A program made the translations under genes and the position numbers. Source: Rhizopus arrhizus (Eukaryota > Mucoromycota > Mucoromycetes > Mucorales > Rhizopodaceae). From it: a stretch of 64,000 nucleotides of DNA. The stretch spans positions 248,001 through 312,000 of the forward strand of contig JAKZZE010000030.1 of assembly GCA_024220505.1 (NCBI GenBank), written 5' to 3'. This document shows positions 1-64,000 of this stretch, in pieces. Within the stretch, counting starts at the first letter, position 1. Each line of letters opens with the position of its first letter. The notes under the pieces were generated by a model, which did not search any database, was not told the DNA's origin, and worked only from the letters and a program-made list of their open reading frames with translations.

Positions 1-1
1 G

Positions 2-1186
2 GATGGCAGTCGTAGAATGGTATTAGATTACCGAAAACTTAATCAAATGACTGTATCAAATGCGTATCCCTTACCTTTGATTTCAGAATTGTTGGATTCG
101 TTGGGTGGTGCCAAGTTTTTCACTACGATGGATATGGCTTTCGGTTATTGGCAAGTCCCTATGGCTGAAGATTCGATAGAGAAGACTGGTTTCGTAACAA
201 AGAAAGGAATTTATGAATTCCTGGTCATGCCATTTGGATTGACATCTGCACCCTCTACTTTCCAAGCCATGATGAACTCCATCCTAGGTGAGTATATTGG
301 TAAGTTCTGCTTGGTGTTCATTGATGATGTGTTGATCTTTGGTGGTGATTCTTTGACGGAGCATAGTGTCTTGGTTGAAAAGGTGTTGATCAAGTGTAAA
401 GAAGCTGGTTTGAAACTGAAGAAGAAGAAATGTTCGTGGGGTCGGTCTTCAGTATCGTATTTGGGTCATGAAGTTACATCGGATGGTTTAAAGCCTAGTG
501 ATCACAATGTTAATAAGATCGTTAAGTTTGACACGCCCAAGAATGTTGGAGAAGTAAGGTCTTACCTTGGCTTGTGTAGCTATTACCGTGCGTTCTGTCC
601 AAATTTTGCAAGTGTGGCAGCTCCGTTACAGAAGTTGGTAAAGAAGAATGTGGCTTTTGTTTGGGGCGAAGAGCAAGAAACAAGTTTTAGGAGGTTTCAA
701 GAAATGTTGACGTCGCCTCCTTTGCTTTCGTACCCGGATAGAAGAAAGTACCAAGTGTTGTCCGTAGATGCATCGAAGTCTGGTTTAGGTGCAGTGCTTT
801 CACAAGTTACAGATCTGTATTCATTGGCGAATGAACAAGTTATATCGTATGCTTCAAGGTCATTACGTGGTGCTGAAACCAATTACGCGATCACACATTT
901 AGAAGCTCTTGCAGTTGTATGGGGTGTTCAGCATTATCGTCATTTCTTGTTAGGTCGCAAATTCGTCTTGATCACAGATCATTCTGCTTTGAGATATGTT
1001 TTTCAACCTGTCAAGTCTACCCCAAAATTGTCAAGATGGGCTGCCTGTTTGATGGAGTATGACTATATTTTGAGATATAGACCTGGTAATGCTAACCCAG
1101 CAGATGCGTTGTCAAGACTTCCAGTTGTAGAAAACGAACGAAATAGTGGGACTGACGAGCAAGATGAAACTCCTGAAGCGAATTGA
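2..1186 (+). CDS. Ty3/gypsy pol fragment: reverse transcriptase and RNase H (5' cut by window edge)
   Basis: Reverse transcriptase and RNase H of an LTR retrotransposon. The frame is open from base 2, so the first ATG (17) is probably internal and protease plus N-terminal RT lie outside the window. Seen: the VLDYRKLNQ motif at the start, the catalytic motif FIDDVLIF (about residue 100), YLGHEV and YLGLCSYYR of the RT thumb/connection, then RNase H with VDASKSGLGAVLSQ (first Asp), the SYASRSL region, and the closing DHSALRYV and NPADALSR motifs typical of Ty3. No stop or frameshift lies inside the frame. It ends at a TGA-free TGAGG context with the natural RNase H end, not joined to integrase, which is unusual because Ty3 pol is normally one polyprotein. 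Confidence 0.92.
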   Translation, partial: DGSRRMVLDYRKLNQMTVSNAYPLPLISELLDSLGGAKFFTTMDMAFGYWQVPMAEDSIEKTGFVTKKGIYEFLVMPFGLTSAPSTFQAMMNSILGEYIGKFCLVFIDDVLIFGGDSLTEHSVLVEKVLIKCKEAGLKLKKKKCSWGRSSVSYLGHEVTSDGLKPSDHNVNKIVKFDTPKNVGEVRSYLGLCSYYRAFCPNFASVAAPLQKLVKKNVAFVWGEEQETSFRRFQEMLTSPPLLSYPDRRKYQVLSVDASKSGLGAVLSQVTDLYSLANEQVISYASRSLRGAETNYAITHLEALAVVWGVQHYRHFLLGRKFVLITDHSALRYVFQPVKSTPKLSRWAACLMEYDYILRYRPGNANPADALSRLPVVENERNSGTDEQDETPEAN

Positions 1187-1515
1187 GGAAGTTTATTGGT
1201 GTTCATTAGATATATTTATAGATGTTAAAATTTTTTTTTGAAAAGGAGACGGAGGTTCTTTTGCACTCTTATCACTTTTTTTGGGCTTGCCTAATTTTAC
1301 CTTTATTTTTTTTACTTCATTCTTCCCCTTTTTATTTTGTTACAACCCTTCACTCTTGTTTATCTTTAATTGATCAAGGTTTCTTTGAATAAAAGTTTTT
1401 GTCCAGATCAACTATAGTGGTAGTGATTAGTCCTTAGCTCATCCTTGGGATAATCATATAAATATACAAGACTTCCCTTTCTTTTTATAATTCTACGGTT
1501 GGTATTTACTTCAAG
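1187..1515 (+). other. Non-coding spacer between RNase H and integrase ORFs
   Basis: About 329 bases with stops in all forward frames. It is T-rich, carries an AATAAA-like signal near 1388 and a TATA-like ATATAAATATAC stretch near 1456, and ends directly before the integrase ATG at 1516. No convincing GT-AG pair would join the RNase H frame to the integrase frame. It may be a separate promoter for the integrase ORF, a decayed linker, or an unrecognised intron. Confidence 0.5.
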
Positions 1516-2844
1516 ATGCCTATGTCTTTTGCATGGTTTGTGGCTATCTATCGTCACCTAGTTGATGGCACTTATCCTTCTGGTTGTACTGATGCTAATG
1601 AAAAAAGAAGAATTAAATATCAAGCCAAAAAGTACTTTGTCGATGGTGATCGCTTACTTGAGATGGGTACGGGAAGAGAAGTGGTTCATGAAGGGAATGC
1701 AGTGGAAATAATTCGAATGGTACATGGTGAAGGTCATTTGGGTGTTGTCAACACTGTCAAGAAATTGTTGTTAGGGTATGTGTGCACAGAAGCAAGAGAG
1801 ATTGTGGCTGAGGTGGTCAAAACTTGTGAAACATGCCAATTTCGTGCAAGAGTAGATCGTTCGCGGCACAATCCAGGTTACATTGTCAAGACGCCCCGAC
1901 ACCCCTTCTTCATGGTTGGTTGTGATGCGGTGGGTCCTCTTACTCAAACTGCTAGGGGTAACAAGTACATCCTAGTAGCCACTGATTACTTGACAAGATG
2001 GCCCATGGCTTTGGCTGTTCCTGAGATAAATGCGGTCACTACTCAAAAATTTTTGTATGATGAAATTGTAGCTCAGTACGGTGTCCCAAATTACCTGTTG
2101 ACTGATCGGGGAAGTAATTTTGTGGCAACGCTGGTCCATGAGTTTTTGGCGAAGATTGGTTGCAAGCACATTACTACCACTAGCTGGAGACCAAACTGTA
2201 ATGGTGCTTGTGAAAGATTGAATCAGACGCTGTGTAGAACGATTGCTAAATTAGCGCGTGATGAAGACAAGATCCATCAATGGGATAATTACATTGCGTC
2301 CGCTCTTTTAGCAATTAGAACGATGAAGAATTCGGCTACTGGCTTTACTCCTGCTTTTCTCTTGTATGGATATGAATTTATGACGCCAGTGATATGGATG
2401 GCTCCCAGAGAAGATTTCGTGGAAGACGATTGGGAGGAAACCATCAAGGAAAGGGCGATTATGATTCAAGAGAAATTGAAGGAAGCCAGGGAGCATGCGC
2501 GCATGAAGTCTGATGAAAAGAAGAAAAAGGAAAAAGCTGTGTACGATAGAACAGTTGGTTTTCGTAAGCAGTTTGAAGTAGGAGAAGAAGTGTTGATGAA
2601 GGACATGTTGCCTGCAAGCAAGTTTGCTGACAAGTGGATTGGTCCTTTCCGTGTGTTGAAAGTCAACAAAAATGGTACGTACCATTTAGTGGGCTCAAAT
2701 AGTCGGAAGCTCGACGGTGCCGTGAATGGCGATAAGTTGACTGCATTTCATAATGCAAAGTTGATGGTTCCTGATGTCACGGTGACAAGAGCTCAACAGC
2801 AGTTCAAGTCTTGGGTGGCAAGGTTTAGCACTGTGCCCAGTTAG
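1516..2844 (+). CDS. Ty3/gypsy integrase
   Basis: Integrase of the same retrotransposon, 442 residues. Seen: the H2C2 zinc-binding domain (HGEGHLGVV, then CETCQFR), the three catalytic positions of the DDE core (Asp in VGCDAVGPL, Asp in LLTDRGSNF, Glu in NGACERLNQ) and the C-terminal GPF/Y module (WIGPFRVLKVN, residues about 375-385). No chromodomain follows. The ORF starts with its own ATG in a region normally inside pol (residues YRHLVDGTYP are the usual linker before the H2C2 domain). It is intact, so the element is probably young, but only the 3' half is in the window. Confidence 0.92.
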   Translation: MPMSFAWFVAIYRHLVDGTYPSGCTDANEKRRIKYQAKKYFVDGDRLLEMGTGREVVHEGNAVEIIRMVHGEGHLGVVNTVKKLLLGYVCTEAREIVAEVVKTCETCQFRARVDRSRHNPGYIVKTPRHPFFMVGCDAVGPLTQTARGNKYILVATDYLTRWPMALAVPEINAVTTQKFLYDEIVAQYGVPNYLLTDRGSNFVATLVHEFLAKIGCKHITTTSWRPNCNGACERLNQTLCRTIAKLARDEDKIHQWDNYIASALLAIRTMKNSATGFTPAFLLYGYEFMTPVIWMAPREDFVEDDWEETIKERAIMIQEKLKEAREHARMKSDEKKKKEKAVYDRTVGFRKQFEVGEEVLMKDMLPASKFADKWIGPFRVLKVNKNGTYHLVGSNSRKLDGAVNGDKLTAFHNAKLMVPDVTVTRAQQQFKSWVARFSTVPS

Positions 2845-4495
2845 AAGAAAATCAAAGAAGATAAGCAAAGGCTAGGGGGGAGGTACATGACGAAGTCGGA
2901 TTTTGGTCGATGATCGCCTTTGATTCCTTTTTGATTTTTAAAGCTTATTTTGTATTCAAAAGATACTCCTTTTCATGGCGATTCGAATGGTATGCTTTTC
3001 GGTGTGGTTGGATAACTCTAACAGACGTTATTGAAGAAAATGTAAAAGAAAATAAGGGGAAAGGAAAATAATCAGCTTCACCGCATCGGGAATTGAAAAG
3101 ACACACGTCACAATTGGCCGACATTATTTTTCTTACCTATTATTTTCTATCCCTCATAGGATACATCAAGAAGACGATCTCTGGACGCATTATTCACCCA
3201 ATGTGCCAGCACACTAAACAGAAAAGAACACCATTAAAATCAACATGAAGACGAATACTCAATTGATACATCATATACTTTATTTATCAAAAATCACCAT
3301 AATCCTCTTTACAATTGTATATTTTCCCCAATTACCTTTATATTAATATGTATTCCAAAGTATCTATTGTTGTAAAGTAATAAACGAAAGGCTTTCTTCC
3401 CGCTAAAATTAATTTTGGGTGCCGAGTAAATTCTTTTTGCACGTTCAAGCAATTGAAGTCAAGAACTAGTTTATATTGTTAACTTTGTTGTTATTGTACA
3501 TTAATAGTCTTTACAGTCTTCTATTAATTGGTTTCTGTTATCACTTCACCGTATAGCGAAACTAGACATAACATACATATTTTCAACTGTCAATACATGA
3601 CAGGTGACTGGTAATCGTGGGCGATAAACTCAACTCGGTTCGGGGACATGTTTAAGCGAAGCTCTTTGGGAAATATGATTGGCTGAGAAGTTTATAGTGG
3701 GAAGCGGCTATGGTTGACACCAGCTGAAGGAGAACCCCGGAGTTGATCAGGTGACCTGCAACTTGCTGGCGGAGCTCAAGTGAATTGATGGCCATATACA
3801 GTTGGGGTGCACTTTCCTTTTTGTCGGTTAGGTTCTAGGTTTAGCTGGGTGGTTCGATGTATTGTGTGCTTCTTCCGATGACATTTGCTCAGATCATATT
3901 TTTGTTCCTTTACTTTCTTCCGTTGGATGTTTCTCTTGTCTGATGTTTTTTTTATTTTCCTTTCTTATCCTCGGTTACCCTCGTCAATGTTCTGACATGT
4001 TTTTATTTTTTTTTTACTCATCCTCTGTTAATACTTTATGCGCTTGCAAAAGTATATAAAGACTAATAATTTGTTATGAAATAAAGATATCGAAAAATCG
4101 ACCTATTTTTTTATTTTATTTTTTCTTTTGGAATAATCAAAGTTCTCTCTAAAACCTTTGTTTATTCACTCACTCTCTTATAACGTACACTTGCCTTTAT
4201 CTATTTGGTGGTTCTCTTATTATTCTGGTACCAATTGCTCGAAGTAGGTTTTTTCAGTCGGCCTAGGTTCTCGTTCGAATTGAAGTGAATTAATAGAAAA
4301 TCAAATAGGCAACTTAGTTGATATATCTTTTACCGTCTTAATCAAGTCCTTCAAAAAAGTATATCTTCTCCCTTAGTACATTATCATACAATTATATTTT
4401 ACGGGTTATTACAGCTAAATGCCTAAAAATGGGGATTTCCTAATAAGGAAATTGAAAATTTTAAAGTCCGACGGCAGCAAAGTTACAATTAACCT
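2845..4495 (+). other. Polypurine tract, probable 3' LTR, then unassigned AT-rich DNA
   Basis: A purine-rich tract (AAGGCTAGGGGGGAGG, 2868-2883) lies 24 bases after the integrase stop, the normal place for the plus-strand primer of a Ty3 element, so the 3' LTR should begin at about 2885-2890. A TATA-like block near 3345 and AATAAA near 3379 fit an LTR promoter and poly(A) signal. The right LTR edge cannot be fixed because the 5' LTR is outside the window. 3600-4495 shows no credible gene. A GC-richer patch (3610-3850) and a poly(A)-signal-like end near 4078 hint at another retroelement tail. Confidence 0.5.
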
Positions 4496-4868
4496 CTTCT
4501 ACCTTCCACTCGCCCATCACCACCTCCATCTCCATCCTCTCTTGGTTTGCCTCTTGGTCTCCATGGTTCATCTCCTTCTGGTACGTCTCCCTCTGGTTCC
4601 TCTGGTCCTCCTGGTTCTTCCAACTCGTTATTCACTCCGTTAACTATTCACATGTACATCGGTCAGCTCCCTACTCGTAAAGCTCCTGGTGCTGATCACA
4701 TCAAGGCCGAGATGCTCAAGCCGATCAGTACTGACCTCTCCCACTTGCTATCTTGGTTCTTTTCCTTGTGCTGTCAATGGTCCTACGTTCCTTCTCTCTG
4801 GCGGCATGCTCAAGTCTATCCGATCTTCAAGAAAGGTGATCCTTCGCTGCCGTCTAATTATCGACCTA

Positions 4869-5079
4869 CAGTGGGTGGACTAATTGTCCCAGTGTTTCAA
4901 CTTTTTTTACTTTTGACACTGTAACTCGACCAATTCTTAGGCTATACCATTAGTCTTATACTCATTAGAAAGGTCACACTTCGTGCTACAAAATATCAAA
5001 GAACCGTTGCTCGGAGATTACACAGTCTGAGTTAATCAGCAATAGAAAAAAAACACCGCACTGGGACAATTTTTCCGCT
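4869..5079 (+). repeat. Left terminal inverted repeat of the Tc1-type element
   Basis: 211-bp repeat matching the reverse complement of 6331-6541 with small differences near 4899-4906. It contains a 13-base sequence AATTGTCCCAGTG at 4882-4894 and its exact reverse complement CACTGGGACAATT at 5059-5071, so each end carries an outer and an inner copy of a probable transposase site in opposite orientation. Confidence 0.9.
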
Positions 5080-5282
5080 ACCTGCTTATTTTGCAATGTG
5101 TTCTAAACATCGCCTACTTATCGATCATAAATCACCGGAACTAATATATCAGTCTTATATATGATAATATATGACTCATATCTTTAATTTAAAGTATAAA
5201 TAGCTTCACATTATCCTTTTTTTGTTACAATATTCTTAGTCTCTTTCTATACTGCACTTCTTACGACTTTGTCCTGCATCAA

Positions 5283-6314
5283 ATGACTCTTACTATAAGC
5301 AAATCTGTTCAAAAACAAATCCAAATGTTTTTGGCTAGTAACATAACATATGAACAAGTTATGGAACGCATTTCCGGATTGAAAAAGTCAACTTTAGGTA
5401 GGTATGCGAACAAGTTTTTTCCAAATCGAATGAAGGCAACCCCTGGTAGAAGAGCAACTATTGGTGAAACTACCAAGTCATACATCCGTATACAAATAAT
5501 AAAGGATGAATTCAGGACAGCCAAAGCAGTACATCAATATCTGAATGGTTTGGTGTATGCTATTAGTTATTTTAGAGTCTTGAAGCTTCTTAAAAGTATG
5601 AAATTCAGAGCTAAAATCAAAGCGAAGAAGCCTCTGCTCAGTAAACAGCACAAGGAACGACATTTAGCATGGGCTATGGCCCACAAAGACTGGACAACCG
5701 ATGACTGGAGGCGTATAATGTTTAGTGATGAGACTAAAGTCAATGTTTTTGGATCAGACGGTTGCAAGTACTACTGGAGTCGACCAGAGGATGTATTGCA
5801 GCCTCATCACTTAGATCTTACAGTTAAAGGCAGCCAAGAAAGTGTCATGGTATGGGGTTGTATTACTTATGATGGCCCTGGGTATGCTTGTTGGATATAT
5901 GACGGAACTATGAAAGCTGTGGATTATGTAAATATCTTGGAAACTACACTTATGGACAGCCTAAAGTACTATAGATACAATCCTGAGGATATGTACTTTC
6001 AACAAGATAAGGATCCTGAGCACACTTCGAAGCTTGCTAAGCAATGGTTTGTGCATAATAGCTTCAAGAGTGATCATATCTTTAGCTGGCCAGCCCAAAG
6101 TATCGATTTAAACCCTATTGAACACGTATGGCATCACCTTAAACTCAAGCTGAGTGTATATGACATTAAGACTAAAGGAGTACATGAGTTATGGGAAAAA
6201 ATAGAAAAAGAATGGAATACTTTTACAGTGGATGACTGTAGAAGATATATAGATAGCATGACTGATCGTTGTAAAGCACCTATTAATGCTAAAGGGGGAC
6301 ATATCCGTTATTAA
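5283..6314 (+). CDS. Tc1/mariner-family transposase
   Basis: 343-residue DDE transposase that cuts and pastes the surrounding element. Seen: an N-terminal helix-turn-helix region (residues 5-75), first catalytic Asp in MFSDETKVNVFG, the WGCITYDGPG strand typical of the family, second Asp in MYFQQDKDPEHTS, and the last acid in WPAQSIDLNPIEHVW. 37 residues separate the second Asp from the Glu by my count, so this is a DD37E-type variant rather than the common DD34E. The DKDPEH sequence replaces the usual DNAPCH. No stop or frameshift. Promoter and terminator presumably lie in the flanking 200 bases on each side. Confidence 0.93.
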   Translation: MTLTISKSVQKQIQMFLASNITYEQVMERISGLKKSTLGRYANKFFPNRMKATPGRRATIGETTKSYIRIQIIKDEFRTAKAVHQYLNGLVYAISYFRVLKLLKSMKFRAKIKAKKPLLSKQHKERHLAWAMAHKDWTTDDWRRIMFSDETKVNVFGSDGCKYYWSRPEDVLQPHHLDLTVKGSQESVMVWGCITYDGPGYACWIYDGTMKAVDYVNILETTLMDSLKYYRYNPEDMYFQQDKDPEHTSKLAKQWFVHNSFKSDHIFSWPAQSIDLNPIEHVWHHLKLKLSVYDIKTKGVHELWEKIEKEWNTFTVDDCRRYIDSMTDRCKAPINAKGGHIRY

Positions 6315-6330
6315 ATAAAATTTATGTTCA

Positions 6331-6541
6331 AGCGGAAAAATTGTCCCAGTGCGGTGTTTTTTTTCTATTGCTGATTAACTCAGACTGTGTAATCTCCGAG
6401 CAACGGTTCTTTGATATTTTGTAGCACGAAGTGTGACCTTTCTAATGAGTATAAGACTAATGGTATAGCCTAAGAATTGGTCGAGTTACAGTGTCAAAAG
6501 TAAAAAATCTTGAAACACTGGGACAATTAGTCCACCCACTG
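6331..6541 (-). repeat. Right terminal inverted repeat of the Tc1-type element
   Basis: Reverse-complement partner of 4869-5079, starting 16 bases after the transposase stop and running to the TA duplication at 6542-6543. Confidence 0.9.
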
Positions 6542-8451
6542 TATCTCACTAACCTCGGTGTTTAGAAAGCTCCTTGAGCTTAGTCTTGCTCCATGGCTCG
6601 CCTCGGTGTCGCCTCGACTTGATCTGGCTCAAGGTGGCTTTCGTCCTCGTCGCTCAGCTCTTGATCAAGCCCTATGCCTTCATGAGCTGATGCAGTCCTA
6701 CTATCGTCGATCTCATCGTTTTCCTGTGGTGGCATTCCTGGATATCAAGTCGGCCTACGATACTGTCGACCGGCGTGTTATCTGGGATGCTCTCTCTCGT
6801 TCTGGTGCTGGTTCGTCTCCTTGTCTGCCTCTCTTGGTCCATCTTTTTGATGATGTCTCGGTATCTGTCTTGGTGTCTAATCACTCGTCCGCTCCTTTTT
6901 CTCCTGTCACCGGTGTCTTGCAAGGTTCTGTCCTCAGTCCTCACTTGTACTCGGTGTACATCAACACATTACCTGCTCTCCTTCGTCAAGTCGCTGCTCC
7001 TGCCACCCATTTGGTTCCCTCTTCTGGTTCTGCTGATGCTGGTATGGTCCCAGTGAACTCTCTCCTCTTTGCTGACGATGTCGCAGTCATTGGCTCGGCA
7101 AAGTCAGTCAAAGAGATGCTCAAGCTCTGTGAGGATCACTCGCTGTCTCTTGGCTATCGATGGAATCCTCTGAAGTGCGCGGTGCTCAACCACCCCACTT
7201 CCTCTTCATCATCATCTGGTTCAACCCAATTAAGCCTCTATGGTACTTCTCTGCCCTTGGTCGACAAGTTCGTATACCTTGGTATGCCTTTTGTCAAGAC
7301 TGGTCTCTCTGCTGCTTCGGTGCTTCCTCTTCGTTCTCCTGGTGTCCTTCAACTGATGGGAATTCTTAACAAGATTGGCGTGAATCGTCAAGGCTTTTCT
7401 CTTCTCTTGTGTGCTCGGATCTATGCTACCTTTGTCAGACCCAAGTTCGAGTACGGCCTTGCGATCTCAAAGTTTACCACTGCTCAAGCCAAAGAAATTG
7501 ACCGCTTACAAGACCGATGCCTTCGTATGATGGTCGGTGGTCATGCCACCTCCTCTACGTTGGTTATCAAACATATGACAACCTTGCCGTCTATGCACCA
7601 CCGCATAGATGTGCTTACAACTCGTTTCTGCCTTCGTGCTCGCTCGCTTCCTGGTTCTTGCCTGCTGTCTCTGCTATCAACCACGCTACCTGTCTCACGT
7701 ATCAAGGTCCATCTTGACAAGAATCCGCTCTTCTTGGGTTTGCCTTCTCCTCCTCCGTCCTCCGATGCTCGGCTCAAGTCCTTCTTTCGCCAGTATCGTG
7801 AGCGTCAAGTCACATCCATTGTCACCTCCACTACCCAGGTTCTCTTACGCGCATGTCGCCCTGCTCTGGTGGTTGATCCCATCTTATGCGTTCCTGCTAC
7901 TCGTGCAGAACGCTCTCTCTTGGTTCGTTGGCGTCTTGGCTGGCTGCCAGGTAAGCCTGAAGACTGTCCTTGTGGACGTGATCGTCACTCTCGCCGTCAC
8001 TTTCTAGAGTGCGATCTTATCCCGTCTTTCCTTTGGTCTGACCTTCCTCGCTGTCCTCCTGGGTCTTATCCCATTGACTTTGCTCTTTCCTCGTTGCCTC
8101 TTGGTCGCTCAGCTCGCTGTCCTCCTTGGTGGTCATCACTCCTATTGATGCTTTCGCATATCCAACGTCTCTGTCGTCCTGATAGGAATCTTCCTATTGA
8201 CTCTTCTCCTGGTGCCTTATGGTATTCAAGTTCTTCTCGTCACCCTGACTGAAACCCTTCTTTGTCTGTCTCCTGCTGATCCCCCACGGAAGTAAAGCCA
8301 TCAAAGTTCCTTGCCGTTGGGTTGTGACAGTAGGTCAGCTAAGTTGTGGAAGTAGGCAGTCAATCTCATCTTTTTTCTCTATCTTTTTTTTGGAGTTTTT
8401 CTGTTTCTCAGGCTCCTTTTTTTGTATCTTATTCTCTTTTTTTGTACTTGA

Positions 8452-8481
8452 AGATGCAATAATGACTTTTTAGTCGCCTGC
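8452..8481 (+). other. Conserved 3' UTR stem-loop of the LINE family
   Basis: In the 3' UTR of copies A, B, C and E a GCA...GACT-TTTT-AGTC...TGC arrangement is conserved (here 8452-8481; also near 15541-15570, 20394-20423 and 32718-32747). GACT pairs with AGTC across a T loop, and outer GCA pairs with TGC. A structure of this kind near the 3' end is what stringent-type LINE reverse transcriptases bind; the role here is inferred. Confidence 0.5.
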
Positions 8482-8721
8482 AAATATCTTCCTATTAAAT
8501 AAAAACAAAATCTTTAACCTGAGCTAAGCGACCACCTTTCTTTCGCTCTTCCGACCGTTACACAAGGTATAGTACGCGTAATCAACTTTGAACCCAAATA
8601 TCTCTGCGAATACGATACATCCATCCACCGTTTTAACACCAAAATAATCGTCGTATTTTTCTCTACAAACTATATTTTTTTCAACTCGATTGCTCTATTT
8701 TCATCATTTTCGACATTTCCC

Positions 8722-9732
8722 ATGTCTCAACAATCTGGCTCCCCCATTTCGCTCATCTCGCAAGATGGAGTTGCAAATGTCAACATTACAAACCCTTCTG
8801 ACATGCAACAAGCTTTGCAATATTTATTGCACAACTTCCAAACCCTCCAGCAACGTGTTTCAACACACGATGACTTGTTTGCTGAACTGACTGCTTTACG
8901 CAGTGAAAACGCTACTCTGAAGGCGAAAATCGCCTCACTCGAATCTCAACTCTCCGCTGGCGCTGACGTCAACAGTTCTTCCGCTTTTTCCTCTTTGGCT
9001 TCCGACCCGGCATCCATACGTGCGCCCCAAAATGCACCCCAAATGAACAAAGTAACCTATAGTGCTATTGCTGCCAAGGCTGCTGCTACTGCTACTGCTA
9101 CTATCCCCTCTCGTCGCCCACCTAGCAAGAAGCGTAAGCTTGCTGCTAGTCGTACATTTATGCCAGTTGATCCTTCTGCTCCTCGTGGATTCGAGTACTT
9201 GTACTTGAATCGCAACCGCAAGCTGTCCCGTTCTGAAGTTCGCAGAAACCTCCGTTTGCTTGGTCTTGATCTTTCCCGTGTCTTGGACATCTGCTTCCCT
9301 GGCCCCAAGGTCATTGGTCTCTTGGTCCACGTTCAATACAAAGAAGAGGTGATCTCTCTTCTATCCACAGCCAAGGTTCCGTTGGTTGACGGTTTTGATC
9401 CATTGGATCCTGTCCACTTGGCGGATCCTGAGCTCCAGCATCTTTCATCGGCTGACAAGGCTAATGAATGTGCTGAGCTGCAGTTCACTCGCTGCTCCCG
9501 TGCTCTCTCTCGTCTTGGTGCCGGCCGTGCTCACCTGGTGGGTCCCATAGGTAAGTACTTTTGTTCTAAGGGTTGGATCGATGACGACTCTTTGAGTCAG
9601 ATTCTGTCCTCCCTTCCCCCTTCCTCTTTTGCTTCTCGTGGTCGTGACCCAGGCGCTGCTTTCCGTGGTGACACGGTCATGTCAGATGCTTTGGTCTCTG
9701 ATTCCGCTAGTGCTGGATCACACTCATTATGA
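8722..9732 (+). CDS. LINE ORF1 protein, copy B
   Basis: 336-residue ORF1-type nucleic-acid chaperone candidate. Residues about 30-75 form a Leu-rich heptad stretch (LHNFQTLQQRV ... LRSENATLKAKIASLESQL), a likely coiled-coil for trimerisation. Residues about 125-145 hold a basic cluster RRPPSKKRKLAASR that looks like a nuclear localisation or RNA-binding patch. The conserved part FEYLYLNRNRKLSRSEVRRN to KVPLVDGFDPLDP follows. No CCHC zinc knuckles are present. The stop overlaps the ORF2 start (ATGA, 9729-9732), which points to termination-reinitiation. Confidence 0.88.
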   Translation: MSQQSGSPISLISQDGVANVNITNPSDMQQALQYLLHNFQTLQQRVSTHDDLFAELTALRSENATLKAKIASLESQLSAGADVNSSSAFSSLASDPASIRAPQNAPQMNKVTYSAIAAKAAATATATIPSRRPPSKKRKLAASRTFMPVDPSAPRGFEYLYLNRNRKLSRSEVRRNLRLLGLDLSRVLDICFPGPKVIGLLVHVQYKEEVISLLSTAKVPLVDGFDPLDPVHLADPELQHLSSADKANECAELQFTRCSRALSRLGAGRAHLVGPIGKYFCSKGWIDDDSLSQILSSLPPSSFASRGRDPGAAFRGDTVMSDALVSDSASAGSHSL

Positions 9733-10378
9733 GTGAGGTCCAACACCTTTCTATAAACCTTTGGAACGCGAATGGTCTTCGGACCACGACCGTTCATGAG
9801 GTCTTGTCTCATTGTCTCTCCTCTACTCTCCTTTTTATTACCGAGACTTGGCTTCTTTCCCCTTCTCTTCTTCCTACTGACTGGATGCAGTATCATGTGT
9901 ATGGTGTTCCTGTACCTTCGGCCAATCGTGGTTCGATGGGTGTTACTGCCCTGGTCTCTCCTTCTTGTCCCTTTCCTGTCTCTCAACTTCCTTCACCGAA
10001 TCGGTATACCCTTTCGTTGAAGGTCGGACCCTTTCGCCTTCATTGTTTGTATGTTCCTCCTCCTCTTTCTAACTCTGAATTTATAAATGTACTCTCCTCC
10101 ATTCCTTCCCTTCCCAATACTTTTATTTGCGGCGACTTTAATGCTCGTCTTGGCTAAATGAAAGATTTACCGTCCACATTTTTGCAAGCCTGTAGCGGAG
10201 CTAAAATCAAGCATATAGGCATAAGATATACATCATTCGAAAGCTCGGACAATTTACTCTCAGATGGTGTAACATTTATGTCCCAAAAAGGCAACTAGCA
10301 GACATTATTGAAGCAAGAAAATAGACACTATATGGCCCTGATTTGTATGGTTATCTATGAAAGTTTTATTTGTTTATT

Positions 10379-11705
10379 TTAAGCAGTGCGGGGCTTTTTC
10401 ATGGTGGTACGAGAAGTAGGAGTATAATCTTCATCGTATTCGTTTTCGGAATCCTCATCTGAGATGAAAATAATTGGTTCCATTTCCCCTTGATCACTAA
10501 TGCTATCCTCTAAGACGGTAGTCAGCAAAGATACCAGTGGACCTTGGTCGGCAATGCCTGCTCTATTGAACGACACTTGCGAAAAGCAAGCAAGCATTGC
10601 CTTCCAGTGATTACTGGCATGTTTCCTACGCCATATGAAATCCACTAACTTCCATGGCATCATCGATGCTGTGCGGTGACGACTAGTCACTCCTCGTTTG
10701 ATACCATTCCAGGTGCCTAGTAGCAGGCTGTTAGCATAGTTTAAGGATTCTACGGTTTACACAAGTACATACCTTCAATAGTATTAGTACAAGCACCTGT
10801 CTTCGGATCACGGAACGTTTTTGAGTGATTGACCGTTTCAACAATCAAGTTTCGGCTTGGATCACTGTCAATCCCTTTATAGCCTTTCCAGCAATCTACC
10901 ATAACATGGGAGCCTGTCATCAATGATTAGGTGCACTGATCATCTAGCATATACATATTCTAATCATTACCATCCTTTACGAATGTATCGATTATTAACT
11001 TCAAGGTATTTTGATTGCGGTTAGGTACCGTCAACAAGAACACCTTACGCTCGGGCGTACGCTCTACACCCCCAACAACCCAAACACCATCTACCCTCTT
11101 TCCCTTATTATATTTTCGCTTGCCAAACTTACTTTCGTCTATTTCAACGACAATTGGCTGCCCATCACTGTTAACTCCACCTAAGTATGACTTGTTAATC
11201 ACATACTCTGATGTAAACAAAGCATCACGTACCGACTTGTACATCTTCAATTCGCAGATCTGCCTCCATTATTTGGTATATGTCCTTAATAATGCTGCGG
11301 ACCGTTGGCAGACTAAGACCAGTCATGGTAGATATTGTTCCATTTGGAACTTGTAATAGAAAGAGGTACACTACCAATAGTGTTTGGTGGATGATGGACT
11401 TGCGACCTTGGAAAAAGGAGCCGTCCAGGTAAGAAATACGGCTACGACCGCACGCACAGTTCCTTGAGCCACATCGCCAAAAGAATCCATCTCGGCTTGA
11501 CTGGTTCAAGCGCATTTCAGAACCTTCTTTACACTTGCGTGTAGAAAAAAAAGCGCCATTTTCCTTTAAATAACTTATACCAGTTGCCTTTAGTTACGTT
11601 CCCTCCCATTTAAAAACGAACTTACTTTATGGTACAGTCAGCCGTCATAGTTTTTTCGGCAATATAGGCAAGAGTTGGCATGTTGTTAGCAGCGTTGGAA
11701 GACAT
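10379..11705 (-). CDS. Merlin transposase (ISXO2-like DDE domain), five exons
   Basis: Model: complement of 10379-10716, 10773-10913, 10971-11190, 11243-11573, 11626-11705, giving 369 residues without a stop. All four introns are about 52-57 nt with GT-AG ends. Seen: an N-terminal Cys-rich region (STRKCKEGSEMRL, FWRCGSRNCACGRS) like the zinc ribbon of IS1595 transposases, a helix-turn-helix-like stretch (ISTMTGLSLPTVRSIIKD), then the catalytic core: Asp in VVEIDESKFGKRKYNKGKR, WVVGGVERTPERKVFL, Asp in SHVMVDCWKGYKGI and Glu in ACTNTIEGTWNGIKR. The intact frame and matching ends suggest an autonomous copy. The last 100 residues after TWNGIK are not conserved in my memory of the family. Confidence 0.9.
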
Positions 11706-11953
11706 GAGGTTTTTATGAAATGGAGAAACAGATGAAGGAAAGAAAAAAAAAAACAAAAAGCATCTCTTTTTATATTTTTTTACAAGCTTTGTTATCATTC
11801 CGAGAACAGCCGATAGATACGAAGCATCTCCGCAACGGAAGCTCGTTTTGCCGTAGTGAGATGACAAAAGTTTTCCCGAAACTCTTGAGATTTTGAAAAA
11901 AAAATGCTAAGTAACTTAGAGTAAAAGTAATGCAAAAAGTAGACGACAATGTA

Positions 11954-12029
11954 TGAGCATCTACAGGGAATCGAACCAACGACCTCCACATTTGAAAGCT
12001 ATCAACATAGCTATTTGACCAAGAATGCT
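11954..12029 (-). tRNA. tRNA-like sequence (degenerate, UUC anticodon position), inside Merlin
   Basis: Reading the minus strand, a box A match TGGTCAAATAG and a box B match GGTTCGATTCC lie at the normal spacing for a tRNA gene. U33, a TTC triplet at 34-36 and A37 fall in the right places, and AGCAT/ATGCT could close an acceptor stem. The anticodon and T stems pair poorly, so it is more likely a tRNA relic or tRNA-derived promoter than a working tRNA-Glu gene. Confidence 0.3.
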
Positions 12030-15000
12030 GATTTGCCAATTTTCGTTTTGCAAGTCCTTCTGTCATCAAATTTCTGATTTTTGACGCGGATTTTCTCGAC
12101 TTTCAGAAGTCGTATCTCGACCCGGATTTTTTTAATGACCTTGTATTTGCCCGCACTCTTGCTTGGAGTAATAGGATGGAGGAAAAAAACAACGGAACTT
12201 CGAGAATCTCGCAGTTGACCATTTTTGGTACAATAAACTCCGCTTGAAAATAACAGAATCGTGTTCTGTGACCCCAATAACCATATTAAGCATATTAAAC
12301 TCCGCACGCGGAGTTTATATATGTATATATAGTATGTGGACGGTAAATCTTTCACAGATCCCTCGTCTTGGTGACCTCACTGGTGATGCATTGGTCTCTC
12401 CTCGTGGTGCTGCTATGGTTCGCTGGCTTGCTGATCGTTCCTTGACCGTTCTGAACGGCCCACTGGCTCATGGTATTCCTACCTGGGTCGGGTTTCGTGA
12501 TGATCGAGAGATGAGTAGCATCATTGACATGTTTTTAACCAACGCGTCATTGATGTCTCCTCGCCTTGACATCGCGTCTGACTTGTCTCTTGGTTCTGAC
12601 CATCGTCTACTAACGCTGTCTTTTTCTTTTGCTCAGTCAAGTGCCTCTGAGTCATTGACTGATACTACTGATGCTACTATTCATCCTCGTCGATTATGGA
12701 ACTTGTCTCGCCTTGGTGAACCTGATCCATGTCAACTCTATCAAGATACCTTTTGTACGTCCTCTGCTCCATTGCTTTCTCAACTGAAGAGGTTGGTTCA
12801 ACACCCTCCTTCTTCACGTCCGCCAATTGACGACCTCAACGCGTCGCTCAACAACATCATCTACAGCTCTCTTGACTCTTCTGTCGGTGACCGACCTCCA
12901 CGTCCATCGCATTGGAAAAAGTACTGGACGCAACAACTTCAAGATACTGCTGATTTCCGCAACAGATGTTACCGTAGATGGCGTCGTGCCTTTGGTATTG
13001 ACAAAGTCTACTGGTGGCATCAACATCAACAAGCCAACGTCTCCTTTCGTCAAGCTGTGGCCAATGCCAAACGTCTCTCTTGGCAAGCATTCTGTAAGTC
13101 TTTAGAAACTGACTTTACCAAAGCGATATCAAAAGTCAAGCAACTCAAACGACGACATCAGTCATCATCGTCATTTTCTCATCCTGATGGTCCATCTAAG
13201 GCAGTGGAGGTAATGGCTAGTCACTTGGCTTCGGTCTTTGATGGCAGTCTTCTACCTTCCACTCGTCCACCTTCTCCTCCATCTTCATCCTCTCTTGGTT
13301 TGCCTCTTGGTCTACATGGTTCGTCTCCTTCTGGTACGTCTCCCTCTGGTTCCTCTGGTTCCTCTGGTCCTCCTGGTTCAAGTCACTCATTATTCGCTCC
13401 TTTAACAATCCATATGTATATCGGTCAGCTCCCTACTCGTAAAGCTCCTGGTGCTGATCACATCAAGGCCGAGATGCTCAAGCCGATCAGTACTGACCTC
13501 TCCCACTTGCTGTCTTGGTTCTTCTCCTTGTGCTGTCAATGGTCTTACGTTCCTTCTCTCTGGCGGCATGCTCAAGTCTATCCGATCTTCAAGAAAGGTG
13601 ATCCTTCGCTGCCGTCCAACTATCGACCTATCTCACTGACCTCGGTATTTAGAAAGCTCCTTGAGCTTAGTCTTGCTCCATGGCTCGCCTCGGTGTCGGC
13701 TCGACTTGATCTGGCTCAAGGTGGCTTTCGTCCTCGTCGCTCAGCTCTTGACCAAGCCCTATGTCTTCATGAGCTGATGCAGTCCTATTATCGTCGTTCA
13801 CATCGTTTTCCTGTGGTTGCATTCCTGGATATCAAGTCGGCCTACGATACCGTCGACCGGCGTGTTATCTGGGATGCTCTCTCTCGTTCTGGTGCTGGTT
13901 CGTCTCCTTGTCTGCCTCTCTTGGTCCATCTTTTTGATGATGTCTCGGTATCTGTCTTGGTGTCTAATCACTCGTCCGCTCCTTTTTCTCCTGTCACCGG
14001 TGTCTTGCAAGGTTCTGTCCTCAGTCCTCACTTGTACTCGGTGTACATCAACACATTACCTGCTCTCCTTCGTCAAGTCGCTGCTCCTGCCACCCATTTG
14101 GTTCCCTCCTCTGGTCGCTCCGATGCTGGTATGGTCCCAGTCAACTCTCTCCTCTTTGCTGACGATGTCGCAGTCATTGGCTCGGCAAAGTCAGTCAAAG
14201 AGATGCTCAAGCTCTGTGAGGATCACTCGCTGTCTCTTGGCTATCGATGGAATCCTCTGAAGTGCGCGGTGCTCAACCACCCCACTTCCTCTTCATCATC
14301 ATCTGGTTCAACCCAACTTACACTCTATGGTACTTCTCTGCCTTTGGTCGAAAAGTTTGTATACCTTGGTATGCCTTTCGTCAAGACTGGTCTCTCTGCT
14401 GCTTCGGTGCTTCCTCTTCGTTCTCCTGGTGTTCTAAAGCTCATGTCGATCCTCAATTTTATAGGTGTCAATCGTCAAGGCTTTTCTCTTCTGTTGTGTG
14501 CTCGCATTTATGCTACTTTTGTCCGTCCCAAGTTCGAATATGGTCTCGCTATCTCAAAGTTTACTGCAATTCAAGCCAAAGAAATAGAACGTCTTCAAGA
14601 TCGCTGCCTTCGTATGATGGTAGGTGGTCATGCCACCTCCTCTACATTGGTCATCAAGCATATGACAACCTTGCCGTCTATGCACCACCGCATAGATGTA
14701 CTTACAACTCGTTTCTGCCTTCGTGCCCGTTCTCTCCCTGGCTCTTGTCTGCTGTCTCTTCTATCGTCGACATTGCCAGTGTCTCGAGTCAAGATTCATC
14801 TTGAAAAGAATCCGCTCTTCTTGGCTTTGCCTTCTCCTCTTCCGTCCTCCGATGCTCGGCTCAAGACCTTCTTTCGCCAGTATCGTGAGCGTCAAGTCAT
14901 CTCTCTCGTCACCTCCACTACCCAGGTTCTCTTACGCGCATGTCGCCCTGCTCTGGTGGTTGATCCCATCTTATACGTTCCTGCAACCCGTGCAGAACGC

Positions 15001-15811
15001 TCTCTCTTGGTTCGTTGGCGTCTTGGTTGGTTACCAGGTAAGCCTGAAGACTGTCCTTGTGGACGTGATCGTCGTTCCCGTCGCCACTTTCTTGAGTGCG
15101 ATTTGATACCGTCTTTCCTCTGGTCTGATCTGCCGCGCTGTCCTCCTTGGTCTTATCCCATTGACTATGCTCTCTCTTCGTTGCCTCTTGGCCGTTCAGC
15201 TCGCTGTCCTCCTTGGTGGTCATCGCTGCTTCTTATGCTTTGGCATATTCAACGTCTCTGCCGTCCTGATAGCTTCTATGCTATTGACTCTTCTCCTGGT
15301 GCCTTATGGTATTCTAGCTCTTCTCGTAACTCTGACTGAAACCCTTCTTTGTCTGTCTCCTGCTGATCCCCCACGGAAGTAAAGCCATCAAAGTTCCTTA
15401 CCGTTGGGTTGTGACAGTAGGTCAGCTAAGTTGTGGAAGTAGGCAGTCCATCTGATCTTTTTTCTTTATCTTTTTTTTGGAGTTTTTCTGTTTCTCAGGC
15501 TCCTTTTTTTGTACTTGTTCTTTTTTCTTTGTACTTGAAGATGCAACAATGACTTTTTAGTCGCCTGCAATTTATCTTCGTTATTTAATAAAAACAAAAT
15601 CTTTAACCTGAGCTAAGCGACCACCTTTCTTTCGCTCTTCCGACCGTTACACAAGGTATAGTACGCGTAATCAACTTTGAACTCAAATATCTCTGCGAAT
15701 ACGATACATCCATCCACCGTTTTAACACCAAAATAATCGTCGTATTTTTCTCTACAAACTATATTTTTTTCAACTCGATTGCTCTATTTTTCATCATTTT
15801 CGACATTTCCC

Positions 15812-16822
15812 ATGTCTCAACAATCTGGCACTCCCATTTCGCTCATCTCGCAAGATGGAGTTGCAAATGTCAACATTCCAAACGCTTCTGACATGCAACA
15901 AGCTTTGCAATATTTATTGCACAACTTCCAAACCCTCCAGCAACGTGTTTCAACACACGATGACTTGTTTGCTGAACTGACTGCTTTACGCAGTGAAAAC
16001 GCTACTCTGAAGGCGAAAATTGCCTCACTCGAGTCTCAACTTTCCGCTGGCGCTGACGTCAATAGTTCTTCCGCTTTCTCCTCTTTGGCTTCCGGCCCGG
16101 CTACCATACGTGCGCCCCAAGATGCTCCTCCAATGAACAATTCAACCTATAGTGCTATTGCTGCCAAGGCTGCTGCTACTACTACTGCTACTACCACCTC
16201 TCGCCGCCCACCTAGCAAGAAGCGTAAGCTTGCTGCTAGTCGTACATTTATGCCAGTTGATCCTTCTGCTCCTCGTGGATTCGAGTACTTGTACTTGAAT
16301 CGCAACCGCAAGCTGTCCCGTTCTGAAGTTCGCAGAAACCTCCGTTTGCTTGGCCTCGACCTCTCCCGCATCCTTGATATCTGCTTCCCTGGACCTAAGG
16401 TCATTGGTCTCTTGGTTCATGTCCAGTACAAAGAAGAGGTGATCTCTCTTCTATCCACAGCCAAGGTTCCGTTGGTTGACGGTTTTGATCCTTTGGATCC
16501 TGTCCACTTGGCGGATCCTGAGCTCCAGCATCTTTCATCGGCTGACAAGGCTAATGAATGTGCTGAGCTGCAGTTCACTCGCTGCTCCCGTGCTCTCTCT
16601 CGTCTTGGTGCTGGCCGTGCTCATCTAGTGGGTCCCGTAGGTAAGTACTTTTGTTCCAAGGGTTGGCTTGATGACGACTCTTTGAGTCAGATTCTGTCCT
16701 CCCTTCCCCCTTCCTCTTTTGCTTCTCGTGGTCGTGACCCAGGCGCTGCTTTCCGTGGTGACACGGTCATGTCAGATGCTTTGGTCTCTGATTCCGCTAG
16801 TGCTGGATCACACTCATTATGA
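15812..16822 (+). CDS. LINE ORF1 protein, copy C
   Basis: 336 residues, same length as copy B ORF1 when started at MSQQSG (15812); an upstream in-frame ATG (15779) is not conserved as a start in copy B. Coiled-coil region, basic cluster PPSKKRKLAASR and the conserved C-terminal half are all present with a few substitutions. Overlaps the ORF2 start by ATGA (16819-16822). Confidence 0.86.
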   Translation: MSQQSGTPISLISQDGVANVNIPNASDMQQALQYLLHNFQTLQQRVSTHDDLFAELTALRSENATLKAKIASLESQLSAGADVNSSSAFSSLASGPATIRAPQDAPPMNNSTYSAIAAKAAATTTATTTSRRPPSKKRKLAASRTFMPVDPSAPRGFEYLYLNRNRKLSRSEVRRNLRLLGLDLSRILDICFPGPKVIGLLVHVQYKEEVISLLSTAKVPLVDGFDPLDPVHLADPELQHLSSADKANECAELQFTRCSRALSRLGAGRAHLVGPVGKYFCSKGWLDDDSLSQILSSLPPSSFASRGRDPGAAFRGDTVMSDALVSDSASAGSHSL

Positions 16823-19800
16823 GTGAGGTCCAACACCTTTCTATAAGCCTTTGGAACGCGAATGGTCTTCGGACCACGACCGTTCATGAAGTCTTGTCTC
16901 ATTGTCTCTCCTCTACTCTCCTTTTCATCACCGAGACTTGGCTTCTTTCCCCTTCTCTCCTTCCTACTGACTGGATGCAGTATCATGTGTATGGTGTTCC
17001 TGTACCTTCGGCCAACCGTGGTTCGATGGGTGTTACTGCTCTGGTCTCTCCTTCTTGTCCCTTTCCTGTCTCTCAACTTCCTTCAGCGAATCGGTATACC
17101 CTTTCGTTGAAGGTCGGACCCTTTCGCCTTCATTGTTTGTATGTTCCTCCTCCTCTTTCTAACTCTGAATTTATAAATGTACTCTCCTCCATTCCTTCTC
17201 TCCCCAATACTTTATTTGTGGCGACTTTAATGCTCGTCTTGGTGACCTCACTGGTGATGCATTGGTCTCTCCTCGTGGTGCTGCTATGGCTCGCTGGCTT
17301 GCTGATCGCTCTTTGACCGTTCTGAACGGCCCACTGGCTCATGGTATTCCTACCTGGGTCGGGTTTCGTGATGACCGAGAGATGAGTAGCATCATTGACA
17401 TGTTTTTAACCAACGCGTCATTGATGTCTCCTCGCCTTGACATCGCGTCTGACTTGTCTCTTGGTTCTGACCATCGTCTACTCACGTTGTCTTTCTCATT
17501 TGCTCAGTCAAGTGCCTCTGAGTCTTCATCTGAAACTACTGATGCTACCATTCATCCTCGTAGACTATGGAACTTGTCTCGCCTTGGTGAACCTGATCCA
17601 TGTCAACTCTATCAAGATACATTTCGCTCGTCATCTGGTCCTTTGCTTTCTCAACTGAAAAGGTTGGTTCAACACCCTCCTTCTTCACGTCCGCCTATTG
17701 ACGACCTCAACGCGTCGCTCACCAACATTATCTACCGCTCTCTTGACTCTTCTGTCGGTGATCGTCCTCCTCGTCCATCGCATTGGAAAAAGTACTGGAC
17801 ACAACAATTACAAGATGCTGCTGACTTCCGCAACAGGTGCTACCGTAGATGGCGTCGTGCCTTTGGCATCGACAAAGTCTATTGGTGGCATCACATCAAC
17901 AAGCGAATACCTCTTTCCGTCAAGCTGTGGCCAATGCCAAACGTCTGTCCTGGCGAGCATTTTGCAAGTCTCTCGAATCTGACTTCACTAAAGCCGTTTC
18001 CAAAGTCAAGCAACTCAAACGACGACATCAGTCATCATCGTCGTTTTCCCATCCTGATGGTCCATCTAAGGCAGTGGAGGTAATGGCTAGTCACTTGGCT
18101 TCGGTCTTTGATGGCAGTCTTCTACCTTCCACTCGCCCATCACCTCCTCCATCTGCATCCTCTCTTGGTTTGCCTCTTGGTCTCCATGGTTCGTCTCCTT
18201 CTGGTACGTCTCCCTCTGATTCTTCTGGTCCTCCTGGTTCAAGTCACACTCTATTCACTCCTTTAACAATACATATGTACATCGGTCAGCTCCCTACTCG
18301 TAAAGCTCCTGGTGCTGATCACATCAAGGCCGAGATGCTCAAGCCGATCAGTACTGACCTCTCCCACTTGCTGTCTTGGTTCTTCTCCTTGTGCTGTCAA
18401 TGGTCTTACGTTCCTTCTCTCTGGCGGCATGCTCAAGTCTATCCGATCTTCAAGAAAGGTGATCCTTCGCTGCCGTCCAACTATCGACCCATCTCACTGA
18501 CCTCGGTGTTTAGAAAGCTCCTTGAGCTTAGTCTTGCTCCATGGCTCGCCTCGGTATCGCCTCAACTTGATCTGGCTCAAGGTGGCTTTCGTCCTCGTCG
18601 TTCAGCTCTTGACCAAGCCTTATGTCTTCATGAGCTGATGCAGTCCTACTATCGTCGCTCCCATCGGTTTCCTGTGGTGGCATTCCTGGATATCAAGTCG
18701 GCCTACGATACCGTCGACCGGCGTGTTATCTGGGATGCTCTCTCTCGCTCTGGTGCTGGTTCCTCTCCTTGTCTGCCTCTCTTGGTCCATCTCTTTGATG
18801 ATGTCTCGGTGTCTGTCTTGGTGTCCAACCATTCTTCTGCTTCCTTCTCTCCTGTCACCGGTGTCTTGCAAGGTTCTGTTCTCAGTCCTCACTTGTACTC
18901 GGTGTACATCAATACATTACCTTCATTACTTCGTCAAGTCGCTGCTCCTGCCACTCATTTGGTTCCCTCCTCTGGTTCTGCTGATGCTGGTATGGTCCCA
19001 GTGAACTCTCTCCTCTTTGCTGATGATGTCGCAGTCATTGGCTCGGCAAAGTCAGTCAAAGAGATGCTCAAGCTTTGCGAGCAACATTCGCTGTCTCTGG
19101 GTTATCGATGGAACCCAACAAAATGTGCGGTGCTCAAACATCCACCATTATCATCTTCCTCGTCTAGTCGCCTCCAGTTGTACGGTACTCCTCTGCCTTT
19201 GGTGGATGAGCCGTATATCTTGGAGTGCCCTTCGTCAAGTCTGGTCTCTCTGCTCCTTCCTTGGTTTCTCTCCGGTCTCCTGGTGTCATCAAGGTTATGG
19301 CTATCCTGAACAAGATTGGTGTCAATCGTCAAGGTTTCTCTCTGCTGCTCTGCTCCCGAATCTATGCTACCTTTGTTCGCCCGAAGTTTGAGTATGGCCT
19401 AGCCATATCTCGGCTGACGGCAACCGACCTCAATTCTATAGAAGGTTTACAAGATCGCTGTCTTCGTCTCTTGGTCGGTGGTCATCGTACCTCGTCCACT
19501 ACTATTATCAAGCACATTACAACACTGCCATCTATGCGCCACCGCATAGATGTGCTTATCACTCGCTACTGTCTACGTGCTCGTTCTCTTCCTGTTTCTT
19601 GCTTGCTTTCTCTGCTGTCAACAACACTACCTGTCTCTCGCATACAAGTCCATCTTCAAAAGAATCCGCTCTTCTTGGCCTTGCCTTCTCCTCTTCCGTC
19701 CTCCGATGCTCGGCTCAAGACCTTCTTTCGCCAGTATCGTGAGCGTCAAGTCATTTCTCTCGTCACCTCCACTACTCAGGTTCTCTTACGCGCATGTCGC

Positions 19801-20193
19801 CCTGCTTTGGGGTTTGATCCCATCTTATACGTTCCTGCAACCCGTGCAGAACGCTCTCTCTTGGTTCGTTGGCGTCTTGGCTGGCTGCCAGGTAAACCCG
19901 AAGACTGTCCTTGTGGCCTTGATCGTCGCTCTCGTCGTCACTTCCTAGAGTGCGACCTTATACCCTCGTTCCTCTGGTCCGATCTACCTCGCTGTCCTCC
20001 TTGGTCTTATCCCATTGACTATGCTCTCTCTTCGTTGCCTCTTGGTCGCTCAGCTCGCTGTCCTCCTTGGTGGTCATCTCTCTTGTTGATGCTCTGGCAT
20101 ATTCAACGTCTCTGCCGTCCTGATAGCTTTTATGCTATTGACTCTTCTCCTGGTGCCTTATGGTATTCAAGTTCTTCTCGTAGCCCTGACTGA
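16819..20193 (+). pseudogene. LINE ORF2, copy C (three frameshifts)
   Basis: Endonuclease-RT ORF2 broken by three one-base deletions relative to copies B and E: near 17212 (one T lost in ACTTTTATT before the CGDFNARLG motif), near 17895 (one A lost in CATCAACATC) and near 19210 (GAGTTCG read as GAGCCG). Between breaks all motifs are present, including FLDIKSAYDTVDR, FADDVAVIGS and the terminal CPCG ... HFLEC knuckle. Ends are full length, so the copy decayed after insertion or was copied from a defective template rescued in trans. Confidence 0.88.
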
Positions 20194-20471
20194 AACCCTT
20201 CTTTGCCTGTCTCCTGCTGATCCCCCACGGAAGTAAAGCCATCAAAGTTCCTTGCCGTTGGGTTGTGACAGTAGGTCAGCTAAGTTGTGGAAGTAGGCAG
20301 CGAATCTCATCTTTCTTCTTTATCTTTTTTTGGAGTTTTTCTGTTTCTCAGGCTCCTTTTTTTGTATCTTATTCTTATTTTTTGTACTTGAAGATGCAAC
20401 AATGACTTTTTAGTCGCCTGCAAATATCTTCCTATTAAATAAAAACAAAATCTTTAACCTGAGCTAAGCGA

Positions 20472-20871
20472 CCACCTTTCTTTCGCTCTTCCGACCGTTA
20501 CACAAGGTATTTATTTTTGCTCATCTTTGAACTCGATTTTCACCACCAATACGATACATCCATCCACCGTTTTAACACCAAAAAACGCGCCTTTTTTTTC
20601 TCTACGACATATATTTTTTTCAGTCCGAATACTCTTATTTTGAATATTTTAGACATCACCCATGTCCCAACATTTCACCCCTGCTAATTTGCAGATGTCG
20701 CCAAATGCCATTGCAAATGTCGACATGTCGAACCCAAATGACATTTCAAATGTTTTCAAATACCTTCTGAATACTGTTAACACGCTTCAAGAACCTGTTA
20801 CGACTCACGACGACATTTTAAACGAATTGTCCACATTGCGTAATGAAAATGCAACATTAAAGGCCGAGATT
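20472..20871 (+). mobile_element. LINE 5' stub D1 (5' UTR and ORF1 start only)
   Basis: After copy C and the usual junction, a divergent 5' UTR starts at 20491. ORF1 starts at 20662 (MSQHFTPANLQ...) and stops being LINE D1 at 20871, within the coiled-coil region, where a new 5' end begins. Subfamily differs clearly from copies B and C in both UTR and ORF1 start. Confidence 0.75.
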
Positions 20872-21476
20872 CCGACCGTTACACAAGGTATAGTACGCGT
20901 AATCAACTTTGAACTCGATTATCTCGCCCAATACGATACATCCGTCAACCGTTTTAACACCAAAAAATCCGCCTATTTTTTCTCTACAACATATATTTTT
21001 TTCCGACTAAAAACTTTAATTTTCACCATTTTCGACATCTCCCATGTCAGAACATTCTACCCTTGCAAATTTGCAAATGTCGACATGTCCAACCCAACCG
21101 ACCTCACGCAAGCTGTACAGTATTTATTAAATACTGTACAAACCCTCCAACATCGTGTTACAACCCACGACGACATCTTGGCCGAACTCCATGCATTGCG
21201 ATCTGAAAACACATCTCTTAAAGCCGAGATTGCGAATTTGAAGGCGCAATTGACATCTCCTTCTAACAACCTTGCCACTGCACCTGTCTCCTCTGTTCTG
21301 TATCTTTCTGTTGCTGTTCCTTCTGCTCGTGAACAAGTTCCCACTGCTATGGTTCCCACCTATAGTGCCATTGCTGCTCGTAACGCTTCGAAACCTGCTT
21401 CCAAAAAGCGTAAGCTTGCTGCCAGCCATACTTTCTAGTCGATTGACGCCACCGCTCCTCGTGGGTTTGAGTACTT
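20872..21476 (+). mobile_element. LINE 5' stub D2 inserted in D1 ORF1
   Basis: A second 5' end (CCGACCGTTACACAAGG, 20872) directly follows GCCGAGATT of D1. The frame of D1 runs through the D2 UTR by chance and continues in D2 ORF1, giving an artefactual 258-residue ORF (20662-21438). D2 ORF1 itself is frameshifted by a 22-base deletion between two GCAAATGTCG-like repeats near 21065 and stops at 21436-21438 just after the KKRKLAASHTF patch. LINE homology ends near 21476. Confidence 0.72.
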
Positions 21477-22634
21477 GTGTTGTAGAACAGTAACTGATTG
21501 TAGTAGACATTGATAAATATAAGTCTTAATACAAGATCATAATTAAATAAAATAAAAATATAAGTTTATTTAAATAAGATCATACAATCAATTCCAATTA
21601 AACATATTCTTTTAGAATATGTTTTGTATTAATGAGAGTTCTTTGATAAGAAGAAGTATCAACTAAAATAACAAGATCCAATCCAATATCAGGAATATTG
21701 CTAATCCTTCACATAATTGAAATAACGCGTAAAATAACGTTATTCAAATCAGTGAGGAATTCCCAGAATAAAAGATAATCTATGACAGACATACAAAAGA
21801 ACAAATGAAAAGTTTTCATAATCATAATTATAGATGACACTTGCTAAAGTACCTGAATATTAGAAGAACGCTTACAATAGAAGATATCAAGCCGCTCACT
21901 CAATAAGATATAAATACCTGCCTTCAATTAGAATAATTTTTACTTTAACTTAAACTGAAATAAAGATCAGTCTCAAAAAGTATTCAAACTGTTTCTTTAT
22001 TTTTGTTTCTACCTTTTTCTCAACAATTATTACCATTATACAACAATAATTACTGATTTACCCGCTGTTATGTTCTGGTAAAGTAGTTAAGGAAATAAAA
22101 ATAAAACCAAAGAATACTTTTGAGACTGAACTTTATTTAAGACAATCTTAATTGTTAAAAAGAAATCATTACAAAGTCTACTATTTATATTCTTCTATCA
22201 GTTGGCGGGTAAATGAGTAGTTATGAGCGTAGATCCAATAATTGACATGTTTGATTGAAGAATGATCACTGAATCGATTATGAACATTTTTAATTCGTTG
22301 CTTTATAGATCTTATTGTTCTTTAACTGATCTGGGAGAATGGTTCCGTCTTCATTGAGAGGAAAGATAAATTTATATGAAATGCCTCCAGTCAGATCAAA
22401 GTTGACTAGGTACCTGATCCATTATTATTCATTTACAGAAATGATGAATAGTAAAGATCATGACTTATTTATTGTTCATGTTTACTTTATAGAATGAATC
22501 TAATAGTGATAGTTTTATATAAAAAGAAGAAGAATATATTTTATTTAATAAAGATTTAAATTATTATCTTTTATCAATTTTAATATACTTCTTTTAGTTG
22601 TGATTATTCAATGTCCGTTATCATCAGACGCTGT
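21477..22634. repeat. AT-rich rearranged segment with inverted ends, between LINE pieces
   Basis: Starts with TGTTGTAGAACAG and ends with CTGTTCTACAACA next to LINE piece D3, i.e. short inverted ends of TG...CA type. Within it, AATAAAGATCAGTCTC (21961) has an inverted partner GAGACTGAACTTTATT near 22122-22137. Stretches such as ATTATTACCATTATACAAC (near 22027) recur near 24350. It looks like LTR or terminal-repeat debris of an AT-rich element; no coding sequence is visible. Confidence 0.45.
22235..22609 (+). repeat. Left arm of a 375-bp inverted repeat
   Basis: Matches the reverse complement of 23708-24084 almost base for base (small indels only), beginning CCAATAATTGACATG. The pair encloses LINE piece D3 and an LTR-like block. 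No ORF. Could be the long terminal inverted repeat of a DNA transposon or a fold-back structure. Confidence 0.82.
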
Positions 22635-23059
22635 TCTACAACAACGTGCACCCCAAGATGCATCTCCAATGAGCAAAGCAAGCTATGGTGCTATTGCTGC
22701 CAAAGCTGCTGCTACTGCTACCACCAATTCTCGTCGCCCACCTAGCAAGAAGCGTAAGCTTGCTGCCAGCCATACTTTCCAGCTGGTTGATCCCACTGCT
22801 CCTCGTGGTTTTGAATACCTATACTTGCACAGAAACCGCAAGCTGTCGCGTTCCGAAGTTCGTCGCAACTTACGTCTGCTTAGTCTTGACCTATCCCGCG
22901 TTCTTGATATCTGCTTCCCTGGTCCCAAGGTCGTTGGTCTTTTGGTTCATGTCCTTTACAAAGAAGAGGAGGTTTCTCTTCTCTCTGCTGCTAAGGTTCC
23001 GTTGGTTGATAGTTTTGATCCTCTGGATCCTGTCAACTTGGCGGATCCTGAGCTCCAGC
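22635..23059 (+). pseudogene. LINE ORF1 fragment D3
   Basis: Encodes the middle of ORF1, from RAPQDASPMSKASYGAIAA through PPSKKRKLAASHTF and LDLSRVLDICFPGPKV to LADPELQ, in one frame without start or natural end. About 85-90% similar by eye to copies B and C. Truncated on both sides by the AT-rich repeat material and enclosed by the 375-bp inverted repeat. Confidence 0.82.
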
Positions 23060-23707
23060 TGTTAAGGATACATAAGATTATAGTTACTTTATTTTAATAA
23101 AAGGAACCAGATATGATCCTGAATAATATGTTGACATAACTTGGAATCATTTATAACATTATTCCCAACACAGATCAATAAAATACTTTGATTAGATTTT
23201 TATATTAAGCTTTATTCATATTAACTTCACATAGTCAAATAAGATGATATGGTTGTAATATAGTTTATTGATAATATGAGCATGTTGAATAGGGAATGAC
23301 GATTACTTACCGGATCATCATTAGTCATGAAAACATTTATCCTGACTGAGATATTATTGTTAGCAATGATATCCAATCACGGAACTAAAAGTCTTTATAT
23401 TCATCCGTACCGTCTCCTTAAATAGTCCTATGTCCAGAGTTATCTGAAACCATCCCAACAGAACAGTTGACAATACAAGATAGGAACAGGCTAAACTAAT
23501 AATTAGAAATAGTAATCATCTATTCTGTTAAGTTGATTATAAATCTGTCATAATTCTTTATCCGTATCATGTCTATAATACTCTCACTTTTACATGTAGA
23601 ATCAAAATAATAGTTATCTTAACTTAATAAAGAGATATCAAGTTCTAACAGTATTTCTTTATCTTCGTTGCTATATTATATTTTACCTAAAACTTTCCTT
23701 CCTAAAC
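23060..23707 (+). repeat. LTR-like AT-rich block
   Basis: Begins TGTTAAGGATAC right at the broken LINE frame and ends ...CCTAAACA before the right inverted-repeat arm, with AATAAAGAG near 23626. TG/CA edges and a poly(A) signal near the end fit an LTR, but no target duplication is visible at the left edge and no second copy was seen. No gene. Confidence 0.3.
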
Positions 23708-24084
23708 AAATAATCGCAATTAAAAGAAGTATATTAAAAATTGATAAAAGATAATAATTTAAATCTTTATTAAATAAAATATATTCTTCTTCTTTTTATA
23801 TAAAACTATCACTATTAGATTCATTCTATAAAGTAAACATGAACAATAATAAGTCATGATCTTTACTATTCATCATTTCTGTAAATGAATAATAATGGAT
23901 CAGGTACCTAGTCAACTTTGATCTGACTGGAGGCATTTCATATAAATTTATCTTTCCTCTCAATGAAGACGGAACCATTCTCCCAGATCAGTTTAAAGAA
24001 CAATAAGATCTATAAAAGCAACGAATTAAAAATGTTCATAATCGATTCAGTGATCATTCTTCAATCAAACATGTCAATTATTGG
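23708..24084 (-). repeat. Right arm of the 375-bp inverted repeat
   Basis: Reverse-complement partner of 22235-22609, ending CATGTCAATTATTGG. 24085-24980 to its right is AT-rich DNA in which I see no gene, only a T tract near 24330 and the ATTATTACCATTATACAAC motif shared with 22027. Confidence 0.82.
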
Positions 24085-24984
24085 AACTACGTTGTGAAAT
24101 ATTCGTACTATATCTCTCGATTGGTAAAACTAATGAATAAATCAAACAATCAACGAGTCACTTTACTGAATAATGATGAGAGGAAGAGATCCCACCCAAT
24201 ACAGTCAAGCTATTAGTTCATAAGTCTTTGAGTGATCTCACACGCCATTAAAGAAGTTATCAAGGTAAATGCGGCACAAGAATATAACAAAATTGAAATA
24301 AAAACCTGTTTCAAAAAGTGTATACACTTTTTTTTTTTTTTTTTGATTATTATTACCATTATACAACAGATTGCCTTTCCATCTGCTTTATTGTCATGTT
24401 TTAAAACAAGACACCCTGCTATAGAGGCAGCAAAAACATTTATACCTTTTATTAAATTTGGAAGCTATACGGATTTGATGATAATATAGGCACTATGGGT
24501 TATCCTTTTTGGTTAAAACTATTTTATCAGTTTCTAGCCCAAGAGGTACCCTATGTGCAAAACATATGTTACTTTATTGTAATTAAGCGATCTTTGAAGT
24601 GAAATAAATAAAAAGTCATATTTAAAGAAGAGGGTTTTAGTAAAATTGAAAGCTTGCTTTTATGATGAACAGGTTCAAAAATTGAGACGATAAATGTACT
24701 GCTTAGACAGAAAATACTAATTTTAACACGATTGTCAATATCACCAAATTGAAATTTATTCCAAACAAAAAAATGATACAAATGATTTAGATGCTTTGAT
24801 GAATGCTAGATATAGAACAATTGAATAAGACTCTAGAGAACATGTGTCTGTGATTTTATATTTATTTGCATATGATAATGTAAGCAGTTTATGAATCTTT
24901 ATTAACAACAGATAGCCCATTATAGGCAATTTGATTTATTTAAATTCTTTTAATGACAAAAAAAAAAAAAAAAGGGGGGGGGCA

Positions 24985-26572
24985 AGTTATGCTAACCTTT
25001 GCAAATATATCGCGACTAAGTCGAAGACGAAGAATAAGAATAAAGACTGCACCAACCAAGTAAGCGACACCGGTAAACATCTTGTAGCTAAAGTAAGGAG
25101 TGGAGTTCACCCCGCTCTCAATAGCACCAGCAATATTGGGGCCAAATACGGGAACAACGTTTGTGAGCAGCAAAAGCGATAAACCCGAGGGAAACTTTTT
25201 CATTCCAAGGATTGAGGCAGTGATGGGGGAATTTGAGCAAAATAGGCGCCACTGGTAAGACCAAAGACAGCAGAGAATGCCATCAGGCTTCCATAGCTGT
25301 TGGCGAATGTCCAGATGAGAAGTGAGCTAAGGCCGGTGATGATGGTAAATATCAAATTAGAGTTGATTTTTCCAATACGATCAGCAAGAAAGCCAATCAT
25401 GATTCGACCAACAAAGTTACCAGCAGCACTAACGGTGACTGTAGATGAGCCTTGACTGTCAGAGAGGCCAATGTGGGTAGCATAAGAAGGTAAGAAAAAG
25501 TAAGGAACAAAGTAGCCAAATAAACCAATGTTGGATCCAATACAAAACAAGAGATAATCAACATTCTTAAGAACACTGAGATCAATCATTTGAGATAGAC
25601 GCTTTCGAGTTTTTGGGGCAGGATTCTTGTTCTTACCAAAATACAGGCTAAAACATCACAAAATAAGCAAATAAAACCCAAAACACGATACGTCCAACCA
25701 GGGCCCAATGAGCTATTGATAGAATTCATGATATTAGGTATGACTAAGCCACCGATACCGGAGCCACTAGCAGCCATTCCAAGTGCAAGACCTCTACGTC
25801 GATTGAACCATTGAGGAGCTACCCCCATCATAGCCATGTAAACACAGGAAGCACCCAAACCAAACAATATGCCTTGAGAGAGATACAAGTGCCAAACTTG
25901 AGAACTAAGACTTGCCATTTCCAAAGCCAAGGAAATAAAGATGGTACCAATAATCAATACAGGACGAATGCCCACTACAGATACCAAGATTTGGGAAAAG
26001 GGACCGCCGAGATTCATGAAAACCAACGCAAGAGTACCAACAAAAACTAAGATTAAGCGAGGCATTTTGAATATGATCAAACATGTATTGTTCATAGTAA
26101 TCTTGCATGACACCTATAAAAAATAAATAGATAAAAAGATGGGTTATCATCCAATAGCTGAATCCAGTGAGTTTATTTCAAATCTTACCCCTATAACAAA
26201 ATGGTTAGCATAACATAACAGTATACTTGTAATCATACCAACTAGTGCAAGTACCAAATGTTGTCACTTGAACTAAAAATGCGCCTAATACAACAAACCA
26301 ACCATAGCCACCGTCAGTTTGATCATCTTCATCAATAATAGAAGGTAATGAATCTTCATTTTGATCTTTTACTTTTTCATCCACTTCAACTATAAATATT
26401 CAATCCATCAGTCATGGCTTCACCACTTGTCGCTTTCTTTTTTGTGGTAAACCATACTTTCGTTTACATCTGAGCTTGATTCACTGTTATTTCGTATTTC
26501 AAAAGAAGCACTAGCTTCAGGTAATGAATTATCAGGTGGATGATCTAAATTAAGGTTACATTCGATTATCAT
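24985..26572 (-). pseudogene. MFS monocarboxylate-transporter-like gene with apparent frameshifts
   Basis: Membrane transporter of the major facilitator superfamily, closest in pattern to fungal monocarboxylate transporters. Reading minus: ATG at 26572, an acidic N-terminus, intron 26390-26457, then DGGYGWFVVLGAFLVQVTTF (TM1, 26389-26239), GVMQDYYEQYMF, VGTLALVFMNLGGPFSQ, PQWFNRRRGLALGMAASGSG, KTRKRLSQMIDL, FVGRIMIGFLADRIGK, and SGLSLLLLTNVVPVFGP to about 24985. Three changes of frame sit in homopolymers: extra T near 26052, missing T near 25638, missing C near 25226. Either a pseudogene or homopolymer sequencing errors. A two-base exon (26189-26190) seems needed between two introns. The 3' end runs into A14/G9 tracts. 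Confidence 0.72.
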
Positions 26573-27318
26573 TTTAAAAAATAATTGATGGTTTTTTTTA
26601 AGAGAAACGATTAACGTACGGGGTACAAGAGATTAAAAAAAGTGGATTGATATTCTTGTTGGATAAAACGACTTGGTTTGACCCAAAAAAAACAAATTCT
26701 TTTCTGAATAAAAGAAGATAAAAATCCAAGTTGAAGCACAGGGTTCCCTTCTTTTATCCTTTTTTATTATTATTCTAGATCTGATAAGCTTTCTGCTGAG
26801 CAGAAATTAGCAAGCCAGAATTCTCTTTTGAGATACATGCTCTATAAATAAATAAATAAAATATAATTGATCGTTTTCTATCAGTGGTGCCACATACTAT
26901 TTGAAATGCTTGTCATTAGAGTTTCTTTATGTCTTTCCTACTTGCAATAGGAAAAGCATGATTTGAAATATTATCTTGACACAACATTGTATTATTTAGA
27001 CATCCTTTTTTTTTTTTAAAAAAAAAAGAAGGCAAAGTTCAAGTCTTATTAACGGATAATTAGATTAAGTCGCTAGTATGTTTTTGGAAGTTTTGTATGT
27101 TTTGTAAAATGTGTAAATTATGTCATTACGAATTTTTTTTTCCATTGACTATTTCTTAATAGCAACTGGTTCATAGATTCTATGCATTGGCCGAAAACTG
27201 TACGCATTCATCACAGCATATTATTATTGATAGCAAAAGTAAAATTTGTGGGATTACACCACTCGACAAAAGCAGGCATATGAAGTACATTTTCTTCCGC
27301 TACTCTGCCAAGATGACG

Positions 27319-27357
<39 letters not shown>

Positions 27358-28339
27358 AGAGTTGCACTTGACTAGGAAGGAGGATGAGTACATGGTTACG
27401 ACCTGGAAGAAAAATAGAAATAAAAGAGCCACGGGAAAAAGGTGAGGAGATGTCTTGTACTTTTGACCAAGAATAAGAATTGAATTAAGCTTGATCATTC
27501 TAGTTGAAACAATTGATTTTGTTGGATTTGATGATAAATGGAGTAATAACTGTTTTTTTGGGGGATAAATTGAGTTGTAAAAATTGAAGATGCAATTGTA
27601 AATGTCACATGTTGTTAGCTAAATCTATTGTTGAAATAATATGCATTGAATTTAAATTGTCAAAAGGGAAAGGCTTTTAATCCAATGGTTGAATACGAAT
27701 TAGATGCATGGATCATTTGGATAAAGCTTGTAAGGTTGAATTGTTTCCTTTTTCTCTATTTTTAATTGCCAGTTTGTACATTACTAAAATGTAAAAGCCT
27801 CTCTAATTCATGAGAAGAAAAAATAAGTTTGGATATCAAATCATATCTTCTGTATGCAAGGACAAAAGATGAAGAACAAAGGATTTGAAAAGCCGTTGTT
27901 TTTTGATAGTGTTTGTCCTTCTTGAATATCCTACTTCTCACAAATCATATTTCTTTTAAAGTGCCTCCTCTTTTTTGTTTGGTGGCCTGGTATAGATTAC
28001 ATTCTGTATGAAATAAACTGTCATCATAACCTCTACAGCTACGACAGAGATTTTTAAATCGATTGCCTCAAAATCCTAACTAGGATCTATTTGTCTAATC
28101 TCTTCACTGCTCCTTTTCCTTTGATTTTTACCTTTGATCTACAAGGGCTTTCAGATTCTTTTAAATCTTACTTTTGACCTAGCTATGCCGAAACAGCGTC
28201 TACAGGATACTATATGCTAACTAGGACCGTGTAAAATTATAAATAAGTAAAAGAATCATTTAATCGTAAACAATAATGCTAAAGTTCATTCAATTTCTGA
28301 TAATCTATCTTTGGAATAAAATTTGTTGACTGTGTAAAT
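26573..28339. other. AT-rich intergenic DNA, no gene seen
   Basis: No credible coding frame on either strand. Contains a run of about 35 A (27320-27354) and other homopolymers. Confidence 0.6.
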
Positions 28340-28860
28340 ATTGAATATGACAACATTGACCACATGGTTGAACGCAAGTTTAATATTATCGACAGTCATG
28401 CCTCTTCTTATGTCAGTACAATTATTATTGGAACAGACTCATTTAATGAATGTCTTAAAAGTACTGAAAAAAAGAGCAGACATTTCTATTCTAGATAAAG
28501 CTTATGAATCAAATATTCCATGAACCGATATAAAAGAAAAAAGAACAATTTTTTCAATATAACTATTAAGCCATTTAAAGAAGCAAACAATAAAATAAAA
28601 GAAGTATACAACATCAAAGAGATTATCTCACATCTTCCAATGCCAAAGAACTATGTTGTTAATATAAAGTGATATCCAGTAACATGCACCTTACAACCTA
28701 AGTTAATGGATATCATAAATGGTTAATTAAATGAAGGTATTATCATTCCAACGACACCTTCCAAATCAAGTTTGTCAGTGAGAATACAAGAAAAGTTTGG
28801 ACGGCACTTGGACGGATACAATTCGATTAATGTTGGGGCTCTAGAATGTTAAACAAGGTC
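28340..28860 (+). pseudogene. Decayed Ty3-like pol trace
   Basis: Read across frames and stops, this stretch resembles the region just before and at the start of a Ty3 RT: around 28705-28790 DIING-LNEGIIIPTTPSKSSLSV is like the conserved EGIIxPSTSP block, followed by KFGRHLDGYNSINVG in place of the KKDGxxR/DYRxLN block. Multiple stops. Weak evidence; a search would be needed to confirm it. 28861-30334 shows nothing further that I recognise. Confidence 0.35.
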
Positions 28861-30334
28861 ATACCAGCTGATAATCATCCACTTTTACTAATAACATAAT
28901 TAATTCAGTGTCTGCTGCAATCATTTTTAGCAATGCTAATTACAGTAATCCTTAAGTGAAAGACAGTGATTGCAACCAAATATTGATGTCTACTGTTCGT
29001 ATAGTCCTTGGTGAATCAATATCCTATGGTGTCGTTGGGATATGAGGAGAGCATGGGAAAGGCACATGAGGTCTATTATCAAAGTCGTTAATTCTACAGT
29101 GAAAATTGTACAAGTCCATGCACACTAAAGTTATTTTAAATGCAGTGAATATGTTGTCAATTTTGATTCTTTTAAAAATGAGTTTCAGAAGAGTTCTTTG
29201 TCTTTTTTTTTTTTTTTTTTTTCAATTATTAATATGAGTAAAAGACAATCATGGGTTCTGAGATATTTGCAGATAATGAAGTGAGAAAAAAGAAAGGAAA
29301 TAGTGCTTGAAAACTAGTGAATGAGTCTCTATGTAACCTCTTTATTAGATTTCAAGACGAGAGAGAGAACCCATTTAATCAAACTACGCCTTTATATAGG
29401 AAATGAAATTATTCAGGGACCGAAGTGAGTTCAAGGTCAATTTTAGTATTGAGCTTGAACAATATAAACATTGTATATGAGCTTTTAAGGAATATGTAAT
29501 AAGTGATATTATGTATTCAGTACTTGTTATTTCTTATATAAGATCTGAGTAATCTCATACGAATAATAGTATTTAATGAGGTAAATACGACAGGTTCATT
29601 CTTGGAGAAAAGTTGTGCATTTATTACCAATAGTTATGTTAAGCTATGTCATAACCAGTTAAAGTCTATTAATTTGGTTGTTCTAGAAATACTCGTGTGG
29701 ATAGAACGATTCATGGTTTTTCACAAGCTTTATTATCGACAAGACCCTGTACATATTCAATTTGTTGTAAAATGAATGTTTTTATCAAGAAAAAAAAAGA
29801 AGAGCAGATAATACAAGCTGTTTGATTTTTTATAAAATGTTCTATTGAAACAGTTTTTTAGAGGTGAACCCTTTTCTCAATCCTGCTTTTCAGAATAACT
29901 ATCTTTCTGGTTATTCATGCCCTGATGAAATGAACTATGCAAGCACATCTTTGTTTTTAGAGTAAATAGGTTCCTTACACTGCCAGAAAAGTTAATTTTT
30001 TATTGTCTCAGTGAATAGACAAGTTTTTCTTTTGAAAAGAATAAGCTTGAGATATTGAATGACAAAGAACTCAAATAGACTATGTATGACAGTGCCATTT
30101 CACCAAATAGACAGAATCAAATAAATATTTTCTTTGTGGCTGCTCACAAATGAGATGTATTTGAAGACATCCCAGCCTGTGCAACATCGGTTCCTCAATT
30201 ATCAATTTTATAAAACAAGACGTGGTTTGTATCTAATGGGTTCTTTCTCAATGAAGAGGTACAAGAGACTCATCGATTATGAAGTTTCCTTTCATATCTT
30301 ATTTTACTTTTAATCGACTACAAACTATAACACC

Positions 30335-32520
30335 ACATGCTTTCTTCACTCGTCCTAATGGTCCGGCGATGGCAGTGGAAGTAATGGCTCATCATTTAGT
30401 TTCTCTCTATAATGGTCATTTGTTTCCATCTAACTGTTCATCGACTTCTCCTGATTCATCTTCTCACTATCTGCCTTTTGTTCCTTCTAGTTCATCTCTC
30501 TTGGTTTGTCTCCTCTGGTGCTGCTGCTCTTACATCTTCATTAACTCATTCCACTCATTCAATCTTTTCGCCTGCAACATTGATTTTACTCATCGATCAA
30601 TTACCAATACGCAAAGCTCCTGGTGCTGATCACATCAAGGCCGAGATGCTCAAGCCGATCAGTACTGACCTCTCCCACTTGCTGTCTTGGTTCTTTTCCC
30701 TATGCTGTCAATGGTCTTACGTTCCTTCTCTCTGGCGGCATGCTCAAGTCTATCCGATCTTCAAGAAAGGTGATCCTTCGCTGCTGCCCAACTATCGACC
30801 AATCTCACTGACCTCGGTGTTCAGAAAGCTCCTTGAGCTTAGTCTTGCTCCATGGCTCGCCTCGGTGTCGCCTCGACTTGATCTGGCTCAAGGTGGCTTT
30901 CGTCCTCGTCGCTCAGCTCTTGACCAAGCCTTATGTCTTCATGAGCTGATGCAGTCCTACTATCGTCGATCCCATCGTTTCCCTGTGGTGGCATTCCTGG
31001 ATATCAAGTTGGTCAACGATACAGTCGACCGGCGTGTTATCTGGGATGCTCTCTCTCGCTCTGGTGCTTCAAGTCCGTTCCTGTCTCTCTTGGTTCATCT
31101 GTTTGATGATGTCTCGGTGTCTGTCTTGGTGTCAAATCACTCGTCCGCTCCTTTTTCTCCTGTCACCGGTGTCTTGCAAGGTTCTGTTCTCAGTCCTCAC
31201 TTGTACTCGGTGTACATCAACACTCTTCCTACTTTACTTCGTCAAGTCGCTGCTCCTGCCACTCATTTGGTTCCCTCCTCTGGTTCTGCTGATGCTGGTA
31301 TGGTCCCAGTCAACTCTCTCCTCTTTGCTGATGATGTCGCAGTCATTGGCTCGGCAAAGTCAGTCAAAGAGAGGCTCAAGCTCTGTGAAGAACACTCGTT
31401 GTCTCTTGGATATCGTTGGAATCCTCTGAAGTGTGCGGTGCTCAACCACCCACCATCATCATCTTCCTCGTCTTCTCTTCCGTCTTCATCTGATCGCCTC
31501 CAGTTGTACGGTATTCTTTTGCCTTTGGTGGATGAGTTCGTATATCTTGGAGTGCCCTTCGTCAAGTCTGGTCTCTCTGCTCCTTCCTTGGTTTCTCTTC
31601 GATCTCCTGGTGTTCTCAAGGTCATGGCTATTCTGAACAAGATTGGTGTCAACCGTCAAGGTTTCTCTCTTCTGCTCTGTGCACGTATCTATGCTACCTT
31701 TGTTCGCCCGAAGTTTGAGTATGGCCTAGCCATATCTCGGCTGACGGCAGCTGACCTCAAGTCTATAGAAGGTCTGCAAGATCGCTGTCTTCGTATGATG
31801 GTTGGTGGTCATCGTACCTCATCCACTACTATCATTAAACATGTTACCACGCTGCCATCGATGAGACATCGTGTAGATGTGCTTGTCACTCGTTACTGTC
31901 TTCGTGCTCGCTCTCTTCCTGATTCTTGCCTGCTGTCTCTCCTGTCGTCAACGCTACCTGTCTCACGTATACAAGTCCATCTTCAAAAGAATCCGCTCTT
32001 TTTGGCTCTGCCTTCTCCTCTTCCGTCCTCCGATGCTCGGCTCAAGACCTTCTTTCGCCAGTATCGTGAGCGTCAAGTCACATCTCTTGTCACCTCCACT
32101 ACTCAGGTTCTCTTACGCGCATGTCGCCCTGCTCTGGTGGTTGATCCCATCTTATACGTTCCTGCAACTCGTGCAGAACGCTCTCTCTTGGTTCGTTGGC
32201 GTCTTGGTTGGCTGCCAGGTAAGCCTGAAGACTGTCCTTGCGGCCGTGATCGTCGCTCTCATCGTCACTTTCTAGAGTGCGACCTTATACCATCATTCCT
32301 CTGGTCTGATCTACCTCGCTGTCCTCCTGGGTCTTACCCAATTGACTTTGCTCTTTCTTCATTGTCTCTTGGTCGTTCAGCTCGCTGTTCTCCTTGGTGG
32401 TCTTCTCTTCTTTTGATGCTTTGGCATATTCAACGTCTCTATCGTCCTGATAGGAATCTTCCTATTGACTCTTCTCCTGGTGCCTCATGGTATTCTCGTT
32501 CTTCTCGCAACTCTGACTGA
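30335..32520 (+). pseudogene. LINE ORF2 fragment, copy E
   Basis: RT part of ORF2, lacking the endonuclease. A frame change near 30560-30600 separates the first 80 residues from the main RT frame, which is then open from 30606 to 32520: APGADHIKAEML, FADDVAVIGS, and CPCGRDRRSHRHFLEC at the end. Motif A reads FLDIKLVNDTVDR instead of FLDIKSAYDTVDR: the catalytic Asp of LDIK stays but the conserved Tyr next to it is lost, which would be expected to weaken polymerase activity. Confidence 0.87.
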
Positions 32521-32798
32521 AACCCTTCTTTGTCTGTCTCCTGCTGATCCCCCACGGAAGTAAAGCTATCAAAGTCCCTTACCGTTGGGTTGTGACAGTA
32601 GGTCAGCTAAGTTGTGGAAGTAGGCAGTCCATCTCATCTTTTGCTTTATCTTTTTTTTGGAGTTTTTCTGTTTCTCAGGCTCCTTTTTGTACTTATTCTT
32701 TTTTCTTTGTACTTGAAGATGCAACAATGACTTTTTAGTCGCCTGCAATATATCTTTGTAATTAAATAAAAACAAAATCTTTAACCTGAGCTAAGCGA
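30335..32798 (+). mobile_element. LINE copy E (5'-truncated)
   Basis: Homology to the LINE family starts near 30335 (TRPNGPAMAVEVMAHHL, equivalent to HPDGPSKAVEVMASHL of copy B) and runs through the RT to the 3' end near 32798 (AGCTAAGCGA). Unlike A-C it is not followed by another 5' end. Subfamily differs from A and B in the region between the FADD motif and the zinc knuckle. Confidence 0.88.
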
Positions 32799-33655
32799 TC
32801 ACTTGACGGTATAAATCAGTAATTGGATATGACCGAAACAGCAATTTTCCCACCCGAATAAACTTGTTTATCCTTGGATGGTGTTGTGGTCTTTAATGTT
32901 CAAGAAATGCGTTTTATACAAGGTCTGAGTGAGTGTATTTGATGGTGAATAATGATAATTTAAAGCTGGTGTGTTTTTTCTTATTAAAATGTCCAACTGT
33001 GGAATGGACATGTTATTTTTTTCGATCAATAAATCGTAAAGCGAGTTTTGTTCTGGCAAGGTAATTTAGGCAATAAGAATAAAAGATCCTAAAGTACATA
33101 ATTTACTTTTGGTTTTGCAAGGAATGTCTAGTGATGAGCTTAATTCAAGCAAATGGTAGGCCACATGCATATTGTTCATCCTAAAAAATCGTTACTCTTG
33201 GATTAGAACCCTACAAAACCAGACTTGTTTATAGCTCTTTAAAAACTTGTTGAAAAAGGTAAATTTGCATCGTTTTTGCTCTATTTTTCAAGCATGTCCA
33301 CTAATATTTTTCTTTACCTAATTGCTGCTATCAGAATGTTGTATAATTCAAAATAGAAAATACAACACATTAGCCCCCCCCCCTCTTTCCATCATACGAT
33401 ATATGCTGTAAAAAGCATAATGCTAACAAGTACTAATGTTTTAATTTGTTTCACAGCTTTAGATGTAAAAGAATAGCATTATAGCTTTATTATAATGTCA
33501 ACAGTTGTGTTGAATTACCTAATAGCTAGTGAGTGACAACTGCAGCCAACAAGAATCATTTATAAAGTAAATCGCTTTATTTAATATAAAGAACCATTAT
33601 ACACTATATCCGCCTTTCTGTCACACACATAAATTTACGAATAATTTGCTTTTAA
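32799..33655. other. Intergenic AT-rich DNA between LINE E and the sex-locus gene block
   Basis: No supported gene. A 63-residue minus ORF (32868-33059) has no start context or family resemblance I recognise. Contains C9 and other homopolymers. Confidence 0.55.
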
Positions 33656-33949
33656 TTAATCGTTTTTCTTTGCAAGTAGCTCTTCAACTTTATCCCTTTC
33701 TTCTTTTTCAACGGGCGCCTTGAACATCTTGCATCCGACCTTGACAAAAGGAGCTTTCGAGTTCAATTCAAGATAGACACTAACGCCACGCTCCGTTGGA
33801 GCCTCTTTCAGATGGTGATCATTATCACTAGAAATATCTTTAGGCTTTTGATCAGACAAGGTCATGTCATCATCAGCAAAATGGTCTGCAGGTTTCACCT
33901 TGGATTTTGTATTAGATCCAACACTTAACGTTAATTCCAAAATACGCAT
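33656..33949 (-). CDS. Small acidic/charged protein of unknown function
   Basis: 97 residues if started at MRILELTLSVG (33949); TTTTATTAG just upstream could be a splice acceptor, so a 5' exon is possible. Composition is charged and partly repetitive (DDDMTLSDQKPKDISSDND) with a more ordered C-terminal third (VSVYLELNSKAPFVKVG, EKEERDKVEELLAKKND, a predicted helix). No signal peptide or membrane segment in this form. I do not recognise a family. It is the first apparently intact gene to the right of the transposon-rich region. Confidence 0.5.
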   Translation of the reverse strand: MRILELTLSVGSNTKSKVKPADHFADDDMTLSDQKPKDISSDNDHHLKEAPTERGVSVYLELNSKAPFVKVGCKMFKAPVEKEERDKVEELLAKKND

Positions 33950-34588
33950 AGCTAATAAAATTAAAAAGAGAAAAGAAAAAGTGATGCTTATCTTTGTATA
34001 CCATATATACATGAGATGTGGTACTGTGGCGCAAGCATACAATGCTACTTTACATTTTTGTCATTTTTACATCTTTTTAGGAAAAATAAAACTTCATTTT
34101 ACTATATATAGAGAATGATTCGTTATTTTTATTTGTCCCAGTCAACATGCTCATACAAGTTGAAGAGCATGTCTTTTAGAACTTTGAACAATAATCACAT
34201 TGAATTCGAAATGTGTGCTAATTTATTGTCAAAATTAAATATGTCGATTCATTTTCGTAAAGTGTGCAAATTGAGAGTGGAACGACTGTACATTGACTTA
34301 TTTTAAGTAACAAAGATCAATCATGAAACTTGCAACAAAATACTTGATATTTTGAATCACTTTAATACGAGCAACATGCTGTTTTACAATGTTTGATTAA
34401 AAGGAAAAATAAACAGAAAAAACGGGGGGATTCATTTGACAGAAAAGTAAATCGTAAGCAGCTGTTTAAATCTCTGTTTTCAGGAACGCATATTACTGCG
34501 AAGAAATATGATTGGATGAGAAAATAGTAACTTTGCCTCCTCCCCCTTGAAAGTCCACCCCCTTTTTTTTTAAAAAAATAATTAATAA

Positions 34589-36191
<1,603 letters not shown>

Positions 36192-36436
36192 AATAATTCT
36201 ATAGAATTTTAAATAAAGTATGCACTTACATGGATATGCTTTAAGAGTATTGATATTATCAGAGCTATCCATTTTTAACCTTAAAGCTTCATCCTTTAAC
36301 ATGTACTATTTAAAAAGAGGAATGCAAACGTAGTAGGTATTGATTGCAAATTAATTTACATTACAGAAGAGAAAGAAAGAAAAAGTTTTGTGTTATTGAT
36401 AATAAAGAACGATATTCATTCTTTGATGTGATTTAT

Positions 36437-39400
36437 TTACTTTTTTTGCACTAAAGGCTTATTACATTTAGGACAACGGTGTCCTTGGGGATTTCGAGCA
36501 AGACTTCTGATGACCCCACACTCATCATCCATGAAATCTCCACAAGGTAAACGTACAGATATTCTAGTTAAACAAGGACCACACTTTTCATAACATCTAC
36601 GCGTACATGGATGCTTGCATTCCAATATTTTCCCACAAGATTGTTTACACAAGATATCATCATGTTCATATGGATGACAGTTGAGAAGGCACTAATAAAG
36701 AGTTAAAATAAAACAATACAACAGTCGTCATTTACCTCATGCCCACAATCAAGCTTTTCACCACAAGGTCGAGAACAACCACCTTCTGGGACTTCTACGA
36801 AATCAGATGCCCACTGAACTTGTGTGACAGTATTATGTTTTACACATTTCAAAGGTAAGCTTGTTCCGATCATATTCTCCTGTCTTTCTTCTAAACCAGC
36901 AATGATTTCATTCCACAGCTCACTCTTTTCACATAATAAGCTTGCATTTCCCAAGATATACATTCCCTATTCATTATTTAGTATGAATTATGATAAAATT
37001 TAAATGTATTACGTGTTTTGCTCTCGAAAGAGCCACACAGACACGATTGGCTGCTTTCAGGAAACCAATCTGACCTTGCGTATTACTACGAACCAAAGAC
37101 AAGATGATGATTTCATTTTCTTCACCTTGATATCCATCCACACTGGATACCTGAATAGTATCTGTGTCCATATTTGGTCTTCGTGCTTCCCGAAGAAACT
37201 TTTTCAAAAGGGTCTTTTGTCCTGAATACATCGTAATGATCGTAATCTTACTGGCTGAGTAACCTTGCTGCATCAAATAGAATGACAGCTTGGCTGCAAA
37301 CTTAGCCTCATGTTCATTCACTTTAGATGCAGAATCAGGTAGGTTATGTTCATCTTCATTGTGACTCAAGAAGAAAAGAGATTGAGCTACGCCTCGAATC
37401 GCAGGGTATCTAATTACGTCAGGATGATCTTGAAGAGGTGGGTCTCGGTAAATGGGGTTGATCAATTGTCGAATTTCGGGTCGCATACGTCTTTGGTGTG
37501 ATAGACGTGTGAACGGGAATTGATTCATGACTAAACGTTCAAACAAGGAGATGGACAGCCCATGCACTTCAGATAATTTATGAACAGAGGTAGAAGGTCT
37601 CAGCTGCTGATGATCACTAAAATTAGGCAGTAGTCAGTCTACTGTCGTTAGGTCGTCAGTTTCATTATTTACCCAATCAAGATTAAATGTTCTAAAGAAG
37701 TAGTAAGAGCAGATATGATATGTGACTCTAGCATTTCAGCTGCTTCTTCTACAATCAGGATACGTGGGCGCATTTCTTCTAATAAATCATGGTATTTGGC
37801 CTACGTTATATACATGAATGATAAAGACACACACCTTCTCTTTTAATTAAGTAACTTACAGCCGCGGTACTCGTCATACCAACTACACGATTTTCTCTAC
37901 AAATCTTTGCTTCATATTTAGCCATGATCGTACGGATCTCTTTTGATATTTCTGTATAACGAGTCATGAGATGACGCAAAGCAGCTTCCAATCCTTGATT
38001 CCTCAACTCTATCCATCTCTTGTGTGCTTTCAATCGAGCAGCCAGTGGCCACCTAAACATATCGTCTTCCTTCATCCATCTTTCTACCGCATCATTCCCA
38101 TCGGACAATGATCCCCACATATTTTGCTCATTCACATCCTTCTCTTCCTCTGATTCATCAAAGAAATTAAAATTGACATCAATATCTCTTCGCTTTTCAG
38201 ATTTTTGATAATTCACCACCTTTCTTCCAGGTTGTTCTCCTGGACCTGATTCGGTCAATCGTTGATAGGCCTTTCCGAGCGGGATGAAGGGATTTTTTCG
38301 AGCATCAGAGAGTTCTTCACCTTTAAAATTTTGTTGAATGTCTTGCATTTCTTCTTCATCAATCAAATTGTCTTCTTCATCAATCATGTCTTCATAGATC
38401 TTTCCCTTTGTTTGTTCTAGCAATTCTTCCTTTCTCTCATCATTGAACCTGCCCAGGTTTTCATCGGAAACAAAATCAATAGCATCCTTCAGCCATATTT
38501 CGATAGGATTCGTCACTTTCTCCTTGACTTCTTGATTTCTGTTTGGATTACCTCCTTGCCACAAGTTATTCGTATTACTTAATCCTTTTGTATTATTCTT
38601 ATTCATCTTATTGTTGTCGCGTCGACCACTTTGCTGCTGTGGTTTCTTGACCGCAGTCAGTACAGACGTAATCTCCCATTCTTCATCAGAGTCACTGTCA
38701 ATATCAATAGATTGAGCAGATTGTTGTTGTCTTGTTTCTTTTTTTTCCTTTTCTCTAGTGCTTGCTGCCTTTAAACAATCCAACTGACGAGGTCTCAGTC
38801 CTTGGATCGATTTAACAAAATCAAGCGTCACACAGGGTTCTTCATACAACTGAATCAAGGTCTCTTTTATTTTCTTTACGACATCATCCCGAGAACGATA
38901 CAGTCGGCCGATACCGTGTGGGCCTTTAAGTAATTTTTTGTGTTCATAAAGTGTGTGCTGCTTTAATAATTCTGATTTTGATCTTCCTCCCACACGAACA
39001 ATTTTATCATTGTAGGTTAAAATATGCTCCAAAAATTGATCCAAAGCTAGTAAAATAATTTATCAAGATGCTATAAAACAATTCATCAGCCACTTACCAT
39101 GGTTGGTTTGACAAATGCAAACAATGGGACCCAGTGATTCATTAAAATTGTTCAACAAGACTCTCATAGCATATGTACCCACAAATGTTTTACCAGAACC
39201 GGGTGGACCTAGTGAAATAGATGAGCACCATACACTGCTGATTTATAAAGAACATACCTTGAATAATGGAGAGGTTTCTAGATAAAATAGTTTTGAGAGC
39301 ATCCAATTGTGTTTTATCCATGCCTGTGTTATATTCAGGCCAAGCACCCATGATATCTATCGGCCAACGCTCCCCTCGATGGGATGTCTTGTAGACGTTT

Positions 39401-40597
39401 GCATCATATATTCTCTTTTTAGCCGCATAATGAGGCACAAGTATCTCCTTTGACAGATTGACGATATAAGGTGAGAAAGGCAGTTCGTCCGATTTGACCT
39501 TTTGCAGCACTTTCAATATATGTCGATAAGCTTCAAAGTATCCGTCTGTGGCTTCAATCATCACATAGGTGTCTTTATCCGACAGCGTTGGATCACCAAA
39601 ACCAAGAGGTTGTTCATCATTGTCTCGTTCTAGATACAAATCAAGCATATATTCGAATCGATTCGGTCCCTGCATCGGCTCTTCTCCTCTGTCAACAATT
39701 GTGGCCACCTTTAGATCCGTCTCAAAATGATCCTTGGATAGCAAGACAAGCGAACCAGGAACCAATCGTTTTGATTGCGCCCATTGAACACGTACATAAT
39801 AAGGTAAACGAAAACTGATCCTATACAAGGGTTGGCGTGTGCCAAAGACAATGGCGTTCAATTGAACCTAGACCAAAAAGAAAAAAATGAGCTCTCCTTT
39901 GTACGTGTCAGCTGTATATTAATTTACGTGTTCATAAAGACGAAAAGGTTTCTGAGCTGGTGATAGTTTTTCCATTGCCACACTTAAATCTTCATTCCCC
40001 TTGATAGCAGCATAGTCTTTCTTGTACCCTTTGACTGCATTTCTCAAAGGAATAAGAAAATCATGTCTCATCAGTTCATAGTGGGTATACAAGTATTGTT
40101 CCGCACTTTCATAAGGTGATCGAACTTGATTCACAGGCACGTCAGGTATAGGCATACGATAATCATCAAATTCATCCGTTGCTGTCGTCATCATTATATC
40201 GTCATAATCTGGTACGATCTCTTGGTCACGAAACGAACTGTAATCGACCACTTTAGAAAATACGGGTGCGTCAGGAATGTCCAGGTTCAGACGAAATGTG
40301 GCTGTTGGTTCCTTGATGTTAGAAAATCGTCCAGAGGTTTGCTCGTGTGATTCCCAGACGTCTTGCTGATCCCACTGTCGACTGGAAAGCTGAGTGACTT
40401 TGAAATCGTTCGTAAGAGAATCCAACGTGGCATGAACAACAGGCGTATCATCTAAACTGTATGTGTCGGAAGAGTAGATAAAAATAAAATAAAAAAGGTT
40501 AACATCGACTTTGGATTTTGCTTGGTTTATACTCTGACGTATCCCAGTTAAAGCTATTCCATTTAGCTCGAGAGCCACTGCTTTTTTTATTAGACAT
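36437..40597 (-). CDS. rnhA: SF1 RNA helicase with NFX1-type zinc fingers (sex-locus helicase)
   Basis: Nine exons: 36437-36691, 36736-36966, 37013-37616, 37673-37800, 37860-39046, 39098-39208, 39258-39867, 39928-40451, 40504-40597; 1247 residues. UPF1-like superfamily 1 helicase: Walker A GPPGSGKTF, Walker B/motif II ILIVEEAAEM, motif III GDHQQLRP, SHQRRMRPEI (IV), VDGYQGEENEIIILSLVRS (V) and ALSRAKHGMYILGN (VI). The C-terminus has NFX1-type Cys-rich repeats (CGEKLDCGHE, CGKILECKHPC). An acidic, low-complexity insert sits between motifs Ia and II. Family: ZNFX1, fission yeast Hrr1, Neurospora SAD-3; role in RNA silencing is family knowledge. Gene name by synteny next to the HMG gene. Its ATG is only 69 bases after the HMG gene stop. 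Confidence 0.93.
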
Positions 40598-40666
40598 GTG
40601 AAAATATTTTTATGAAAAAAAAAAAAAAAAGTACAAAATATAAAGCCAGTGTTCCTTTATGTAATA

Positions 40667-41233
40667 TTATGGCATTATTGACAATAACAGATAAAATTCA
40701 TAATCGATCAATGATAGGGCATCAAGGTCTGTTCCTTCTGGAAATATTTGTAAATCTTGAACCATAGAAGACGGCGGTGAAGATGGGCTAACATCATCAA
40801 AGCTTACATTTTTATGTACAAAAGCCATTTGATTATCCATTTCTCCAGCAATTGGTGTTGTATCTGCTAGCACTTGGTATTCATTTTTGTCATCATGCGC
40901 AAGGCTTTGTCTCTTTGGGCAGTACTTATAACCAGGATGTTTAGCTAAGTGTCTAAGTTTTTCTTCTTCTGCCAAACGATGATAATACATGCGAACCTCA
41001 TTACTTTCTCTTCTCCACATTTCTGCAGCAATTTTTGAAAAGTCTTTACTAAGAAGCTTTGTTTTACTTAAAGGTAAACCCTTTTGCTTCTCTTGCCTAT
41101 ACAGCATGAATGCATTTTTTGGTCTCGGTGTTTTTTCTTTTGTCGTGTCAACCTGATGGGAAGATATTTCTTCGTTGCTTGAGGATGACCTATTGTTTGT
41201 TATAGTTTCATCAACAAAAATAAATAAGCTCAT
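40667..41233 (-). CDS. HMG-box mating-type regulator (sexM or sexP)
   Basis: 188 residues, no intron needed. A MATA-type HMG box spans about residues 37-110: PRPKNAFMLYRQEKQKG, then SKIAAEMWRRESNEVRMYY, LAEEEKLRHLAKHPGYKY and CPKR, with the conserved Asn-Ala-Phe, Trp and the KHPGYKY basic end expected for DNA-bending sex factors. Ser-rich N-terminus (NNRSSSSNEE) and an acidic C-terminus (SPSSPPSS, EGTDLDALSLIDY) that could be a transactivation region. It lies between a triose-phosphate transporter and an NFX1 helicase, all three on the minus strand, the hallmark of the mucoralean sex locus. Which allele (M or P) cannot be decided here; gene symbol left blank for that reason. Confidence 0.92.
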   Translation of the reverse strand: MSLFIFVDETITNNRSSSSNEEISSHQVDTTKEKTPRPKNAFMLYRQEKQKGLPLSKTKLLSKDFSKIAAEMWRRESNEVRMYYHRLAEEEKLRHLAKHPGYKYCPKRQSLAHDDKNEYQVLADTTPIAGEMDNQMAFVHKNVSFDDVSPSSPPSSMVQDLQIFPEGTDLDALSLIDYEFYLLLSIMP

Positions 41234-41491
41234 GCTGCAAGTAGCGGGGAAATTCTATAAAGAAAAGACAAGAAAACAAGGAAAAAGAAATAAACAGAAA
41301 GAAAAACAAAGAAAATGTGTAGGCCATTGATGTTTTTGATGGATAAAGAACAATGAACTAAATGCAGTTGTAGTCAGGAGCAGCAAAAGAAGGAGAAGCT
41401 CTTCACAATATGCCAGATTTTATATTTACATACTTATTTATTATTCATTGGCCAGACGATCAACTTTAATTCATGGGAAACTTTTCGATGT

Positions 41492-41651
41492 TTATTTTTC
41501 AGCTTCTTCGGGAACAATATAATAGATATATTCTTTCACTGGCAATATTCAAATTATTATGTTAATTTGTTTGATTAACAAAATTTAGAATACCTAGTAA
41601 TGCTAATTGCCTTAATGGCTTCGGTCTGGCTGGCATGGCTGCTTGTGACAT
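41492..41651 (-). CDS. Candidate spliced 34-residue microprotein gene inside the sex locus
   Basis: Two exons, 41594-41651 and 41492-41538, joined by a 55-nt GT-AG intron with a TTAAC-type branch site, give a 34-residue protein starting MSQAAMPARPKPLRQ and ending VPEEAEK before TAA. The N-terminal half is basic, the middle (LRQLALLVKEYIYYIV) hydrophobic, the end acidic. I do not recognise it; it could be a small mitochondrial or membrane subunit, or chance. It lies between the HMG gene and the transporter, about 260 bases upstream of the HMG start. The rest of 41234-42057 shows no other ORF and must contain the HMG promoter. Confidence 0.4.
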
Positions 41652-42057
41652 TTCTCACATAAGTTATCAATAAGCCAATCTTCTTTCGGTCATAAAAGAT
41701 AATAATCGAATTGCTTTTTATAAACTGTAGAAATTCCAGAAAGAAGGCGCTTTTTTGTTGTTGGTTTCATTTTTAAAGATAATAGTTAAGTAGGCTCTAT
41801 TAACAGTTATTAGAAGCTTTCTTGAGAATGGCCAAAACATATTTTCGTTCAATTGCCTATTATGTGCCTCAGCACTTTGTTTTAAACAATTTGTTACCTT
41901 CTATCTTTTTTCTTAAAACATCAACTAATATATATTTCTTTATACTCTTTCTTCCTTTGGTATTTAATAGTTAAAAAACATAAATTGGTCTCTTGTTTTA
42001 CTTAAAGTTACAGCAGAATAATTAAAAATTGTTTTTATTTTATAATAAATAAATGCT

Positions 42058-43522
42058 CTAAAGATTTTTAGAATTATGTGTCGAGTTATTGAACGTTGGC
42101 GTCCAAGATGAAGTGTTGGATTGCTTTTTTGATTGGTTCATAGGCAATAAATCAATGGGATCTTCTCTGATCTTCGTTTCGCCTTTATCAACATCGCTTT
42201 TAGCTTTTTGATACATCCATAACCCAAAGAAAGTTAACAATATACCGATTGATTGAGTGATGGATATATTTTGTCCAAACCAAACAATACTCATCACAAT
42301 TACAAAAATTCTTTTCAAAAGTGATAATATCGAGTAAGTAACAGGCGATGTGAGACTGAGTGTGGTGAATGCAAACCAATTTTGAGAAAAATTCATTGTG
42401 CCGTTCAATAAAAAATAAAATACTAGCTCTAAATTCGAAGGCGTTGCCACTTGATTGTCTTCGGCGTCAATGCCTTGAAAGAAAAGGGCGCTTCCGTCAT
42501 AATATAACCAAAGAGGCACCATGAGTAAAAATGACAATAAAGACGAATAGTATAACACATTCAGCTTGTCTAATTTGTTTGGATTTCTATCACCCAGCTT
42601 GGATTCTTTAAATAATATCTTCTTGCTGAATATATTTTGCATGACAAATATAAAGCAGGACCCTAGAGCACAAGCCAAGCCAAAGAAATTATTTGAATAG
42701 GTAAAAGAGCATGCAAGGATAACTCCTAATGTAAGAGGGATTAATGATATATATACTCTTTCTGTATATTGGACTTGGAATATTATTCGATAAAACAAGA
42801 CTGTGAATAAGGGAGCTAAAGCCTAATAACATAAGATACCATATATACGGATACATTTCTATTCTTTTTCTTACTTTAATTGTATGCACTAAACTAACTG
42901 GTATTCTGCTGATGGCAACACTAGAGAATACATGGCCAATAATAAGGAATACTGCTAAAGGTGCAATCGTTTTCACAATATCTTTTGTAGGTGTTCTAAT
43001 ATGTGTGTGTGTAAAAAAGGTCGAGATAAGATAGCACCAGATTGCTACAAGTCCAAACTGAACAAAAGTAAGAGTAATAGGGTACTTGAACATGTTCATA
43101 ATAGTTTTTCCGATATTGTTTGTAAGCGATGAGGATATGTACCACATGCAGCAGTTAAGAATAAACTTCAAATTATCGCTTATCGTAAAATGTTTATTTC
43201 CTGGTATTCTATTCCATAAAAATTCCTTTAAATTGCTGTCATCCGTGTTGTCAACATGCCGAGTTGAAAGATCATTCCTTAGTTCTGATTGTTCATTACG
43301 AATGAAAGAAAAAAATCCATTATGTTGTTCAAAGTTTGTTCTTGGTTGATTTTTAGAAGAAAAAACTCTTTTTGTGCCAAAAGAGCTTGTTGTTCTTGGC
43401 AAAGAATTGCCTTTTTCGTTCATCCAAATCAAAGGCTGTTGATGAATCTTTTCATTTTCATAAATGTAATTTCCATTCCGTGATGCATCAATTGTACCTA
43501 ATTGAAGCACATTGTTTCCCAT
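42058..43522 (-). CDS. tptA: Triose-phosphate transporter family protein (sex-locus tptA)
   Basis: Exons 42058-42822 and 42875-43522 with a 52-nt intron; 470 residues. A TPT/SLC35-type membrane transporter of phosphorylated sugars, probably in Golgi or ER membranes. Seen: a hydrophilic N-terminus (about 115 residues, Asn/Ser-rich), then about ten hydrophobic segments: FILNCCMWYISSSLTNNIGK (TM1, with the family NNxxK signature), YPITLTFVQFGLVAIWCYL, the helix before the intron with VSLVHTIKALAPLFTVL, the family's conserved HTIKAxxP motif, then FGLACALGSCFIFVMQNIFSKK and the C-terminal VTYSILSLLKRIFVIVMSI. Flanks the HMG gene on the side opposite the helicase, as in other Mucorales; gene name by synteny and family. 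Confidence 0.92.
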
Positions 43523-44447
43523 GCTAAATTTTTTCGTTTGTTCCTTGGATACTACAGATAAGCAAATGCAACATATTATTTGTTCACTTAAAGCACCACT
43601 GACATGATGACGTAATGATATTTTAAGGGTCCGAGAACCAAACTAAATAGCTGTAGTGGTATTCTCGCCACTAGTAGCATTTTCTCTTTGTAGAGGACTG
43701 TCGTGGGAGAATACTACAACCACAGCTTAAGTATGATATAAGGATTAATCGAGTGCTAATTGCTGTACCATTGTCCCTTTCTCAAAATTATTGATGCTGC
43801 TAAAATTATCTCACATACCGCGTAATTCAATGCTTACTATATCCTGATTATCCACAGCAGGACACAGTTTACAATGACTAAAAAAATATAATGTGTCTTA
43901 CTTGGAACTTTTCATGTGAAGCATTCAGATGCTCTATACATACAAACTTCTTTTGTCATACATTTAGTGCCAGAATTGTATCCTCGCCTGGACGACTTTC
44001 TCTCTTTCTTTTAATAGAAAAAAGGAGAATTGTTTTTTTTTTTTTTAATCAATTGAAAGCACATCAATTGCTAATAATCTTATATTAAAGCATCTAGTGT
44101 ATACACATCTTCAAGCTCAAGACGGCATTTTGAGCAGGCAATACTTGTCCTATGTTCATTCATATATATAGATTTGTATATATTGCTAATGCTTGCTGTA
44201 TTTTCTGCAAACGAGTGAAAATTCATACTACTGACATCAGTACGATGATAAAGCTTTTATAATTTACCTACAACATTATAAAAGTATATCTTTTCTTTTT
44301 CCCTTGTATGCTAGCGCTCATTTAGGTTACGGTTCTTCTTTGTTGACCATCATTGCCATTTATATAGCGCTAGGCATGGTTCAACAGGTATTATTAAAGT
44401 TAGTACTTCAGTAAAAGATATATTTTGATGTAACTGTGTTTTCATTA
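43523..44447. promoter_or_regulatory. Divergent intergenic region between tptA and the BTB gene
   Basis: About 0.9 kb between head-to-head genes, so it should hold both promoters. AT-rich. A stretch near 44310-44390 reads as a hydrophobic peptide (YGSSLLTIIAIYIALG) between splice-like signals, but no start exon was found. Confidence 0.45.
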
Positions 44448-47400
44448 ATGGATCTAAAATTATTATGTATTATTGGCCATAATTGTGTTGCTACCTTGGA
44501 ACTTTATAATCAAGAAAGATGTTCCAAAGGTGCTGCAAAAAGTAGAACTCTTTATATGAAATGCATGTGTCACAGCAAGCGAATAACTGAAGCTTTTTAT
44601 TTGTTATTTTTTATTTTTAATACGCAGCAACAAATAAAATACCTTTTTCTTCCAAAGAAAGAAAGAGACAATCTACAGTTCACAAAGTTTATGGTTTCGA
44701 TCTTCAAAGTCATTCGAGAAAACAATGTCCAAGTATTAAATCAGCTGATTGGTTTAGCGACTGGAGAAGTACCTATTACACACTACAACAATGATTATTT
44801 ATCAAAGCAAGAGCTTGTACAATTGCAACAACAGTTGAAATACACTGGTTTAAAACTATTAGATCTTAACAAAAGATCAGCAAAAGGTAGAACGGCCCTT
44901 CATGTCGCAGCCAGTTGGAATAGAGTAGAGATCGCTCAGTTGTTGATCAACTGTCCGCTGGTCAATGTCAACTTGCAGGATCGAGAAAATGGCTGGACTG
45001 CTCTGCATAGGTATTTTTTTTAAAAAAATACTTCTACAAAAACTTATTGTTTTTATGCTATAGAGCGCTTTTTATGGGCAATGTAGAGATTGCTCGAATG
45101 TTGCTGAAGCGGCAAGATATCGACTTATCTATTAAAGTAAATCAAAGCAATTATAAACCATCTGTCATTCTTGACTTACTCGATCTTTCTTTTTATGTAG
45201 GATTGGGAAGGATTTGGAGCGTTTGAATTGTATGATAGCACGATACCTGATGCGTTCCCTGAAATAAGAATGCTGAGTAAAGATAAAAAGAATATAGAAA
45301 GAACAGAAACAGACGACGACGCAGGATTATACAATGTGCTCAATAAAGAACGTCACTTATCTGCTGGAGGAACTGATGTTTATACTTGGGGACAGAACAC
45401 AAATTATGTCCTTGGACATCCCGATTCTGAAAATAGAAGCCGTCCTGAGCGTGTTCATTTCCAACTTGACTCTCAGCAGAACCCAGCAGTGTTGAAAAGG
45501 CCAGCCTATGTGATTGAATCTGTAGTGATGGCTAAATATCATATGGCTATTTTAACTAGCGAATCTACTCGTAATTTGTTAGTGTGTGGATTTGGAAGGG
45601 GCGGACGATTAGGATTGGGCAAAGAGATTGATACACAGTTGGTACCAATACCAGTGCCTTGGTCAGAAAGAATCATGTCAGTCGCATTAGGACGAGATCA
45701 TACAATTGCTGTGACAGAAAGTGGGGTAGTTATCAGTTTTGGAAGTAACGAGTTTGGTCAATTGGGTGAGTTATAGTTTGTTTAAAAGAGCAGCAACAAA
45801 AATTTAGACGAGGAAATTGACAAAGAAAATATGTAGGATATGAAATAGAAAGTGACAATAAAAAGGACGAGGTTCCTATGCAACTAACACCGAAAAAGAT
45901 CCAAGCACAAAGTTTAAAAAAGCAATCCATAGTTGGTGCAGCCGCTTCAAGGATACATTCTGTTGTCTACAATGCCTTTGATCTATTCACTTTTGGCCTC
46001 AATCAAGGTCAATTGGGCTATTATCAAAGTGATAACAATGAATCCTGCCAAACGACGCCCAGAAAAATAAGCATGCCGATCGAGATTAAGCAAGTGATTG
46101 CAAATGTAAAGATCCTTTGCTATCATTCATATGCAAAATGTCTAACCAGCTTCTTTTTTTTTGTGTAGGACAATGCTACAGTTATATTAAACAAAGCTCA
46201 TGAAGTTATTCTACTATGCAACTATACTCAACAAAAATTGTTGTAAGTCTTCTTTAGTTTCTTTTGCCCATTGTCTTGTTGCTCATATTTAAAAAAAAGT
46301 TTTCAGTTTAATAGATTTCCCAGTGACACACAAGTGGATAAACCTGCTGCTAGTTACATTACAAAACTAATCTCAAGCGGCACGGAATATTTGGGGGCCT
46401 TAACAAACATAGGTGATGTGTTTGTGTGGACATGTAAATCTCAAACAAAAAATAACAAGACAATTGTGACAACTCCTAAAAGAGTATGGACATCTGGGAA
46501 AGCACATATGGCTGCGGTTGATGCAAGTCTAGGTCAATATGGGGAGATTATCATCTGTACTGTTTCAGGCCATGTCTTTCTTGGGCGTCCCGAGAATAGT
46601 GGATACAAATTTAAAGAGATGCCTTATATACAGCGATGTATTCGCGTATGTGCAAACTCTAGTGGAGCGTTTGCAGCCATTCGTGCTGAATACCTTTTGC
46701 ATCCTACTGAGGTTGGTCCATCAACTCTTAAATACGACATTAGCCAATCACTTCCACATATGATAATAAGCGAAGAATTGCAAAGGAAGTTGAATGATTT
46801 GAATAGGCAAATGGAAGAGGCTATTCTAAATATCCCTGTTGAAGACGAAGAAAATCAAAATAAACATCAAATGCTTATTCGGCAAAGATATGAAGAGTTA
46901 ACCAATATGGCTGTGGAAAATGCTTGGGAACTTATTGAGGAAAAATCAAGAAAGGACAAGGCATTGGATACTGTGTTTGTGATAGGAAATAGACATGTTT
47001 ATTGTCACAGTTCTATCTTGGCTTGTCGCAGCCAAATATTCAAGCGCCTCGCAAAAATGGTTGACAAGAGCATAGGAAGCTTTAATGTTCGCTTAACCAA
47101 GCGTCAAGACAACCGGATTGAAGTACATATTGACAATTGCGAGCTGGGTTCCCTATTGCTTATGATTGATTATATTTATACTGACGAATATGAACATCCA
47201 ATGAAAGTTTTCTTTTGTTCACCTGTTCTATCTGGTGAAGCGGATGTGAGAAAGATACAAAAAGATCTGGTAAATTTGGCTGAACTATTTCACTTACCAC
47301 ATCTACTGGCATCAGCACAGTCCTCCTTCAACCATCAGCCAACACCCTCACTTCTCTCTAGTCTAGATGGCCTTGTTGGGCAGCATCATCCGAATATAGT

Positions 47401-48364
47401 ACTAAAGGTGAATGATAAAGAGATACTGTGCCATGAAGTCATCTTACGCCAGCGGTGCGTTTTTTTCAAGCATTTACTCTCTCCTCAATCCACCTGGGTA
47501 GCACAAAGAAGAGAGCAGCAAGATGAGATGATTGAAGTCGATTTAGAGCACATGTCAAGTGAAGTTGCAGAAACTATAGTTCAATACTTTTATCTGGATA
47601 AAAGCTCATCCTCATTGTTTGATCGTATTGAAAAGGGTACTGAAGAAGCCATGCTCCATTTCTTGCTCGATCTCTTGTGTGAAGCCGATGCACTTTTGCT
47701 TAATAGATTGAAATTGATTGTAGAAAATGCTATTGTTCAATTTATCAAACTTCGAACTGCATCCACGATTTTGGAGCATGCTGATGTGTATTGGGCTAAT
47801 AGTTTGAAAAATACTTGTTTATCGTTTGTGAGGGCTAATTTATCTGCTTTCTTATCTTCAAGGTATACAAACTTCAAAAAAAAAGAATGATTCTTCTTAC
47901 CTTTTTCTTGTAGAATGCTGGATCATTTACCTGTTTCTTTGATATTAGAGCTAGAAGAGCATGTACGTCAATCACAGTCGAAGGAAATTCCATTAGTTCC
48001 TAGGGGCAATTTCAATAGCACTAATGTTGTAGATACCGCCGAAATCGAGGATGATGAGTTCTCGACATCTTTGTATGCCTTGAGTCGAGGAGACGGTAGT
48101 AGCGCTGGCGCTTTTACAGAACTCTTGGTTACTTTATATCCCGAAAAGTCTTCTTCCGCGATAGAGCTAGAAATTAAGAAAGAGAAAGAGCCTGATGAGT
48201 TAACTGACAAATCACCTGCAAAAACAAAGAAAAGCGTACGCATACCTCTACATGAGCTGGTCGAGAGCGCTGCACAACCCGTTACTCCCTCTTATAACTG
48301 GGTATCTAGTACCGAAAATGTTCTAGGGTAAATTTTGACTTTTTGTCTTGTATACATTAACCAC

Positions 48365-48400
<36 letters not shown>

Positions 48401-49140
48401 AGAAGCAAGCCTTCTTTACGAGATATCTTAGAAGAAGAACATCAAACTATAGATGCAACATCTAAGTCACCAAAGGTTTGTCATAAAAATAAAAGTAACG
48501 CCCTCTTTATGCTCACACCACATATTCTTAGTCTACCGCACTTAAAAAGGTTTCACAGAAAGAGAGAAAAAAACTAAATTTACAACTGCAAGAACCATCA
48601 TCATCTCAAGCAGCTAAACCTGTATGGGGTAAAATTTCCCCAGCACCAGCAAAGCCATTCCGAAAAACAATGGCTGAAGATGAACAGCAAATGATTGTAG
48701 ATAAAAAAGGAAAGAAAATGTAAGTTGATCTTTACAGGAGAATAGACTTATTCTTACGAAATATGTTTATTAGATATGTCTCTGAAGAAGAGTTATTGAG
48801 TACACCAAGAGAAACAAAGCCTATAGTGAAAGAAAAAGAAATTATATACAATCCTGTGGAAAGCATTAGTTCAACATTTCAATTGACGCCTATACGTCGA
48901 CAAGTCAAGGGCTCTTCTAATCAACCTGGTTCATCGTCTGCAGTTCAATCATTTCAAACGATTCAAAAGCAACAATTAGAAGATCATTGGTTAAAGAATG
49001 CTAGACCTAAAAAGAATTTATTACGAATTCAAAAAGAAGAACAAGCGATTGCCGGACTAGAACAATATTATATTCAAACGCTGAATGTTATGAGCGGTGA
49101 ATGGTGTCATGTACAGAGAGTGACGAGCAGTCGTAAATAA
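44448..49140 (+). CDS. Ankyrin-RCC1-BTB protein (sex-locus-linked btbA type, IBtk-like)
   Basis: Ten exons: 44448-45010, 45064-45136, 45201-45765, 45837-46105, 46169-46242, 46300-47862, 47914-48327, 48403-48475, 48532-48719, 48774-49140; about 1382 residues if the first ATG is right (a further intron before 44627 is possible). Order: ankyrin repeats (GRTALHVAASWNRVEIAQLL, GWTALHR), RCC1 repeats (DVYTWGQNTNYVLGH, VCGFGRGGRLGLG, SFGSNEFGQLG, FGLNQGQLG), two BTB/POZ domains (DTVFVIGNRHVYCHSSILACR; NIVLKVNDKEILCHEVILRQ) and a conserved tail (LRIQKEEQAIAGLEQYY). This is the architecture of inhibitor of Bruton kinase homologues, likely Cullin-3 adaptors. A gene of this type has been reported beside the Rhizopus sex locus. 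The intron at 46243-46299 has a weak acceptor. Confidence 0.88.
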
Positions 49141-49429
49141 ACGTAACTTATTCTTGCTTCTCTTCAATCATTTTCTTATTTAAAAATAAAACTAGCAACA
49201 TATTATGTATTGATCAAGTTTAGATGTTCACGCTATCCTCAAGAGAAAAGACAAATCCAGAAAATTGGCAACATTTTTTTTTTTTTTGATTGACATAATG
49301 TTTTGTTGTCAATTCCTATCTAACTCTGTAAATAAATGAAATATAAAAGTGTATATTCCCCTCCCTTTTTTTTTTCTTTTTCATTATTGTTTCGTCTTCA
49401 AGTCATATTATAATGACTACTTCTTATTA
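49141..49429. other. Intergenic DNA, no gene seen
   Basis: T-rich spacer after the BTB gene. Confidence 0.5.
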
Positions 49430-49755
49430 GACTGGTAGATGCCTAAATATTGTTACTTCTAACTCCACTTCCTCCATCATTTTCTCCCTCTCCCGTGGAA
49501 CATGGGCAGCGTTTAAAACGACGTCTGTGTTTGCTGCCCGTGCCTTTGGCAAGATCCTTTGGGCCGTTGTTCGCTGTGTGGGCGAGATCTCCTGGTTCGC
49601 CGGCAAGAGGACGGTGGGTTGCCTGATGGACATCACGTCCATCCTGAGGGCTGAAGCCAAAAAGTCCATCCGTGGCTAAAACCACCCGCCGTCTGTTCCT
49701 CGTCTGTCTCTCTCTCTTGGCGCGCCCCAAGGTGACCTTCTTGAAGACCATTTAG
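49430..49755. other. GC-rich ORF-bearing segment, coding strand unresolved
   Basis: A distinctly GC-richer block in AT-rich surroundings, open for 102 residues on the minus strand (49443-49751, basic, Arg-rich), 80 residues in a second minus frame, and on the plus strand for about 75 residues up to 49677 (FSLSRGTWAAFKTTSVFAAR, GKILWAVVRCVGEISWFAGK), with a further plus frame continuing to 49755. The plus frame looks more protein-like (hydrophobic/amphipathic, four Trp) but I find no clean start. 49756-50112 holds nothing I recognise. Confidence 0.35.
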
Positions 49756-50112
49756 GCCAGAGTCTTTTGAAATACATGCCAAAGACAACGGTGTTCATGA
49801 TTCAAAATAAAAATGGAAAGACCTGGTTTCTAAAATTCAGTGTCTGAGCGAAGGGGAAAAAAAGACTCTTTAAAATAACTTTTTAATAAAATTATGAAAA
49901 AAAAGAAAGTTTGAAACAAGTAGTTGTATTTTGATAAGTCGTACATCTGAAGTTTGGTTTATACGCAACTTTAAAAACCATGCTTCATGATGCCATGTTT
50001 AATTGCCCTCTCTGAATAATACATACATGTGCATTCGTATCACTGAAATACATTAACTTTTCTTACTAGATCTCTAAAAGTTTTTTTTTATATACCAATA
50101 AATAGGGTTTGT

Positions 50113-50916
50113 TTATTCATAATCATATCTTTTATTGGAACGCATCACTGGATAACGATGCACACAGGCTCGGTGTGAATCATACACATCCAAATAAGAG
50201 AGACGATGGCTTGTACGCTCAGGTCTTTTTGCTCTGAGCCCCTGAGACGCAGCCAGAGGACGACGTCCGGCAAGAGAAGCCTCTGGGTGGGATACGCTAG
50301 ACGACCTTTTCTCTTTGACCGTGTGCTTCAAGAGAAGGGTCAACTGCCTCTGGGTATCGATCAAGGCTTCCATCACCTCCCTTTTGCTGTCCAGCAAGGC
50401 GCGTTCCATGCGCTGTCGCTCGGCCATCTCCTTCGCTCGCTGTCTTTCCATCCAAACGATCCTTGCCTGCAGCTGCCTTCGGTCGTCTGTGTTCACAGCC
50501 GGGCTGTTTTGCTTGGGGCTTGGCTCGCTAAGGGCTGGACTGGACCGTGGATAGGCTTGCTCTGTACTGTCCAAGTCTGCCAGTGACGCACGGGCAGAGT
50601 GGTACGTTCTAACGGACTCACTGTCATCGCTATCGATCGCAGGCGTCGGGCTTTTCTTTTCAAAAGATCGCGCTGTTTGCCCACGGTGCAGACGAGGATC
50701 ATGCACAGACGAAGAGAAAGGCAAGCGATCGACTTCGGTCTTTTCCTCCGGTCTATCCCAGATCTCTTTCATGAACCTCCTTGGCTTAGGCATCGCCAAC
50801 CTGGGTTCCATTCGATCTGGCTGAATGGGTGGTTTTCGATTGACAGCGGGCAGATCAAAGAAAGGTTCACACAGACTGCTCTTTGATTTCTTTTTAAACA
50901 ATTTCATAAAAGACAA
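50113..50916 (-). CDS. Coiled-coil, low-complexity protein of unknown function
   Basis: 267 residues, single exon, GC-richer than its surroundings. Starts MSFMKLFKKKSKSS (basic N-terminus that could bind membranes or be a localisation signal). The middle is Ser/Pro-rich (SSPALSEPSPKQNS). Residues about 150-195 form a long charged helix (RRQLQARIVWMERQRAKEMA, ERQRMERALLDSKREVMEAL) likely to be a coiled coil. The C-terminus is basic. No family recognised. No signal peptide or transmembrane segment. Confidence 0.65.
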   Translation of the reverse strand: MSFMKLFKKKSKSSLCEPFFDLPAVNRKPPIQPDRMEPRLAMPKPRRFMKEIWDRPEEKTEVDRLPFSSSVHDPRLHRGQTARSFEKKSPTPAIDSDDSESVRTYHSARASLADLDSTEQAYPRSSPALSEPSPKQNSPAVNTDDRRQLQARIVWMERQRAKEMAERQRMERALLDSKREVMEALIDTQRQLTLLLKHTVKEKRSSSVSHPEASLAGRRPLAASQGLRAKRPERTSHRLSYLDVYDSHRACVHRYPVMRSNKRYDYE

Positions 50917-51025
50917 TGAAAAAAAAATAAATAAAAAAAGGGAGTTGAATGCAATATAAAGGAATTTCTATACATGGAAACTGGTGTCAATACACACCCA
51001 ATTTTTTTTTTCCAAAATAATTTAT

Positions 51026-52725
<1,700 letters not shown>

Positions 52726-53015
52726 TGTGAGTGGTTGGGAAAGAAAAAAAAAAAAAAAATAGAACCCTTTCCCATTCTACCACTTTCAAAACCGGGGTAG
52801 ATTTATTCACCAATCAGATAAGTAGACAACCCAGGGGCAACTCAAAGTCACAGCATCAGACGCTGATTGAAAAAAAAAAAAGAGATTTGTCAAAAAATGA
52901 ACGTGCGACTGGATGGGGGGTTGTATGAAAGTTGTATTTCATTCACTTTTATTCAAATTGACCTTGTTTAGAAAAGATCAAAAAAAGGGGGGGAAGTTTA
53001 TTTACACAATGATGG

Positions 53016-53780
53016 TTACTCTTGTCTTTTTCTATAAGCAATGATATCCTTGATTGTAATCATTTTTATATTGTGTTTCTTTGCAAATTCAAAACAATCA
53101 TCTCTTCTTGCCATCGTTCCTTGTTCATCATCATTGACTATTTCACCAATACATGCAACTGGATAAATACCAGCCAATTGACAGAGATCCACTGCTGCTT
53201 CTGTATGACCGAATCGTTTAAAGGTACCACCGGGAACAGAACGAAGAGGAAGTATATGACCTGGACGCATGAAATCTTCAGGTCGACTGCTTGCATCCGC
53301 CAATTTACGTGCAGTCAAGGCACGATCGTGAGCAGAGATACCTGTTGTTGTTCCATGAGCATAATCACAGGAGATGGTATAAGCTGTTCTCATCAGTTCC
53401 GTATTCTTTTCAACCATCAAAGGTAATTCTAATTCATCTAAACGTTCTTTGGTGGTTGGAGCACAAATATATCCACTTGTACACATTTTAATTTTTTTTT
53501 TTTCATATTTGAACCCATCTTTTTTTTTTCAGTGATTACCTTGAATGACGAATTAAAAAGGCCATTTGTTCTGTAGTGATCTTTTGTGCTGCAATAATCA
53601 AATCACCTTCATTTTCTCGGTCTTCATTATCCATCACAATAATAAACTTATTGGCAGCTATTTAAAAAAGTAATTAGTTTTTATTTTATTCTTTCTTTTT
53701 TTTATTTTACCAAAATCTTTTATTGCTTCTTCTACTGAATCAAATTCATATTCAAATGCTTTTGTCTCACTATCCACCAT
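53016..53780 (-). CDS. RIB3: 3,4-dihydroxy-2-butanone 4-phosphate synthase (riboflavin synthesis)
   Basis: Converts ribulose 5-phosphate to dihydroxybutanone phosphate and formate, the four-carbon branch of riboflavin synthesis. Exons 53016-53475, 53540-53657, 53711-53780; 215 residues, the usual length for fungal monofunctional enzymes. Seen: [14 protein letters not shown] (metal and substrate-binding acidic loop), LIRHSSGYICAP across the second splice, [46 protein letters not shown] and the end [20 protein letters not shown]. No GTP cyclohydrolase II domain is fused. Cytosolic by lack of a presequence. Confidence 0.95.
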
Positions 53781-55740
53781 ATTTTAAAGAAAACTTTTTT
53801 TTTTTCAAAAAAAGGAAAAAAAAGAGTCTGTCATCTTTTTTTCATGTATGAATTTATTTGACGGGGCTCTGTTGTTGGTGCGGGGTTTACAAGTGGATTA
53901 CTAAGGATAGGTAATGAGCTGTCATAATTCGTTACAAATCAAAATATCAATTTTTTTTATGCATTTTTTGAATGTGAAATAATTTAGAGTAAAATTGATA
54001 TTGCAAAAAAAAAAAAAATGCATATGTCAATAATGAATCTATTAGTCATCCTTTATTATTATTTATATGCAACCACCTTTTGGTATTCAAATAAAAGTTA
54101 TTTCAAAAACAATTGAACTTGACAATTATTTTTTATAAACAAGCTTCAATTTGCAACAATATGCATCCTTTTCTTTAAACCATAGAATGAAGGTACGTGT
54201 ATTGCGATTACGTGAAAAAGAAGAATAACACGCTTTGAAAACACCTTTCACTTTTTGACAAATAAACCATCCAATCAACATGATCAAGTTGCTGGTTAAA
54301 CCAATACTCTTTAATCTACTGCTGTCTGTAATCATTCTTGCAGAAACCTAGACAGGCTAAACCTATTCTAAACATTTACACTTTCACATGTTTTTTTTTC
54401 TTCCATCCAGCAAATCAATTGATCTTCTTCTCTACATCATCTTGTTGAAATTCAGTCCATGTTTTCATCTACTGTTTACTAAACGTCGCGTTAGAAATCA
54501 AGACAAATCAACATTTATTTTTTTAAAATCATCCCTTTTTTGGTCAGTGAGACTATTCTCTGTAAAAAGAAGTCATGGTTGAACAAAACGCTTCACTGTA
54601 ACATAAAATCTGTCCTCCTTTTCCCACACCCAACAAGTCACGATGGCCACCATCAAACAGCAAAGCCTGTGTTCTTTTTTTGTTTTTTGCTATAATCACG
54701 TGGAGATGCATTCAACTGATACCAAAACCTGCTATCCTTCGACCATTCTATTTTGTGGGCTGAAAGAGCAAAATAAATCCTATTCGATCTTTGATGTCGC
54801 AAAAGGAGTCATCTATCCACGTACTGCACTAGACACAACATCACGTTTCATCCTTCTGCTTGTTGGCAAATCAAAGACAACAACATCGAGTCACTTAGCG
54901 CCAGAGAGCACACATGGTTCATTTTCCTTCTTATCGATCTCATACGTTCTGATATCCTATTGACAAAAACAAAGCACCAGAGAGGGTGTGTTTTTATGTA
55001 CTTTTAGACATCTTTGTCGGATTGAATAGGCATAATCATCTGTCAATCAAGCAAATTGCATGTAAATGGAATCTTGAAAGATTTCAAAACTAAAAATCAT
55101 CTTTATCGTCCCCATTCAATTTATATTCCATTCACTATTTTGCTTTACGGATGATTTTGCGTTTGAACTAGAAATACATGTCAACTCGTGTCATGTTTGA
55201 ATTCATCCCTGCAACCTGTCTTGTTTTTGGGTCTTGGATTTTTGTAAATCTGATGTCAAAAAAGTAAAAATATTATCTTTTCCCTCCCTCCCTCCTCAAA
55301 TCAAGTTCAAATTTATGCTGATGATAAATAGAGAAAAAGAATAGGTTTATGATCGGTGATAAGAAATTTACATTCAAGGCGATAGTTGTAGGATGGAGCT
55401 TTATTTAGGCTACAGTCTATCTTTTTGTACTATTGAGAAAGTCTAGAATGAAACACACCTACATGGGCTACAACCAACTTTCACCCATTCTGCATAATGT
55501 ATGCTTTTATCTTGGGTGATTCGTTCAGCAAGTGTTCATCTCTCTAATCCCTTACAAAAGATTCAAGAGGAAGAAATCGAGCAGTAAGGCCTTTAGCTTA
55601 TAGATAATACTGTATCGTTCACTATGTCGTTGTGTTTCCCATGTTCATGAAACACAAGTGTGGTTGAATCCCATTCTACGGTTTCTTTTTTTTGTTGTTG
55701 TTTTGTTGAGTTTGAATACTTTTGTAAAACTTGAAGAGAT
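53781..55740. other. Intergenic region with only weak ORFs
   Basis: A 69-residue minus ORF (54126-54335) with one hydrophobic segment (SNLIMLIGWFICQ) is the only candidate small protein; a 106-residue plus ORF at 54643-54963 has no protein-like character. Many T and A tracts. No RNA gene recognised. Confidence 0.4.
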
Positions 55741-55934
55741 TACGCCTTTATCCTTCTAAATTTGGAAATCTTCAAATAAAGTTGGCATCTTGATTACGGC
55801 AACCTTTTTCCAAGTAAGGAAGCCTTCTGACTGCGCAAATCTACGCAATTAATATAAATAGACACTCAGAAAAAAATAAAAAAAAATAAGAAAACTTGAA
55901 TAATTCAAAAAAAAAAGAAGAGATCAATTCAAAA

Positions 55935-57044
55935 ATGACAGACAGCAACACATTCACTGCATGGACTAGCATTGGCAAAGATAAACCACTGGTTGAAATG
56001 AAACACACACTGAGGCCTTGGGATGAAGACAGTGTCGAGATACAGATCACACACTGTGGTATTTGTGGAAGTGATATTCATACGATAGGTAACCAACCCC
56101 CATTCGATCCTTTCAAAAGAAAGCCGGGGAGACATCTCACATTTATTTTAGATTCCGGATGGCATCCTACGGATTATCCCTGTGTTCCAGGACATGAAAT
56201 CACGGGTGTGGTGACCCAAGTCGGCAAGAACGTCAGCCGGCTCAAGGTAGGCGATCGAGCCGGTCTGGGTCCGCTCTGCTGCTCTTGCAAACAATGCACG
56301 TATTGTGCTCAAGGAGAAGAAAACGTGTGTGAAAAGGGTGTCATCCTGACCTACAATGATCACTGGCCGACGGGTGAGAAAACCTATGGAGGCTACGCTG
56401 ACAAGTGGCGTGGGGATCAAGCGTTTGTCTGCAAGATTCCGGACAACATGACCAATGAAAACGCGGCCACTTTTCTCTGCGGGGGTATCACGACCTATGC
56501 TCCCCTGAAGCGCTTCCACGTTCGTCCTGGGTCTGTCGTCGGGGTCTTGGGTATCGGTGGCCTGGGCCATTTTGGTGTGCTGTTTTCAAAAGCCATGGGC
56601 GCGACCGTCATCGGTCTGTCCTCGAGCGAAAGGAAGCGTGAGGTGGCTGCTGAACTCGGTTGTGATGATTATGTGGTCACGAGTGACACGGAAGCAATGA
56701 ATAAATACACCAATAAGCTGACACATATCCTCTGTACTGGCGTAGGCGAGGACTTTACTTGGGAACCTTACTTTAAGATCATGAAACCAAACGCTGTCTT
56801 TATCAACGTCAATGCTCCCGAGTTCACATATCCACCGGTGCCTTTGATGATGCTCATGTTCAAGCAAGTCACTATCAGTGGATCTCTTGCAGGTTCTCCT
56901 GCAGATGCTGAAGACATGCTCCAGCTTGCTGCTGACAAAAATCTTCGCGCTTGGTATAAAAAGTATCCTATGAAGGATGTCAATAAGGCAATTGAAGATT
57001 TCAGAGCTGGACAGGCTAGATTTAGATTTGTATTGGAAAACTAA
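55935..57044 (+). CDS. Zinc-dependent alcohol dehydrogenase (CAD/ADH6 type), left copy
   Basis: NADP-type medium-chain dehydrogenase of the cinnamyl-alcohol dehydrogenase/ADH6 group, reducing aldehydes to alcohols. Exons 55935-56088 and 56152-57044, 348 residues. The 63-nt intron stays in frame, but removing it joins CGICGSDIHTI to DSGWHPTDYP, the normal family spacing. Seen: catalytic zinc ligands Cys (CGICGSD) and His-Glu (PGHEITGV), structural-zinc cysteines in GPLCCSCKQCTYCAQGEENV, cofactor fold GVLGIGGLGHFGVLFSKAMG with GLSSSERK after the second strand. Start at MTDSNTF because the upstream ORF extension is poly-Lys from an A tract. Identical neighbour copy in inverted orientation at 61422-62531 differs by one residue. 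Confidence 0.93.
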   Translation: MTDSNTFTAWTSIGKDKPLVEMKHTLRPWDEDSVEIQITHCGICGSDIHTIGNQPPFDPFKRKPGRHLTFILDSGWHPTDYPCVPGHEITGVVTQVGKNVSRLKVGDRAGLGPLCCSCKQCTYCAQGEENVCEKGVILTYNDHWPTGEKTYGGYADKWRGDQAFVCKIPDNMTNENAATFLCGGITTYAPLKRFHVRPGSVVGVLGIGGLGHFGVLFSKAMGATVIGLSSSERKREVAAELGCDDYVVTSDTEAMNKYTNKLTHILCTGVGEDFTWEPYFKIMKPNAVFINVNAPEFTYPPVPLMMLMFKQVTISGSLAGSPADAEDMLQLAADKNLRAWYKKYPMKDVNKAIEDFRAGQARFRFVLEN

Positions 57045-57104
57045 AAATTAATTTATAAACAATAAAACTCTTGTGAAACCGATCATAAATCAGTTTTAGC
57101 CTCT

Positions 57105-57136
57105 GTGTATATATATATATATATATGTGTGTGTGT
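57105..57136. repeat. TA/TG microsatellite in the dehydrogenase 3' flank
   Basis: (TA)n followed by (TG)n, about 32 bases. The counterpart in the right arm (about 61335-61362) is shorter, so the tract has drifted since the duplication. Confidence 0.85.
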
Positions 57137-57276
57137 GCAACCATTGTCCACTTTAGCATCAAGCGGAAGCGATAGTATATAAAAGTGGATGAAAGAATGC
57201 ATGTCATACAAAAGTTTGATATCACAAATATGCATGCACAAGAGTCTGTGGATACTATTCCAGTGGCTGTCGATTA

Positions 57277-57988
57277 CCTAATCCAGATGATTTGCCCGAG
57301 ACGTGTAGCGACACAAGGCATCGATGGAAAGAAAGATGATAAATCACATTTTCGTCTTTTTTATACATACTTTTTTCAAATCTCAAAGCCTTATAGTTCC
57401 CATCTACTGTCTTGGCGTATGTCGTTTACTATTCTCTTAATACAAGGACATTTCTTACTATGGAATTTGCTATATCCTTTTTTCTTTTTCTTTTTCTTTC
57501 TTTTTTTCTTTTTCATGCTCGAACTTTTCAGAATACTTGTTTTCCTCATAAACATATCTAAAGCGCAAAATGACAGAAGCAACGTCTTGAATTATGAAAT
57601 CTATGGACAGACTTTGCTCCAGTAGCCTTCCTTCTTGTACCTTGAAGCACCCTTTCAACCTGGTTACTGCTTCAATCTGTAAAGCTTGATAAAATACAGT
57701 GTTTGCAAGTACAGTAATTTGGCAACTTCCTTTATCTGCATATCAAAAGCACAATGAAAATACCTCATTTTCTTTATTATCAAAATAATATTTAAATAAA
57801 ATAACTTCTAAAGAGAACTCAGGCTCAAAAGCGTGATTAAAGCAACAAGATATAAAGAGCATGATGAGTTTAATACACCCCCTCCACTATTTTCACTCAC
57901 AGCATTAAACAAGACTACATTCTCAAACTGGTTTCTTGATGCTTTCTTTTTCATCTATAAATTTGATTAATAAAAAAAAAGCTTTAGT
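57277..57988. other. Spacer inside the palindrome loop, no gene seen
   Basis: Contains a TTTTTC-rich pyrimidine tract near 57475-57515; the 146-residue plus ORF across it is low-complexity and starts within the left arm. Confidence 0.5.
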
Positions 57989-59241
57989 TTAAAGGAATAC
58001 CTCTGCAAATCCAACTTGATGATTTTCCATATCAAATACTAAATAAATTGATCTCAACACAGAATCACCCAACATGATCCAACCTTTATTCTCCATCTTT
58101 TGGCTTGGCTGAGTTTTCATCCAGGGTGCAATACCAAATAAACAATGGTCGCCTTCTAAAGGGATCAGAAGGTCTCTCACAGGAACATTGAGCACAAGTC
58201 CTCTTTCTAGTAAGATTTGGAGACGATGTTCAGTCTGAGCGATGGCTTGGCAGTCACCAAGATAAGTTTGAGAAGCAGCATCAAAAAAGAGTTTGACATG
58301 GGGGGACAAGGCGCCTACTAGGTTGTCGACCAAAGCACGATCCATGTAGGTCAAGGTAGTACCTGTATCTAGAATAATGTCTCGCTCAAATGAACTGTTC
58401 ATGACTGTACTTCCATTTGGACCAGTAACCTGAATCCCTTGACCGCTCACCATCCAATATGTCTTATTCGCCTCACTTCCTCCTTCACCGACCGAGACAT
58501 AATGAATCGGGCCTTGGAATCTTTCTTTATTAACACCACCCAGCACAATCTCTCCAGCCCACCCTGGTTCATCCACAGAGCCCATACTGATCGCAAACAT
58601 CGGTCTGTCAATCAGGTGGCGGTCGATGAGCTGAAAGATAAAGGGAAGGTGTTGTGCATTGGAGGACAGGGAGGGGTAGCCCAAACCGAATATGCCGTTG
58701 GCCTTTTGATCTGTGTTGGCAAGATGAATGACATCCTGTGTGAAGCTGGCCATGCCAAACACTTGATTCGAGACATGTGCACCCTCCAAGTACACACTGT
58801 CTTGGCCATATTCACCACGTACGGAACCAACACCATAATTAATGCTAAATTCTTCTTGTGACACATTGCCTTGAAACGTATTTGATTTCTGTGGGTCAAA
58901 CCGCTTAAAAGGACACTGATGGACAGGACAGTGTACGGAAGGTACCCAAAGATCTGAACTAGAAGATAACGTGAATAGATAGAAATGATGGCAATCTTCC
59001 CTTACCTTCCTGTATCTAAAGCAACAGTAAAATTCTGTATGGGGTTTCCAATGCCAATTCTCACGAGGTACTGTGATCCTTCATCGTTATACATTTTGGC
59101 ATAATGTACAGATGACCTTTGATTTAATATTTTGTTCAACCTTCTACTTTTAGTTAATGACAACTGTATCACTTTTTGTCCTTGGATTTTCAAAACAAGC
59201 AAAATAAACAAGAACAAGGCAGTTAGTCTATAACAAGCCAT
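57989..59241 (-). CDS. Secreted pepsin-like aspartic protease
   Basis: Exons 57989-58958 and 59006-59241, 401 residues. Starting at MACYRLTALFLFILLVLKIQ (59241) gives a signal peptide of about 20-24 residues; an upstream in-frame extension to 59340 is unlikely. A short propeptide (SLTKSRRLNKILNQR) follows, then the two catalytic Asp sites VALDTGSSDLWVPS (completed across the intron) and DIILDTGTTLTYM, the flap region with INYGVGSVRGEYGQD, FGLGYPSLSS and the end LGDSVLRSIYLVFDMENHQVGFAE. CPVHQC after the first site may form a disulfide. Length and order are normal for fungal A1 proteases. No GPI signal. Confidence 0.93.
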
Positions 59242-60008
59242 TCGATTGAAAACAAAATGAAAGCGAAGAAAAAAAAATAGGGTTTCTATAACATGGGGAA
59301 TAAGATAATCTTTTTTTTTAAAAAAACCCCTTTCCTTCATTCAAACAAGATTTTTTATGCAAATGTGTCATATAACTGCTGAGTTTCCTGTTTTTGAATA
59401 GTAATTCCGGCAAAACAAAAAAATAGTGAATATGACGGCAATTTGTTCTTGATTAGGACTTTGTTATATGAAGAGCTTTTCCTTGACATTATGACTGAAA
59501 AAACCAAACATAGTGGGGATAAGGAATTGAAGGCTTGGGAGCTCACAGTGATTGTATTTGATTTGCTTTACTTCTCAGACAGTTATTGGTGCCACGCTTT
59601 TGCATCAAATCGCGGTTTCATTGAAACTCTTGTGTTCTCCTGATTTAGATACACTAGAGCAACAGCTGTACTTTTCAGTAAATTGTTTTATTAAAGCTAT
59701 GTCAGTTGACAAACATCTCTGTGATTATTTGTTCAGACACTTTCTCTTAACCAATTCATTTGTCCTTTACTGTTTAAAAAAAAATGGCCAAGCGTTTAGT
59801 GATCTTGGCTTTTTAAAAACTAATTCTTTACTTCAAAAATAATGCGTCTTAATTTAAAATTGGGACATCCACTATTCTAATTATACAAAAAAAAATCGTT
59901 CTGTGTAGATATATTTTCATGGTGTTTCTACATTAAAAGGGATGATGTAATCAATGTGATCGAGACAAGGGTGATTATAGGAATCATTCTTGCTGACTTA
60001 TTACTCGA
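59242..60008. other. Spacer, no gene seen
   Basis: AT-rich; overlapping plus ORFs of 66 and 96 residues near 59443-59842 show no family resemblance. Confidence 0.45.
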
Positions 60009-60404
60009 TTAATCTGCAAAGGTATTATTGGATGAAGTCACAGTGCCTCCTACACCTTTACTAGCCGCAAGACCAATACGGTTATTTCCTATATCAAACA
60101 CCATATAAGCTGATCGAAGCACAGAATCACCCACAAGGTATATATTGGATCCAATGGTTCCAGATCTACTCAGAGGAGCAATACCAAACATACACACGGA
60201 AGCCGTCGTGACATCTGTCGAGTCCATAGGGATCACCAACTGAGAGGCAGATATACTCAAAGTAACTGGGCTTGCATTTGTTGAACTTAACTGAGACATA
60301 CTTGACTCGAACCTGGCTGAACTGATGTATACAGAGCAATCAGCAATAAACACACTAGAGAAGAAATCCATCGAGTATCCATTCGAGCCAGCAAAAGCAG
60401 CCAT
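60009..60404 (-). pseudogene. C-terminal fragment of a second aspartic protease
   Basis: 131 residues ending with the A1 protease C-terminal block VCMFGIAPLSRSG, IYLVGDSVLRSAYMVFDIGN and NRIGLAA. Both catalytic Asp sites are missing. The preceding residues fit the last third of the fold (FIADCSVYISSARFESSMSQ). Upstream sequence changes to retrotransposon integrase, so the gene is 5'-truncated. The Ser/Thr tail (TVTSSNNTFAD) is Ser/Thr-rich. Related to, but diverged from, the intact protease 0.8 kb away. Confidence 0.75.
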
Positions 60405-60581
60405 GATCTCGATGGCTACAGTCGTGAGTGATTATATTCAATATGATTGCTTAGGCTGTTCATATTAAAGACGTAAGTGCAGAGGAAAGAGAGAGTGCGC
60501 TGTTCTGGTATACAATCGATAAAAATTCATAAAAATCTGCTGAGGGGAAAAAAGTAATGGGAAAAGATCATATTCAGCTCG

Positions 60582-61193
60582 TTACTTTGTCTTGTTTCGT
60601 TTGTTAAAATAATTAGTTGTGGTTGGCACATTGGTATGAGATGAGCGTTTACGTTTGCCAATGTTATTATTGATGTTATGTCTTGCCCAGTATTGCTCAA
60701 TCATACTCATGTCATCAAAACATGAAACAGGTTCCCATGTATCATATTCTGGAGGATAACATTTCCATCTCAGTAGGTATTTATAGTCACTAGTGTTATT
60801 TTCTTTATGTTGGATAATTGCCTGCACATCGTACTGTTTTTGGTCAGCGCGATTATTAACAACGTTGCCTGTAAAGATACGTTTGATGTGTGAGGTAAGT
60901 ACGTCGCGCGATAATAATGCACATGTTTTATCCGTCAAAATGTAGTTACCATTTTTTGTGACTCCACGTACGACAAAGGGGCCCTCGTACCTTCGGTCAG
61001 TTTTACCATTTCTATTCACATTTTTATCATACTTTGCTATTAGTAGGAAACTCTTGATGTACAATGCAGTGTTTCTTTGTAAAATACTCGTTGTCAGTTC
61101 TTTGAGTAGTCATAATACGGTTACGTATAGCAGGGATTACTATGTTGTTCATATTGTCTAATTTATTTTCTAGTGCTTTAGCATACTGCTGAC
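60582..61193 (-). pseudogene. Chromodomain integrase C-terminus of a Ty3-type element (fragment)
   Basis: Reading minus from the right-arm edge: AKALENKLDNMNNIVIPAIR and FTKKHCIVHQEFPTNSKV, a frame change near 61045, then NVNRNGKTDRRYEGPFVVRG (GPF/Y module), and a chromodomain with YKYLLRWKCYPPEYDTWEPV and its C-terminal helix MIEQYWARHN, ending with a basic tail. The catalytic DDE core is missing, so only the targeting end of a chromovirus-type integrase remains. It differs from the integrase at 1516-2844, which has no chromodomain. It abuts the palindrome arm exactly. Confidence 0.82.
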
Positions 61194-62728
61194 TAATCGA
61201 CAGCCACTGGAATAGTATCCACAGACTCTTGTGCATGCATATTTGTGATATCAAACTTTTGTATGACATGCATTCTTTCATCCACTTTTATATACTATCG
61301 CTTCCGCTTGATGCTAAAGTGGACAATGGTTGCACACACACACATATATATATATATACACAGAGGCTAAAACTGATTTATGATCGGTTTCACAAGAGTT
61401 TTATTGTTTATAAATTAATTTTTAGTTTTCCAATACAAATCTAAATCTAGCCTGTCCAGCCCTGAAATCTTCAATTGCCTTATTGACATCCTTCATAGGA
61501 TATTTTTTATACCAAGCGCGAAGATTTTTGTCAGCAGCAAGCCGGAGCATGTCTTCAGCATCTGCAGGAGAACCTGCAAGAGATCCACTGATAGTGACTT
61601 GCTTGAACATGAGCATCATCAAAGGCACCGGTGGGTATGTGAACTCGGGAGCATTGACGTTGATAAAGACAGCGTTTGGTTTCATGATCTTAAAGTAAGG
61701 TTCCCAAGTAAAGTCCTCGCCTACGCCAGTACAGAGGATATGTGTCAGCTTATTGGTGTATTTATTCATTGCTTCCGTGTCACTCGTGACCACATAATCA
61801 TCACAACCGAGTTCAGCAGCCACCTCACGCTTCCTTTCGCTCGAGGACAGACCGATGACGGTCGCGCCCATCGCTTTTGAAAACAGCACACCAAAATGGC
61901 CCAGGCCACCGATACCCAAGACCCCGACGACAGACCCAGGACGAACGTGGAAGCGCTTCAGGGGAGCATAGGTCGTGATACCCCCGCAGAGAAAAGTGGC
62001 CGCGTTTTCATTAGTCATGTTATCCGGAATCTTGCAGACAAACGCTTGATCCCCACGCCACTTGTCAGCGTAGCCTCCATAGGTTTTCTCACCCGTCGGC
62101 CAGTGATCATTGTAGGTCAGGATGACGCCCTTTTCACACACGTTTTCTTCTCCTTGAGCACAATACGTGCATTGTTTGCAAGAGCAGCAGAGCGGACCCA
62201 GACCGGCTCGATCGCCTACCTTGAGCCGGCTGACGTTCTTGCCGACTTGGGTCACCACACCCGTGATTTCATGTCCTGGAACACAGGGATAATCCGTAGG
62301 ATGCCATCCGGAATCTAAAATAAATGTGAGATGTCTCCCCGGCTTTCTTTTGAAAGGATCGAATGGGGGTTGGTTACCTATCGTATGAATATCACTTCCA
62401 CAAATACCACAGTGTGTGATCTGTATCTCGACACTGTCTTCATCCCAAGGTCTCAGTGTGTGTTTCATTTCAACCAGTGGTTTATCTTTGCCAATGCTAG
62501 TCCATGCAGTGAATGTGTTGCTGTCTGTCATTTTTGAATTGATCTCTTCTTTTTTTTTTTGAATTATTCAAGTTTTCTTATTTTTTTATTATTTTTTTTT
62601 TGAGTGTCTATTTATATTAATTGCGTAGATTTGCGCAGTCAGAAGGCTTCCTTACTTGGAAAAAGGTTGCCGTAATCAAGATGCCAACTTTATTTGAAGA
62701 TTTCCAAATTTAGAAGGATAAAGGCGTA
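61194..62728 (-). repeat. Right arm of the 1.53-kb inverted duplication
   Basis: Reverse-complement partner of 55741-57276. The arm ends at GGCGTA (62728); to the right the sequence is unrelated to that left of 55741. Confidence 0.93.
61422..62531 (-). CDS. Zinc-dependent alcohol dehydrogenase (CAD/ADH6 type), right copy
   Basis: Exons 62378-62531 and 61422-62314, 348 residues. Same motifs as the left copy (CGICGSD, PGHEITGV, structural Cys cluster, GIGGLGHFG). The only protein change I see is Arg for Gln in AEDML(R/Q)LAADK. Other base differences are silent in this frame, although several change the antisense frame, indicating purifying selection or recent duplication. Both copies keep about 190 bases of identical 5' flank, so both may be expressed. 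Confidence 0.93.
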   Translation of the reverse strand: MTDSNTFTAWTSIGKDKPLVEMKHTLRPWDEDSVEIQITHCGICGSDIHTIGNQPPFDPFKRKPGRHLTFILDSGWHPTDYPCVPGHEITGVVTQVGKNVSRLKVGDRAGLGPLCCSCKQCTYCAQGEENVCEKGVILTYNDHWPTGEKTYGGYADKWRGDQAFVCKIPDNMTNENAATFLCGGITTYAPLKRFHVRPGSVVGVLGIGGLGHFGVLFSKAMGATVIGLSSSERKREVAAELGCDDYVVTSDTEAMNKYTNKLTHILCTGVGEDFTWEPYFKIMKPNAVFINVNAPEFTYPPVPLMMLMFKQVTISGSLAGSPADAEDMLRLAADKNLRAWYKKYPMKDVNKAIEDFRAGQARFRFVLEN

Positions 62729-63027
62729 TAGTGTTTTACGTTTGAAAATAGAATATTTGGGAAATAATAGAATATTTTATTTGGCCAATAGAAATTGTTG
62801 GTAAGCAGTAGAAAGTTTCGATGAACAGTAGAAATATTTGACCATCAATACGATTAAACAAATTTTTTTATTTATAAATAATTAAACCTCTATTGAGCGC
62901 ACGATTGTAATATTACATCTTTTCCGCCCGAGGCAGTTCATAAAGTAAGGATAGTGGTGACTAAAAAACCCTTTTGGGATCAAGGGAAAATGAATCGCTA
63001 AAAATGAATCGCTAGTGACCATCAATA
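62729..63027. other. AT-rich spacer with short repeats
   Basis: Contains several AGTAGAAA/AATAGAA-like units between 62745 and 62850; no gene. Confidence 0.45.
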
Positions 63028-63127
63028 CACTATTTCCAGAAATTAAATTCGCCGTGACTTGTCGCAACTACATATAAATTGTATTATAAAATTTTACAAA
63101 ATGCGACTTTGATTTCTGGAAATAGTG
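63028..63127. mobile_element. 100-bp MITE with TA target duplication
   Basis: Inverted ends CACTATTTCCAGAAAT at both sides, flanked by TA at 63026-63027 and 63128-63129. Too short to code for anything; resembles a Tc1/mariner-type miniature element. Its right half supplies the last residues and stop codon of the adjacent minus-strand ORF. Confidence 0.8.
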
Positions 63128-63960
63128 TAATTGCTTCCAAACTTCGTTTGTTGTTTTTTTTTTGCCATACTAGGTGCAACACTGCAAGGCTCCCCAAGTT
63201 TGGCGACAATTTCACGATCCTTATACAGCTTGTAGACAAAAGGCCACACTTCATGCAACATATTTCCTTCCAGGTATTCATTCACATTAAGACGGTTGTG
63301 ATGGGAATCAAACAGTTCACAAGCCGACATGACACTCTCTTGCACCCATCGTTTGTCAAAGTATGTTCCAAGAGGAAATTTATACTCCAAAGCATGATCA
63401 TAATAATGGCTTGCAGTTGTGTACTCTTTACTCTCGAAAGAGGACAGCAAGGTTTGAAGCTCCTCCGGGATATTCATTACCAGTTTGCTGTTGTAATTTT
63501 TGGCTTCCTTCAACTCTTTTGGTGTGAAATAAGTTTCCCAAACTGGGTCAGAAGTATCAAAGATATATGAATGTACTGGGTGTTCAAACACCGAGTCTCT
63601 TGCCAAATTGTACATACAATCGCTTATTTTTTTTCCAGTTGATAAGGTTCCTTTGTCTTTTTCCTCAATCTTGCTATACAATTCAAGGACTAGCGCTTTT
63701 TCAACTGGTGTTAAAATTCGATTGGAGGAGGAAGAAGAAGTTGTGGATTCTGATCGTTGCTTGCGTTGTTCTCTTGTTCGCTTTTCTTTAATTTCTGCTA
63801 CGATGCTAGCCCAAATATTGTTGTTGTTGTCTTTTCCAACAATATACTTCAAGTTGTTTACAATCTTTTTGAACTTGGTCTTCCAGGAACCTCTAAACTC
63901 ATTAAGATTCTGATTGTTGTATTTGTCAATTATAAATGTCCATGTCGATCAAGGAATCTT
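63094..63960 (-). CDS. Uncharacterised mucoralean-type protein (5' end uncertain)
   Basis: Open reading from about 63925 to 63094 without a clear ATG; the N-terminal part reads LNEFRGSWKTKFKKIVNNLK and then the body with EKALVLELYSKIEEKDKGTL, CMYNLARDSVFEHPVHSYIF, VWETYFTPKELKEAKNYNSK and VYKLYKDREIVAKLGEPCSV. The upstream sequence (VTYEDSLIDMDIYN) is in another frame, so an intron, a frameshift or a start beyond the window is likely. I recall similar repeated hypothetical proteins in Mucorales but no function. A Ser stretch and KKKQQ near the ends suggest a nuclear protein. The last 10 residues come from the MITE. Confidence 0.55.
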
Positions 63961-64000
63961 CATAAGTAACTGTGTTGGCATCTTTTACAATGTTTATTAA

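Follow-up and report, generated by a model that had tools for sequence, protein, structure and literature searches.

A probable minus-type sex locus in Rhizopus arrhizus with an open arbA gene beyond tptA

Does a helicase gene, an HMG-box gene and a triose-phosphate transporter gene standing side by side in a Rhizopus genome represent the sex locus of the Mucorales and, if so, which mating type does it carry? The question arises from a 64-kb stretch of DNA (the window), which corresponds to positions 248001-312000 of contig C24 in a genome of 50.3 Mb and 41 contigs, and for which a sequence-only reading had proposed a mucoralean sex locus. That proposal is supported by our analysis, and the allele can now be named as SexM, minus. 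We put the probability at about 95% that the three genes form the mucoralean sex locus in its minus version, in a member of the R. arrhizus complex (most likely sensu stricto), where this locus is already known and well described.

The central gene, sexM, is an HMG-box mating-type gene without an intron that occupies positions 41233-40667 of the minus strand, exactly the interval first proposed, and encodes 188 amino acids, of which residues 35-103 form the HMG box (HMG_box PF00505, E = 2.7e-15). It lies between the other two genes, and the 5′ to 3′ order on the minus strand is tptA, sexM, rnhA. The interval 36437-43522 runs exactly from the rnhA stop codon to the tptA ATG, so the trio covers 7086 bp. 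Domain matches and gene models bear out the motifs and gene order that had been described, and all three genes, each with an open frame, do share one strand.

For the two flanking genes, the earlier description of a helicase and a TPT-family transporter stands, but the label "NFX1-type" needs amending, as the domain matched in the helicase is ZNFX1. In our own model, rnhA (40597-36437, minus strand) is a ZNFX1-type RNA helicase gene of 4161 bp with 8 GT-AG introns, the third of which is spanned by the GPPGSGKT motif, and its product is 1247 aa long and free of internal stops. The domains matched are ZNFX1 (PF25396, 3.1e-21), AAA_11, AAA_12 and AAA_19, and an NF-X1 zinc-finger model was not reported at E ≤ 1e-3. 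By eye, the product has a Cys/His-rich tail. The R. oryzae helicase gene is given as 4161-4191 bp, a range that covers the length found here, but with nine introns rather than 8 and a protein of 1187 rather than 1247 aa (PMC3000332). The transporter gene tptA (43522-42058, minus strand) has a single 52-bp intron (42874-42823), and both of its exons match TPT PF03151 (E = 4.8e-41 and 2.8e-15). Its product is 470 aa when read from 43522 or 437 aa when read from an ATG at 43423, compared with 440 aa for the TPT of R. oryzae (PMC3000332). We also considered whether the same-strand order is unusual and rejected the idea, because PMC3000332 gives one direction as the R. oryzae state. Since sizes, direction and order all agree with that account, the finding is the known locus.

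The region between sexM and tptA, on the promoter side of sexM (41234..42057), holds a C/T-rich stretch at 41259-41315 of the minus strand. When ORFs of at least 70 aa were considered in this interval, a single one of 73 aa was found, and thus no BTB/ankyrin/RCC1 gene stands between tptA and the HMG-box gene. Neither a tRNA nor any Rfam family at gathering score was found across the 64-kb window. Besides the trio, the neighbourhood includes a glrA-like gene beyond rnhA and arbA beyond tptA. The glrA-like gene adjoins the 3′ end of rnhA, and its exons (34810..36164, plus strand) encode a disulphide (glutathione) reductase with Pyr_redox_2 and Pyr_redox_dim matches, although the piece at 34810-35124 has a Pfam match below cut-off only. 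A 5′ exon starting near 34.6 kb was seen by eye. Relatives of the glrA-like exon that we searched occur on C3 (87% identity) and C34 (61%), and the gene is therefore not unique.

Next is the question of whether the HMG protein is SexM or SexP. A first protein search with SexM scored 140 candidates sharing short exact words and returned 4 proteins at E ≤ 0.001, and a second search with an alignment of four SexM-like rows returned 57 proteins at E ≤ 0.01. Most of the matches carry no protein name, and the only ones named as Mucorales sex proteins are the SexM of Syzygites megalocarpus, the best named relative with 89 of 188 residues identical (47%) over 99% of the length, and the SexM of Phycomyces nitens, at 31% in the four-row search. 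The likeness to Syzygites reaches beyond the HMG box into a C-terminal PPSS..QDLQ.FPEG stretch. Another protein of 188 aa is 93% identical to the window SexM. The minus HMG gene differs by 6.2% in amino acids between R. oryzae and R. delemar (PMC3000332), and we note that the gap to the 93% identical protein is close to this value. No protein named SexP was among the matches of either search, and the SexP side therefore rests on protein length and on PMC3000332, which lists R. oryzae sex proteins of 188 aa (minus) and 314 aa (plus) in its Table 2 and of 180 and 253 aa in its text. The 188 aa found here equal the minus entry of that table. Resemblance to two named SexM proteins, together with length, thus suggests SexM and not SexP.

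The HMG-box tree has 77 rows and 76 columns and includes 58 proteins, the window SexM among them, and 19 HMG paralogs from the same genome; 31 other HMG loci had been fetched, and 12 were left out where the box within one ORF covered fewer than 55 positions, being short or split. A grouping outside SexM and SexP would have spoken against the sex-locus reading. On the SexM side this did not occur: the window protein falls into a 13-row group that contains the two named SexM proteins. Support for this group is weak (82/60), and one long-branch basidiomycete row, P0052, is also part of it. Because similarity to the query decided which protein rows entered, the tree is no test of SexP. Trees of sex proteins can also mislead, as the SexM of M. 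irregularis was grouped within SexP (PMC5587739).

Could the HMG gene be an ordinary HMG-box regulator that stands by chance between a helicase and a transporter? The genome is rich in HMG boxes, with at least 37 matches including sexM, but the Syzygites likeness outside the box and the fit of gene order, direction and sizes to the published locus make such a coincidence exceedingly improbable. It is also very unlikely, if somewhat less so, that the strain is homothallic or fused and carries a sexP elsewhere, in which case the locus alone would not set the mating type. Cases of this kind are found among relatives, as R. microsporus var. azygosporus has both genes in one strain and Syzygites, the source of the closest named SexM, is homothallic (PMC5982828). 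Against this, sexM has one full match in the genome, the 6 further matches being HMG-box pieces at 34-35% identity. The rnhA exon that we searched likewise has one full match among 8, the runner-up being 35% identical, and the arbA exon also has one full match, so there is no second cluster containing these exons. The box motif RPxNAFxLY, found in both R. oryzae sex proteins (PMC3000332), occurs once in the 50.3 Mb, in sexM, and a reversed control pattern gave 0 matches. Finally, none of the 19 paralogs whose box covers at least 55 positions groups with SexM in the tree, the 12 of 31 other HMG loci that were too short or split not being placed. Because sexM is single copy and the box motif occurs nowhere else, a heterothallic minus strain would be the simplest reading, though a diverged sexP could still lie elsewhere.

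The organism is very probably R. arrhizus (R. oryzae) sensu stricto, as judged from a lipase gene and from lactate dehydrogenase (LDH) genes. The lipase gene at C34:2004424 encodes a mature enzyme that agrees with PDB 1lgy, the Rhizopus niveus lipase, in 268 of 269 residues. On C4 there are two LDH genes (C4:1271623 and C4:1068189) that are 88% identical over 322 aa, and the one at C4:1271623 has the longer C-terminus described for LDHA. Two genes, LDHA and LDHB, mark R. oryzae sensu stricto, whereas R. delemar has LDHB alone (PMC3000332), and so lipase identity and the two LDH genes together indicate sensu stricto.

Beyond tptA, and thus outside the sexM-tptA interval, lies an ankyrin-RCC1-BTB gene that we call arbA, a name taken from PMC5982828. 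In our own model it occupies 44691..49140 of the plus strand, has 9 introns and encodes 1296 aa, with a frame open throughout and with ankyrin, RCC1 and BTB domains matched. It stands head to head with tptA, with 1168 bp separating the two ATGs, and its BTB exon of 547 aa occurs only once in the genome. This gene is the one small surprise of the locus, having been reported missing from minus strains: in plus strains the BTB/ankyrin/RCC1 gene is described as lying between TPT and sexP, and it is reported absent in all minus strains tested (PMC3000332); its absence from the minus allele is restated in PMC3116813. Taken literally, a total absence from minus strains is not what we find, as arbA is open here. 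The published minus fragment is only 6.96 kb long (PMC3000332), so that record should end near TPT, and the statement of absence may have concerned the amplified locus only. With arbA intact in a minus strain, plus and minus may differ in the position of this gene rather than in its presence.

We consider the chances about even that alleles in the R. arrhizus complex differ in this way by the place of arbA and not by an insertion, with the gene outside tptA in minus strains and between tptA and sexP in plus strains. If so, a rearrangement around tptA would have drawn arbA into the plus idiomorph, adding a recent stratum to the sex-determining region and perhaps tying a regulator with a BTB domain to a single mating type. 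The Rhizopus alleles would then differ by a rearrangement of neighbours, a point that bears on the growth of sex-determining regions by capture of adjacent genes in early-diverging fungi, and the position of arbA would correct the published account in a small point that can be checked directly. As a possible basis of a flip, repeats of at least 20 bp were sought near tptA, and these amount to only two inverted pairs with arms of 20 bp, including one homopolymer run, and one 28-bp direct repeat. A tptA paralog at 69% identity is present on C4, and when ORFs of at least 70 aa in 19.8 kb around it were compared with those of the window between 32.5 and 58 kb, in search of a second sex region, only the transporter matched.

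The position of arbA may already be in print. The portions of PMC5982828 that deal with arbA in R. arrhizus and R. stolonifer contain no placement beyond tptA in minus strains, though its Figure 5 may show one, and literature on arbA or BTB/ankyrin with the Rhizopus sex locus gave nothing further relevant by title and abstract, subscription papers aside. A protein search with the arbA exon returned 18 matches, 13 at 44-51% and 5 at 24-26% identity, the only one with an organism name being from Mucor saturninus. This search covered proteins of up to 957 aa, compared with 1296 aa for full arbA, and scored the 7994 candidates with most shared words, and given this ceiling and candidate set, little can be concluded about the plus allele from the lack of a close match. 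Also missing from these matches was RO3G_01289, a fragment from a plus strain (590 aa, PMC3000332) that is within the 957-aa ceiling.

How the locus would act can be outlined from what is known of the group, in which SexM leads through trisporoid signalling to zygospore formation. SexM, as a single-HMG-box DNA-binding protein, would be the mating-type determinant and work as a switch, and each strain of a heterothallic species would have either sexM or sexP at the locus. The resident sex gene would then turn on trisporoid signalling and the formation of zygophores and zygospores, resulting in mating with the opposite type, while rnhA and tptA would serve as conserved borders. Relatives suggest mating control by SexM here and an allelic sexP in other strains. 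The assignment of SexM as the switch and of its neighbours as borders is an analogy drawn from two relatives: in Mucor circinelloides deletion of sexM causes sterility (PMC3116813), and in R. microsporus mating is accompanied by a rise of sexM and sexP but not of the adjacent helicase (PMC5705715).

With such a well-described locus, the finding chiefly labels the genome as that of a minus strain. The closest known system is the minus sex locus of R. oryzae/R. arrhizus (GenBank HQ450316; PMC3000332, Gryganskyi et al. 2010), in which rnhA, sexM and tptA likewise lie in one direction, over about 7 kb (6.96 kb) compared with 7086 bp here, and SexM has 188 aa in both. By its length HQ450316 should end near tptA, whereas the window extends past tptA and shows the open arbA. 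The plus locus of R. oryzae/R. delemar (PMC3000332) has the same rnhA and tptA borders with an HMG gene between them, all in one direction, but it carries sexP in place of sexM and has the BTB/ankyrin/RCC1 gene between tptA and sexP rather than outside tptA. The place beyond tptA is taken by an alginate lyase gene in several Mucorales (PMC7928374) and by arbA here; PF05426 did not find one as a neighbour in our genome, its three matches all being on other contigs. Microsporidia have a sex-related locus with HMG and TPT genes clustered in a like manner, and with a helicase in some species. The similarity to this cluster that had been pointed out is weaker than implied, since PMC2866331 describes the microsporidian helicase and TPT as only paralogs of those at the zygomycete sex locus and reports that idiomorphs were not found. 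Mucor circinelloides, M. irregularis and Phycomyces blakesleeanus have an HMG gene between rnhA and tptA, as here, but their TPT gene is inverted relative to Rhizopus, as is sexP in Phycomyces. The same-strand layout is the Rhizopus norm, with all genes of the R. oryzae locus in one direction, unlike those of Mucor and Phycomyces (PMC3000332).

Four copies of a non-LTR-like retroelement lie at window positions 4590-32100, all in the same direction; compared by 300-bp segment, they show 68-97% similarity, and a reverse transcriptase is confirmed in one of them (12175-15339). The first copy is interrupted between ~4.9 and ~6.5 kb by ~1.7 kb of DNA, which contains an ORF (5193-6314) that by-eye likeness marks as a candidate Tc1/mariner-type transposase. 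A 460-aa ORF at 1462-2844 is, on the same kind of likeness, a candidate retroelement integrase.

Two zinc alcohol dehydrogenase genes, both open, are carried inside an inverted repeat whose 1264-bp arms (55870-57133 and 61333-62596) are 98% complementary and spaced 4199 bp apart. Between the arms lies an ORF (60582-61109) resembling, by eye, a piece of a chromodomain-bearing retroelement.

Elsewhere in the genome, two malate-dehydrogenase-like genes are found on separate contigs, at C15:228193-228676 and C41:1212076-1212559 (loci L071 and L072, respectively). Their 212-aa ORFs are identical, which suggests that the pair either arose by duplication not long ago or is a duplicate introduced by the assembly.

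Beside the sex locus of this minus genome, the ankyrin-RCC1-BTB gene arbA (44691-49140) is open and stands head to head with the triose-phosphate transporter gene tptA. In published R. oryzae minus strains, by contrast, arbA is stated to be absent (PMC3000332), whereas here it is both present and open.
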